A stretch of 64,000 nucleotides of DNA from Loxodes magnus (taxonomy: Eukaryota; Ciliophora; Karyorelictea; Loxodida; Loxodidae): assembly GCA_946699065.1 (NCBI GenBank), contig CAMPDV010000082.1, forward strand, positions 620,001 through 684,000, in the 5' to 3' direction. Positions within the stretch are counted from its first letter, which is position 1; each line of letters opens with the position of its first letter. The notes below the pieces were generated by a model that saw only the letters and a program-made list of their open reading frames with translations, ran no database searches and had not been told where the DNA came from. The position numbers and the translations under genes were made by a program. Shown here one piece after another: positions 1 through 64,000 of this stretch.

Positions 1-21
1 TAGCTTAATTGAGCTGTCTAT

Positions 22-1434
22 TCATCTTTTAATTTAAGTTTAAATGGAATTTCATTGCCAATCCTTTCTATTTGAGGGATTCCATGGCTCCATTGAAAGT
101 AAAGTAAGCTTTGCTTTTAGATTTACCTACTACTTTTTCCCTGGCTTGTCACTACTAAGCTAATTTTTAGGAGAAAATTAATCTTTAAAGCAAGGAGAAT
201 TTTAATAAGATCGCAAGTTATTTTTAGTAGAGCTTAAGAACTATACTGAAGATTATTCAGACGTAATTGTATTTAGCTTTGTAAAAGATCCTATCTAGCT
301 TATATCAACAGCACTTGACATAGCATTAGTATCGCGTTTGGGACCTAATATATACTCAGATCTTGTATCTATAGAAATTTGTTTAGCCTTAGCATTAATT
401 TCATCTAAATCTCCTTCGATAATTATTTCATGCGACTTAGTTTTCTAATTTCACTTGCTTTCCAAGAATTTACTCTCAAAAGGATAGCGTGAGCTTATTT
501 ATAGATTAAGCTTTAGTTTACTGAGAGTTTAAAGGATAATATCACTATATTATCTTTCGTAAGCAAAAGTCATGTACTGCTCATTTTTAGAATGTCCTAT
601 TTAAGTTGATTTGGATTTAGTAAAAACACTCTTTCCATCCTTATTAACTTTGCCAAACTGCTGTTCTATTACTTTATAGCTATTTTTCCCAATGTTTTGG
701 TAGGATATCTTCTATTTTATTTTCTTATCATTCTTCAGTGTTGCATTTTGCTAATTAATGTATAGGAAAAGCTAATCTTCTTCTACTTATTGCTTGATAG
801 GCTTATTAAGCAAAAATTATTTAAATACATGCACGAGGGAAAAATGGCCTCCTTACCAAAACTAATCAGGATCAAGTTTTTTTGCGACTGGAAGTCTAGG
901 AATAAGTTTTTCGATCTGATCAATAATACTGATTTACTTCCTATTTTCCTAAACAACTAAATTAAAGTTCTTTAATAGCTCAAGAATACTTTCATCAATT
1001 TATTAAGTGACATTCTATAGTCCTTACATATCATAAACTAATCTGGTACTTTTAAATTATCTTCTAGTCTCTTCAACTATTTTCTCTCCTTCCTAGATCT
1101 TCTACCATAAAGAATCTTCCTCTTAATCCTTTTGATTCAAAGATTTCTATCTGTTCATAATTTTCTGAGTAATCTCGTTTATTTTACTATCCTTCTAGCC
1201 TTCAAATACAGTAAGAATTTGATTGCATAGTGATATTTGGCCTTTAATCCTCTGAACATATTATTCTTTATCTTCCTATATCTGCTTAAGCTTAAGCATA
1301 TTCTATTCATTTTACACTTTTTCCTTCTCCCTTTACTTCTATAAAGCCAGCTTAGCAGCTGCTTGAGACTCTTAGAATTACGCTTACAGTTGCTTTAGCT
1401 CAAGTTCTCTTCTTTTCTATTATATGAATTCCAT
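22..1434 (-). CDS. coiled-coil protein of unknown function
   Basis: About 470 residues if the TGA at 22-24 is the stop; an earlier in-frame TGA at 52-54 is also possible, and the frame could run past the window edge. The first 130 residues are strongly helical and rich in Gln, Lys and Glu (starts MEFIQQKRRELELKQLQ), as expected for a coiled coil. The C-terminal half is Ser/Lys-rich and looks disordered. TAA and TAG serve as Gln throughout, and one TGA near 450 reads as Trp. I do not recognise a family. The start ATG at 1432-1434 lies only 22 bp from the ATG of the divergent gene at 1457, so the two must share a very short control region. No intron is needed. Coding is certain; function is not. 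Confidence 0.7.
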
Positions 1435-1456
1435 TATAAATCTCTAAAATATCAAA
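1435..1456. promoter_or_regulatory. 22-bp divergent intergenic spacer
   Basis: The only DNA between two divergent start codons. It is A/T-rich with no recognisable box. Any promoter and both 5' leaders must fit here or overlap the neighbouring coding regions. Confidence 0.5.
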
Positions 1457-2419
1457 ATGGGAACTTTGCTGGATTGCTGCTCTTCTAGAAAAAATTAAGA
1501 AATTTTGAATGAAAATACAAATCTTAGCAAGGAAATACTGAGTAGTAACTTGAAGTAAGTATGGGACTCATTTATTTCCGCTGACTGGAAATAACTGGTT
1601 GCATGCACTAAGATTGATGAATAGCTTGATCCTTACATAACGGTAGAGTATATACATGAATGAAATGAATAGCCTAGAGATATCAGTTCCCTTTCGTTTT
1701 ACTGCCTCTGAAGAATACTAAGATAGGAAAACAAGAGAATATTGATAGTTACTTCAACAGACATCGACCTAAAGAAACTGATAGCTGTTTTAATGAAAGG
1801 AATGAAATAGAAGGAAAATGTAGTTAAGTAAAATTACTGTCTTATTGGATTGTAGCATCTAACACTGCCTTTAAAAGGTCTATCTAAAGAAAATGTTAAT
1901 AGATTGCTTGAAATACTATTGAGATATGAATATATTGACAGCAAAATTCTAGAACTCAAATTTCTGGACTCAGAGAATGAACATATTAGAATTACAGCTG
2001 CAAACATATTAGCTAATATATATTGGTACCGAACTCATATTTAACGAAACTGGTTTATAGTGACGGGTTTAATGAAAAATATAATAGGCTTACTAGAGAC
2101 ATTCCAAAATATCTTATACATAATAAAGCACACAGAAAACATTGAAGCATTGCTTAAAGTAAGTTTTATAATTCAGGACGAAAAATATAACTTAATAGTC
2201 TTAAATGTGAGATCAGCTAAAAAGTACAATATTGAATAGACTCTTTTAAACGTAATTTAAAAAATATAAGGCCACGATGCCAATTAAGAAACCTTTTTGC
2301 ATGCTCTTAATAAGCTGTAAATGCTACATTTTTAGCTCCAAGATTTTAAAGATGCTGAGCTTTTTCAGGAATCAGAGACCAATAAAAATAACTTTAAGGA
2401 GAGAGCAACTGTAGGTTGA
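1457..2419 (+). CDS. MGxxxxCC lipid-anchored, armadillo-like helical protein
   Basis: About 320 residues in one uninterrupted frame from ATG 1457 to TGA 2417-2419. The N-terminus MGTLLDCC fits N-myristoylation at Gly2 and palmitoylation at Cys7/Cys8, so membrane attachment is likely. The rest is a run of amphipathic helices with Leu/Ile-rich repeats (for example around LLEILLRYEYIDSKILEL), similar in feel to armadillo/HEAT proteins, but no family could be named. Several TGA codons sit where Trp fits, for instance in the stretch HEWNEQPRD. An in-frame string resembling a donor site at about 1557 need not be spliced. It is divergent from the coiled-coil gene with a 22-bp gap. Whether the downstream TGA is stop or Trp is inferred from loss of coding character after it. 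Confidence 0.7.
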
Positions 2420-3165
2420 TCTAACTTTAACTTCCTATTATTTTAATAGAGTATTTTAATTATATCTCCAGTCAACTTTAAACCTTTCTTTTCTTTTTAA
2501 TACTTATGAGTTATACAAAATGCATAAAAAAAGTCAATAATATTAAGTAAATCCTAAGAAAGAGGGCTATTAAGGAGTTTTACTAATTTCTCATTTGGTC
2601 ATATTCATTACTTCAATCATTTTTATCCAAAAGCCTTATTTTAAAATTCCTTACTAATGAATAATAAAGCAAATCACAATAATTTTATGTAACATAGCAC
2701 AAACATTTGCATTTGCTAATTTGAAAAAAGGCTATAATTAAATATATTATAAAAGTTATTAAAGAAGTAATGGGATCTAACTATTGTTATTAAGATTAAG
2801 AGACCAAGATATATAATACTACATTTAAATCTTACTTATTTCCCACTTTTAGATAAAAATATATTAAAGCTTATTTAATCAAAAGCTTTCATACTTTAGT
2901 TTAATAAAACACGGAATTCAATATTGGAGTTCAAGAATTTAGATAATTAAAGACTTCTTAGGGGATATCAATTGTACTTAAAGGAGTTATTTTGTTTATT
3001 CTATTAGACTTGTAGCTTTGGTACAATATACTTGCTTATTTTACTATTTACTAGATCAAAAGCTAGAACAAATAGGAAAGTTTTAAAAGAATTGAAAGTA
3101 AAATAGTTAGAATAGCTGAAGACTTTTATAAAAATATAAATACAAAAGAATCCACAAAATCTTCT
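2420..3165. other. AT-rich convergent intergenic region
   Basis: Lies between the stops of two convergent genes. No conserved reading frame or RNA gene was seen; it should contain both 3' ends. Confidence 0.5.
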
Positions 3166-6100
3166 TCAGACATTTTCTCCTAAAGTGAGATATCTATACG
3201 CATCGTTTACTTGAACTAGTATTTGCAAAGGAAGCAATCGAAATAACGCTCTCACACTTCCTAATTTTTCCTTTATTCTATTAACATATTTAAATCAAAG
3301 TAGCAAGCCAAAGCTAATTATAAGAACAAACCATAAGACAAAATGCAATACAGCTTTATCTATGTATTTTTAATAATCTTCGATTTCATGTTAAGCTGCT
3401 AAAGTAAAGGCATCGTTTATTTTTTCAACCCATGAATTTAATTCCTCGTAATCAGGTGTTAAGGCCAGATTGCCTGCTACTATTTCTTTGAATAAGTCGA
3501 TCATCTTTAGCATAGTAATATCAGCACCCTGTTGCATAATTTAATTGACTAGATTAAGACAAAGATCTAACTTACTTTAGAAATCTGGGAAAGTGCACAT
3601 GTTGTTTATATAGTAATTTTGATAAAAATCTCTTAGTTGCTTTTGGTAAGAATCATTATGGCTGTTAAAGTGCTCAATGAAATTTTGTCTATCTTTACTA
3701 AGTATATCAGTCCATTCTAATGCAAGATGATTTGCTTTCTAATAAAGAATTAACGTTTCTCCATTCATAGAAGCTTACTCTCTTATAATTGCAGATCCGA
3801 TTGCTGTATCTACCCTCAAATTTTCTGCATCAATCAAAAGTCCAGCTATTTGTTAAATTTCTTCAAGATATTTATTGAAAACGATTTAAATAATTGCTAA
3901 ATAAACAATACAAGAAGATACTCCAAACACTATCATGAAAAGAGATCTCAAGTTTCCTTTTAGAGAAGCACAAAATTATGACTTTCTTCGTTTGCTTTAC
4001 TTTATTTGAGTCAATTTTATCAGTTCTTTCCTTTAAGGCTTAGAAAATTTCATTTGAGATTTGTTTATTGTTTTATCCTAAGAGTTTTCTGCCTCCTATT
4101 TTACTCCACCTTTAACTAGCCTACCACTAGTAAGTGCGCTTTCGTCAAGACTGGAGACATCTGGAGATAGAGGCTAAGCTTCTTATTATGTTACGGAGTT
4201 ATTTTGTTCATTTTTATCCTCACTATTCTTATCCACACTTTGAAAGGTTTGCAGCATATTAGTCTTAATCTTTTTGTTGATATTGAAAATAATCTGAAAT
4301 ACTTATATTTCAGAGTCTTTTATCTTTTTCAGAGTAAAAATCATAAAAACCACTATTAAGATACAGAGAAAGGCACTTATTAATAGAGTAGTAACTCCTG
4401 AAATTAGCTAAATCTTGCTAGATTCATCTTGATTATCAGTCTCTAAGGAAAGGAAATAATCATAGTTCTTCTTGTAAAATGTTAGCATTGGATTATAGGC
4501 AGTAAATATGATGAATTACATCTCAGGGTTATCTCTCTTCATTTCAGACAAGGAATCATTGTATTTTGCCAAGCAGTAATTATTTAGTTTATCTAAACCT
4601 TAGGAAGCTGCCATAGGAATTTCAACGGAGAAATCATGCAGGTCTGGAATCTTTACATCCTTAAAACAGCAGTCAAAAATATCATCCTTTAGTTAATCTG
4701 TATAATTAGAAGCACACAGCTATACATAATTAAAGTTATTAAGATAATCAGTATTTGTACTTAGAGTTTTCCTTTAAGTTATTTCCATTTATTCTCTACT
4801 TAATTACGATATTTCCCATCTTTCTAGCTCTAATAAATCATCTGCTAATAAAGTTAAATACCTTGCTGTTTTTCCCTACTTTCTTACTGTAATAGAAATT
4901 TAACTTAAGATTTCTTAATACTTTAGAATATGTAAGTCTCAATTTATTAAGGTACTTAAAACAGCAGAATATAATATAATTGAGCCTAATAAAAGCAAAA
5001 AAGCTACAAAACCCAAAGATCTTAGTATTTTAATTTCCCTAGGTACTTTCAGTAGTTATTTATATGATAGATGATGCTTAATTTTTTGCTATTTTTTAGC
5101 CTCTGATGTGTAGACACTTTGCTAATAATTTTTTTCATCTGACTTTTCTGTTCCTGATTAACTTTAAAAAAGTTCTGCTCCCATTTGAGGAGTAAGCGTC
5201 CTAAAACTGTGAACATTTCTACCTAGAACTAAGTTTTTATTATCTTGAAGAGTGACAATGTAGTATGTCTGATCTAAGATTGATTTTTATGTGACAGTAA
5301 TTTAAAGCAAGCAAGTATGAATTGTACTTAAAATATCCTTTTCAGATAGCTCGATATTTTATACACTACTAATTCTTTCTAAGGAACTTTGACTCTCAGA
5401 AGGGTTTATACTCTTAGCTACTAGAGTAGCATATTTCTTTTGTGCGGAAATAAAATTCTTTTTGCTCTATAAGGTTTGCACTTAATTGTTTTGATACATG
5501 TCTGCTAGTTTCTTTAACTTTTCCCAGAAATTATTTTGGTTTTCTTTAGCTGTCCCAACAAAATCCTTTATTTACTAAACTTCACTTTCTTTATTTGGAA
5601 CGAAAACAAGTGCCTCTGTTGGAACGAAAAACTCACTGAAATTAATTGATAGCTCAGGAATCAAGTAACATATATCGTAATCAGAGTTCTTTAAATAGCT
5701 AGCTAATTTACTGCTTATGATGCTCATAATACTCTGGGAAAATCCGCATACTTTTTTGTTTTCATCAAGAAGTAAAATACCAACATTGCTTTGTTCCTTA
5801 ACTCCTTATATTATTGATATAAACTCAATACCTTCATCCTTGTCAGAGCTAGGTAGAAGATAAGCAACTTTAAGAATAGGAATCAAAAATCCTGAGTAAT
5901 TTTAAGCATAAAGAAGATTTATTTTCCCTGAATACTTTACATCCCTTGTGACTTAATACAACTTTTCATCATGTTTCTCAGCTATTAATGAAGGGATTAA
6001 CATCTTAATGCTCTTATTCTCTAAAGACTTGTGATTAAACCCAAATACATCTTCCACATTTCTTGTAACTTACAAAATTTCTCCAACATGATCATTCTCA

Positions 6101-7844
6101 GCACTCAATCTAAAGATAACAGTATCATTGCTGAACAAGTAATTGAACGTCAATATATGCATCTATTTTTGCTGGGAGCGTTCTACATCTTACCAAAACG
6201 TAGCTAATTTAAGTTTTTCTTTATTTGCTTTTATTTCATCTTGCTTTATAATTTGCAAATAGCTCCAGTAAAACCTTCTAGCCTGTAAATTATTAGGAGC
6301 AATGGTATCTATTTATTTCAAAGTCTACTTAAACTCCTTTTAAGCTTATTAGCACTGATGACATTTTTTCAAGAAGTCCTCTAAAGATAAATTTTGATGA
6401 AGCAGATATATTCAGAACTCCCTAAAGGAGCATTCACAGTTATATAAGTCCTGCTATATTTTCTCTATCAGATCCTGAAATTTAATAATTGTAATTGGAT
6501 CTTTAAGCTCTTTACCAAACAAGCTGCTTCCCATAAATTTTATATAATTCTGAACACTTTCTTATATTATCGCGTCTCTCTTATTCAAAAGAGTTTGCTT
6601 TATCACACCCTCTAAGATTCTTATTTAATACTTCTATATGAAGTTAAGAGAAAATTTAGAAGCCTTTACGATGTTAAACAATGCCTTTTGTATATTATTA
6701 GTGCCATAGAAGTAAATTCTAGAAATCTCTAAGTAAAAGCTACCTGAGAATATAGAGTCTCTTTCCAATGAATGCTAAATGTCTTACAACAAGCAGATAA
6801 GCTACTCGTCCTTTGATAGCTTGTTATCAATGGTAAAGATGCATTAAATAGCCTTGAAAATAAACCTTTGTCTCACCCTTTTTGAGTTAATCAATTCTTT
6901 CAGATAGAAATACACATTAAATGCCTCTTTTTGCTTAAACTAGCTTTTAAATGACTATTTGCCAGCAAACTTTTATTTAAGGATCTAATTAATAGCTATA
7001 AGACCAAGCAGAATGATAAAGAGTAATACAGAAGTGTAATAATCCATTTCAAGTCACTAGTAGGTCATAACACTGAGAATGAAGTTAACTCTGATAATAT
7101 TGATCACGCTAAATATCTTATCAATGTCGTTATCATAGAATAAGGGGCAGCTAAACAAGTAATAGTTCTGAAAGATAGAAAATATAAGGGAAAGTATAAG
7201 CAGTATATCATAAGCCTCTATTACATTTAGGCATACTAATATCACTCTCTCTAATGTAAACCACATCAAAAACTTAGTGTTTTGTTCATACCTGTATTAG
7301 CACTTACGTTGATAGGAAATCTTTTACGTTGTAGGATACAAATTTGTAAAAGGAAATGCATAAAAGGGAAGATGTTAGTAGGAATCTGAGTAATAACTTA
7401 CAGAAGTAAAAAAGCACCTAATATAATGAGAGCAATGGCGACTACTAAATTTTCCTCTACGTTCTTAAGAGGTGACAGAAGCCATTCAGCTAGGATAGGG
7501 ATGAATCATCATACTAAATACTTAAGGATAAAGTGCTTAATGAAATTAAACGCTATTCAATTCCACTACTTGATATAAAGGAGAAAATGAACGGCAACTA
7601 CTAAAAAAGCCCATACATATCTTCAAATCTAGAAGTGATTACTAGGGAATATTCTTAAAATTCCTAGTAAATCGCTAATAACTCCAGAAATATAATTAGG
7701 ATCTAAATGGTAACTAAAAAGCTGTAAATAAGTGATGCTAATTGTACAGATAGCAGCAATTTTAGGAATTTTTTTCTTAAGAATCAAATCAAGCGAATAC
7801 AGATTTTGAGCTTTTTCAATCAATTTTTGCAAAGTCTTGGACAT
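3166..7844 (-). CDS. multi-pass membrane protein, TmcB/TmcC-like with PAS-like domain
   Basis: About 1547 residues after removing two short introns. The N-terminal 300 residues contain several hydrophobic helices (for example VVAIALIILGAFLLL and the 7060-7270 stretch). A soluble helical, TPR-like region follows, then a PAS-like segment (DVFGFNHKSLENKSIKMLIP), then two more membrane helices around 5000 and 3330. This layout is that of the large ciliate/Dictyostelium TmcB/TmcC family, which carries PAS domains; the exact function is unknown, though a sensory or ion-transport role is often assumed. Introns of 19 nt (7321-7339) and 16 nt (7292-7307) restore a continuous frame and give the plausible junction FLSTYEQNTKFLMWF. 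The stop is TGA 3166-3168. Family assignment is from architecture, not alignment. Confidence 0.7.
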
Positions 7845-8488
7845 TTTATATAAAAATATAGTTAAAATAGATTAAAGTGCTTTATACAAATCTTATTATT
7901 GCAAATGAAGAAATTTAAAATATAAATAATATCCTTTGCTAACCTCTCTAAAGTATCAACAAGCTTATTTACTAGGTATTTGCATGCCAAAATTGAAACT
8001 ACAAGGATTCAATCACTCTTTATCTAAATATTTTTAAATAAAATCAAGCATAAACATAATAAGCCTTAAGGATATTATAAGCTTGCTCTTCAAAATAATT
8101 CAAATATATACCTTGAATAACGAAATAAGGTTTAAGATAATGGAAGAATTTATATTAATAAAGGAATAGAATAATTGCTTTTAAGCATAAACTAATGCTA
8201 AAGTCTTATTATTTGCTACGTAGAAAGTTAAATAAGCTATAATTATGAATGGCTAATTTTATTATCTTTAATAAATCAGAACAATCGTTACAATTTTGGT
8301 ATTTAGGTTAGAAATTTAAGAAGCAGCATTATTTAATATTATTATACAGTATATGGCACCTCGTTGGCGCGCAGCTCTTTTAATATTAATTAATGAGTCA
8401 TGAAATAATTACCTAAGAATTGATGTGAAAGAATAGTAGTAAAAATAAAGAAGTAAATTAAGTTTCATAATTGAGTAATAGCCTTAGA
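7845..8488. other. AT-rich intergenic region
   Basis: Upstream of two divergent genes. It holds a short GC-rich motif near 8353-8378 that resembles the hairpin at 37441. Nothing else was recognised. Confidence 0.4.
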
Positions 8489-9025
8489 ATGAACGCGAAA
8501 CATGGACACATGCTTCAATTATTACAAAAAATTATTGGAAAGCTGCCTTTAAATACGCCAAATTATTTTAGATTTAATAAGCATAGAAAATAGGAAATAT
8601 GGTATTTATTTAGATTATGTACTGAATGAAGTGTGGCATAGTAAACTCTAAAAGAAAGGCACCTCATTGGAAATGCAAATTGTAGATTATATTTTTAAAG
8701 GAAAGATTACTTAAATCACACAATAAATGTTTGTGAACATTAAAACAAGTCAGAAACCTATTCAAATTTTAAATTTTCTAAATCTACTTCAGAGATAGCT
8801 AAGGGATAGCATTCTTTTGAAATCTGGACCTAGTCGATATTGTGTGATGAAGCTAAAATTAGAGTAATTATTAAGGTGTCTATAGAAATAGATTCGAACT
8901 GGATTAGTAATGAAATGATGAAATTAATTGAAGAAAAATTCGTAGAACAAGAAAAAATAAAGCGTGAATGGTTAAAAAAAAGAGGCAACGTAAAAATTTC
9001 TTAAAGCTAAATAATAGGCTCGTGA
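8489..9025 (+). CDS. possible VASt-like domain protein (uncertain start)
   Basis: The C-terminal part, about 8640-9025, is clearly coding: it alternates hydrophobic strands and ends in a basic helix (KLIEEKFVEQEKIKREWLKK) before TGA 9023-9025. The strand pattern followed by an amphipathic helix faintly resembles the VASt/StAR-like lipid-binding fold, but this is a guess from pattern only. In frame the ORF runs from ATG 8489, giving 178 residues. The first 50 residues look less convincing, and another frame starting at 8354 (MAPRWRAALLILIN) also reads well, so an intron or a different start is likely. The gene stands alone between two minus-strand genes. Confidence 0.35.
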
Positions 9026-9047
9026 CAAACATGGTAATGGTAGAGTC

Positions 9048-9081
9048 ACGTTAATTATTATTATTACTATTATTATTGTCA
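9048..9081. repeat. ATT microsatellite
   Basis: A run of about ten ATT/ACT-type trinucleotide units just downstream of the plus-strand stop. Simple low-complexity sequence. Confidence 0.6.
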
Positions 9082-9125
9082 TATCTAATATTTAAAAAAA
9101 GTGTTTTCATACTTCTTCTTGTCAT

Positions 9126-9374
9126 TCAAATCGTCCAAAAAGTCACCTCAGCTTCTCCAAATAAGGAATCTGCTTATTAAAAATTATTCTTAATCTTGAA
9201 CCAAATGCTCCATTCTTCTAGAATAAGATTCAAATAAGAATTAATAATTAAGTCATTGCCAGATCCGTCAGTTAAATGTTCATAATGCTAGCAGAACCCT
9301 CGGCAAAGTTAGGCTTGTCTCTTCCAAGCTTGTCCAACCTTCCCCTTGGTGGTATCTAGTGCGAGATTACTCAT
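9126..9374 (-). CDS. orphan GC-richer ORF, possible gene relic
   Basis: Reads as 82 residues from ATG 9372-9374 to TGA 9126-9128 (for example GNDLIINSYLNLILEEWS). The DNA from about 9270 to 9440 is visibly richer in G and C than its flanks. Upstream, a different frame starting near 9430 (MDVSYGRENQYQSDA) also reads well and could join the first after a one-base slip near 9290, as expected for a decayed gene. I do not recognise the family; a mobile-element or gene fragment is possible. It lies downstream of the TTLL gene on the same strand. Confidence 0.3.
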
Positions 9375-9592
9375 AATGCATTATACACTGCATCAGATTA
9401 ATACTAGTTCTCCCGACCGTAGCTAACATCCATACTTTCATAATAACTAATTCTAGATGAAATATATGGTATGGAAATACAATTTTTGAATTTAAAAATT
9501 GAAAATAAATGAATATTAATTGATGCAATGTATTAATAGAGGAATTTATTACTTCTTATATACCAAATTATTTATGTCTATGTTTATCGGTT

Positions 9593-11317
9593 TCACTTTG
9601 GATAAATTTGACGCCATCTCCCTGATTCTCCTGATTTTAGAACTAACTCTAACGTCTCACCTACTAGTTATGGCAACAACTCCTTCTAAGCAGATGTATC
9701 AGTAAAAAGAGCTGGATTCAGATTTACTTCTATTAAATAGACTTTGAAATTCTCATCTACTACAAAGTCAAGACCTAGTAATTCGAAACATCCTGGAGAT
9801 TTGAATATCTTTGAAGAAATTTCATTAAGAACTACTTCCATACTACTAAACATTTAATTCTCAATCTAAGATACTTTTTCTTCTGTAAACTCACAAATAA
9901 GCTGCTACTTACTTCAAATTGATTACTCTTTATATTGCTCATAATAAGGATGCTTTTTTTGTATAGCTGCATTTGTTAGATGTACAGCCGTTTCAATACT
10001 TTCAATATTGTAATTAAGTATAGATCTTCTTATATAGTAATCTGGATATGTGTATATTTCTGTTGGATCTGAAATAATTAAAGCGAATGCTCTGATATCG
10101 AACTTTTTGCCTTCAATCAACAAAGGATTTTGAATATACTTTTGTAGAATTCCACTCTTAATAGTTTTGTTCTTCATCAATTACTTTAAATATTAGAAGT
10201 CTGTAAATACAGATATGCCTCTTCCCATGTTGCAGTTTCCTGGCTTTCAAATTCAAGCTGATTCATTTTCACTTTCTAAGAAATTGAGAAAATCACTTGG
10301 CTCAGATATGTTAAAGGTGTGAGGCATGATATCGAAACCATTACTGATTTGCTTAATTGACTTAAGTAGACCTATTTTGCTTGTTAGTATTTCATGCATT
10401 TTAGGAATATGACTTACTAATTATCCTGGTAGTACTGACTTGAAATCAACTTCATTAGGAGTTTATACTCACTTTAGCTTAAATTTATTACTAAACTTAT
10501 ATTCTTTAGGTAAGACTTTCCAATCTTTCTTTACTACTAGATAGTTTTTAACTAAGTCAAGATTATTGCCCTACCCAATAAATACCACATTATCAGGAAC
10601 TTATTCTGGTTCTTCTTGATTTTCCATATCGCTATCTGGATCAGCAAATACGGAGTATTTATCTGGAGTTCATATTTGCTTTTTGTCATTGCTCCAAGGA
10701 TGAAGAGGGCAATGAGATTTACATTCTCCGTTTAGCCAGGTTTCGATAGATTTGAAATGGAATTTCTTTATTTCATAATTTTTAGAAACAAACTTATAAG
10801 AATCGAATATCTAAACCCTTCCAGTTCATCATCTTGCCCCCAATGTCTTTTCTCCACCGAGAGAAATTTCTACGTGAGTTATGTTATGAATTTGCTGTCT
10901 TTTTTTTTAATCATAGTAAATTCCTTCTACGAAAACAAGATCTCCAGGTTTTAACTAATCATCTGTTTCAAATGATATAGGGAGAGTATCAAATTGGTAA
11001 ACTTAATTCCACCTTCCTGTTATAAACCCGAAATCATCCTTTAAGTCATCAAGAACCTTTCTTACTAGCGCACAGCAATCAAGGAAAAGAGGAGAATTAT
11101 ATGCCTCTGTTCCCGGTTCATGATACTTTTATGCATAGGGTACTCCAATATAATCATGCGCTCTTTATACGAACTTTTACCTCAACGTCTCAGGATCTGG
11201 TTTAGGACCTTTAAGCAATACTTTATTTTTATGTTCTAAAGCTTTATTCTTTCTAAAAGATGAAAATGCTTGCTGAAGATTAACATTGGTTTAGTTGGAG
11301 AAAAAATCTTCTTCCAT
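9593..11317 (-). CDS. tubulin-tyrosine-ligase-like protein with N-terminal NlpC/P60-like domain
   Basis: 574 residues, no intron. The C-terminal two thirds is a TTL-type ATP-grasp ligase, which adds amino acids (usually Glu or Gly) to tubulin. Supporting motifs are KPGNCNMGRGISVF for nucleotide binding, YIQNPLLIEGKKFDIR, and the metal-binding FELLGLDF with LIEVNLNPAL. Residues about 45-175 look like an NlpC/P60-type papain-fold hydrolase: LFLDCCALVRKVL supplies a candidate catalytic Cys81/82, LKPGDLVFV is the typical following strand, and ITHVEI supplies His148. TGA reads as Trp in SAWIWKPGN. The stop TGA 9593-9595 follows the expected C-terminus. The ligase assignment is secure; the hydrolase fold and its activity are inferred. 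Expected site: axonemal or cortical microtubules. Confidence 0.88.
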
Positions 11318-11770
11318 CAATTAACTTAATTTAAATAAGAAATTAATCATCTCAATGATATTCTACATTATTACCTTATAAATACCTCATCCTTATTTTA
11401 CCTACCTCACCATCTAATTCTTATCTTACTTTGTTGGTATCATGTATAGAATATTTATTATAAGTACCTAATCTAGCTAACTCAGATTTACACTACTATA
11501 ACTATAATTAACAGCAGAAATCAACTGCTTTGATGCTTATATAATTGTATATAGATTTTGGAGATAGAAAGATAAATTATTGATTATAAAGCAGCTTAGC
11601 ATTGTTATAGGTAGAAGACATTTAAAAATTAACTTGCATATAAATTGAATAGTGAGCTCAGTAAATTTTTTGGTGGTAGATGATTTGTTTATCTTGAGTG
11701 TGATTAATCAAAAGCTTCAAATTAAAATTAGAATTAAATTATTAAAATGAGATTTTCAGATGATTGATAA
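11318..11770. other. AT-rich intergenic region
   Basis: Separates two genes on the minus strand; presumed TTLL promoter and PLK 3' end. No gene seen. Confidence 0.4.
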
Positions 11771-13690
<1,920 letters not shown>

Positions 13691-14248
13691 AATTTATTAT
13701 GAAGATTCTTATGAAAGAAAATTTTAATTTTATTGGTTGTTTAAATTTTAAGTTATAACATATATCTCTTCGCTAACTCGCTTATTAACACGATATCTTC
13801 AACTCGCTAACTTCTTTTCAAAGCCCATTCTTAGTACCTTTCACTCCTTTTATTTTATTACATTTACCACTTAATAAATCGAATAAAACTCTTCCTTTAC
13901 TATAGATAAAACACAACTATAACTATATATAAACTAATCCATATACTTTTGATTTTACGATTCCAGTAAGATTCAAATAAAGAAGAGGTTTAGTTCTTAT
14001 GAATGTGAAGATTAGAGTTAATCGTAGTTTTATGCGAAGTTATAGTATTTACGGTATACTTTTTGCCTTTAAACTGTAATTTTGGTTGATTTAATTTTGA
14101 AGTTTAGCTACTATTTATAGAATTGTATTAGACTATGGTATTTGTATATGTTTTAATTGAATGCTTATAATATAAGTATGTGTGAACTCTTTAAATTTAT
14201 TAAGTTATTAATTTTCTTATCTAAGTCTTACGCTCATAACGATTTCTA
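13691..14248. other. AT-rich intergenic region
   Basis: Between the PLK start and the stop of the next minus-strand gene. Nothing recognised. Confidence 0.4.
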
Positions 14249-15586
14249 TCAAAAGTATGATTTACTATATAAAAAATTACAGATGCGAACGTCAAAGTCT
14301 TTCGTCTTGTTCTTTGCGATTTCTACGTTGCCACGAACTTTGTGCATTTGCTTAATTCCATAAAGACTAGGACCTGGACCTATGGAAGGTTTGTTAAAAA
14401 GTGTTTTAGGTCCAGTTCCCATTATTTTGTTTCCTCCTTTGATATCATCATTGAGAGGCTTATAAGTTCCAAGTCCTGGAGCTTTTCCTTTCTAAATTCT
14501 GATGGAGTTAGGATAATAGAGTTTATCTCACTTTGTAAATCCTTTCAAACTTGCAGCTTTTTAAGTTCAATTAGATTCTATCTAATAATGATTAGGACCA
14601 GGTAAATTTTTAGTTCTATGTGATTGATAGTGTATTCCTTGCTTAATTAACGGTGCTCTAGAAAACTTGTATTTCAAATTTCCAACTTTTGATTCTTTTG
14701 GAAAGTAGAGAGGACCAGGAGATTATTCTTTAGTTGGCTATTCAGTTCTACTACCAAACTTAAATTAAGGATTCATTTATGTAGTATATTCATACCTAGG
14801 AAAATATCTTCCTACTCCTGGAGAATGATGCCCCTAATATTCTCTTTCATGTCCTTTACTAATATACAATTTCGGCTATCTTTTACCTTTATTAAAGCCA
14901 TGCTTAGGACTACTACTCATAGCACTATGAATAGTAGAACGACCAATTTCATCAGGTATTACATAACTACCAGGGCCTATTTTCTCAGATGGATATTCCC
15001 AAGAGAATCTCTAATTTCTGTGAATAGGAGTGGAAATGTAAGATCTGACTAACAAATTGCTTTCAGGAGACTAGGATCGATTATTATTTAGTCTCACTTT
15101 TTTATTCCAAAGCTAAAAGACTAATTGCTTCTAAGAGTAGGACTGATTCTATTTTACGCTCTATTCTTTCTGGTTAAATTAATCGTCATTAGCAATTTGC
15201 TCGTTCTTGCATTCGTTATTTATAATATATTAAGGTCTCTGATTCATTAAATCTAGTTACTATAAACTACTTTACTTATGAAGCTGGAAAAGAGAAGTTT
15301 CTAATTTAGCCTAAGATTTTTATACTTAATGTAAAGGAGCTAAAGTACTATCTTAGGTAATATTTTACTTTGCTCTTTTATGTTCAAATGTAGTTAAATT
15401 AGCTTCGTTTAAGTTATCTTCATTCTCTTTAAAATCAATTTCTTCTTCACTATTTAGTACTTTCTACTCAAACTCTTCTAATTTGATTTTGTTCTGCTTC
15501 AGTTTCTCAAGAGTGAGATAAGAGTCTTAATTAGCAACTTCTCTATAATAGATTTCATTCAATTAGCATTTCTTATTTTTCTTCAT
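14249..15586 (-). CDS. SHIPPO-repeat (sperm-tail PG-rich) protein
   Basis: 445 residues. The N-terminal 190 residues are Gln/Asn/Lys-rich and probably disordered. The rest carries at least six spaced Pro-Gly motifs followed by Tyr: IGPGSYVIP, SPGVGRYFP, SPGPLYFP, LPGPNHYQI, APGLGTYKP and SIGPGPSLYGI. This is the signature of SHIPPO/STPGR proteins, many of which bind inside or along axonemal doublet microtubules. The frame runs unbroken from ATG 15584-15586 to TGA 14249-14251; a 15-nt in-frame intron near the 3' end (starting GTAGAAATC) cannot be excluded because it would not change the frame. Two internal TGA codons read as Trp (ESNWTQK, FTKWDK). Confidence 0.85.
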
Positions 15587-16621
15587 TTATGAATGCTAAA
15601 TTATTACTATAAGATATGCTTTTCAAATAGTCAATTAAGTCTATTATACTTTATATAGCTCCTTTATTTTTCTTTCCGTTACTAAATCTATACTTGTTTA
15701 ATCTTTGCAATACCTACAATCTAGTTTACTAAAAACAGAATATAGAGTTATGTGAAAGGCTTTCCGCTAAATTAATAAAGTGTGTAATCTAGAGGAGCGA
15801 AAACTTAGCCAGAAACTAAGAAAAGGCTATATAGAAACATAAGATAGATAGTAATTAGAGTTAGCAGCATTAAATGTAATTAATGGCTCTTATATATAGA
15901 AGGATATTATAACTATTGCTGTAATACTGCTAGCAAATAACCTTCTACTATACTTGATTAGCATCCTCTATTGGTATTATTATCTTAACACTTAATTTGC
16001 TATTAAAAATTTGTCTAAGAATAAGGAAATATATGCTTTATGTATATTATCAATCAATTCCTTGCAAAATCATTATATAAAAATAACAGAGTTAGGACTA
16101 TAAGAACTTATAAAATATAGAGGTTGGAGTTGAGTATTTTTAGAAGTAGATAATTGTAAGAAAAATTAATTTGAATTAGACCTTTAGCTAATGCTAATTA
16201 AGAGCAGATAGAAGATTTAGTAAGTATATCATGTATATATCTGATATAATCTGAACTACAATAGCAAAAGCTTAATAAAAAAGAATAATTTAGACAAGCT
16301 TAGTAGCTTTCTATTCTTTAGTTATTAGTTTAATCTATATAATAGAAAAGTGAAGCATGAATATTATAAAACTTAGGGTTTAACTTATCTGATGTAGTGT
16401 CAAGTTTGTTAGATTAAAGATTCCTTTTTATTTTAAATTTTGGGTAAGATTTTCTAAGGTTTTATGAAACTAGTTTTTTACTATTTATTGGATACAGAGA
16501 AGTGAGGCTAAAATAGTTTACTAGTAATGAAAGAAGGAAATAGTTTTATACCTTTTTAAAGTTAAGTTTTTAGAATAGGGAAAAAGTTGAATACAACAAA
16601 TGAAAAGTGCTATATAAAGTT
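15587..16621. other. AT-rich intergenic region, about 1 kb
   Basis: No conserved frame or RNA gene recognised on either strand. Confidence 0.4.
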
Positions 16622-17198
16622 TCACTTTTTGATCTAAGACACAAGCCACTCCATTCCTTCCTAAAGTCCTTCTTTTGTTTTAGCAGAACAAGCTACTATA
16701 CTCCATGTTCTGTCTTGAATAGCATTTAACTAAAGCGTATCGCTGATCTAGATTAGAATCTTACTTCATCAGCTGGAAGAGCTTGAGTCAAATCTTGCTT
16801 ATTTGCAAATATTAATAAAGGAAGTCCAGCCAATTTATCTTCTTCTAATAAAGATTAAAGTTCTCCTCCACATTCAGCCAATCTCTTTTTATCAGCAGAA
16901 TCTATTACATACACAACAGCATCTGTATTGTCGTAATAGTTTTTCCAATATGGTCGGATGGATTTCTAGCCTCCTATATCCCAAACATTGAGTCTGAAAC
17001 CTTCATGCACTAAGCTTTTAATATTGAATCCTTGTGTAGGCATAATATGTGAAATATCTTCCTCAGATAATGCTTTGAGAATCGTAGTTTTGCCAGCATT
17101 GTCAAGTCCAAGGACAAGTAGCCTAGCTTCTTTCTCTCCTTTTTTAAGTTTCTTTAAAAGAGATAACAGTCCCTGTTTATTTTAGAATTACTTACCAT
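16622..17198 (-). CDS. ARL3: ARL3 small GTPase
   Basis: 178 residues after splicing, close to the family length (about 182). It has the ARL3-type start [21 protein letters not shown]-loop GLDNAGKT, switch I region PTQGFNIKS, switch [19 protein letters not shown] and guanine-binding NKQD. The switch-II Gln is encoded by TAG (16966-16968). ARL3-GTP releases lipidated cargo into cilia. Two introns are required: 23 nt (17173-17195) directly after the ATG codon, and 17 nt (16748-16764) after ALPADE. Without the first intron the conserved N-terminus has no start codon. Stop is TGA 16622-16624 after VSQIKK. All key residues are present, so it should be an active GTPase. Confidence 0.97.
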
Positions 17199-18017
17199 TT
17201 TATTTTAATGCCAACTTTATTATTTCATCTAATTAACTCCCCCTTACAGTTATCCAATCCATTCAATACAATCTAATTCTCTTTAGTAATAGACACTTCT
17301 TTAAGTATAGTTACAAAGCGTATCATTCATAAAGCATATAGAGCAGCTAATTAATCCTTTTAATATGATTACTCAAATAGAACTAGTGTAATAATATAGA
17401 TAGCTTAAAAGATCCTAATTATACTATTAAAGCACTTCTATGTGATAAGCTTATCACTATATCTTACCCTGTAATATGAGAAATTAAAGGTAAGTTAATA
17501 AAGGATTTAGTTGCTATTGAACTTACTAATATGACTTAGATACTTAGATTTATTAATTAAATGAGGTACTTAGATTTATAAAGGTAGTGATAATAAACTC
17601 AACTCTGAAAAACAGATAGAGTATTTAAAAGGACTTTGCTAATAAAATTATATTCTCATACAGGGAAAATTCTAGAGAAAGTTTGAAATTTTAGGATTTA
17701 TGAATAAAAGGAAATAAAAGAATAATACAAGAGTCTTTATAATTTAGCTAAGATATAGAAAGATAAAATTAAAACCTTTTTAATTCTTTTTTGAAAGTCT
17801 AAGCAGTTTGATCATATATCAGGCATATTACAATTATTATCATTAAGTTAATTAATTTTTATGGTATATAAATCTATAGAGTTGTATATATTTGATGTTG
17901 TAGATTTTACTGCTTGTAGTAAATTTGGAAAAAGCTAAGTCAAGAATAACAGAAAGTATTTATAAGAAAATTTCTGCCTAAATACTTAAAATCAGCTGAA
18001 AAAGTATAATGTAATTT
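17199..18017. other. AT-rich intergenic region
   Basis: Presumed ARL3 promoter and LSM12 3' end; no other feature seen. Confidence 0.4.
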
Positions 18018-18560
18018 TCACTTTTGCTAAACATCCAAGTTTAGTTTAGCTCTTATGTTTTTAAGAATTTGCACAATTCTAGTGATAGCTTTGCTTTCCA
18101 TATTACCATCTAGAGGCTTTACAGAGTTTTCATTATAAGGATCAACTACTTTAATGTTCAATTACTCTATAAGAATTTCGGACTAATTTCATTTGCATTC
18201 GTACTACTTGGCTAGCTATTTAAATATTGATTTAGCTATGTCACTAACTTCATTATTCTATAATTTCATTTCTTGCTTTGCTTAATCCACCATTCGTTAT
18301 TCGTTCTTACCATGTTAAAACCAATCAATGGCATACGGCTCAAAAGTGATATCCTATGTCTCAGTATCTAGAATTTTAATTTCGTTAGCATATTCTTTAT
18401 TGATAAATTTAAAGCTCATTTGGTTAGGTTAATTTTCTGAAGAACTACAAAGAATTATATAATTATCCATCTCATCATAGGAATAAAATTACCCTTCTAT
18501 CTGCTCAGAAAGAGAAGTTTTCAGAGATATTGCATTTCCTATTTATAATTAGCTGGTCAT
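18018..18560 (-). CDS. LSM12: LSM12-like protein
   Basis: 180 residues, no intron. The N-terminal half has an Sm-like beta pattern (ISLKTSLSEQIEGQFYSYDE, then NYIILCSSS). The C-terminal half matches the anticodon-binding-type AD domain of LSM12, including the characteristic YECKWNQSEILIEQ and the DP at the strand IKVVDPYN. LSM12 homologues associate with ataxin-2 and translation/mRNA-regulatory complexes, and in animals also with NAADP signalling. The stop is TGA 18018-18020. The assignment rests on order of domains and the CKW motif; moderate-to-high confidence. Confidence 0.82.
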
Positions 18561-19200
18561 TTTTAATTATTATTTAGCGATTCAACAGAACATTTAAATG
18601 CAATCATTTACTTACTTTATTAGACTTAATAGTTCCAGTCTTAATAATTACTATATCTACCACTATATCTATTTTAATATCAATTAGATATATTTTAAGG
18701 GTTATTATTAAGAAACTACATTATAACCCTAGTCCAGCTTTATTTATCTACCTTATTATACAAAGTGAGAAAATTATTAAATCTCCCTCTATTTTTTTAC
18801 GCTATCACCAGGTTCTTTTTCTCTATAGATTGCTTGGTTGAATTTTGAAAATTAAGATGAAGATGAGTTTTAAAATTATTCACACTTTTTCTTAAATTAT
18901 TCAAAATTATCCTACTGAATTAATGATATTCTATATTATAGTAATCTGCTTAACTATTTAAATAATTGCTTTCTTGTTTAATTTCTATTTAGTAAACACA
19001 ATGATCTGCTTACTTTTATTGACTATGACAAGGTTTCTGAAAATTGTACTCTGATACATATAGAGAATTTATGGCTTATTAAGAAGGATTATAATAACAT
19101 TGCTTGATATAATGTAGACATATAAGAAGAGACTTTAAAGACAACTATTAAGCTATTATGAAATTTAGAGATAAATAAGAAGTTAATTAAATAAAAAGGT
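18561..19200. other. AT-rich intergenic region
   Basis: Between two minus-strand genes; nothing recognised. Confidence 0.4.
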
Positions 19201-21065
19201 TCAGATAAGAAAACTAGTAGATAAAGGAGTTATTTCCTGCGTGAATTCACTGTATGAAACTCTTCCATCCTTATTTTTATCATATCTACTAATTAATCCT
19301 ATTAACTCTCTTTCAGTAGGGAATATTCCATGATCTTATAGAACTTAGCGTAACTATATAAATAAATTACCTCATCCAACGATATATAGCCATTGCCGTT
19401 TCTATCTAATGCTAAAAAGGCTTCATGACTATTAAAGCTGATATTTTTTTTCAGCCTTTGTCTCGTTTTTTCACAGCTAAGCTCAATTTCTAAGTGTAGT
19501 CTGAGTATTTTGGTTATAATTGTCTGTGTTTCAAGAGAGAAGATAAATCTCCCTTGCTCTTTTACAATTTAAGACGTATTTAGAGAAGCTCTGTTGCTCA
19601 TTAACTTAGCATACTCACTTTATTTCGACGTAAATACATCACAGAAGTCTGAATATCTTAGTCTGGTATCATTATCTAAGTCATATCTCCTTAAGAATAA
19701 GTCTAATTCATCCATAGTAGGATAAATTCCAAATTAAACCATAACTCTCTCAATATCACGATCAGTCAAGTAATTTTTAGTTGCTATATCAAAATATTTA
19801 AATGCATCCATTAAGTTAAAATCAGCTCTTAAAGATAAATCCTATTTTAATAGTTCTAATTCCCTGTCTAGCTTAATCTATTACTAGAAAATCTTAACCA
19901 TTTCTTCTTCCGAAAAATAGGAACTTCTCCTTGTAGGAGATATACTTCTGTAAGATGATATACTTGTCCTTCCTAGATTTGAGATTAATTTACTTTAACT
20001 TGTACTTTCATACTTTCTAGGACTATCATAGATTCTTAAATTTGTTATTGATTTTTTAAATGGAGATTCGTAATAACTTTGCCTAGAAGGAGAGAAAGAT
20101 CGATCAAATCTACTTTATCTTAATACGTCAGCAGTGTAAGACTATCTTAGAGGACTGTATGTTCTTCTTGGACTTTTATTAAAGCTCATTCTCAAGCTTT
20201 ATTCTTCCTCTCTTATTTTCTGTTTGAATTATAAACTCCTTCGGAAATTATAATCTTAAAGAGATCTCTTCCAATAGGGATCCCAAGTTATACTTTAATA
20301 ATAATAAGGATAGCGATACTTAAAGTCATAATAGTCAGATCCATGTTTAGGCGAAGAATATGAAGGAACTTCATAAGCAAATGATTTTCCTGTTTATTCT
20401 GTAGGTAAAATATTCTCAACAAACTCCATATAAGAAATCATTTAATCTCCATCCTTATCAAATCTTTTTAAAATATCGCGAATATCTTCATCATAAGGAA
20501 GATATCCATTTCTTCTTAAAAAGGAAACTAGTTCTTGAGTGGTAATATATCCACTGTGATTTACATCGACCATTCTAAAAACGTCTAGTAAATTAAAGTC
20601 ATATTTATTTACTAAATCCTATCTGGCCAACTCTAGAGAACTATTTGATTCAATCTCTCGTTGAAATAACCTAGCTAAAGATATTTCAGCATCTTTAGGA
20701 AAAAGATAGGTTGGAATGCTTTTTCTTTAAGTTACTAAATTTCTCAGAATCAAATTAGTTGAAGGTAAGACAGCATTCATGAATTCAGTGTAACTAAGTT
20801 TTCCATTCTTATTAGTATCATACTATTTCAATAAGGTATGCACATCTCTAAAAGTGCAAGGAACACTATTATTTCGCAAGAAGTGATTTAAGTCATCTAC
20901 TGTGATATAACCTCGATTCAATCTATCTAACTTTTAAAAGGCACTGTAAGGTTCAAAATCAGTATGGTCACATAGAATACATCTAGCAGTTTCAATTGAC
21001 CTTTGTGCCTCAGCAATGCTTAGAATTAAGCTAGCTAGTTTATACTCAGTCTGAACACTCTGCAT
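19201..21065 (-). CDS. protein with eight EF-hands
   Basis: 615 residues after removal of a 17-nt intron (19354-19370). Eight EF-hand-like loops occur in four pairs: DRLNRGYITVDD, DTNKNGKLSYTE, DVNHSGYITTQE, DKDGDQMISYME, a degenerate DIATKNYLTDRD, DLDNDTRLRYSD, DRNGNGYISLDE and DKNKDGRVSYSE. Most keep the Asp/Asn ligands and terminal Glu/Asp expected for calcium binding; the fifth probably does not bind. Between pairs two and three lies an Arg/Ser/Tyr-rich linker with repeated SPRR/SPTR-like motifs, a likely phosphorylated or microtubule-contacting segment. Similar multi-EF-hand proteins occur in ciliate cortex and cilia, but no orthologue can be named. Stop is TGA 19201-19203. Splicing supplies the seventh loop exit DELRQVL. 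Confidence 0.88.
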
Positions 21066-21936
21066 TTTATAAGCCAGTATATTACTAAGCTTAAATATAA
21101 TAGTTAAATAGCTTTTTTCTTTGAAGTTATCTTTTAGAATGAAAATTAGTATTCTAGAAGTTTATCACAATGCAAGCATTATTATCTTTAGCTTAGTTAT
21201 TACTAGTAGTATCTCTAAGCTACTTAAGTAAGTATGTAAGAATGCTATTAAAGGTCTCCTTCCTAAGTTAGTGAAGACTAGTCTTGCAAACTATAGCTAG
21301 TTATTAAAGTTATTTAGCTAACAATACTCTGGTTGCAACTATAAAAAGAGACTATAAGACTTATATTCAAGAGACTGCATTAGCAAACAATTAGAAGTCA
21401 GGACTTTGAGTAAGATATAAAGTTCATTTAAACAACTTTAAATGTGATGCATTAAGTTTGTAAGAACTAATTTAAATAGCTTAAACTAGTAATGTAAATG
21501 CTATGGTCATCATTGTGAACATCTAATTAGGAAGCTTTAAGAGTAGCAAGCAATCCTTAGTTGCACACATAATTAGTTCTACAGCTTTATAGCTAATTTA
21601 CTAAATCAATAGCAATCATAAAATGTGTACTGGTAATAAGATTATTCTTAAAGATAAATTACTGAAGGATGTTGAGAATTAAGAAACCTATATAGTAATC
21701 TAACTAGCTATTTATATAATGCAGCATATCAATACTTTAATATAGATTAATTACTAAATCATCTAGTTAGACTATATTCAACACATCAATCAGATATTTT
21801 AGCTCACTATTTTGTATCTAATTAATTAAGTTTAATACTATGCAAATTATTAAAGAAGAACCATAGGGATTTAACTCAAATATAATTAGGACTCTAAAAA
21901 TCCTAAAGATCATTTAAGGGAACATTATTTATATAA
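21066..21936. other. AT-rich intergenic region
   Basis: About 870 bp without a recognisable gene. Confidence 0.4.
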
Positions 21937-23169
21937 TCAAGTTGTTTAATTTAACTCATAATCTCCACTGTATTCTCTCACTATGTCATTCTCAAAAACT
22001 GCTTATTCAATAATATTATCCTTCATTTTTGTAAATTTGAATGAACCATTTTTTTTCCCATTTTCCCAAGTTCCCTCTAATTTAGAACCATCCGGAAAAT
22101 AATAAACGCCTTCTCCATTAAAAAGGTCTTCGTTCCATGTACCTTCGAACCTACCATTTTCTGAGGTATATTAAATGCCATGTCCTTGTTTCTTTCCATT
22201 TCGAAACTCTCCTTCATAGTATCCACCTTCAATAGTATTAAAATGTCCTTAACCTTCAAATTTATCATTTACAAAATACCCACTATAAGTATTTCCTTCC
22301 TCAGAGATCAATAAACCATATCCCTACTTTTATCCGCTTATAATAGAACCACTGTAGTGAGAATCTGAGTAATGTATTACGCCTTAACCTTCATATGGCT
22401 CATTATTCATCCATACTCCTTGAAATCTATCTCCATTTGAATAAACCATTACACCTTATCCATTAAGTTCATCATCGTCAGCTTAACCAATATAGACGTC
22501 TCCGTTTTGAAAATTCTTAATAACTTGACCAGAAAGCTTTCCTAACTGAAATTAGCCTTAGCAAATATCTCCGTTAGCGTATATACAAGCACCAAAACCA
22601 TGCTTCATAACTGATTTTCTAGATAGTTTGTCTTTAACAATATATTTCTAAGTTAAATTCTCCTTTCTACTTTCTTAAGGAAGAAAATCGATGATCTGAG
22701 TTTGATGATATATCTTATTAACTTCACCAATATAAAAATTATCTTCTAGAAATGAAAAAAGAAACTCAGATTGCTCGCTCAGTTCACATTTAATACCATA
22801 TTGCAATTCAGCTTCTTCAATACCACCTTAAATAAGACTCTAGAATCTTAAGCATTTTTCGAAGATCTATTCTTTTTCATACCCTTCTAACTTATCCCAA
22901 GCTGAAATTATTACATATCCTGATGTAGGTATTTACTCTTTTAGTTTTTCTCCTAAGCAACAAATTAATTTATCTTTCGCATCTTCTGCTTCATAAGTTG
23001 ACACTGAGTCAATATAGTTCAAGACCTGTAATATTGAACTGGCGTTCTCAAATCCTATCATATCAAGCCATTCTTCAAAGTCTTCAATTGTAAGCTCACC
23101 TTAAAATGTTGGAAGTGTTCATTAGCTAGTGTCAATTAAAGCTAACATATCAAAACCTTGTTCTATCAT
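21937..23169 (-). CDS. MORN-repeat protein
   Basis: About 410 residues in one frame from ATG 23167-23169 to TGA 21937-21939. The frame stays open upstream without another in-frame ATG, so this start is the best choice, but an intron-split start is possible. The N-terminal 200 residues are helical and acidic. The C-terminal half has eight or nine MORN repeats of about 23 residues with the GxG...Y/F.G.. pattern (GQGVMVYSNGDRFQGVW, GEGVYYFPDGSKLEGTW). MORN arrays form extended beta rods that bind lipids or partner proteins, often at the cortex or the base of cilia. Several Gln in the GQG turns are TAA codons. Function beyond scaffold is not known. Confidence 0.88.
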
Positions 23170-26100
23170 ATCTACTATATTCTATACAAATTTCGAAAGG
23201 TTTAAAAGTAGAGTTTATGATCAGCTAGATCCGATACTTGTAAGCTACTAGTATTAGTAATTCCTTATGATGAAAACTGATCTATTAATATGTTATTTTA
23301 CTAACTTTTTGCCTATAAATTCTTAGCAGTTACTATTAGTGTATACTGCATATACACAAAGAGGAAATCTAGCTCTTATATACTAACTTTAGTCTTTCTA
23401 AGTATTTCCTTTTAATGCAGATAGAGGTCTTTTACTAAAGATCACTTTTAACTAAAAGCATTACTAAAGTAAGCTATTTAATATGGTACACTTTATTCTA
23501 ACATTCACTAACTACAAAGCTATCCTTATATATTCAGCCTCTAACTATTTATATGTATTCAATTTAGAAACCAATCATCCTTCCACATTCTAATATAAAC
23601 AGACATTCTTAATAAGTTTAGTAATCATCAAATACTTAGAAATCACTTTAGAGTAAGAAACTAATACTTAACTAATCCTCCCATAGGAAAGTATAAGATT
23701 TTAATATAGGTTAGTTATTGATATCTTTATTGATAGGAATATGAAGATATCTCTTAATAAGGAATCTTTAATGCTTAAATTTTACTAATTATTGTACCTT
23801 TTTAATCTGGCTTTCATATTTTAAGTCATAGGATTACACTTGCTTTAGCTTCTATAAAAATGAGAATTGAAAGACAAAAATTAACCTAATTGAAAAAACT
23901 ATAAAGATCTACTTGCTTTTAATCCTTTTCATTAACATAAACTAAGATGAATTATCATCCTTTTAGTAGTATAAATGTTTAAGGATATAAAAGGATTGCA
24001 TATCTTATTTAGAAAAAGTCTAATACTTATTGATTGAAAGTGTTAGCACTTATTGAGTAAAAGTTCTTAGACAAGTATAAAATTATAGATTTAAACTTTT
24101 CAACAATGAAATATAAGTCACTCTTTATAAATAAAAAAAGATCTTACTCCTCTATAGAAAAGCTTTTAATATGGATAGCTTTGTAAATAGAAAAGTAAAT
24201 AATATCTAAGGATATTAAAGATTAAACATTATTAAGAATAAATTAAATATAGAGTTGTTTCTTACCTATAAGTGTAATTAGTTGTGGAAGAAATATAATA
24301 TAAGTAAATATATTAATTCTGGTAGCAATCTTTGTTTTTTACAGTATATTATTAGCCTCTATTTATAAAAGAAACAATTAACATTTTTAAATAAGCAAAC
24401 TAGAATCAAATATTTAAGTATACTATAGCATTATAAAATAGAAAATGAATATTAATCTTTTTTGACTATAGTTAGAAAATACAATTGTCTTTGAAGTTTC
24501 TTAGATTATTAAGGTAATATTTTATACTTATATCTATCTATAAAATTATTATACTAAAGTAAGCAAATTAATTAATTCAAAAGACAGTCTAATTTAAAGA
24601 TAAAAGATAATATATTAAATTAAAAGGGAAACATCATAGAACAATAAGATAAATATCTAATTTCATATTTGCCTTGAAGGGGTTCAATATTTCCTGTGGA
24701 TTTAAAAAACTTAGTTGCTTAAAATTATTAATTTAAGAAAAAATAGCTTTTTTTGGTATTATTAAAATCAGGTAATATCTTTATAATTAAAAATTAAATA
24801 ATAAATTAGAACATAAATTATGCTTTTAGCCAAGTATAACTAATGATAAATTGAAAATTTACTCTTAGCTATTAAATGAAATATAAAAAGCATTTCTTAA
24901 TTAAATATCTAATTAACTATTTATAGATATCTCAATTATACTGATAAGCTTTAATACTTCTATTATATTAACAAATTAATGTGAAAAGTAACATGATATA
25001 GTTCGAGATACTCTTCAATTAGATTTATTTTATTAGAGTATTTATGATTGACTATCAATCGTTACATAGCAAGCATCTTAGATTATACATTTCTCTTATA
25101 TTTTGATTATAAGTGTATGTTTGACTACTTTATAGTCAGTTTTTAATAATTATTCTATTATCTTATTTCTTCCCTCTATCTCAATTGATTATAAACTGTA
25201 ATAAAATGTAATGGAGTAACTGTATGTATTAATATTTCCTTTAGGAAATTATTACTAAATTTAGTGTATTTAATTAGGACTAAGAAAGTATAAATTAAAA
25301 GGGCGCTAAAATTGTTTGCTTATAGGTTTATTTTAATTTATCACTTATATCCTACTGTTAACTGTACTAGGCTTTACTTCTTTCTTTTGTCTTAATTTTA
25401 TACAGACTCTTAGAATATAAATACTCTCGTACATTAGACAGTAGTTAAGTAGGCTATAAAAATAAAACTCTATATTTATACAGTTCATAAGCCTAATTCC
25501 AACTCCTTTTGATAATTAAGACATTTTATAAATAACTGTAAATTTTAAACTTCCCTTAATATATAGCCAATCTACTAAACTATTTATACATCTGCAAGCT
25601 TAATTACTTAAGATCGTTAATCTAACTATAATAAATGTGCTAAGAATGCTATTTAATATAATATTCTTAATATATAAAGAATTCTAAGCTAATTGAATGT
25701 AGTTTATTTTCTTAATTCTTTGGTTATTTAACATTAACACTGAGGATTCTCATATCTCCAAATATCTAGTTCCTATTCCTTACTTTCCTTTAAAAATACT
25801 TGCAGCTTAACTCTATCATTAGCTAAGAATGTTCCTTCAAAGGTTTGCAGTTAATCATTATAAAGAGCTGTATTGATTATTATAACTTGGAATAAAGTTA
25901 CATTAGCATGGCTATTATATTTACTAATATTGTAGCTCATTCACATACAACCATATTAGATATTCTAATTATCTTATAAAAGAAAAGAAACTTACTATCT
26001 AGTAAGTATATAATAGCCAATACAGCTACTTATATATATTTACCTTTGTATTTTATATCCAAATTAATCTCAGAAAAGTTTACTTCTAGTACTATAATAA

Positions 26101-26171
26101 TATTAGGTTGCCTGTGATAACTTGATGAGCTATCCTAGCACTATTAAATGAGTATAAATAGATAAATTATA
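23170..26171. other. 3-kb AT-rich gene desert
   Basis: The longest empty stretch in the window. It is very AT-rich and all reading frames look random. I saw no tRNA, repeat array or conserved protein. Confidence 0.45.
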
Positions 26172-29100
26172 ATGGAATCAAACTATTTGCTAGTCTTATA
26201 TTACTTTAAAAATGGAAAAGCCTAGGTATTTTACAAAGAGGTAATAACTTGATATTTAAAAGCAAAATTTTAAGGTTAAGGTCCTACCTTAAATTGCTAA
26301 GGTGGGAAATTATCAATAATTTGTCTTGTAACTATAGAACAGATAAAATCCAGAGGAAGCTAAAACTATCAAGTTTCCTTTAACTTATAGAGAAAAGGTA
26401 GAAGATGAATTTCCAAAAAAGCCACCTTTTATTTAGTTAAAAACTGAACCAGACTCCTTTACTGAAACTTTTGAAAAAGAAGCTTATTCTAATATTAAAT
26501 CAGCTAAAGGTTTTAGATAGAACAGAGAGGGAAATCTATTTGTCAATAGTAAGAGCAAGACTGATATGCTAGATTTTTTTTCTAACAATCCTGAGAAAGA
26601 TAAGAATAGTCCAAGCTAATTTACATGAAATTCAAGTAAAATGAACGAAAGTAATAAAATCAAAACATAGGAGTCTCCTTTTAGTAAGTTAGAATCTTTC
26701 TCAAACCTCACTAAAACTACTACTTAAACACATATTTAGCCTTAAACTAAGCCACAGTTTCCATAACCTGATCCTTTAACTATCTAAAATAAATAGCAAG
26801 AGGTATTTGAATAAATTCTTTTAGACTAGTTAATTAAGTAAAATAAATTAGCGAAACAGAAAAAGAAGAAAGGCAAAAGAAAATATAAGCAAAAGCCTTT
26901 CTTCAAGAATCTTGAAATAAGTGAGATAAAGCAAAATGAATTAATGAGTCCTATTATTGACCAAGGAAATTATTACTAGCTTATTTATGATTAATAGCTA
27001 CAAGAATAAAGCACCCAGAATATCCATATAATGAATTTAAAGATACAGGATTAAGAAATGCAGATAACATAAAATGAAGGAACAAGCAAACAAATTGATT
27101 AAATTCTAGAAGAGAAATAAGAAAATATCAATTAGATCTGTGAGATACCTAATTAACAGATTTAGTGTGATTAGAATTTAGTCTTGGCTTAGAATTAAGT
27201 AGAGTCAATTTAAACCAAATAGTAACAAACAATTGAAGAAAGTAAAGATGCTATCTAAGAGTAGCAAAAATAAGAGTAAACAGACTCTTTGCTTGATTTG
27301 ATAAATTCATAAGCCAATAAGAATGAGGAATTTAACGAGGTTCAAACAAAACAGTCTTTTGACTAGATTATTGATCAATAAAATCCAAATACTGAGTAAG
27401 AAAATGGACAATAGAGTCAAAAGCTTTAAAAAGTAGAAGAATAAGTTCAAGAAATTCCATAAAAATAAAATAGCATCAACGAATTGCCGACAATATAAAT
27501 AGAATCCCTAGCTGGAAACTAATCTCTTAAATAAACGTAGGAAAAGTATAAAAAAGGCATTTTTAATTTATAAATTTTTAAAATATAAAGAAAGACAAGA
27601 AACTAAAGTAATGCAAACTACGCTAATAAAAAGGAATAGGAAACTTTCCATAATAAAGATTTATCACCTATTTAAGAAGATTAAAAAATTTAAGAAGGCT
27701 AAAAGCATTCTTAAGATGAATGTTAGACATCTTTTTTAGAAAAATAACCAATTGCAAAGCAAGATAATTTAATCAAAAATATGAATATCAAAATTACTAG
27801 AATTTCCTTTTAATAGCAAGAGAATATCCAAGAACCAAATTCTCCATGAACTTCTTTCAATCCAATCCATAAAATGCATTTCAGTAAACGGTAACTTTCA
27901 ACTGAATATCAAATTAAAAACAGTAAAAGTGATTCTCTCTAATAAAAAAATTTAAAACTACAGCCTAATTTTTAATCAGAGGGATTTGCTAGTCCAGGTA
28001 AAAAGGGTAATAAATCATTTTACTATGATATAATAAACCAAGAGTTCTTGAATAAAGATCCTTCAAGTTTCTTAAGTAGAAAACAAACATAGGAAAACAT
28101 ATTCGATATAAAGGAAGTTGAATTTGAGTTTTCAAATGCAAGTATGAAGAAGATAAAGTTTAAAGATTAATTAAAGCCTATTTCTTAGAACATTATTAAG
28201 AATAAATAGATTTAGAATGCTAATCCATAATAACCAGTTATGATGAAAAATTTGATCAATTTGTATGTATTTAATCAGCAAGTTTACAAGCTAGTCAAAG
28301 GTTAGATAAAGGAAATTAGTAAAGAAGCTTAGTTCAAGGAGTTTGTATCCATTATTCAGAAGTAGTTAGAAGAAGAGTACAAAATAAGGCCTAGTCTAAT
28401 AATCTGCTCTAGTAAAATAGTAAAGACTAAGTCCCTATTTTAAGAATGGGACAAGGAGTATTTTATCCAAAGGATAATTTCTCATTCTAATTGCTTGTCA
28501 TAGTATTTTAACTTTGAAAAGTTCAATATGGACAGCAAATAGTTCTTCTACCTAATGAACTTGTTCGAAAGTAAATAAACTAAAAGCTATACCCTAGAAC
28601 GATTTATAAAGTTCTTAGACTATCTTTCTAATGTAGATAAGAACTTTAAGAACTAAAGACGATAAAAAAGTGAATCCGAAAGCTTAAAGTCTTAAATAGT
28701 TCCAAATGAGTTAAACATAAAGCATTTAAAAAGTTTATTTTAAAAGGACTCTCGATATTTCAGAGATAACTACATAAGTATTGCTGAACTATATCAAGAA
28801 AAAGAAGAAAATGGGGAACAAAAAAAAATTAAAAGATCTATTCTAAGAAACAATATTGGAATCCAAGAGACTAATTATATCTATATGACTGTTTAAGAAC
28901 ATGCAACTGTTTGGCCTTAACTTCTGCTACCTTAGCAAATCTTTGATAATAAAATAAAATTTTAGTAGAAGTTGCTATTCATACCTAAATAATCAGTTCA
29001 GATTGATGAATAAGAGGCAGCTGAGATAAAGAAGACATTCTAAAACTCTTCTGAAAACAGAAAAAATATGAGAATAAAAGAGGTGATAAATAAGCTTAAG

Positions 29101-29784
29101 AAAATAGACTAGGATGACTGAAAAGAATTTAAAATTTAGTTATAAATTCCTATTAGTTCATAAACATAGATCCAAGAACTCTCATCTAAGCTACTTTAAA
29201 TAAATACATCAGATTAAAATTCTAATCTTAAATTAGATGAATTGATGGGATAATCGCCTCTGTTTAAAAGTTTTGTCAAAAATACTTAAAAAAAAGAGGC
29301 TTAAGAAGAAATCGCACTTGAGCTTAAGAAGATTTAAAAGCTGAATTTATAATAAGGCTTAGTTTTCAAAAATAGGATATTACTCAATCATAAAATCAAA
29401 AAACTTTTGTAGAAAAATAAAATAGATGAGGCTTTAATGCTGACAGTGTAATATAACTCGATTGTAGAAGTAAGTTTTTTATTCAGTTCGATAACATAGT
29501 TGAAAAGTATAGAGAAATCAACCTAGAGTTCAGAGATAATTTGGGTAATACAATGCTAAACATAGCTACTTAATCTTGTAACTTGTAGTTGTTCAATAAA
29601 TTAATTAAATTGGGAGTAGATATCAACACTCAAAATGTAAGCAGTGATACAGAATGAAGGAAACACTCCTTTACACTATGCTCTATATTTGAATATAAAA
29701 TCTATATCAGATATACTAATAAATATCGGAGCGAGTCAGCAAATTAAAAACTACAAAGGAAAGCAATGTTGGGAAGGAATTTGA
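26172..29784 (+). CDS. large Gln/Lys-rich protein with C-terminal ankyrin repeats
   Basis: About 1185 residues after three introns: 22 nt (26241-26262), 17 nt (29470-29486) and 16 nt (29637-29652). The spliced start MESNYLLVLYYFKNGKAQVF gives a folded-looking N-terminal segment; an unspliced ATG at 26212 is a weaker alternative. The central 700 residues are extremely rich in Gln, Lys and Glu, with most Gln encoded by TAA/TAG. A helical folded region spans about 28230-28640. The C-terminus holds two to three ankyrin repeats (NLGNTMLNIATQSCN and NEGNTPLHYALYLN), whose frame is only intact with the two 3' introns removed. Stop is TGA 29782-29784. Ankyrin repeats imply a protein-binding role; nothing else can be assigned. 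Confidence 0.85.
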
Positions 29785-30732
29785 ATCTTAGTATGTTAAT
29801 ATTAAAACTTTATTTATAATATGCCTTTAGATTTTATCAATCTATTTTAATTGATATCTAAAGCGGTTTCATTATCATCACCATTAACTCCGATTTTCCG
29901 TCTCTTTATTCAAAGTTAAACAAACTACTGTAATTAAGTATTAGTAAAACAGTCTAAATTTTATATAGCTTAAACTTTTTATGGACTCTTTTACATATTT
30001 CTTATGATAACAATTAAGTTATATTTTGATATCTAATTCAGGTAGAAGACTAAAATTTAGTAACCTACTATTATTTTAGTATGGATATCTAAATAAATAT
30101 ATAAGAAATATCAATTAGAGGTACTTAGATGAATCTATTAATATAATCTTATATAATGTATACAAAATTGTCTATAGAAAGTAATCATTAAGCTATAAGA
30201 AAATAGCCATCTATAGAAATAAATATGTATACAGGATCTAAAAGTAATAGCTTTAGTTCTTATTATTCTTACTCATTAAATGAAGTTTTAGTTCTAAAGT
30301 TTCTTTGGCTAAATATTTAAGGGCTGTTTATTTATAAATATTGGTATATCAGTTTTTGAGGCTTTTAGAATTAGAATTACTAATAATTAATTGATCTTGG
30401 ATACTAAAAGAAGAGTTAGTTATAGCTATCATCTGATATAAGAGAGCTTAGACAATTGATAACATCAAGAACTCATATTTCCATTTTCCCAATTGCTAGA
30501 TTTATGTTAAAAGCTTTTATCTTAATATCCTTCCATTAATTAAAAAAGGTTTAAAGCTCTTATATGGAAAGTTAGTTTATTAATATAGTAAAACAACCTT
30601 ATTTCAAGTTTAAATAGAGTGCAAGATTGAATATGCAATAAAGAGCTTAAGATTCCTTTTCTTAATGTACTAGATTAATTTAGTTGATATTGAATATGTT
30701 AAGAATTAAAGGAATTAGCTTTAAATCTAAAA
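29785..30732. other. AT-rich intergenic region
   Basis: Between two plus-strand genes, presumed TM9SF promoter; no other feature seen. Confidence 0.4.
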
Positions 30733-32753
30733 ATGAACTTAGCAATTATAAGCTTTGCTTTAGTCATTTTATAAGCTTCTTCGTTTTATTTACCAGGTGT
30801 TACACCATAAGATTATGAAGAAGGAGCGAAAGTAGAACTATTCGTTAACAAGTTAGAATCTGCAATGACTAACCTTCCTTTCAATTTCTACTACTTAGGA
30901 TATTGCAAGCCAAAGAAATTAGTATAGTAAAATGAAAATATAGGATAGATATTAATGGGGAGTAGAATGGAAAATTCACCTTTTGAGATATTCATGAATA
31001 AAAACGAATAATGCAAAACTATCTGCATCAAATAACTAAAACCTAAGCAAATAAAAGATTTCTAATGGTTTATAAATAATGATTATAGAGTTAATTGGGT
31101 GGTAGATAATCTTCCTTCTGCATGGAGACAAACATTTTATAGTGATGATGTTGGGGCAAGAATTACACATTATGATACAGGATTTCCAGTAGGTTGGTTA
31201 GAAAAGAATGCTCCAAACAAAGGAATAAAATAGTATTTTATATATAATCATTTCAAGATTATTATCAAGATACATTAAACGTATCAACATGATGAAAGTA
31301 ACGATAAAGATTCTCCATCTACTTGGAGAATTGTTGGCTTTTAAGTTGAACCTTATAGTTTGAAGCATTCTCTACAAGGGGATACCTATGTTTCAGGTTG
31401 TAAATCTAAATCATACCAAGATGAATAGAGAATTCTTGACGATCTACCAGAAAATTCAGCATAATCTTAAATCGGAGATTTTAAACATGGAACAAACACA
31501 GAATTTCCTTCAGAGCCTTTAGGATATTAAGTAATGTTCTCTTATGGTATAAGGTTTGTTTAGTCAGATATTAAATGGGCAAGTAGATGGGATCTTTATT
31601 TATATTTAGATACAGAAGAAGATCAAATTCATTGGTATTCGATAATAAATTCTGTTCTTGTTGTTCTATTTCTTTCTGGAATAGTAGCTCATATATTACA
31701 GAGAGCAATAAGAAAGGATTTAGAATAGTTTATGAATTAGGGTATTAAAGATTAAGAAGATGAATAGTAGGATACTGGTTGGAAATAATTACAAGGAGAT
31801 ATATTTAGAATCCCTGAGAATGCCTTCTTACTTTCTAATATGATAGGTTCAGGAGTTTAAGTAATAACTATGACTATCCTGGTTTTGATTTTCGCTCTTT
31901 TAGGATTTTTATCACCTGCACATAGAGGCAGTTTGCTTACAACAGTGCTGCTACTTTTCGTAATTATGAGTATTTTTGCAGGGTATTATTCTGCTAAATT
32001 TTACAAAACATTCCAAGGTTAAGATTGGAAAAGAAATGCTGTAATAACTTCCTTATTGTTTCCAGGAGTTTGCTTTGCAATATTTTTCACTTTGAATTTT
32101 CTTCTTTTGTTTGAAAGATCATCTGGAGCTGTTCCATTTGGAGCTTTGATTACGATATTGATCTTATGGTTCGGAATTTCAGTTCCATTGACATTTTTAG
32201 GAAGTGCTCTTGGAGCTCGTTCTGAAGAATATAAAATGCCGTGCAGAGTGAACAAAATACCTAAACCAATAAGGTCACAAAAATGGATATTAAATACTAG
32301 TTAAATAATATTGCTAGGTGGTATTTTGCCTTTTGGTGCAATATTCATAGAATTAATGTTTATAATGAAGAGTATTTGGACGATTTCCACTTTCTATTAT
32401 ATGTTTGGCTTTTTGTTTTTAGTAGTTATCATTTTAATGATATCGTCTGCTGAAATCTCCATCGTTATAATCTATTTCTAACTTTGTGCGTAAGTTACTT
32501 ATACTTTAGCGAGGATTACCGTTGGTGATGGAGTTCTTACTTCATATCAGGAGCATCTGGATTTTACCTTTTCTGTTACTCTCTCTTTTACTTTTTAACT
32601 CAGTTAGAAATGACAAGATTTAGCTCTATTATGATTTACCTAGGTTATATGTTTCTAGTATCATATGCAATGTTCATTTTTACAGGAACCACAGGCTTTC
32701 TTGCTACTTTTTGGTTTGTCCGAAGAATATTTTCCCTTATTAAAGTAAATTGA
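30733..32753 (+). CDS. TM9SF: transmembrane 9 superfamily (nonaspanin)
   Basis: 666 residues after a 20-nt intron (32490-32509), the usual family length. It begins with a signal peptide ([12 protein letters not shown]), followed by [14 protein letters not shown], the family's mature N-terminus. A lumenal domain precedes nine membrane helices. Diagnostic motifs are [15 protein letters not shown], the [12 protein letters not shown] region, [11 protein letters not shown], and near the end YFQLCAEDYRWWWSSYF. In that last motif the middle Trp is TGA (32526-32528), hard evidence for the code. The protein ends in SLIKVN, the typical Golgi/endosome retention tail, followed directly by TGA. Nonaspanins act in Golgi-endosome sorting of membrane cargo and in adhesion and phagocytosis. 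Confidence 0.97.
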
Positions 32754-33125
32754 GAAACTTCTAATCTTAATATATTTAAAATAACCCCGATAATAATACC
32801 ATTAATCAATATACTCCAATACTTTTCCTATTTTAAGCTTCAAACTTTAAATCATAATAATTGTATAATAAGATTCAACCATCTTAAGATAACCATGAGC
32901 CTTCAATCCTTAACATTCAACATAAATTTTTAATATCAACCAAATATCAAACGATAGTATTAGATAAAGCTTAGTATGGTATTTACTCATAGAAAGCTAG
33001 TAGAATATTAATTGACAAATTCCTAATGAATCTTAGTTCTACATTATGATTTATAATGTCTAGTCAAACTAAAATGCGAATGATTAACTTATATTTATAA
33101 AATTAAAAGAATACAAATATTCTTG
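32754..33125. other. convergent AT-rich intergenic region
   Basis: Holds the 3' ends of TM9SF and the Sfi1-like gene; nothing else recognised. Confidence 0.4.
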
Positions 33126-36100
33126 TCAATTGTAAACCTTCGCTTTTTGGATCATTCTATCCCATTTTTTGTTTAACTCCTACTTTCTCAAGCTTTCTTG
33201 CTCCTGAAACTCGTAAAGTCAGTTTGTGTTAGCACCAGTTTTTAAATAGTCTACAAGTTCGTTTATGTCTTATGATATATCAAAACGTTTTGAACAGAGC
33301 TCAGCCTACTCCTTTACTTTGTCTGAAAAAGTCAGTTATTTTTTATTTTTTTTAATCTTTTGCTCTAGTGCTTCTTTCCATATAAATAAAGCCTTTTAAG
33401 CTATCTTAAGCTATTTACAAGAATAGAAATAAGAAAACTTCTCATTTAAGGATTTAGAGCCTTTTATAACTCTTTTTCAGCTTTTAAAAAGTAAGGATAC
33501 TTTTCTCATTTATGCTTACTTTAATTTTCCTTCAGAATTGGTTATCAGTTGATCTTTAGATTCTTCTTATCTTTTATATTTCGTAACCTGCTATTATTAT
33601 TCCTACTATTGGAAGGAAAAATCGTGAGAAAACATATTCTAAACGAAACCTTTAAAGCCTTTGAACTTAAGTTTCGAGATATAATACTTCTAAGCCTTTT
33701 AGCTCTTTCTCTCTTATCTAAAAGTATATGAAATCTTACTTTTTCCGTTATACAGCGTACATCATAAAGCTGATCATTACTTACTTTAAAGTTTTTAATC
33801 TTCTAGCCTCTTCAAATCTTATCAAACGGTTTTATTTATCTTTTTCCAAATTTTCGAATCTAACTTCCTTAAATTTTTAAACAGATAGTGAATCGGCTAA
33901 AGGGTGCTTCTTCCAAGAGTTTTTATTTCTAGCTCCTCGCATAATTTAATGTGTTCTTACCCAGAAGTTGAAAATAATTTTAGTTCTTGCTTTATTAGTA
34001 ATCTTCTTTTCTAGCACAAGTGTTCTCCATACTTAAAAAATCTTCTAAATAACTTATTTTTTGTTTTTATTTTCCTTTCTATAATTTTTTGAATTCAATC
34101 TCCATTGTTAGAAGTATAGAGTAATAAATTTGAACTCTTATCATTCCAGTAAGTTGTTTAGTGCCATTACTTGAGAGATAAATTGCTTGAGCCTTAAAAA
34201 TATTTTTGCTTGCAGCTTATTCTAATAGAATTTTGTGGCTATAACCTTGTTTATTCTATTTTACTTTCTTCCTTCTCTCACTTAAACATAGTCCTTTCAA
34301 GCTTATACTATCTAATACATTGTATAAAACTAGCTCTCGTAATCTTAGAAATAGACTTCCCTAATTCTCTGCTAATAAAACTGGAAAACATTCTTCAAAA
34401 CATTCCTAGCTTTATACAGTTTGAACCATTTTTTAAACATTAGCTTGCATTTTACTGTGCTTATTTTCTTCTGCACAATACTTTTCAAGGAGCTACTGAT
34501 ACTCCATTTATGCAAATGCTTATGAAGCATTCTTTTTTCAAAATGTTATCTAGCTTAAATTTACTTACATAGTGAGTCTGCTCTATTTTAGATATACAGC
34601 TTAAAGCTTATAATGGCTTTTTAGATAAGCTTTTATTAGTAGTAATTCTAACTGTTATGGTACTAGAGTTTGAAGTCATAATACTAGTTTTTCATGAAAT
34701 AAAAGTACTTTGCTAGTCGAAGTTTGGAATAATAGTTTAATGGTGTTTCTACCTAGTCAGCTGTGTAGTACTTTCAGTAGTTGAAAAATGAACGAGTGAA
34801 TAAATGGAAATGGAATATCTACAAGCTTATTTTAAGTACTCTGCTTACAAATGCTAGTTTTCAAAGGCAAAAGTATTTGCTCTCGGCAAAACCTTAGTTC
34901 TGAACTTTAATAAGATTGTCTAGTTAATATTCAAATTTATCCTGTTTTTGATTAACGTAAAGCAAGGATTACTCCCTGAAAAGTTAATTACCTCTGAAAG
35001 CAGCTTTGATTTGTTTTCTAATACTATATATATCTCTTATTTGCTATGCTAAGCTTTTATGTTGATTCTATCTAAACAAAAGTTATTAGAATTGCTTGTT
35101 TATATTCTATTGCTGCTTTAATTCGTTTGATTTCATTACTACATGTTAATTTTAATTCTATTTAGGTGATATCACTATAATATCCTCAGATAATGATCTA
35201 GATCTCTTTTATATAGAATAAGTATCTCCCCTTTAAAACTCCTGTGATAAGTTGATTTTTCTATTAGTTTCAGCCTGCTGATTTGTCAGTTTTTCAATGA
35301 TACTATAACTCTAATTTTACTTTTGCCTTTTGCGTCTAAAGTTCTTTAGAATAATTGATTAGAGCAAACTAAAATGCCTTCCTTCCATCTTCAAAACTGC
35401 TGCTTCTAAATTTTTAAGTGACAACTTTCCGTAAAATAAATCAGGATTGATATCATATTAGCTACATACAGTAAAGCATTTCTCGAGTCTTACTTTCAAC
35501 TTTTCCCTTACATGCAATAAATTGATAATATACCTTTAATAGAGCTTGGTAAAGGATGTTTACTATTTTTTAGCATATGCGCAAAGAACCTACTAATTAG
35601 AGTTTTCTTATCTCTTAGTTCCTTAAATATTCTGATTGTCTTTAAGAGTGAATTGAGATAATCTGCTCTTTAACGAAACTTATATCTTCACTCCAGCCAT
35701 AAAGTAATAGAATAGACAAAAGAGCTTAATTCTTTATACGTTCTATCCTATTAATTGATTTATCCTCTTTATCTTGTTTGACAGGTTGAATATTTTTCAG
35801 ACATAGACATATCTTTTGGTTTTTCTTAGCTGCATAAATTTGAGGATTTTAAGACTTAATAGTTTGCTCCTTCTATTTTAAGTGATTTTGTCATTTCATA
35901 AGTAAAATATCAATCCCAGTTTTCACTTCTTTGACTTTTATTAAGCTATTAAATCTTTCTACTTTTTCTCTCTTCTTAACATTGTATAGTTTACTCATGC
36001 TGATAACATGAAGTGTAGAAGTTTTAGATTACCAGGGTAAAGAACTTTCTATAGTACTTTCGAGATGTTTTTTTTGTGCTAAACTTGTACGTAAAGTATC

Positions 36101-37329
36101 TTAAAGCATAGCTACTTCAAGAGCTTGTTGTAAATCATCTTAATTTGCTTGATTTTGTTTTCATAAGTTTCATCTAACTAATGCTTTCCTGATCTTTAAC
36201 TATGAGATCTTCTATTACAGTTTTAATGCTTTGACTACTGTCAGGCTATTCCTGCTATGAATGGCTTTTGCTTGTTGGATTCTCTCAAGGCTGCAATTTC
36301 TCTCTTCACTTGATATTTTTATCTCTCCTATAAAATATTCTAAAAGCAAGTCTTTTAATAGACTAACTCCTCCTGATAATCTTCAGTCATTGCCTTTATC
36401 TCTTAAATAATCTTTAACTAATCCAAAGATTTGAACTTAGATACCATTCGTAAGTTTTTCAGAAGTTCAGCTCGATTTTAATAAAGGTCTTATAAGCATT
36501 TAATAAAGTGCTGCTCACCTGTTGAGGATACATTTAAGCCATACTTTTTTATATCCCTAAAGATAGTTTGATTTCCGAATTATTTAGCAGTAATGTTTGG
36601 AAGAGTCCAGAAAGAATAAATAGACTTTTCTATATTCTCAATAATGCTTAAGTAGCAAGCCTTTCAAGCTAAAAGGTTTTCAATTATCTCAGGCTTATGC
36701 TTTATCCAATCCAACGGTTACATTGTCAAGAGAAGTCTAAATGTTTCACTTTTGTACTTTTCTAATTCTTCGTTTATTGTAAAGCTTCTAGGAATTCTAT
36801 TTATCTTATAGCTTTAGTCTTGTTAAATTGTTAGATTATTTGGCTCAATGGCTTGATTTCTTGCTTACTTGCTTTTCAAGCCTTGAATTTACTAGTTTCT
36901 CATCGAATTCTGATCGATTTGTATCTTCTAATTTTACTGCTTCTAGTTGATTGAATCGAAGTTTGAAGAAGCTTAGTTCTTTCTGATTTACTCAAAAATA
37001 CTTTCCTAGGTATGTTAGATAGGGTCAAATTCACCTTCATCAATAGGATAAATAGGAGTTTAATAAAAATCCTATTTTGACTTGGTATTTTACATACTTT
37101 TAGGTGAAATTAGACTAGGAGATTGCATCTTTTCCTAGTAAAAGTTACGTGAAGATCCTTTATTCAGATTATTCGATTGCTAGGAATTAAGTTACTATTA
37201 TACTTAAAGCATAAGCATCAAATCCTTAGTAATTTGCCCTCCTTTTGCTTAATGTCTACTTTATTTCGCTTACTCTTCATTAGAAAGCTTCTTCTAAGAT
37301 GTACTCTCTAATTCAAGAAAATCTGACAT
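33126..37329 (-). CDS. Sfi1-like repeat protein, probable centrin-binding
   Basis: 1394 residues with a single 19-nt intron (33588-33606) that restores the frame near the 3' end. The first 350 residues are disordered and Gln/Ser-rich. The rest is one long helix-forming stretch with recurring hydrophobic-x-x-Trp-Lys/Arg motifs at roughly regular spacing: LMFKKWFKLYK, QIVQAWKDYV, LYFQQWRLNSK, IFQVWRTLV, LLFKSWKRVI and LFIWKEALEQK. This is the pattern of Sfi1-type centrin-binding repeats, which form contractile or scaffolding fibres at basal bodies, spindle poles and the ciliate cortex. Several repeat Trp are TGA. The stop is TGA 33126-33128. The repeat call is by eye; number of repeats and centrin binding are inferred. 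Confidence 0.75.
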
Positions 37330-37440
37330 TTAATTTAAATTCCTAAGTTTATGAAATTAAAGTAAAGCCAAGGAAATTCCAAAAAATTGGTTTGAAAGAT
37401 AAAATAAAAGCTAATAATAAATAAATAAATTTGCTTATAG

Positions 37441-37475
37441 AGCCCGTACCACTCTCATTGGTACGCAGCTCTTTA
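37441..37475. repeat. GC-rich imperfect hairpin
   Basis: GTACCA and TGGTAC flank a 7-nt loop (37447-37465), with outer arms AGAGC/GCTCT that can also pair. The right half shares the string TTGGYRCGCAGCTCTTT with a site at 8364-8381. It marks the left edge of the repeat island. Confidence 0.6.
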
Positions 37476-37487
37476 AAAAAAATGCTT

Positions 37488-37625
37488 CATACTGACAAGA
37501 ATGTTTGTTACTGATAAAACTATCAGATACTGGTAGACATTGTTCAATACTGGTATAATTATTCAGTACTGATAAAAATGTTCAATACTGATATAATTTA
37601 AGAATACTCGTAATCTTTAATACTT
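37488..37625. repeat. seven-unit 19-bp tandem repeat
   Basis: The word TACTG (last copy TACTC) recurs at 37490, 37509, 37528, 37548, 37567, 37586 and 37605, a strict 19-20 bp period. The consensus is about CARTACTGRTAWAAWTRTT. Units have diverged at a few positions each. There are no spacers, so it is a minisatellite or iteron-like array, not CRISPR. Confidence 0.85.
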
Positions 37626-37629
37626 GTTG

Positions 37630-37900
37630 GAGGTCCAAAGACATGACAAGATTGTATCTAATTGCATCATCAAAGCAGAGGAAGACATGTGTCAATTATG
37701 GGTACTTCAATTCCCCACCTCTGATGAAGCTCACAATATTATTTCTTTTTCGTTCCAGAATTAAAGCTAAACTAGGCCAGTGCCGAAGGTCTAAGAATCT
37801 TATGTCTCGAGGCCAAACCAAAGCAGAGGAAGACATAAAGCCGATTATGGGTACCCAACCTCTGATGAAGATGATCTTGTTGGTCACCTTCGAACAACTA
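37630..37900. repeat. diverged tandem duplication of about 148 bp
   Basis: CAAAGCAGAGGAAGACAT starts at 37671 and again at 37819. Each copy is followed by ATTATGGGTAC and ACCTCTGATGAAG, and each is preceded by an AGGTCYAAGA-like string. The region is clearly richer in G and C than the surroundings. Frames through it (open on both strands) are not consistent between copies, so it does not look like a conserved protein. Confidence 0.75.
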
Positions 37901-38500
37901 TTTAATAATAAATATAATAATATATATATAATAAATTATATAATAAAAAGGGCAAAGATAAGGTTAAAAGGTATTAGGAATAAACTAGTCTATATAGGCT
38001 TACTTTAGTGATGCTAATCTACTATATTATTATACTTTATGCATGCTATAAGCATCATACCCACTCTTATATAGTCTTAAGTGATATTATGAATATTAGT
38101 CTAAACTTTATTTAAAGGATTTTATAATGTAATTTTAAACCAATGAAGTAGGATAAGCATAGAGTTACTATGCTGATAGGGTATATTTAAATGATAAGAA
38201 GATAGAGAAAGGAATTTATAAATAAAAAAGAAAGGCAAATTTTAGTTATATAGACAAGGATAATGGATATAGTTTAGATCATTATAGAAAATTTGAATAC
38301 ATATAAATAGTACATTCTAGTATTAAAGCCATATAAGAAATAAGAAATAATTTATATTTGAGTCTAATTATTTCTATAGATATAATGAACTATCTTTACA
38401 AATATGTCGATAAATATAGAAACTGAAGTTTAAATATAGAAAGTTAAAACTTAGTTAATATTGTTATCATATTTATCTTGTTTAACTGTGATCAAATAAA
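37901..38500. other. AT-rich intergenic region
   Basis: Begins with (TA)n-rich sequence and leads into the channel gene; presumed promoter. No other feature seen. Confidence 0.4.
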
Positions 38501-41491
38501 ATGAAGTATGAGTTTAATTCAAATTAGGATAAACCCGATCCTAAGTATCTGAAGTATCGTTCTTACTGAACGAGAACTCGTCAAGTCCTTTCTTGCATTA
38601 TAACTTTAGCAAGAGTTGACAAGGAACTCAAAATTTTTGGGTCTCTAGCTGATAATAAATTTAAAAAGGAGGTTAAAGTATTAACGTCTATAAAAGCGTA
38701 GCGTAAGCAGATAACTAAAGAACCACCATTACCAATAGGCTTGATTCATCCAAAGAAGAGAACTAAATAAATACAAAGTGTTTTTTCTTCAATTCTACTT
38801 ACTTACACTCTAACTTTTATGGTATATCAGTATGTTTTTGTAGAGTAATGAGAGTTGAATGCGAACTTCTATTTCAATATAATAATTGATCTTTGCTTCC
38901 TCGTTGATACAATTCTTAACCTATTTAGCACTTTTTACTTAGAGGATTTTACTCTTGAACGTAGACATAAAGTAGTTATCATGTACAACTTAAAAAAAAG
39001 ACTGCTTCGTGATTTGTTATGTTGTTGTCCTATTGAATTCTTTGAATGATGTATGACCTAAAACTAGGTCACTACCATCACTCCTAAAATTTTTCGTCTT
39101 CTTTTGATTCCTAGATTTGTTAAAGCTTATTAGTTTTGAAATACTAGAAATGAAACTGTCGATAAATTCAAAGAAAGGTTTGATGGTCGTATCATAACCT
39201 TGCTAAGCTTCTTAGTAGTAACAGCATTAATAGTCCATTTCTATGGTTGCTTATGGTATTTTCAAACTACTTTATAAAGTGGAGAAACTAACTGAATAGC
39301 CAATTCTAATTTAAATGGATAGCCTAATCTAAGTTTGTATCTCGCTAGTATTTACTGAGCTTTTACAACAATCGCTACAGTAGGTTATGGTGATATATCA
39401 GCTAACAATAGTTTGGAAAGAATAATGGCAATTATATGAATGCTGTTTGGTGTTTGCTTCTACTCATTTACAATTGGAGCTCTTTCCAACTATATTTAGA
39501 CACTAGATACTAGAAAATCAAACTTAGCTAGAAAAATGGTATTTTTTACCTAGTTTTCATTGGAATCTTAAATAAATCTTAATCTGAAGAATCGAATAAA
39601 AGAAGCATTGGAATATAATAATCACGAAAAGGTGTTTAGTTGAGAAGAAAAGGCTGAAGTATTTTAAGAGCTTCCCCTTTCTATTAGATGTGAGATTATT
39701 AAAGCGATGCATAAAGGAAAAATTAATCAGATTCAGTTCTTCCAAGGAAAAAGTGAAGGCTTTATCTTTGAAATTGGGATATATCTTCAACCAGTTTTTC
39801 TATAAGAGAAAGATTTCGTTTATAAGCTAAATTAAAGAGCTGAAAGCATGTATTTCATTGTAGTTGGAAGAGTGAATTTCATTTTTGAAGTGGAAGGAGT
39901 GAAAACTACCTACAAGACTATGGTATAAGGAAGCTACTTTGGTGAAGTTGAAATATTTGCAAAATCTAATAGAGTGGATTATGCTTAAACTGATTGTGAT
40001 TGTGATTTGCTTGTAATAGATGCTGCTAAGATTTAAGCACTATTGAATGATTATCAAGATGTAAAATAATAAATGGAACTGATAGCAGAGAAAAGAGTTA
40101 TAAAAAACAATGAATAGATGCAAGAGCTAATGCAGCAAAGGAAGATTAATAAATTTAAGTTAAAACCTTAAAACCTAAGGGATGTACTAAGTCCAAGATT
40201 ACCAGCTTTAGGTAAAACCTAATCATGTTAACAACCTTAAACGTAATCAGAATGTCTTAATAAAAAGGCAATTAAAGTAGAAGCGAAACTCTAAAAGTTT
40301 AAAAAATAAAGATTCACAAATTTGGTTTAGCTAGCAAAGGAAATCTCCAAACTTGAAGAAATGGAATCTTTCAAAATTCCTAATTTAAAGAAAAAGCCTA
40401 AAATAAATGCTAAACTTTTAAATTCCCCTGCTTTATGAAGAAGAAAAATAAGTTAAACATTCATACCTAATATAAAGAGCTCGTTTAATCTTAAAATGGA
40501 GAAAATCGTTCAAAAAGAAAATAAAATTGGGAAAGAAGAGAAAAAGGAGGATCAGGAGAAATAATAGCAATGACCTCCCTAGCGCAAAAGAACTGCAAGA
40601 TTAAATACAAAAGCCTTAGACAGTGGAAGCATTGGAAGCTTAAATGATTCTCGTAGATCCTCAGTTGACTCTTTAAGTATGTAAATTTTGCAACTAATAA
40701 AAAAAACAAAAGATTAGAATGAAAACGCGAATTGGTTTTCAGGTAGTCCATTACAGAAATCTCTAAGTCCCTTATCAAACTTTATCAAATAGAAAAAGCC
40801 TTAAAAGCAAATTTAAGTTAAGAATACAGAAAACTAAAAGGAGAATAGTAAAGGCAAAGATGAAGCAACACAGAATAAAGAAAATTAAGAGGAAAAAATT
40901 TAAAGAAATTAGGTTTATGATACATTGCTAACAGAAAAGACATTATTAGAGGATAATAATCCACATAATATGTCCCAAATTTCTAATGCTTCTTAAGAAA
41001 GTCTTAAAAGTGAAGTGTCTTCTCCACTAAATATAAAAGGAAGTTTATCATCTAATAATTTCAGTCCTAAGTAGAACTCTTAAAAATCTATTTAAAATAC
41101 AAGAAAGAATCTATAAGGAAGTTTATTTAGTGCTAGTTAAACAACCACCTTTTCTCCACTTCCTAGATATAAAAAACCTGCTCAGCAAACGATGAATAAC
41201 AGTTTTACAAACATAGTCTAAAATTAAAACTATCAGGAGGTGGAATAAAAGGAATAAAAAACATACTAGTAAGCTAAATCTTTTGATACTGAATCAGAAA
41301 ATAATGATTAAAAATCCTCAAAGACTGATTTTTAAATTTAGGAAATAAAATAGATGTAAAAGTAAATATCATCCAACAAGAAGCAAATGAGAGTAAGTTT
41401 TAATTTCAGAAATTACAAAAAACAGTTAACGAGCATGGACAGACATTGGACTAAATAAAGACAATAGTAGAGAAAATCTCCACTTAATTGA
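38501..41491 (+). CDS. voltage-gated-type potassium channel with cyclic-nucleotide-binding-like domain
   Basis: About 996 residues if the TGA at 41489-41491 is the stop. Six membrane helices occupy roughly residues 85-330: S1 starts SILLTYTLTFMVYQYVF, S2 is FNIIIDLCFLVDTILNLF, a positively charged S4-like stretch follows, then S5, the pore SIYWAFTTIATVGYGDI, and S6. GYGD predicts potassium selectivity. A C-linker and a cNMP-binding-like fold follow (KTMVQGSYFGEVEIFAKS), as in EAG/CNGK/HCN channels. The cytoplasmic tail of over 500 residues is Lys/Gln/Ser-rich and disordered. The 3' end is uncertain: a 17-nt candidate intron (GTAAGTTTTAATTTCAG, near 41394) would bypass this stop and extend the tail. 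S4 has few Arg, so voltage sensing may be weak. Confidence 0.92.
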
Positions 41492-44091
41492 ATTCTTTTT
41501 GCGCATAGTAAGATACCCAAAGTACCTAAATAAGTCTTAAAAAGATTAAAAAAATAAGGCAAAAGAAGGTTATAATTCCAAAGTAGGAAACCTTTTATTA
41601 TTCCGACGAATCTAGTAAGGCAAACATTGGTTTATTAGATTAAATTATTTTTATTATTTGTAAGGAACTTTTACTTCCATTCTATAAGTAAAATATTAAT
41701 TCCTCCTTAAGTTCAACTTATTTAATAGCTCGTCTTAAATTACAATTAAGAGCATTAAAACTAAAATATTACTTAAGCTAATAAAGTTAAAGCTAATGTT
41801 TAGTGAAACGAATAAATCTATAATAATACAGAAAATATAAGGAAGATTGTCGACTTTAATCTAACGATTAAATTTGCTGGAGTTATCCTGAATTATAAAA
41901 ATACCTCTTGTATTCTTCTAAGCTTAAATTTTATGATACCTTTATGATATCTAAACTCAATACTGATATAAGCAAATTAATATATAGATTGCAAATAATG
42001 AAATTAATCATTAGTTTAATTATCCTTCCAAGAAGAATAGGCAAAATATACTCAATCTAGACTATATTAACTACTAAACTTTGATTTTTAAATGCTTTCA
42101 GATTTAGAAATTTATTTATAAGCAGAAAAACTCAAGTATAAGCATATACTGTAAGCAACTCATTTATAATGATAAACTATACATAATAAGTCTCTTAGTT
42201 AAAGGTAATTAAAACTAAACAAAAATAAAAGGAAAATCTTTAAATTATATGCAACTCTTTTCTTACTCTAATGCTTAAGTTTTCTATTAAAATATAATAG
42301 TTTAAGGAATCTGATTTTATACTAAGAAACTATAGAAGTTAGAAGGAGAATAGCAAATTATATATTTCTATTAATTAGATCTTATCTAATTTTAGCAATC
42401 GTATACTTTATCTTTAATATACAAATAGATTATTATAGTTCTTAACAAACTTGGCTTTGTATTATAATTTCTTTTAAACTCAGAATAAATAAGGTATCTT
42501 TACATTAATCTGGAGCTCCTTGTTTCATATTATACTCTAAAACCCTTAACTTAAATATCTATTTTCTACTAGAAATCTCAAAAAATATTTCCATTTAGTA
42601 TGCAAATTTAAAGTAGAAGCTATTGCAAATAATCTTATTCCAATAATAGTAAATAAAGCTGTACATTCTTTTAGTTTAAGCATATTTTCTTAATTAGCTA
42701 TTCAGCATTTATTATTAGCATCTATACTTTTTTATCTTTTTAGGTAGATTTTTATAATTCTTCTTTGTTATTAGATTTCTATATATTTCATTGATAGCAT
42801 GTCTTCCATTTATGCTTTATAATAATAGAAATATCAAATTTCAGCAAAGATATAGAATAGATGGGAAATAAGAGCTATTAGAGAAGTTTAAAGAGTTTAA
42901 TCTCAGTAAATCTAATTAAAAATGACTAGCAATAGTATCTGATAAAGTTAATTAACCTTGCTAATGATCAAAATATAGCTAAGAATATTCTTATTGATTA
43001 GCAAGCATGTAATTAATTATGTAACTAGTAAGAATATTATTAAATCTTAAGTACTCTTGTAGTCATATCAGAATATTTTTCTTAATACCTTAAAAATCAT
43101 ATAGATGTACTTTTTGATATTCAGGTACTTAGAAATAGAAAGAAGTATAAATGAAATAAATCATTAAAGCATAGCATCTTTCTTAAAACTATCTAAAGTA
43201 CTCTACTTTTACTGAACTGCAACGAATATACTCAAAAGCAAACTAAACATATGAGTCAAGCAAGTAATTGAAATAGTTATGCTAACTAGATATAGCTATA
43301 AATATACATTAGTAAATAATTGATTATTGTAATGATATAGTCTATCAAGTCTTACTGGGATAATTAGAGCAATCATTAGATTAATCTTATATATTAAGTT
43401 AAGATTTTAAATGCTTCTAGGTATTAATGACTTTAGTGTATATAATCCTAATAATTAATACGCTGGTAGATCTTTTAGAATCTTACTATTTGGAGAGTTG
43501 GAAGAGAGTTTATTTATTAGGACTAAATTATCAATAGTCACTCTTTTACTCTATTTTCACATGCTAGATATTTTATTCAATTTATTACATCTAAGCTTTA
43601 GTACTTTCTATAATAAAAACAATATTTATATAGCTAAGAGTATAAAAGAGATAAGACTAAGAAAGATAGCAGTTAACATAAGTGAATCAAGTATAAGAAA
43701 TTGTACAAAAGATATGCTAAAAGAGTTATAAAGATATCTAACGACACAATCCTAATGTATTAGCAATATTCAAATTAATGATTTACTTAGTTCTAGTAAT
43801 TTTAAATTAAGATGCTCATTCAAATGATATGTGATATGTTATAGCTATTTGAAGAGTTTACAACTATAGAATAGACTTAAGAAACTCTTTCAGTTTTATA
43901 CTTATCTATATTATATTAGGTAGGATAAGCTTGAATAAAGCTTTAAGTGTAATAAAGGTATTATGTAGTTTAATGATTGGGTTTGATTGCAGTTAGAAGG
44001 TAGAATAATGAGCAGAGATTGCGCTAGAAAGCAAGTTAAAGGAAATATAAATTAAAATTAGAATTTTTAAAGAAACATTTTTAAAATAAAA
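41492..44091. other. 2.6-kb AT-rich intergenic region
   Basis: A 77-codon ORF at 43498-43731 has random-looking AT-driven composition and is not supported. No other feature recognised. Confidence 0.4.
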
Positions 44092-45315
44092 ATGCTCAAT
44101 CCAACTGAGTGCTAATAATTGATAGAAATACTTAATACCGATAAATCACTAGAGTAATGCTTAGCCTAGTTCTAAAAGACATTCTAGAAAAACGAGTAAA
44201 TGAGAGCTGCTTAGGTGCTACTTCTCTTAATAGAAGATGGGCTACTATCAAAGACTTAAACCTTGTATTCCATTTTCATTCTCATCTCTTTCTAAGTCAA
44301 TATTTAGGAAAATTAACCTTTTATTTTTGCAGTATTAGAGCTGATGGAGTAGACAAAAGAACCTTGTTATAAAAAGCTGATAGCAGACTTGTTGGTTAAT
44401 AGTAATAATCAGGAGTTTAAAATATGCACAGCCTAGGATTTGTTGAAGTAAAACAAGGAAGAAGATGTAGCTAATTTGAATTTGTCAGAGCTTAAATTAA
44501 AGTACTAAGAAACTGTACCTAAAAACCTTAATTTCTAATGGAAACACAAAGCTCTTAGGCCTATTATTGTTGAAAAGGCTAATTAGGATCTTAAAAGTTT
44601 GAATCCAAATGATATCAAAGTTGCTGGATTTGAGCCAGAATTCTTAAGACCCTTCCCATAATTTATGGAAGTTTAAAAATCAGAAATTCATTGGTTAGAA
44701 CCTACTGTAGTACCTGAAGTTATGTGGGATTATGAAATGTTCATGGATAGACCAGGACTAAAAGAAGTGAAAGATTTAATGAACAAAGCACTCAGAACCT
44801 AATTAACGCAGCAACAAACTAAAATTATCAGAGATGCTTTAGAAAGCAATCCAAAGCTTATTTTCCGATGTGGCTTATAACCTAAGAAGTTACCTGATCT
44901 AGTCGAAAATAACCGTGAAATAGCAATTGAAGTCCTTTTAAAGCTGATGTAGTCTCCTTAAATTGAAGAATACTTTTAGGTCTTAGTAAACATGCATATG
45001 TCCCTTCATAGTATGGAAGTTGTAAATAAATTAGCAACTGTAGTTGAACTTCCATCAGAGTTTATGCACTTATATATCACCAACTGTATCCAGGCTTGTA
45101 ACTAGATAAAAGATAAATATATGTAAAATAGGTTAGTTAGACTAGCTTGCGTGTTCCTTCAAAGCTTAATTAGAAACAAAATCATAAATGTACAAGATCT
45201 TTTTAATGAAATTATAACATTCTGCATAGAATTCGGTAAAATTAAAGAAGCTAATGGATTGCACAAGCTGATTAAGAGTATGGAAGAAAAGAGCGAAGAA
45301 AAAATCAACCAGTGA
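44092..45315 (+). CDS. CNOT11: CCR4-NOT complex subunit 11
   Basis: 407 residues in one frame, ATG 44092-44094 to TGA 45313-45315. The N-terminal helical domain ([20 protein letters not shown], then NPFIF-like [12 protein letters not shown]) matches the CNOT11 module that contacts CNOT1. The C-terminal DUF2363-type domain is highly conserved: [68 protein letters not shown] and [18 protein letters not shown]11 with CNOT10 anchors the deadenylase complex that shortens mRNA poly(A) tails. A later ATG at 44157 looks like a start by ordinary ORF calling, but it lies in another frame that loses the conserved N-terminus. Confidence 0.95.
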
Positions 45316-45741
45316 ACACTTTTAATATTAAATAGATTTCTAATTTATTCTATCTATTCATCCATTCACTTATAGTTGCCTCTCTCACTTACTAATTTTA
45401 TTGCTATCTTTATATCCAAATTATGAAAAGCTGACATTGGCTCTATATTTATACCTAAGCTTTAAATCAATTGTCAGGCTTTAAAATATTTTCACTTATA
45501 AAAGTTTGATAATTCCTTCGTTTCTGATAATCTTCCTTAAATTGAGATGATTAAAAAGTATAAAGGAAAGCTATTATGTCTATAGGTATCTTCAGCCAAT
45601 CAAAAAGAATGGTTTGTATTAATTATGCTGGTTTTATGATTAGGGGAGTTGAGTACATATATATATAGAGCTCTTTAAATATAAAGAAGAGAAAAAGGAG
45701 CAGGTATAAGATTAAAAAAAAAAGAAAATTGTAATTTAAAA
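45316..45741. other. AT-rich intergenic region
   Basis: Between CNOT11 and uS8 on the same strand; presumed uS8 promoter. Nothing else seen. Confidence 0.4.
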
Positions 45742-46134
45742 ATGGTGAGAGCAGGAGTTCTAGCTGACTGTTTGAAATCAATTGTAAATGCTGAGAAGAA
45801 GGGTAAGCGCTAAGTTTTGATCCATCCTGTCTCAAAAGTTGTAATCAGATTCCTCTAAGTCATGCAGAGAGATGGCTACATTGGAGAATTTGAGATAATT
45901 GATGATCACAGAGCCAATAAAATAGTCGTAGAATTAATAGGAAGACTTAATAAAGTCGGAGTTATTAGTCCGAGATTCGATATGGGATTGGCTGATATAG
46001 AAAAATATGCTGCTAACTTACTTCCTTCTCGTTAGTTTGGAAAAATTGTCCTAACAACTACATATGGAATTATGGATCATGAAGAGGCGAAAAAAAAACA
46101 TGTTGGAGGAAAAATCCTAGGCTTTTTTTATTGA
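45742..46134 (+). CDS. RPS15A: ribosomal protein uS8 (RPS15A)
   Basis: 130 residues, exactly the family length, with no intron. The start [20 protein letters not shown], the middle [10 protein letters not shown] and [20 protein letters not shown], and the C-terminus GGKILGFFY all match eukaryotic uS8, an rRNA-binding protein of the small subunit. Two Gln at conserved sites are TAA (KGKRQVLI, FLQVMQRDG) and one is TAG (SRQFGK), and the stop TGA 46132-46134 lies right at the family end. It uses more G/C-ending codons than its neighbours, as expected for a highly expressed gene. Confidence 0.98.
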
Positions 46135-46465
46135 GGTTAAGACTTTTAAATACTTTATTAAACCTTATTTATAAAATTAGTTAATCTTCCTTGCATCTTT
46201 ATACAAACTAACTATTACAGATAAATCTCTATTTATCAGTTGATATATCTAGCTAATATTGTTTCTATATTGTTGCTTATTTTAATCCTTATATCTTCAG
46301 CCACCTTATTTTCCATCTTGTACTGAATACTTTTACTTATTGAAAGAAGCAATTACAATTACAGAATGTAAACAAATTTAAATTGGAAAATTTAACTATT
46401 TCTTTGATTTTCAAGATTAAAGATAGAGCCATAATAATAAAAAATTAATAAAATAGCATTAAAGT
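46135..46465. other. convergent AT-rich intergenic region
   Basis: 331 bp holding the 3' ends of uS8 and the cyclase gene; nothing else recognised. Confidence 0.4.
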
Positions 46466-49400
46466 TCATTTTTCAGTTAGTTCTCTGAACCCAGACCATA
46501 ATAAAGGAGCGTTATACTTATACTGTTTTATATGGTCCAATAGAGTTTTACTTGGTCCATCATTTTTTTCTATTTTAAGTACCTCTTCAAATTATTTTTT
46601 AGCTTTTTATCATTTACCTTGTATATAACTCTAAAATCCTTCATTAAATTTATTTAGAAACTCTTAGGAAACTTCGTTTCTTAGTATTTTAATATCAATA
46701 TCTTTATTAATTAGCTCTCATATAGGTTTAGCTTATGATTAATCCATTGCTCTTTTCCTCAGCATATCTCTTTCTGCTTTTTGAGCTAATTTTCTTTTTT
46801 TGCGTTAAGCTTGAGATATATAGTCTTGCTCGTTAATTTCAGTAACTAAATTATCACTTTTCATATCAAATGTATAAAGTACAATAGGTTATAAACTCCC
46901 CTTGACTGTTACTCTGTCTATTTGTCTGAGATAAGATACTAATTCTTCACTGCATAATTCTGCTAAAACTCCAGAAATTAGCAAAGGAACTCCAAATTAC
47001 TTCGTAGCAGCTTCTAGTCTGGCTGCTATATTAACATTGGGGGACAGATAGCTGGCATCTATTTTAAATTCACTTCCAATAGCTCCCTAAGAATAAAAAT
47101 ATTACCTCTATTGACCATCCTGCATGCATTCCAAATCCCATCTGTACTTTATATCCTGGCATTCTTTGCTTTAATCCTGGATGACTACAATACTGTCAAA
47201 TAAATACTTACTTTTTAAAGTTTTCCACTTTTAGAAATTTTAGCTATTATTTTAATAAAGCTGATGATACTCATATCTGCTAGCTATTTTACCTCTCATG
47301 TATTTTTTACTTTCATCTCACCATTTTCACCAAACCTTTCAATCATTTCTTCGTTAAATTTTCAGCACAGCAAAAAAGCATCCCCAATGTTTTTATTTAT
47401 AGATCCTGAATATAGATCTACAAGTGAGTGAACTATATCTGCTATCTCGTTGACAAAAAGCATTACTTGTTCTTGCAAAACCTCAGTTGTGTCTGTAAAA
47501 TTTCTAATATCACAAAATCCAAAAATAGCCATAGTTTTTTATCCAGGAATCATAGGATTTACTTCACCATCTCCAGATTACATATTTTGAGCAATTATTT
47601 TACTTCCAGCTTCTCCAAATCCCAAAGCTAACAATGCCCCAATTTTTATAATGGTTTTTTCCAAAAAATCAGTCTCCATCTCAACCTTTTTTTTCTTAAT
47701 CTTCTTTGATCCTTTCTAGAAAAGCATATCCTTATCAAATTCATTTTATTCTTCTTCTTAAGCAGCTTTTAAGGGATTTTTAGCTATTTTAGATACTTTT
47801 TATATCATATTTTCAATAGGTCCTAAAACCAGCTCATTAGAATCATTACTAAATAAAATGCTTCCAAAGCCTAAAATGAAGCAGATCAAAAGAGTTCTAA
47901 GTATATTCAAAATAGCTTAAGTTTAGGTTTCTTTTCTAATGTCAATAACAGCCAAAGAGTTATAGAAATACTGATTACTTTCATCCAAAAAGATCATTTC
48001 ATACTCTGAATTTCTAAGATTATTATAGTCAACATCACTTTTTCAAGGATTGACTATTCCTGCGTAAATGTTATTAATTTCCAAATAAATCAAAGGGTAT
48101 TTATCATTTTAATGTAGGATAATATAAGTACTATAAGCTTCCACAAAGTTATAGTATTCTCTTTACCTTATAAATGTATCCATCACTTTTAAACCATATA
48201 AGTAAGATGTATTAGCATTAGTATAAGTCTCAATGTTAAAAAGTTAAAGACCAAACATCATTGCTAAGACTAAAATAATTACCCTTTTTGTTGTAAGTTC
48301 AGATAGTTTCTTTCCTACTTTACTCTCTTCAGGTATCTCTATTTTTTCATCTTCTATTGCTTCTTTTTATTCCTATAATGGTTATTTCTCAACTGGAGTT
48401 TTAAATAAAGTAGTAGGTTTTTCCTTACTTTCTACCTATTTTTAGTTTTTGGTTAAATTACTAAATATTTGATTAATCTTAGAAATTTATGGTTATTTGT
48501 TTTATTATTTTTCCTCTTTTTACTCTTTCTATACTTATTCTTACAATTAAAAAGGTAAAACAGCTAATGGATTTATTTTATCACTTTTTCTCCTTATATA
48601 TTATTACAAATTTTTTTCAGCTTTTTCTTCTTCTTTTTGCTTATTTGCTGAAATATCCATTATAGAATTGGATTCTAAATCAGAGGAATTTGAAATAGGT
48701 TTAGTTGCTAAGGTACGAGATTTTAACTATTTTCTTTTAAATAATGGTGTGCTAATGATACTTTCCTTTTGATTTTCTTTAGATTTATCCTATATCTGAA
48801 CTAAATCTTCAAGAGAGGGTGAAAACTTTGCTGATTATTATGAAAAGCCTTAACCAACTTTAGGAGTTACTTACTATCTTTGCACTTTTTTTTCCAACTC
48901 TCCTTCAATACTAGTACTGTTTTGTACCTTTCTACTTTAGTAATTTTCAAATACTTGCTTCATTCAAAGTGAATTACCCATTTTTTGTACCAATATATTG
49001 GATTATGATTTCTAGATATTAGCAATATCATCTTTCATCATGTTCTTCTGTTAGCTTAATTTATAAAGCTTGACTATTCTGATTAACCTTATGAGTCTTA
49101 TTATTCTTATTACTCTCCCTGCTCTTGTCCCAGCTCTAGAAGCTCTTCCTGCTCTTGCTATTTATGTTGTTTATGCTGCATTCTTCCCACTTTGACTAGT
49201 TCCCATCATAGGGTCTCAGAATCATCCAATATCAGGAATCAAAGATAGAGTAGAAACAATATCAAGTCAAAAGAAAAAGCTTAATCAATATTTATCCTTT
49301 GCAAATGAAGAAATCACTATCTCTGCAGTAAACATTCCTAAGCAAACTATCGAAATTGTGAAAAATATCGAATCAGCACTCTAAAGCAAATAATACAATC

Positions 49401-50439
49401 TTACCTATTCTGTTGCTGACAATCTTATGTCGTCTCCAAAGAGAGCAAAGATAGTCAAAGCTGTCATTATTAAAGTAAAAATTCAATGATTGAGTACCTT
49501 AAGGAAATATATTTTCCATCAAGGAATTTTTTAATTTTCTATCAGTTGTAGACGACTTTCTTAAATCTAATCTACCATTTCCTTTTTAGCTCCTTCATTT
49601 TCTTAATCTCTTGGTAATTCTTTACTTTTATTTAAGATATCTCCATTCTATGAGCTATCAGTATGATTCATCAATATTCTATTAGTTTCACCCCCTGAAC
49701 ATTAAGTATTTCTGCCCGAATCTAGCACTAAGCATTTAAACGCCATTGGAGTGGCCATAGTTTCTAGTGTCTGCATTGGATTTTAGCATTAGTTTTTCTA
49801 GGGAGTAATAGAGTGAAATATCTCCTCTTCTAAGTCAGATTAATTTTTAGAGCTATGATTACTAGATTAAGAAGCATAAAAGGGATCTTCTCTTGACTGA
49901 ATAATCTTCTTAGACATATTTTGAGTGAAATTTTTGGATATTTAATAGTATAAATAAAGATTTGCTACACTTTGCTCATCTCTTATTACTTCTAATTACT
50001 AAGCAGATACTACTTTTTTACTATGCTCCTTTACTTTTATTACTGGTTATTTTAATACGGTATATTATTTATGCAAGCTTGATCAAGTAGACTAAGCTTT
50101 TTTATATTTAGATGCTTTGAGCTTTTGCTACTTGATTTTATTACCACCATCTCCTTAACCTGGATTAATGGTAATAAATTATTAATCAGTCTATTTCTGA
50201 TTAAAAGCATTTAAATACTCATAGTTGCTTTTCAAGTTCAATATCTAGAAGTAAAAACCTTAGTAGTTTATCTAAGTTCCTGCTATTAATATTTATCACT
50301 AAGCAAGAACATCATCTGAACAAATGTCAATCATAGATATTTATAAAATAAGATGATTTCCAGTATTATATTCTATAAAACTAAGTGAGCCAAATAAAGG
50401 CAATCATGTCTAATAGCTAATTTCCTTATATGCAAACAT
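46466..50439 (-). CDS. voltage-sensor domain fused to class III adenylyl/guanylyl cyclase
   Basis: About 1303 residues after introns of 24 nt (49381-49404), 19 nt (47193-47211) and 19 nt (47087-47105). Residues about 320-450 form an ion-channel-type voltage sensor: S1 IMTALTIFALFGDD, S2 FFTISIVCLGMFTAEIVIS, S3 FFFWLDIVSTLSLIPD (TGA as Trp), and a textbook S4, RAGRVIRIIRLIRLIRIVK. No S5-pore-S6 follows; instead there is a long Gln/Lys-rich linker. Next come a membrane helix (RVIILVLAMMFGLQLF), an extracellular segment, a second helix (ILRTLLICFILGFG) and, at about 960-1170, a class III cyclase: AIFGFCDIRNFTD carries a metal Asp, NIGDAFLLCW the second, and SYLSPNVNIAARLEAAT the transition-state Asn/Arg. 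A helical tail follows. Substrate (ATP or GTP) cannot be told. The start could instead be ATG 50332-50334. Confidence 0.92.
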
Positions 50440-50492
50440 TTGCTTTTTCAAAGTTATTGAATTTCACCTGAATATAAATACTAAGCTCAAAA
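50440..50492. promoter_or_regulatory. 53-bp divergent spacer
   Basis: Separates the chosen starts of the cyclase (minus) and the unknown gene (plus). If the cyclase uses the downstream ATG the gap grows to 158 bp. Confidence 0.4.
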
Positions 50493-51395
50493 ATGAATTC
50501 AAATCCAAAAACTGCAAAAGTACCCTTATTAGAAGTAAGTAGCATCACTGATGAAAGTTAATCTCTTTATATTATGACCACTCCTTCAGCTAATATCCCT
50601 GCACCTTTATTTACTTTTTAAAATTCTGAAATTTTAGCCTAATAATTGATTAGACGAAGTGTATCAAATCCAGATAACAAAGTTTTGTCTTATATGAAAA
50701 GAGAGTTTATAAACAGTAGTAAGCACGTTAATTGTACACGCAGGAGAAAGTCTGCCAATTAAAATAAGCTTTAAGTATTGATAACTCCTTAGTCAAAAAA
50801 ACCTTTGTTCCCTTATAAATCGCAGAATTTAGAAATGAGCTTGAACTTCGATCAGACGAACTCTCCTTTGAGCTAGATTGAATTCAAAATGAGTGACTAG
50901 TGTGAAAGAAGAAGGGTCTCTCACATTATAAAGGAGGAAAAAATGAGTCTAACAGATATTTGAGGAATAAGGTTTTCTGAGAACTCAATTGAAGCAACAG
51001 AAGAGTTGTCTCAATAATAAAATAATACCACTAGTAAAAAGGAACTGATAAGTGAAAATAATACTTAAAGCTAATTAGGAGATTAAAATTAGATTCTCAA
51101 TTATAAGGATTTTGTAGTTACTTAGTAAATATTTGAGACTAGTGTTGAAGATATTTAGCCTCAAGATAAAGAAAAGCAAAACAAAAAAATTGAATAATAA
51201 AATGTAATTACCTAAAATAAGACCAACTTACAAAGTAAAAAAAATTAAGAAGTCAGATCCTTTTGTGAAAAAACTAACTATGAAACTACTAGTTCAGATG
51301 TATGGCTTAAAAGTACTTCTGATTCGCTAGGTCCTTTAATATCATTCAGTGAAACCAAAAATCAAGACCAATGCTGTGGAAAATGCAATGTACTT
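50493..51395 (+). CDS. hydrophilic protein of unknown function (3' end unresolved)
   Basis: At least 301 residues from ATG 50493-50495. The composition is Ser/Asn/Gln/Lys-rich and mostly disordered, with likely phosphorylation patches (RRKSANQN). Near the end there is a small CysCys-x-x-Cys cluster (QCCGKCN). A TGA at about 50971 reads as Trp in LTDIWGIRF. No family was recognised. The frame stays open with no TGA for over 700 bp beyond the point where coding character fades (about 51395), so the true stop or a 3' intron could not be placed. It is divergent from the cyclase gene. Confidence 0.5.
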
Positions 51396-52690
51396 TAATT
51401 TAATTACTTACTGATTGGTTTCGATAATTTTATCTTTAATTTTTCAAAAAAAGAAAGAGAAAATTATCGTTCTTCCCCTTCTTATATTTTATTTCCCTTT
51501 CTTAACATATTTCCAGACTTAGATAATAAAGTTATAACTAAATCATATAGAATAGATTACTATAATTAAGCAAGTCAATATATAATAAACCCAATCTCTT
51601 ATAATTATGTCTCCATCTTAAAACCCAGAAAATAAAACTTTTAATTAGTATCTTCTTACTTCGAAGCTTTTAATTATACTAATTGCTATATAAAACTTAA
51701 TTAATGTAAATACAAATGCTTTAGCTTCCAATAACTATCCTTTTTAAGTGCTAATTTTATCTTGGGATATCCACCAAGCTTAATTATAATAATAACCTTG
51801 CATATGTTCTAGATTGTACTATCTAATTAAGCATTTTTCATATATTAATATTTTTGCTATTATTCTTATAGTCAATTTCAATAATCATAAACTGACTCTC
51901 TATCCCTAAAATAATTTACATAGACTAACCTTAAAAAGAGTTAGAAAAAGCAAAGAGAATACTTCAATATATTATCTGAAAATTAGTTAGTATAAATGAG
52001 GGTAGGGAAGTAGAAGCAAGTTACTTATTTAAAAATACCTAAAAAGTCTTAAGTTTTGTTATGTCATCTCTAAACATCTTACTACATTAAAATAGTTTCA
52101 TAGTATTCTTTATTTGTTTTTGTATATTGAAAGATATTATATTTATATACTGTTAACTATTTAATTTCGTACTTTACTAAATTCTACTTCATTCAATTTT
52201 ATAATAACTAAGCTTATGAAATAGTTAAAGTTAGCTAAACCTATAAAATGCTTCTTGTATATTAAAAGGATTAAGATTTGCTCGCAATCTTAGAGATATT
52301 ATGCTTATCAAAATCGCATTTGTAATTTAGCTTTTATCTAGAAAATTTAAAGATTATGCTAATTGTCTTTGTAGTGACTAAGTATGCTAACAAAACTGGA
52401 ATAGTGAAATGTCTGTAATAAGAGAAAATAAGAAGAACAATCTGGAGATAAGTCTGATACAAAAAAATTAGTTACTTTCCATCGAGCGATAGGGAAATCT
52501 GAAGGAGAAAACAAGAATCACCAGATGGAAGCTTATGAACTATTAACTTTACAGATGTTGATAACTTTTCAAAGTTCTAGCCAAAGGTAAACTTCTTTTG
52601 AGTTTAATTTAACTAACATTCTAAGACGAAAACTCTATTTATTATTTTAATTTTTGATGCAAAATCTTAAAAATTAAAATATGGAAGTTA
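51396..52690. other. AT-rich region with unresolved 3' ends
   Basis: Should hold the 3' ends of two convergent genes, but no clear TGA stop was found for either. No additional gene recognised. Confidence 0.35.
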
Positions 52691-54175
52691 AGCTAAATAA
52701 ATCCCTTTTGCATTTTCGATGGCATATAGTAATTACTATCTTAGCTTGTCTTTGTCTTCATAATCATAAATTTTTAGAGTGTTAAAGCATGTTGAGGCTT
52801 CAGGGAGCTTTTCTTAGTCTATTGTCCTCTTTTACACGGTAAACTTGTACTATAGTTTAGAAAATCCAAACATAGGTGGTTTGCTCTTTCCTGTTACAAA
52901 CTATAAGAATTTAGCTTTTTAATCGTTATCAAATTCGCATAAAATTTCCCATAAATGAATAATTGTTAAAGAGCATTCAGTGAATCCATTTGAAAACTAA
53001 GTATTTAATTTTAAGTCTTCAATATCAAAACTTTTTTAGTTATCTGAGATTAAATGACATAACTCTTATGCAGAGAAGGAGCTGATTCATTCTGAAGGAA
53101 TTATCTCGTTAAAACCTTTTAAAAATGATTCAATTTGCTTTTTAAACTAAATATTTAGCTTAAAATGAGCCCAATAGTAAATATACTATAATTTGTTAGA
53201 CTCTTTAACTAAAATGTTTCTACCTTCTGGTATTAATTCGACTTCTTCCTTTGTTTCTTCGTTTATGGCAGTAAAATTGATTCCTAATTATTCAATATCT
53301 GAAAAGCTTCTCATTGACTAAAAACTATTATAAAGATTCTCGTCAAGATACCGTAATTCATTGAATAGAGTTAGCTATCCTAGCATCTTTCGAGTAAAAA
53401 AGACTGAAAATTGTGCGTCTATTGTAAAGCCTTCATAAATAGCTTTACCTAAAACTTTTCCATAGAATTAAAGTTCATTTTCTTAAATAGAACTTGTGCT
53501 TATCACTAGTTTATTTTCCTCATTAAGCTTCCATAATTTATTTTTTTCGCTGAACACTTCTTGAGTCAGTTAAGTTAGGTACTCATTAAAAAATCCACCT
53601 AAGTCTTGGCCACTTTCGTTTTATTAAAATTTATCTTTAAATGTAACAATAAATTTTTGCTTAATGGGCTGAGTCATAAATAATTATTTCGAGTCTTCAA
53701 CCAAGTTTTCTCTAGAAATTGTGACTTTTATGTCACTTCGATTTTTTTAATCTTCTTCAATCTTTTTTCTTAATTATTTGCACTTGAACTTAATTGGAAT
53801 AGAATGAGGAAGTTTCTTTTATAGAAATTCTAATTGTTCCTAAGTCAAAAATTTAGGTTGTTCATATTATCACACTTAAATATCACAAAACTTAATATCA
53901 TTATTAAAACTATATAAAGTCCTCATTAGTTTCGCAGCGTTTTCCATTAAGTTAGTCTTGGGCTGATCTAACTATAAAGATGAGCACTTAATAACGAAAG
54001 GATTGAATGCCTTGACCATTCTTTCAATTTGGTTTAGCGTGAAAAATTCTTCTAAGTGAATTTCATTTTTATTGATTATTAGTAAATTTTAATTATATGC
54101 TAGACAGAATAAATTAAAAGTCCCTACAAAATACAATTCTTTTTCTTGCCAGTTTTCTTTCTCGAATTAATCAAG
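52691..54175 (-). CDS. HECT-type E3 ubiquitin ligase (ends uncertain)
   Basis: The HECT fold is clear: SGQDLGGFFNEYLTQL, a Phe-Tyr-Gly-Lys motif (ELQFYGKVLGKAIYEG), the region FVTGKSKPPMFGFSKL, and the active-site loop LPEASTCFNTLKIYDY with the ubiquitin-accepting Cys. The family C-terminus is reached at AIENAKGIYLA (52691). The next codon is TAA (52688-52690), and no in-frame TGA follows for more than 180 bp. Upstream the frame stays open: the ATG at 54017-54019 gives about 443 residues, but good coding sequence extends to about 54175, where strand composition flips. The N-terminal region is short for the family, so the gene may be truncated by the opposite-strand ORF at 54184. Catalytic residues look intact. 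Confidence 0.85.
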
Positions 54176-54183
54176 ATTACAAA

Positions 54184-54519
54184 ATGTATCAATGAAAGAC
54201 CACAATTGAGTTAGAATTTGTCGAGGATGAGAGACCGCATAATGAATTTGTGACCAAAGAGGACATTAACAACAGATATTAAGAAATAGAATGCGATATA
54301 GTAAGAATTGATTAATAAATGGGAACATATTTCTTAAAGTATGAAAACGCATTTTAATAAATAACGGACATAAAAAAGAGACTAGGAAAATTAGAGGAAT
54401 AAGATCTAAAAAGAAATAATGATCCAATGGTAATAGGAGAATAACCTATCACGACAGAAAAATTTTTCAAGAGAAAATGCTATATATGCGGCAGCTTATT
54501 CCACTTATGAAAAAAGTGA
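54184..54519 (+). CDS. gag-like ORF with degenerate CCHC zinc knuckle
   Basis: 111 residues if the TGA at 54517-54519 stops translation. A coiled-coil-like stretch (NRYQEIECDIVRIDQQ and QQITDIKKRLGKLEEQ) is followed by a basic tail with CYICGSLFHLWKK. This fits the retroelement knuckle C-x2-C-x4-H-x4-C except that the last Cys position is TGA. The plus strand is purine-rich from 54184 on, while the HECT gene to the left is purine-rich on the minus strand, which supports a switch of coding strand here. No protease or reverse transcriptase was seen downstream. It may be a relic or a domesticated gag-type gene; the call rests on one motif. Confidence 0.4.
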
Positions 54520-54539
54520 AGGAGGAATTGGTAAATAAG

Positions 54540-54720
54540 AAAAAATATTTGGAAAGAACTTACAAATTTTTATCCTTCCTCGGATGGTTAACTTTGAAGA
54601 AAAAAGATAACTCCAAGACCATTCAGAAAGCTCGGAAGTGAGCTTGGGTGGAGACACCGGCGAGTCCGAGACCCTGTAAAAGGTAATGCAGGGGGTTATG
54701 GACCTATTAAGGAAACATTC
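54540..54720. other. GC-richer stretch downstream of gag-like ORF
   Basis: Contrasts with the AT-rich surroundings and contains GC-rich words such as GGTGGAGACACCGGCGAGTC. All three plus frames are open and one is acidic (LGGDTGESETLQKVM), so it may continue the gag-like gene after a frameshift. Not resolvable by eye. Confidence 0.3.
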
Positions 54721-57148
54721 CATTATCCATAAAATTTTTAATTTAATTTAATCATTGCTTCAATTATCATCACGATATAACATTTAAAAAATTTGGACAT
54801 TAATAAGAAAAATAAGCAGATTAAGATAAGGTGCTGCTATCTGGTAAACTATGAAATAATAATTAAATGTTCTTTAAGTATATAATTCATATATATAGTA
54901 ACCTCCTTTCTTATAATATCTCCTGCTCCTTTAATTAACTGCTGAGTAAATATTAGAAAATTCTCTAATTATGTATCGAACTAGAATTAAATAGAAAGGC
55001 ATTTGTTTATTGATAGTGATTATGCTTATTTACTTCCCTTATATAATATATTAAGTAGCTCTTATAGATATTTAATATAGCTTCAAACTTATTTTATAGA
55101 TTAACAAATAAAATTGGAAAGCCCTGATTGGGGTTGTTTGGTAAAGCATATCAATAAGTTAAGAAGGCAATTTTAAAGTTTATACCTTGAAGTAAATCCT
55201 CATTTATATATTCTAGCAAGACAGAATTATGTAAAACCGAAATCTTTTCAAATTCTGACTGAAAGGGTAGTAATCACTAAATTGTAAATAGTTATAAAGC
55301 TATATTAATTTGAAGTGCTTTCTCGATTTTATCTGATTATCTCTATTTGAAAGATATATTATAGCTCTCAGTGAGAAGTGGCAAGTTATGAAGTGAGAAT
55401 CTTTATCAAACTAATGCATTTTATACTTTAAGTGATATAGTTTCTTAGTACCCTTTGACTTTTATTTGTAAATCAAAATATCGAAGTTAAGTTTAGTTAT
55501 ATCTAAAGTTCTTTTGCATATTTGACTGAGATTTGATTGAATATTAGCAAATCATATCAAAGGTATATACGACTCACTGTCAAAATCCTATACTTGATTA
55601 TAATTTTCTTCACTTACTTTAGATTAGAAATCTAATAAGTATAGTTAAATGATATGTACTTCAGATAGCTACTTTAAGAGCTTAACTAATAATCAGAATT
55701 TGAATTCCCTTTACAATACTTATAAGCTTTATTTGATAGCACTTTTTAATTAAAATTTAACCCTTACAGTAATGTAAATTGGAATGACGAATAAGCAGAT
55801 GGATTAATAATAGTGTCTGGTAGCACTAAACAAGATGCTAGGCTTTGGTATAAGAATGCTGATGATTATAAAAAATAGAGTATTGCTTAGTCTAACTAAA
55901 GCACTTGGATTATATAGAAATATTAAACTTATCTATCAGTTTGAAATCTTGTAGCTTAGATAAAGCTTTTTATTTTTAAATACCAAGAAGATATAGGATC
56001 TACTTTAGGCAAAGGTATAGATAATCCTGAAGAACTTTTCTTATTTAAATAGAAGTATTTGTAATGTATTGAGTGATAAGAAACATTCTAAGTAAGATAC
56101 TAACTTTACTCATATATACAGAAGAATTAAAGCTTTAGTGGCTTGTAATATATTTATATATCTACAAGTAATTGATAAATAATCAAATGTTAAGTCTCTT
56201 TTCGTATTTTAAATTAAGTTATATAATTGAAAAAAAGATCTTAATAAGAAAGATGCTTTTAGTAGAAGCTTATAGAAGGACTTAGCTTGCTTTGCTGTTA
56301 TATGCTTACTAAGTATTAACTAAATAAGAGAAATGTAAAACTAAATTTATACTCATTTAGCTGTTATTTAATGTAGGCATTTTAGATATTATACTAGCAA
56401 TCATTGCATAGTAGGGATTCCTGACTTATGGACTTGTTATAAAAAGGGTAAATTTTAAAGATGATTAAAGAATTGGATTTAGTTAATCCCTTTTAGGCTA
56501 AGTAAAAGGTGATAAAGGAAACTCATAATATTAAAAGTTAATTAATTTAACCGAGAACATACAGTTAAGACAGTGCAGCAAATAGATATTTTATATTTGA
56601 AAGGTAATCAGAAAGTAAATAATTAAAAGTGAAGAGTAATAGTTAAGCAATTTAGTTAATAATCAATGAAGTAGAATGTTAGGTAAATTTATAATAACTA
56701 CCAAATCTTCTCTATATTATTTGAAGCTAAAAGAAATCAATCAAATTTTAAGGATCTGCTGATAAAATAGCGTTCAAAACGGGAATTTAGATTAAGAAGG
56801 TACCAATATAGCTTATAGGGTTGATTTTAAATATCATTCATATTAAAAATAAATATTTTAATTTAAAAGTCATATTAGAAAACTAAGTTGCCATTTAAGT
56901 CATTATAAACATATAATTGACTACCTAAATGTTGCTAATCCGAATATACTCTCATAGTAGAGGATAAGCTATGAAAAAAGAAGTAAATAAAGTACTTCAT
57001 AAAGAAGTAAGTTTAAGACTTGATATGTGCAAACTATACTGTTAAGCAAATATCAGTCTTGAGGTATAAAATAAAGGATAGAAAGAAAAAATGAATAAAT
57101 TATGAAGAAATTAGGCAAGAAATATCTTTATTTGTTAATTAATTAAAA
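54721..57148. other. 2.4-kb AT-rich region
   Basis: Mostly random-looking AT-rich DNA. One short stretch, about 55690-55945 on the plus strand, reads like a beta-propeller fragment (see findings). No complete gene recognised. Confidence 0.35.
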
Positions 57149-57793
57149 ATGGTTTTTATCTCAGTTATGACTCCTGCACTACAGTGCGATAGCAATAAAT
57201 AAAGTTCAATTTGGGATCTTTGTAGCTAAACTTTTGGAAGTGATATAGAATTATTTTAATTAGTGCCTATTTCTGGGAATTCATAGATATAAGACTAAGA
57301 AATAGTTGTTAAACTTAATAAATCCTAACTAAGTATTGGGTAAATTGAGAAACTTATTCAACAGCAAGAAAGTCTGAATCTTTAATTAGAACGATCTCGT
57401 GAGGCTTTAAAGACATATTAACAAGAATTAGATGCTTACAAATATCTAGCTGAACAGGATAAAAATAAGAGAATTAAGTAATTAGAAGATGAGAATAAAA
57501 AGCTAAGAAACTTGCTAAAGCAGCAACTTGAAAATAGTGAAAATCTTAGAATGGAAACACAAGCAACTGTGGAAACATTGAGAGAAGAATTCAATATGCT
57601 AGTTAAAGAACTTGCTAATTTCAAAGGAACGAGCTTTAAGCATGAATTTCCATTAAAAATAGAAAAAAAGGAAGAAAAAAATGAGAAATATGAAAGAAAA
57701 GACTTACAATTGCCTGTATAGTAGTCAGGAGGATCAAAGATTCCAAAACTTAATATGTAAGTTTTAAATTTTAGGGCTTCTGTAAACACTTGA
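57149..57793 (+). CDS. coiled-coil protein
   Basis: About 214 residues from ATG 57149-57151 to TGA 57791-57793. A second ATG seven codons downstream (57167) is an alternative. After a short N-terminal segment with hydrophobic and acidic patches, residues 60-160 form a clear heptad coiled coil (RIKQLEDENKKLRNLLKQQL). The tail is highly charged (KIEKKEEKNEKYERKD). An 18-nt sequence near the 3' end (57754-57771, GTAAGTTTTAAATTTTAG) has perfect intron borders; removing it keeps the frame and shortens the protein by six residues to end NMASVNT. Function unknown; such short coiled coils are common cytoskeletal components. Confidence 0.75.
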
Positions 57794-58263
57794 ATAATTA
57801 ATTTAATCCATATTTTCTTTAATCGAATTTATAATAAATCGATACAAGCCATAATCAGCTAATGTTCTAATTTCCCTATTATTTATAAATAATGATACTA
57901 AATTTGCACTATACAAGTAAATTTAGATAATACTAATAAAAGGGATTGTTCAGTAAACAATAGCTATAATGGAAAATATATGAAAGCTAATAAAATACTT
58001 ATAACTGCTTGAATTATTCCATACTTCCTATTTGATTTAATTCAGCTTTATAGAGAAACAAAATAGACGCTACATTAAGCTAAATAATAAAATTTGTTAG
58101 ATAAATTCTTATTTTCATTCAGATTTAAAATGAGAATTACCATGCTCTAGAATAGCAATAGGTTCTAGATCCAATTTAGCTTTTAACTATTAATATAAAT
58201 TGAAAAATTTGAAGCTTTTCATGATATAGGAAATAAGAAGGATCAAGCAAAAAATGACTTAAA
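57794..58263. other. convergent AT-rich intergenic region
   Basis: Holds the 3' ends of the two flanking genes; nothing else recognised. Confidence 0.4.
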
Positions 58264-58473
58264 TCAAACTGTTATTTCATTCTATTTCTTCAATTTTGAA
58301 CTCTATTGCTTTTTTAACTCTCTTTCCTTGATAAAGTTCTGATTCACATTATGAGGAGGTTCAGATTCTAAGTATTTTATTGAAATTAAATAAGTTTAGA
58401 GATCTCTTCTATTAAGGTTCTGCTTCTATTTTTCTTCCGAGTCTCTTTGCGTGCAGCAATTAACTTACCCCAT
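58264..58473 (-). CDS. small MGxxxCC lipid-anchored protein
   Basis: 69 residues from ATG 58471-58473 to TGA 58264-58266. It starts MGQVNCCTQRDSEEKQKQN: Gly2 is a good N-myristoylation site and Cys6/Cys7 are adjacent palmitoylation candidates, followed by a polar linker and a basic helical C-terminus (KERELKKQQSSKLKK). Dual-acylated small proteins of this kind sit on plasma or ciliary membranes. No homologue is recognised. Too short for ordinary ORF calling because six Gln are TAA/TAG. The acylation motif and an end at TGA make coding likely, but it is not proven. Confidence 0.5.
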
Positions 58474-58726
58474 TTATAGCTAGGTTTTTATAAAAATAAG
58501 TATAGTATTCTATTTGATTTTCTACTTTAAACACACAATAAACTTTGCATATTTACTTTTGCTTCCTTTAAACAAAAAAGTTCATTCTTCAGAAACTTTT
58601 TATGGTTTAAAGCTACAAATGAATTACTCATAGGCATATATCTATAATTTACCTTTTATATGATTTATTAACGGGCTTAAGATAAAACTCACTAATACTT
58701 ATTATTTTATCTTTTCTTAGTTTTAT

Positions 58727-59640
58727 TTAGCAAATGCTAGGAATCCTTTACTTTAAGGAAAAAGTAAAGCTAAATTGCAAAGGATAGAGAGGAAAGTAAG
58801 AGGTTTTCAGAGAATATATGGACTACTAGGTTTAATGGTTACTCTAAAAGAACGAAGTTGTATAGGTAAGCAACCGTCAAGAGTAATTAAGCTCTAAAAT
58901 GATTTTTAAAAGCTTAAAGAAAAATGAATAGCATATTTATAACTAAAAATACAGCAAAGGTAAAATGCTTTATTATATAGATTAACTCAGTTACAAGTAT
59001 TACTGAGAAAGACTTTTGACTATATTCTGAAGATAGTAGCTACTATAGAGTGAAGCTAAGAAGCAACTTTAAGTGTACGACTACTTGAAAATCCATTTAA
59101 GAAATAATCAAAGAAAGTCGGTTAATTTAGTCTATCTGCGAAACGATTCTCATCGTGCTCTAGATAGACACTACATAAATAATATTATAATGCTTAGTGA
59201 AAAACCTCTATTTATACCCTAATATATTTAAATATGAAGTATTCTAAAGAAATAGCTTCTCTTTAAAATACTCTACCTTTATTTAATAAGAAGAAGCTTT
59301 ATTATTCTACTCCTATGAAAGATAAAGCTGATAAATTGCTTTTATAGAAGTATAAAAACTAGATTTTAAACTAAAGATAACAGGACAAAAAAAAATTTTC
59401 TCTTTATTGAAGAAAAAATTCCGAACTTAATTTGATAAAATTAAAGAACAAGAGTACTAAAACAAGAATAAGGCTACATTAATTAATTTTAAGTAAAGTT
59501 TCAATCTTAAGGCATTTTAATATCTAAAAGCAACAAATAAGCATAGTAGCAATATAAAAGGAAGCAAATAAGCGGATAAAGTTAATAAGTATATTAGAAA
59601 TAAATAATTATAAATATTCAGCTACCACTAGAATTTATTA
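58727..59640 (+). other. possible unrecognised coding region
   Basis: One plus-strand frame from about 58770 to 59400 reads as a basic, Leu/Gln-rich helical protein (LQLKIQQRQNALLYRLTQLQ) with TGA at plausible Trp sites. A different frame starting at ATG 58733 reads well for 40 codons, so a start plus intron might be hidden here. No family match and no clear stop; could be fortuitous. Confidence 0.25.
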
Positions 59641-60463
59641 GATCCAAGTTTTGCTACAATATTATTACTATTTTTAATAACTTTAGATATACAAAATATT
59701 GTATAGAAGCTAAGGACTGAAGTTTCTAGCTAAATGATATACTAGTATAATGGTCATTTCAAGTTATGGTAATCTATTTTATATTATTTTAATAATGAAG
59801 CGATCAAACTAAGCAGGACTAAGATAAAAATAGTTGAAGTGACCATTAGAATAATATCTCAAAGCAATAATCTCATAAGTTATATAAATAGTATTTTCTT
59901 TTTCAGAGATCCAATAATGTTATCAATAAGGACTAAGCCTATTTGTAAGCATGCATTAATGATATTAACTTTAATACTATAAGATATAATAAAATTACTT
60001 TATAGAAGTTGATTAAGATTAGAACTAAAAGTTAAAATTATGATATTCAATAATTAAAATATTTAAAGTCAGCTATCATATTCTTTTATTTGCTAGAGAT
60101 AAGTAGGAAATAAATATACTCAATCTAAGTTGGAATTTATGAAAGTTAATGTCATTTTTCAGCAAATAAGTGATCAAATTAATGGATTAAAGGATAATTT
60201 AACGAAACCTAAACCTTAATTTCCAAAGTTATTAAGAAAAGTTGGTAAAGTAAAAAATGAGAATCCTAAAAAGCGTTAGGAAGGTAAGTGGTTTCTAAAG
60301 AGAAATGGAATAAGCTAAATAAAATTAAATAGACAATTTTAATAAAAAAGATAAATAAGTCATATGATTTAAACTTAGCACTCATTGAACTAAAAAAATG
60401 AACCCTCTTTGTTCAAAGGCGAATTCACTTTCATTTTTTATCTTTTATCTTCTATATAAAGAC
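59641..60463. other. AT-rich intergenic region
   Basis: No conserved frame recognised; presumed 3' end of the phosphatase gene on the right. Confidence 0.35.
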
Positions 60464-61226
60464 TCACATTGCATTAGTTCCACTTCTTCTCCTTTGTTGT
60501 TTTCTTCTTGCGCTATATTTTGCTCCCCTAAATAATGAAGAATTACTTGCTGAAAAAGCTTCAGTTACTTATTATATGTTTTGCTTCTAGGCTACATAGC
60601 TCTTTATTTCCTCTTGCACATCATTTACCTATGAATAATAAAAATCCTACACTTGATAAATGTTTCAGAATAGGAATCAACATATTTAAATTTTAATCTT
60701 AAGGATCGTTAAATCAGGATTTAATAGGTATCGCATTATATGGTTGGAGTACATAAGCAGTTGGATCATTCTATACTATTAATTAGAAATAAAGGCTTAC
60801 ATCAACAATGATAATATGCTTAAGATCTTAATTAATAATGGTCAAGTCTTTGATGAACTATTCATTATAGAGCTTGCAATTTTGTCTGGTAAACATTTTC
60901 TTGATTTGCTTTTTGTTATTAAGAAACTTAATTATCTGCTTTGCATATTCTTTATGACTAGATGTAAATATATATATTTCATAAATCTAACTCATTTGGT
61001 CTAGAAATTACCTCACTCCAGGACGTAATTGAGTATAAATTTTCTGTTTTTGGTAGTCTACTATTAAATCATATTGCTATATAGGTTAAAACTAGCTATG
61101 AACAAGAGTTTCGTCCAAGTCCAGAACAAGAATCTTCCTCTTTTGTTCTTTAATTTTGATGCAGTTGCAAAATTTCCGAGAGCAAAATAATTTGAATTTA
61201 TAAAAAGGTTTTGAAAAAGTTTCCAT
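60464..61226 (-). CDS. SCP/FCP1-type (CTD-like) phosphatase
   Basis: 236 residues after two introns: 30 nt (60771-60800) and 22 nt (60629-60650). The HAD-type catalytic motif is KILVLDLDETLVHS (DxDxT with the nucleophilic first Asp). It is followed by QLRPGVRQFLDQMSQIYEIY and IFTSSHKEYAKQII, where TAA and TAG encode Gln, and by the third motif IIIVD/NDPTAYVLQPYNAIPI, which is rebuilt only after the 30-nt intron is removed. The segment KSWFNDPQDQNLNMLIPIL is typical of small CTD phosphatases and the Dullard/TIM50 group. The Arg-rich tail (SARRKQQRRRSG) is unusual and could localise it. Substrate, RNA polymerase II tail or another phosphoprotein, cannot be decided. Stop TGA 60464-60466. Confidence 0.93.
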
Positions 61227-61638
61227 AATTCTATTTCAATTTATTCCTTCAATAGGCTTCCTTACCTATTTAATTAGTTTATTTCTTTACTAGTAATGTA
61301 AGTTTATTATGGCTACTAGGATTTTACTTACGATTAGATTATTAGTAAATTATTTAAGTTGTGTGATGTTTGAGGTTAGTAGAGCTAAGAATAATAAGAG
61401 ATAAGCTATAAGTTTTGGTAGTTTTGTAGTGATTTGGCTAAGAAAAGATAAGTTAGCTTCTTTTTATTTTTTCCTTCTGATTCTGTCTGAGATTACTTTG
61501 AAGAATGGCCTATTTAGGTCTTTGAACTAATAATGCTAGAAGAATATTAGTGAAGATATGGATTAGACTTTGTTATTGAGGTAGTTGAGATAATATTGGT
61601 ATAAAGTTAAAATTGTAAAAGTAATAAAATAAAAGTGA
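61227..61638. other. AT-rich intergenic region
   Basis: Between two minus-strand genes, presumed phosphatase promoter; nothing else seen. Confidence 0.4.
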
Positions 61639-63178
61639 TCATCCAGTAGGATTGTATTCTTCGATTTTCTTGAGTAGCTGCTCGCTATAGTCAGGCGAGT
61701 AATAGTGCACTACTTCTTGTGGATATTGGTTGTTAATTTCATCAATGTATTCTCTTAGCTTTGTTCCTGGATTAGGTTTGAGTTCCTAAATCTTCTATAG
61801 GCCTCCACTTTGTACGAAAGTTCTTCTTGCGTTAATATCATGAGGAAGAGTCTTAGCAAACTGATGAACTACATATTTAAGAATGTTAGGAGGAGCTGCC
61901 TATAAATAAAAAGATTACTTGTAGTAAAGGCTCAAGAGCAGATAAATGAGAGCACATTTGTACGATAGATTTTAAGGCTCTTTTGGCTTTTGTTTTCAAA
62001 TCCTCACTTTATGCTTCCATATAGACTGCTAGCAATCTTGCAGGTACATCTGCTTCAGCAAGAGCTCTTGAATGGTCTGCACTATGTCTACCTATTTATC
62101 CTAAACTCCATGCAGAAGCTGCTTTTATGTGATCTTCAGGTTCATTTATAAGAGCATCTTTAAGTGGAGCAATACCCTTACTTACAATAACACCCATAGC
62201 CAAAGATTCATCAAAAGCGCTTATGTATCCTAAAGTCATAATGCCTGGAAGTCTGGCGTTTCCTTTTGACTCACTTATATAATCTACAATTGCAGCAGCT
62301 CCACCAGCATTGACAATTAATTTAGCTAGCTCTGGAGTTTGACGAGCTATTTCTCTAATACAAGTTGCAGCATTCTTTCTAACATAAACATCAGTATCTT
62401 TTAAGCTATTTAAAATTCTTGGAAAGATTTCCTATTCTACAACTGCTTCAGCTAAGTCAACTGTTTACTTAGCTATTTGAGCTAAACAACTGTAAACTTG
62501 TCTTTTAAGTTAAGCATCTGGATGATTGATATGCTAAGCTAAAAACGGAAGTGCTCCATTATCTACAACTGTATGGGCAAGTTCTGCACTATGTTTACAT
62601 ATATCACTAAGCGCTGACGCTGCAATTCTTTTTAAGGAAAGTTCTGGTTCTTACAAACAGATAACAAGGTGAGGAACTGCTCCTGCTTCTACTACAGCTT
62701 ATGCTAAATCTGCAGTATGTCTAGCTATATATCCTAAAGCCCATGCTGCTGCTTCTTTTACGCTTGGATCAAACTCTTCTAAACAAGTAACAAGCGCATC
62801 TAAAGCTCCAGAATCAACAACAGCTTAAGCTAGCTATGGACTATGTTTAGCGACAGCTCTTAAAACAAAGGCAGCAGCTTTTTTGTAAAATCTGTTTTGC
62901 TCACTTAAACTGTAAACTAGTTAAGGTAAAATTTCGTTACTAACAACTGCTTCTGCTAAGTCATCTGAGTAATTTGCTAATCTTCCTAAGGCTAAAGCAG
63001 CTGATTGCTAAATTGATGGAACGTTATCAAGTAGCAGAGGTCTCAACAAAGCCATCACTCCAGCGGATTACAATGCATCAATGTTTTAAGGCCTTGTTGC
63101 TAGTTCTGCCACAGTTTGTACAAAGGTAACACGAGCTTTTTGATAAGCTTCAAATGGTGCTAATACGGCTCTTGACAT
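61639..63178 (-). CDS. SPAG6: SPAG6/PF16 axonemal central-pair protein
   Basis: 506 residues after a 19-nt intron (61900-61918), matching the about 509 of SPAG6. Eight or more armadillo repeats of 42 residues run through the protein, with the conserved start SRAVLAPFEAYQKARVTFVQ, repeats such as AAAWALGYIARHTADLAQAV, and the C-terminal KTLPHDINARRTFVQSGG and HYYSPDYSEQLLKKIEEY. PF16/SPAG6 stabilises the C1 microtubule of the central pair and is needed for motile cilia. TGA 61639-61641 follows NPTG. Coding DNA is GC-richer and codon-biased compared with the flanks. Gln codons inside repeats are TAA or TAG. Very secure. Confidence 0.97.
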
Positions 63179-64000
63179 TTATTTTAAGTAACAGAAGTTG
63201 AAATAAAACTTATTCGATAACTCAGTTAAATATGAATTTTCAATAAATCATGAAACCTACTTATTTCAATTTAATTGACTCATTTCCTCAACTAAGCTTC
63301 TAATAATTATTCTCTAACACTCCTCTATAAAACTCTATCTTTAAAGCAAATAGAAGAACTATTACATATCACTAACTAAATGATGCATTGAAGATGTTAA
63401 TTTTTTAATTAGTACCTTTTAAAGAAATAATCTAAGCTTCTTGCTTAAATACAAAGAAGCTTTAAAGGGAAATATCTTATAAACTAAATATGTTGGACTA
63501 AGCATTTTAATTTTGATATTATTGCTTCTTAGTAAAATATAACTGAAAGTAATAGTACTACCAAACTTCTCACTTTAGATTGCATAAGGATATTTTAAAT
63601 CATCATCAAGCTAAATTAATTTATCCTGACTATATAAAAAGTAATGAATTACGAAATTTTCTATCGATAATTATTGAAAAAGGTTCACTTTACCTAATAA
63701 AAAGACTTATATTTCTTGAATCGTTTTGCATTTATCATTTGAAGTTTGTTTTGAATTAATTTTAAAATGTTTGGAAATAATAGAATATATAACAATAGCA
63801 TTGTTTATACTCAAAGACACTAGCAATTATTACTCTTTAATATAAGTTATCATATTGCTGTATAATTACTTAATCTTACAATATTCGTATTCTTATTGAT
63901 TATCCAATCAAGCAACTACAAGTTCTATCTTTATTTCTTTTGATTATATTAATACTCTTTAATATACCTGCATAGGTTGAATTAGCATCTTATCTAACTT
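63179..64000. other. AT-rich region to window edge
   Basis: Upstream of SPAG6; includes its presumed promoter. No gene recognised. Confidence 0.4.

Follow-up and report, generated by a model that had tools for sequence, protein, structure and literature searches.

Enzymes that join a pore-less voltage-sensor domain (VSD) to a cyclase were reported in 2025 from Phytophthora and no fewer than 90 further organisms, according to the part of that report consulted (PMC12223298). The same part describes the 'bimodal' VSD-cyclases of Phytophthora parasitica, PPTG_13136 and PPTG_13761, as having 5 and 3 N-terminal helices and about 250 residues between their domains, and a later pair of membrane helices flanking a loop goes undescribed there, the comparison being one of descriptions only; the gap could have room for such a unit. 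Ciliates and apicomplexans have a long-named counterpart, the 'adenylyl cyclase/K+ channel' family of Paramecium and Plasmodium, characterised in the available text by six transmembrane segments (TMs) and a GXG motif after TMD6 (PMC3283738). It is multigene in ciliates, with 16 such genes in P. tetraurelia, and in Paramecium hyperpolarisation raises cAMP (PMC4588038). The Paramecium enzyme has been called a K+ channel itself since 1992 (PMC12414865), and a K+ conductance of the purified cyclase is cited in the consulted parts of three reviews (PMC5746546, PMC12414865, PMC4588038). More distant parallels, as far as the consulted part of one review covers them, are Ci-VSP, which couples a voltage sensor to a cytosolic enzyme, and SLC9C1 (sNHE), a regulator of sperm motility with a voltage sensor on a non-channel protein (PMC10651576).

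The window, a 64-kb stretch of the Loxodes magnus genome (contig CAMPDV010000082.1), carries on its minus strand a gene for a pore-less VSD-cyclase, hereafter the window gene and window protein. Unlike it, SLC9C1 is an exchanger rather than a cyclase and has its sensor after the transporter; Ci-VSP differs in being a lipid phosphatase with a short linker and no two-helix unit. Features of the window are as follows.

49917..46466, minus strand: window gene as modelled, 1137 aa, start methionine uncertain
49917-47212, 47192-47106 and 47086-46466, minus strand: exons
47193..47211, minus strand: intron 1, 19 nt, placed from frame and motifs rather than RNA data
47087..47105, minus strand: intron 2, 19 nt, placed in the same way
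49057..49512, minus strand: voltage-sensor domain S1-S4, aa 136-287, with Ion_trans and Shaker matches
49057..49125, minus strand: S4, with R265, R268, R271, R274, R277 and R280, then K283 and K286
48310..49056, minus strand: hydrophilic K/Q/E-rich linker, aa 288-536, 249 aa, no TM and no pore found
48220..48309, minus strand: TM5 by hydropathy, aa 537-566, SELTTKR just before
47929..48219, minus strand: segment between TM5 and TM6, aa 567-663, about 97 aa, extracellular by predicted topology
47836..47928, minus strand: TM6, aa 664-694, GFG inside at 683-685, followed by GPIENM (699-704)
47605..47622, minus strand: GFGEAG motif, aa 766-771, after TM6 and adjoining the cyclase
46880..47535, minus strand: class III cyclase domain, aa ~795-1000, both 19-nt introns inside
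46559..46648, minus strand: weak TPR-like stretch, aa 1078-1107, TPR_2 E 0.0098, below cut-off
about 38777-40051, plus strand: CNBD potassium channel with TVGYGD

Read with TAA and TAG as glutamine, internal TGA as tryptophan and TGA as stop, the window gene contains 64 TAA/TAG codons and 12 internal TGA codons, and runs in a single frame from ATG 49917 as far as intron 1, with its terminal TGA at 46468-46466. An earlier, sequence-only reading had extended the locus over 46466..50439; its end stands, while the modelled start lies at 49917. That start methionine is uncertain because the open frame extends upstream of it, and the stretch up to 50439 may hold genuine N-terminal residues or 5' UTR.

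Hydropathy places S1-S4 at residues 136-287, and the full sensor with a six-Arg S4 that had been claimed is borne out by six arginines at three-residue spacing (R265-R280) and by a Pfam Ion_trans match above the cut-off (E=3e-10). The match covers profile positions 4-113 of 241 only, namely the S1-S4 half, leaving the S5-P-S6 half unmatched; it was detected when the sensor was scanned alone or with the linker, and a scan of the whole 1137 aa listed Guanylate_cyc and the weak TPR_2 with Ion_trans absent. Against the PDB, a sensor profile matched Shaker at 2.2e-6, Shaker sequences being the sole matches at E<=0.01, and the single sequence reached Shaker at just E=0.058. S2 F196/E199 and S3 D219 are invariant in 20/20 aligned rows and, together with the basic S4 repeat, fit the charge-transfer centre of voltage-gated K+ channels; invariant positions across the 20 sensors include R150, R153, R156, E75 and D95 (A1 numbering). 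Comparison with the paralogue L039 gave pS 0.82 and pN 0.15 for the sensor. A single-sequence structure model of the VSD was poor (pTM 0.28), and a fold search with it returned nothing at E<=0.001.

The cyclase was also read correctly as to its metal- and purine-binding residues. Pfam Guanylate_cyc matched above the cut-off (E=1.2e-8), and the residues D803, K842, D846, S943, N950 and R954 include both metal aspartates (D803, D846), the catalytic Asn and Arg (N950, R954) and the purine-site lysine (K842), all of them present. The second purine-site position, aligned by eye within DASYLSPNVN, is Ser943. In class III adenylyl cyclases this residue is usually Asp or Thr, so the assignment of ATP specificity rests on Lys842 and overall similarity; the product is probably cyclic AMP. 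The nearest solved structure is the beta subunit of a photoactivated adenylyl cyclase (PDB 5mbh, 2e-12), which shares the class III catalytic domain but differs from the window protein as a soluble, light-regulated BLUF protein.

A search of the same genome for the sensor gave 48 matches, the window's own included, at about 31 places, 27 of which, again counting the window, show the order sensor, linker, TM5, loop, TM6 and cyclase. Taken with the E values of Ion_trans (3e-10) and Guanylate_cyc (1.2e-8), the 48 matches put the sensor-cyclase signal beyond chance. Linkers at these places range from 32 to 479 aa. S4 and TM5 share one frame at 24/27 places, and a short intron would explain the frame change at the other three (L044, L048, L050). 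Both metal aspartates are kept in 20/26 rows; the sensor persists with the metal ligands gone in L040 and in the short-linker group of L030-L033 and L058, and with the catalytic Arg gone in L054 and L055. A Pfam Guanylate_cyc search of the genome, which did not recover the window gene and thus gives no count of the VSD-cyclase family, returned mostly pairs of strong places, seemingly of another cyclase type. No relatives were found in viral contigs. The special status given to the pore-less layout was overstated: it recurs at 27 of some 31 sensor places, has a precedent in the VSD-cyclase family of 2025 (PMC12223298), and is consistent with the 'GXG after TMD6' arrangement reported for the classical ciliate and apicomplexan cyclases (PMC3283738). 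One trait of the 2025 family, a VSD without a pore helix and Guanylate_cyc in one chain, is present in the window protein; another is a location on cilium or flagellum. The window gene is not new as a kind and appears to belong to a large ciliate enzyme family that was known before.

The linker following S4 is indeed long (249 aa), and an S5-P-S6 unit in it was sought in several ways. With 19-residue Kyte-Doolittle windows and a threshold of 1.2, hydropathy peaked at -0.06 over windows inside residues 291-545, revealing no TM segment between S4 and TM5. In 49050-48330 the coding frame has a single GxG, which reads GQG and sits in a hydrophilic stretch, and the two other minus-strand frames peak at 0.76 and 1.13 with no GxG. 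Pfam scans of this stretch of the window gene in its coding frame, and of L044, L048 and L050 in three frames each, did not detect the S5-P-S6 half of Ion_trans; extra matches all fell below the cut-off (e.g. PFF1_TM, E 0.14, in L044). One frame of the L044 linker (frame 0) peaks at 1.22 and another frame of L048 at 1.88; these carry no weight because certainly non-coding frames reach as much (L055 2.07, L039 1.88). No T-x-G-[YF]-G was found in the linkers at the 27 places when these were translated in frame with S4 or TM5, and no K+ filter motif was found between S4 and the cyclase in the window gene or its family. A pore exon missed in 49050-48330 is thus rejected for the three minus-strand frames, and the S5-P-S6 with T-x-G-[YF]-G filter that defines voltage-gated K+ channels was not found in the window protein. 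Between the window protein and L039 the linker is far less conserved (pN 0.43) than the sensor.

The CNBD channel, unlike the window sensor, matches Ion_trans over 5-239 of 241, and its TVGYG fits the pattern T.G[YF]G. It had been placed 5 kb away as a potential target; the channel exists, but lies about 6.4 kb from the end of the window gene. Two unrelated genes, for CNOT11 and ribosomal S8, stand in between, so the short distance does not argue for a connection and we rejected the channel as a linked target; that the cyclase product acts on it is speculation.

Beyond the linker, hydropathy confirms two membrane helices flanking a segment (TM5 537-566, TM6 664-694), its extracellular side being predicted. 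Of the sensor-like ectodomain proposed there, the loop of about 97 aa is present, but profile and Pfam searches matched it to no known sensor fold. A profile from TM5 through half of the cyclase (A2, 18 members) had 0 matches to solved structures at E<=0.01, and Pfam assigned Guanylate_cyc to 14 of these members, its remaining matches being weak and spread over various families, with no sensor domain among them. The TM5-cyclase core has a pN of 0.12 against L039, and its single-sequence structure model was poor (pTM 0.23). The window protein also displays six TMs, of which the first four make up a voltage sensor, and a C-terminal class III adenylyl cyclase, as in the family of Weber 2004, whose six TMs are, by its consulted description, related to those of voltage-gated K+ channels; that family is labelled as K+ channels, whereas no pore segment was found here, again comparing descriptions only. 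GFGEAG is a candidate for the literature's GXG after TMD6 (PMC3283738), lying as it does at 766-771 after TM6 (664-694); as a literature search string it retrieved nothing.

We judge it about two-thirds probable (0.66) that the window gene encodes a karyorelict (Loxodes-like) version of an alveolate/stramenopile membrane adenylyl cyclase, regulated by voltage through its S1-S4 sensor. Voltage control is what we infer from this architecture, and the likeliest function appears to be that the protein turns voltage directly into cyclic nucleotide. It would act as an adenylyl cyclase dimer, either homodimeric or heterodimeric, in which a change in membrane potential, possibly hyperpolarisation by analogy with Paramecium, would move S4; this movement would shift TM5/TM6 together with the pre-catalytic segment next to them, thereby switching cAMP output without ion flow. 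Since the linker is long, hydrophilic and very unequal among paralogues, the sensor may exert its effect from a position packed next to TM5/TM6, not through a pull on the linker, and direct mechanical coupling of S4 to TM5 is awkward to square with such a linker. The resulting cAMP could tune ciliary beating and cAMP-gated targets.

Among the alternatives, the one that survives best, though unlikely, is that TM5-loop-TM6 forms a real receptor, making this a ligand-operated cyclase with S1-S4 merely a targeting or assembly module. Two helices flanking a loop are typical of receptor cyclases, and between paralogues the loop is more divergent than the cyclase; yet a mere anchor would need neither the S4 arginines nor the S2/S3 acidic residues, which are invariant in 20 sensors with low pN. 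We give slightly less credence still to a true bifunctional K+ channel/adenylyl cyclase, with TM5, TM6 and GFG forming an unorthodox K+ pathway. The reported K+ conductance of the purified Paramecium enzyme favours it and counts against our preferred explanation; exocytosis in Plasmodium sporozoites, which requires extracellular K+ and is stopped by K+-channel inhibitors (PMC2279260), also speaks for a channel, as do the reported GXG of the family, with GFGEAG kept in 21/26 rows, and the GFG in TM6 of the window protein and L039. GFGEAG, however, lies about 70 residues past TM6, flanked by a charged stretch and the catalytic core instead of by TM5 and TM6, and reads SFGEDG or GFGTDG in the other 5/26 rows; the TM6 GFG is missing from 24/26 rows, no other G-[YFLIV]-G occurs in the 26 core rows, and the linker scans above yielded neither filter nor Ion_trans pore half.

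Pore-less S1-S4 domains can themselves conduct, as in Hv1, and a review is devoted by its title to such currents (PMC10651576), but that the S1-S4 here passes protons or other ions, with the cyclase reading the local change, is improbable, the sensor profile's only PDB matches (E<=0.01) being Shaker. Least credible is a misjoining, across an AT-rich spacer, of two adjacent genes, one for a small sensor protein and one for a receptor cyclase: the linker has low complexity and poor conservation, and where all three stops can be read as sense an uninterrupted frame argues only weakly for a single gene, but S4 and TM5 share a frame at 24/27 places despite linkers of 32-479 aa, and the domain order is identical at 27/27.

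Returning to the voltage-regulated cyclase, a wider proposal, which we regard as tentative and would sooner doubt than adopt, is that the whole ciliate/apicomplexan 'adenylyl cyclase/K+ channel fusion' family consists of pore-less sensors beside two-helix receptor cyclases, with the GXG a cytosolic pre-catalytic element, some 30 isoforms in the karyorelict, and members without catalytic residues acting as voltage-sensing regulatory subunits of heterodimers. The channel label of the family looks doubtful, and with 27 copies that combine a conserved sensor, unequal linkers and no recognisable pore, the choice between a channel and a Ci-VSP-like voltage-operated enzyme is now testable. Paralogues without catalytic residues would provide natural pseudo-enzyme variants for studies of coupling, and the family may offer natural parts for voltage-controlled cAMP production.

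The window cyclase gene occupies one frame of the minus strand from an ATG at 49917, upstream of which the frame continues, to 47212 if TAA and TAG encode Gln and TGA encodes Trp. Removal of two 19-nt GT..AG introns (47211-47193 and 47105-47087) restores its cyclase motifs, and its stop is the TGA at 46468-46466. Twelve TGA codons lie inside the gene, for example at the Trp of S3 (FFFWLDIVSTLS), and TGA is apparently also the stop of the nearby ribosomal S8 gene, whose frame reads ...GGKILGFFY and then TGA. Published work on Loxodes magnus, a karyorelict, describes UGA as the sole stop codon, in dual use, and a mean intron length of 19.3 bp (PMC11441545). Because all three stop codons may be sense here, an unbroken frame is little evidence by itself; agreement in frame between S4 and TM5 across related genes says more.

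Kyte-Doolittle hydropathy in 19-residue windows (threshold 1.2) delimits the following membrane segments of the window protein:

aa 136-287: S1, S2, S3 and S4
aa 537-566: TM5
aa 664-694: TM6

The S1-S4 unit with a six-Arg S4 and the two helices past a long linker, both proposed in the sequence-only reading, are borne out. S4 carries R265, R268, R271, R274, R277 and R280, followed by K283 and K286, and Pfam Ion_trans matches the sensor alone (E=3e-10) over profile positions 4-113 of 241 only, with the same outcome when the linker is added (5-112). In the PDB, a profile built from 20 family sensors has just eight matches at E<=0.01, all of them Shaker entries (best 2.2e-6); the single window sensor sequence reaches Shaker only at 0.058. 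Five weaker hydropathy peaks (1.21-1.36) follow TM6, four in the cyclase and one containing the stretch GFGEAG. The cyclase, also as first described, matches Guanylate_cyc (E=1.2e-8), and its nearest solved structure is a photoactivated adenylyl cyclase (2e-12). It has D803 and D846 as metal ligands, K842 for purine binding, and N950 and R954 for catalysis; S943 occupies a site that usually holds Asp or Thr. The C-terminal tail gives a TPR_2 match below threshold.

A search of the 705.7 Mb assembly (7843 contigs) with the window sensor gave at least 48 matches, grouped into 31 places among the matches listed. At 27 of these, the window included and sensor place C46, 662759 left out of the count, sensor, TM5-loop-TM6, pre-catalytic part and cyclase follow in this order on one strand. 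L041 and L042, both counted in the 27, are near-copies of each other on different contigs (46 of 60 sampled 50-mers in common), so the gene number is somewhat below 27. A further place (contig C8, 179757) has a nearby cyclase match from coordinates only, and no cyclase follows the sensor on its own strand within the DNA around L028 and L035, the latter with a partial TM5. Two near-alike sensor stretches on contig C73 (L056/L057, at 44038 and 49801) lie inverted about 5.4 kb apart; downstream of the one at 44038 the surrounding DNA covered holds no cyclase on the same strand as the sensor, and this stretch may be an assembly artefact or an incomplete copy in inverted orientation. S4 and TM5 share a frame at 24 of the 27 places; the frame change at L044, L048 and L050 is probably due to an intron.

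Pore-less voltage-sensor cyclases are already in print from Phytophthora and at least 90 other organisms (PMC12223298, 2025). Related enzymes have been read as cyclase/K+ channels: PMC4588038 gives this as the apparent structure of the whole set of sixteen P. tetraurelia cyclases, and also reports a cAMP rise accompanying hyperpolarisation. The reading recurs in parts of PMC5746546, PMC2279260, PMC10651576 and PMC12414865, of which PMC2279260 reports that sporozoite exocytosis requires extracellular K+ and PMC12414865 mentions the Paramecium enzyme. Counting from S1, TM6 is the sixth helix of the window protein; about 70 residues beyond it, adjoining the catalytic core, stands GFGEAG. We take this layout to be that published as 'GXG after TMD6' (PMC3283738), in which case GFGEAG would be the published motif. 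Across 26 aligned family sequences from TM5 to mid-cyclase, G-[YFLIV]-G occurs only as the GFG of GFGEAG (21 rows), as GFGTDG (2) or inside TM6 (2, the window protein and its nearest paralogue, L039). The GFG within TM6 counts in favour of a pore, but is missing from 24 of the 26 rows.

The window linker, 32% of whose residues are charged, contains no hydrophobic segment detectable by hydropathy, and its sole GxG, a GQG, lies among hydrophilic residues. Linkers of the 24 same-frame places reach a hydropathy of at most 0.75; that of L044 reaches 1.22 in frame 0, and off-frame readings elsewhere reach 2.07. Family linkers, translated in frame with S4 or with TM5, show no T-x-G-[YF]-G, and Pfam finds no pore domain in any frame of the L044, L048 and L050 linkers. 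As a positive control, the CNBD potassium channel noticed earlier does exist nearby, with Ion_trans over 5-239, Ion_trans_2, cNMP_binding and TTIATVGYGDI, the standard TVGYGD filter. Hydropathy, motifs and Pfam revealed neither S5/S6 nor a missed pore exon in the linker. The neighbouring genes are:

38777-40051, plus strand: CNBD potassium channel
44902-45276, plus strand: CNOT11 (Pfam), between the channel and the cyclase gene
45760-46131, plus strand: ribosomal protein S8 (Pfam), between the channel and the cyclase gene
52703-53572, minus strand: HECT ubiquitin-ligase domain (Pfam 1.1e-79)

Elsewhere in the genome, 68 of 73 listed Guanylate_cyc places are strong and most are paired about 1.5-3 kb apart, the pattern expected of two-domain ciliate guanylyl cyclases, of which they would represent a large expansion.

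Between the window gene and L039, the sensor from S2 on (pS 0.82, pN 0.15; 151 codons) and TM5 to mid-cyclase (0.72, 0.12; 365 codons) contrast with the linker (0.62, 0.43; 204 codons), the pN contrast alone being trustworthy because synonymous sites are near saturation. Invariant in 20 aligned sensors are the Phe and Glu of S2, the Asp of S3 and three Arg of S4. Both metal Asps are kept in 20 of 26 rows; the sites hold Asn and Gly in L040, and Gln and Gly in a short-linker group (L058, L030-L033), while L054 and L055 keep the Asps but carry Ser or Gly in place of the catalytic Arg. All these paralogues retain a sensor with basic residues at three-residue spacing, which suggests that they may be regulatory partners.

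Domain content, conservation and the absence of a recognisable pore are established at the level of sequence. We infer regulation of the window protein by voltage, ATP as its substrate, its topology and its dimerisation; by analogy with Paramecium physiology, hyperpolarisation would be the activating direction. As metal, purine and catalytic residues occur in a single chain, the enzyme would work as a dimer, either of two identical chains or with a paralogue as partner. Linker length varies from 32 to 479 aa across family places, which speaks for a sensor packed alongside TM5/TM6 rather than for a taut S4-linker-TM5 lever; the sensor would then act with no pull through a stretched linker. The sequence-only observation was sound and its functional guess, membrane potential converted directly into cyclic nucleotide, reasonable. 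Voltage-sensor cyclases are a kind already known; the contribution of the Loxodes genome is a large family for comparison, with conserved sensors and no visible pore, together with a group of sensor-bearing pseudo-cyclases.
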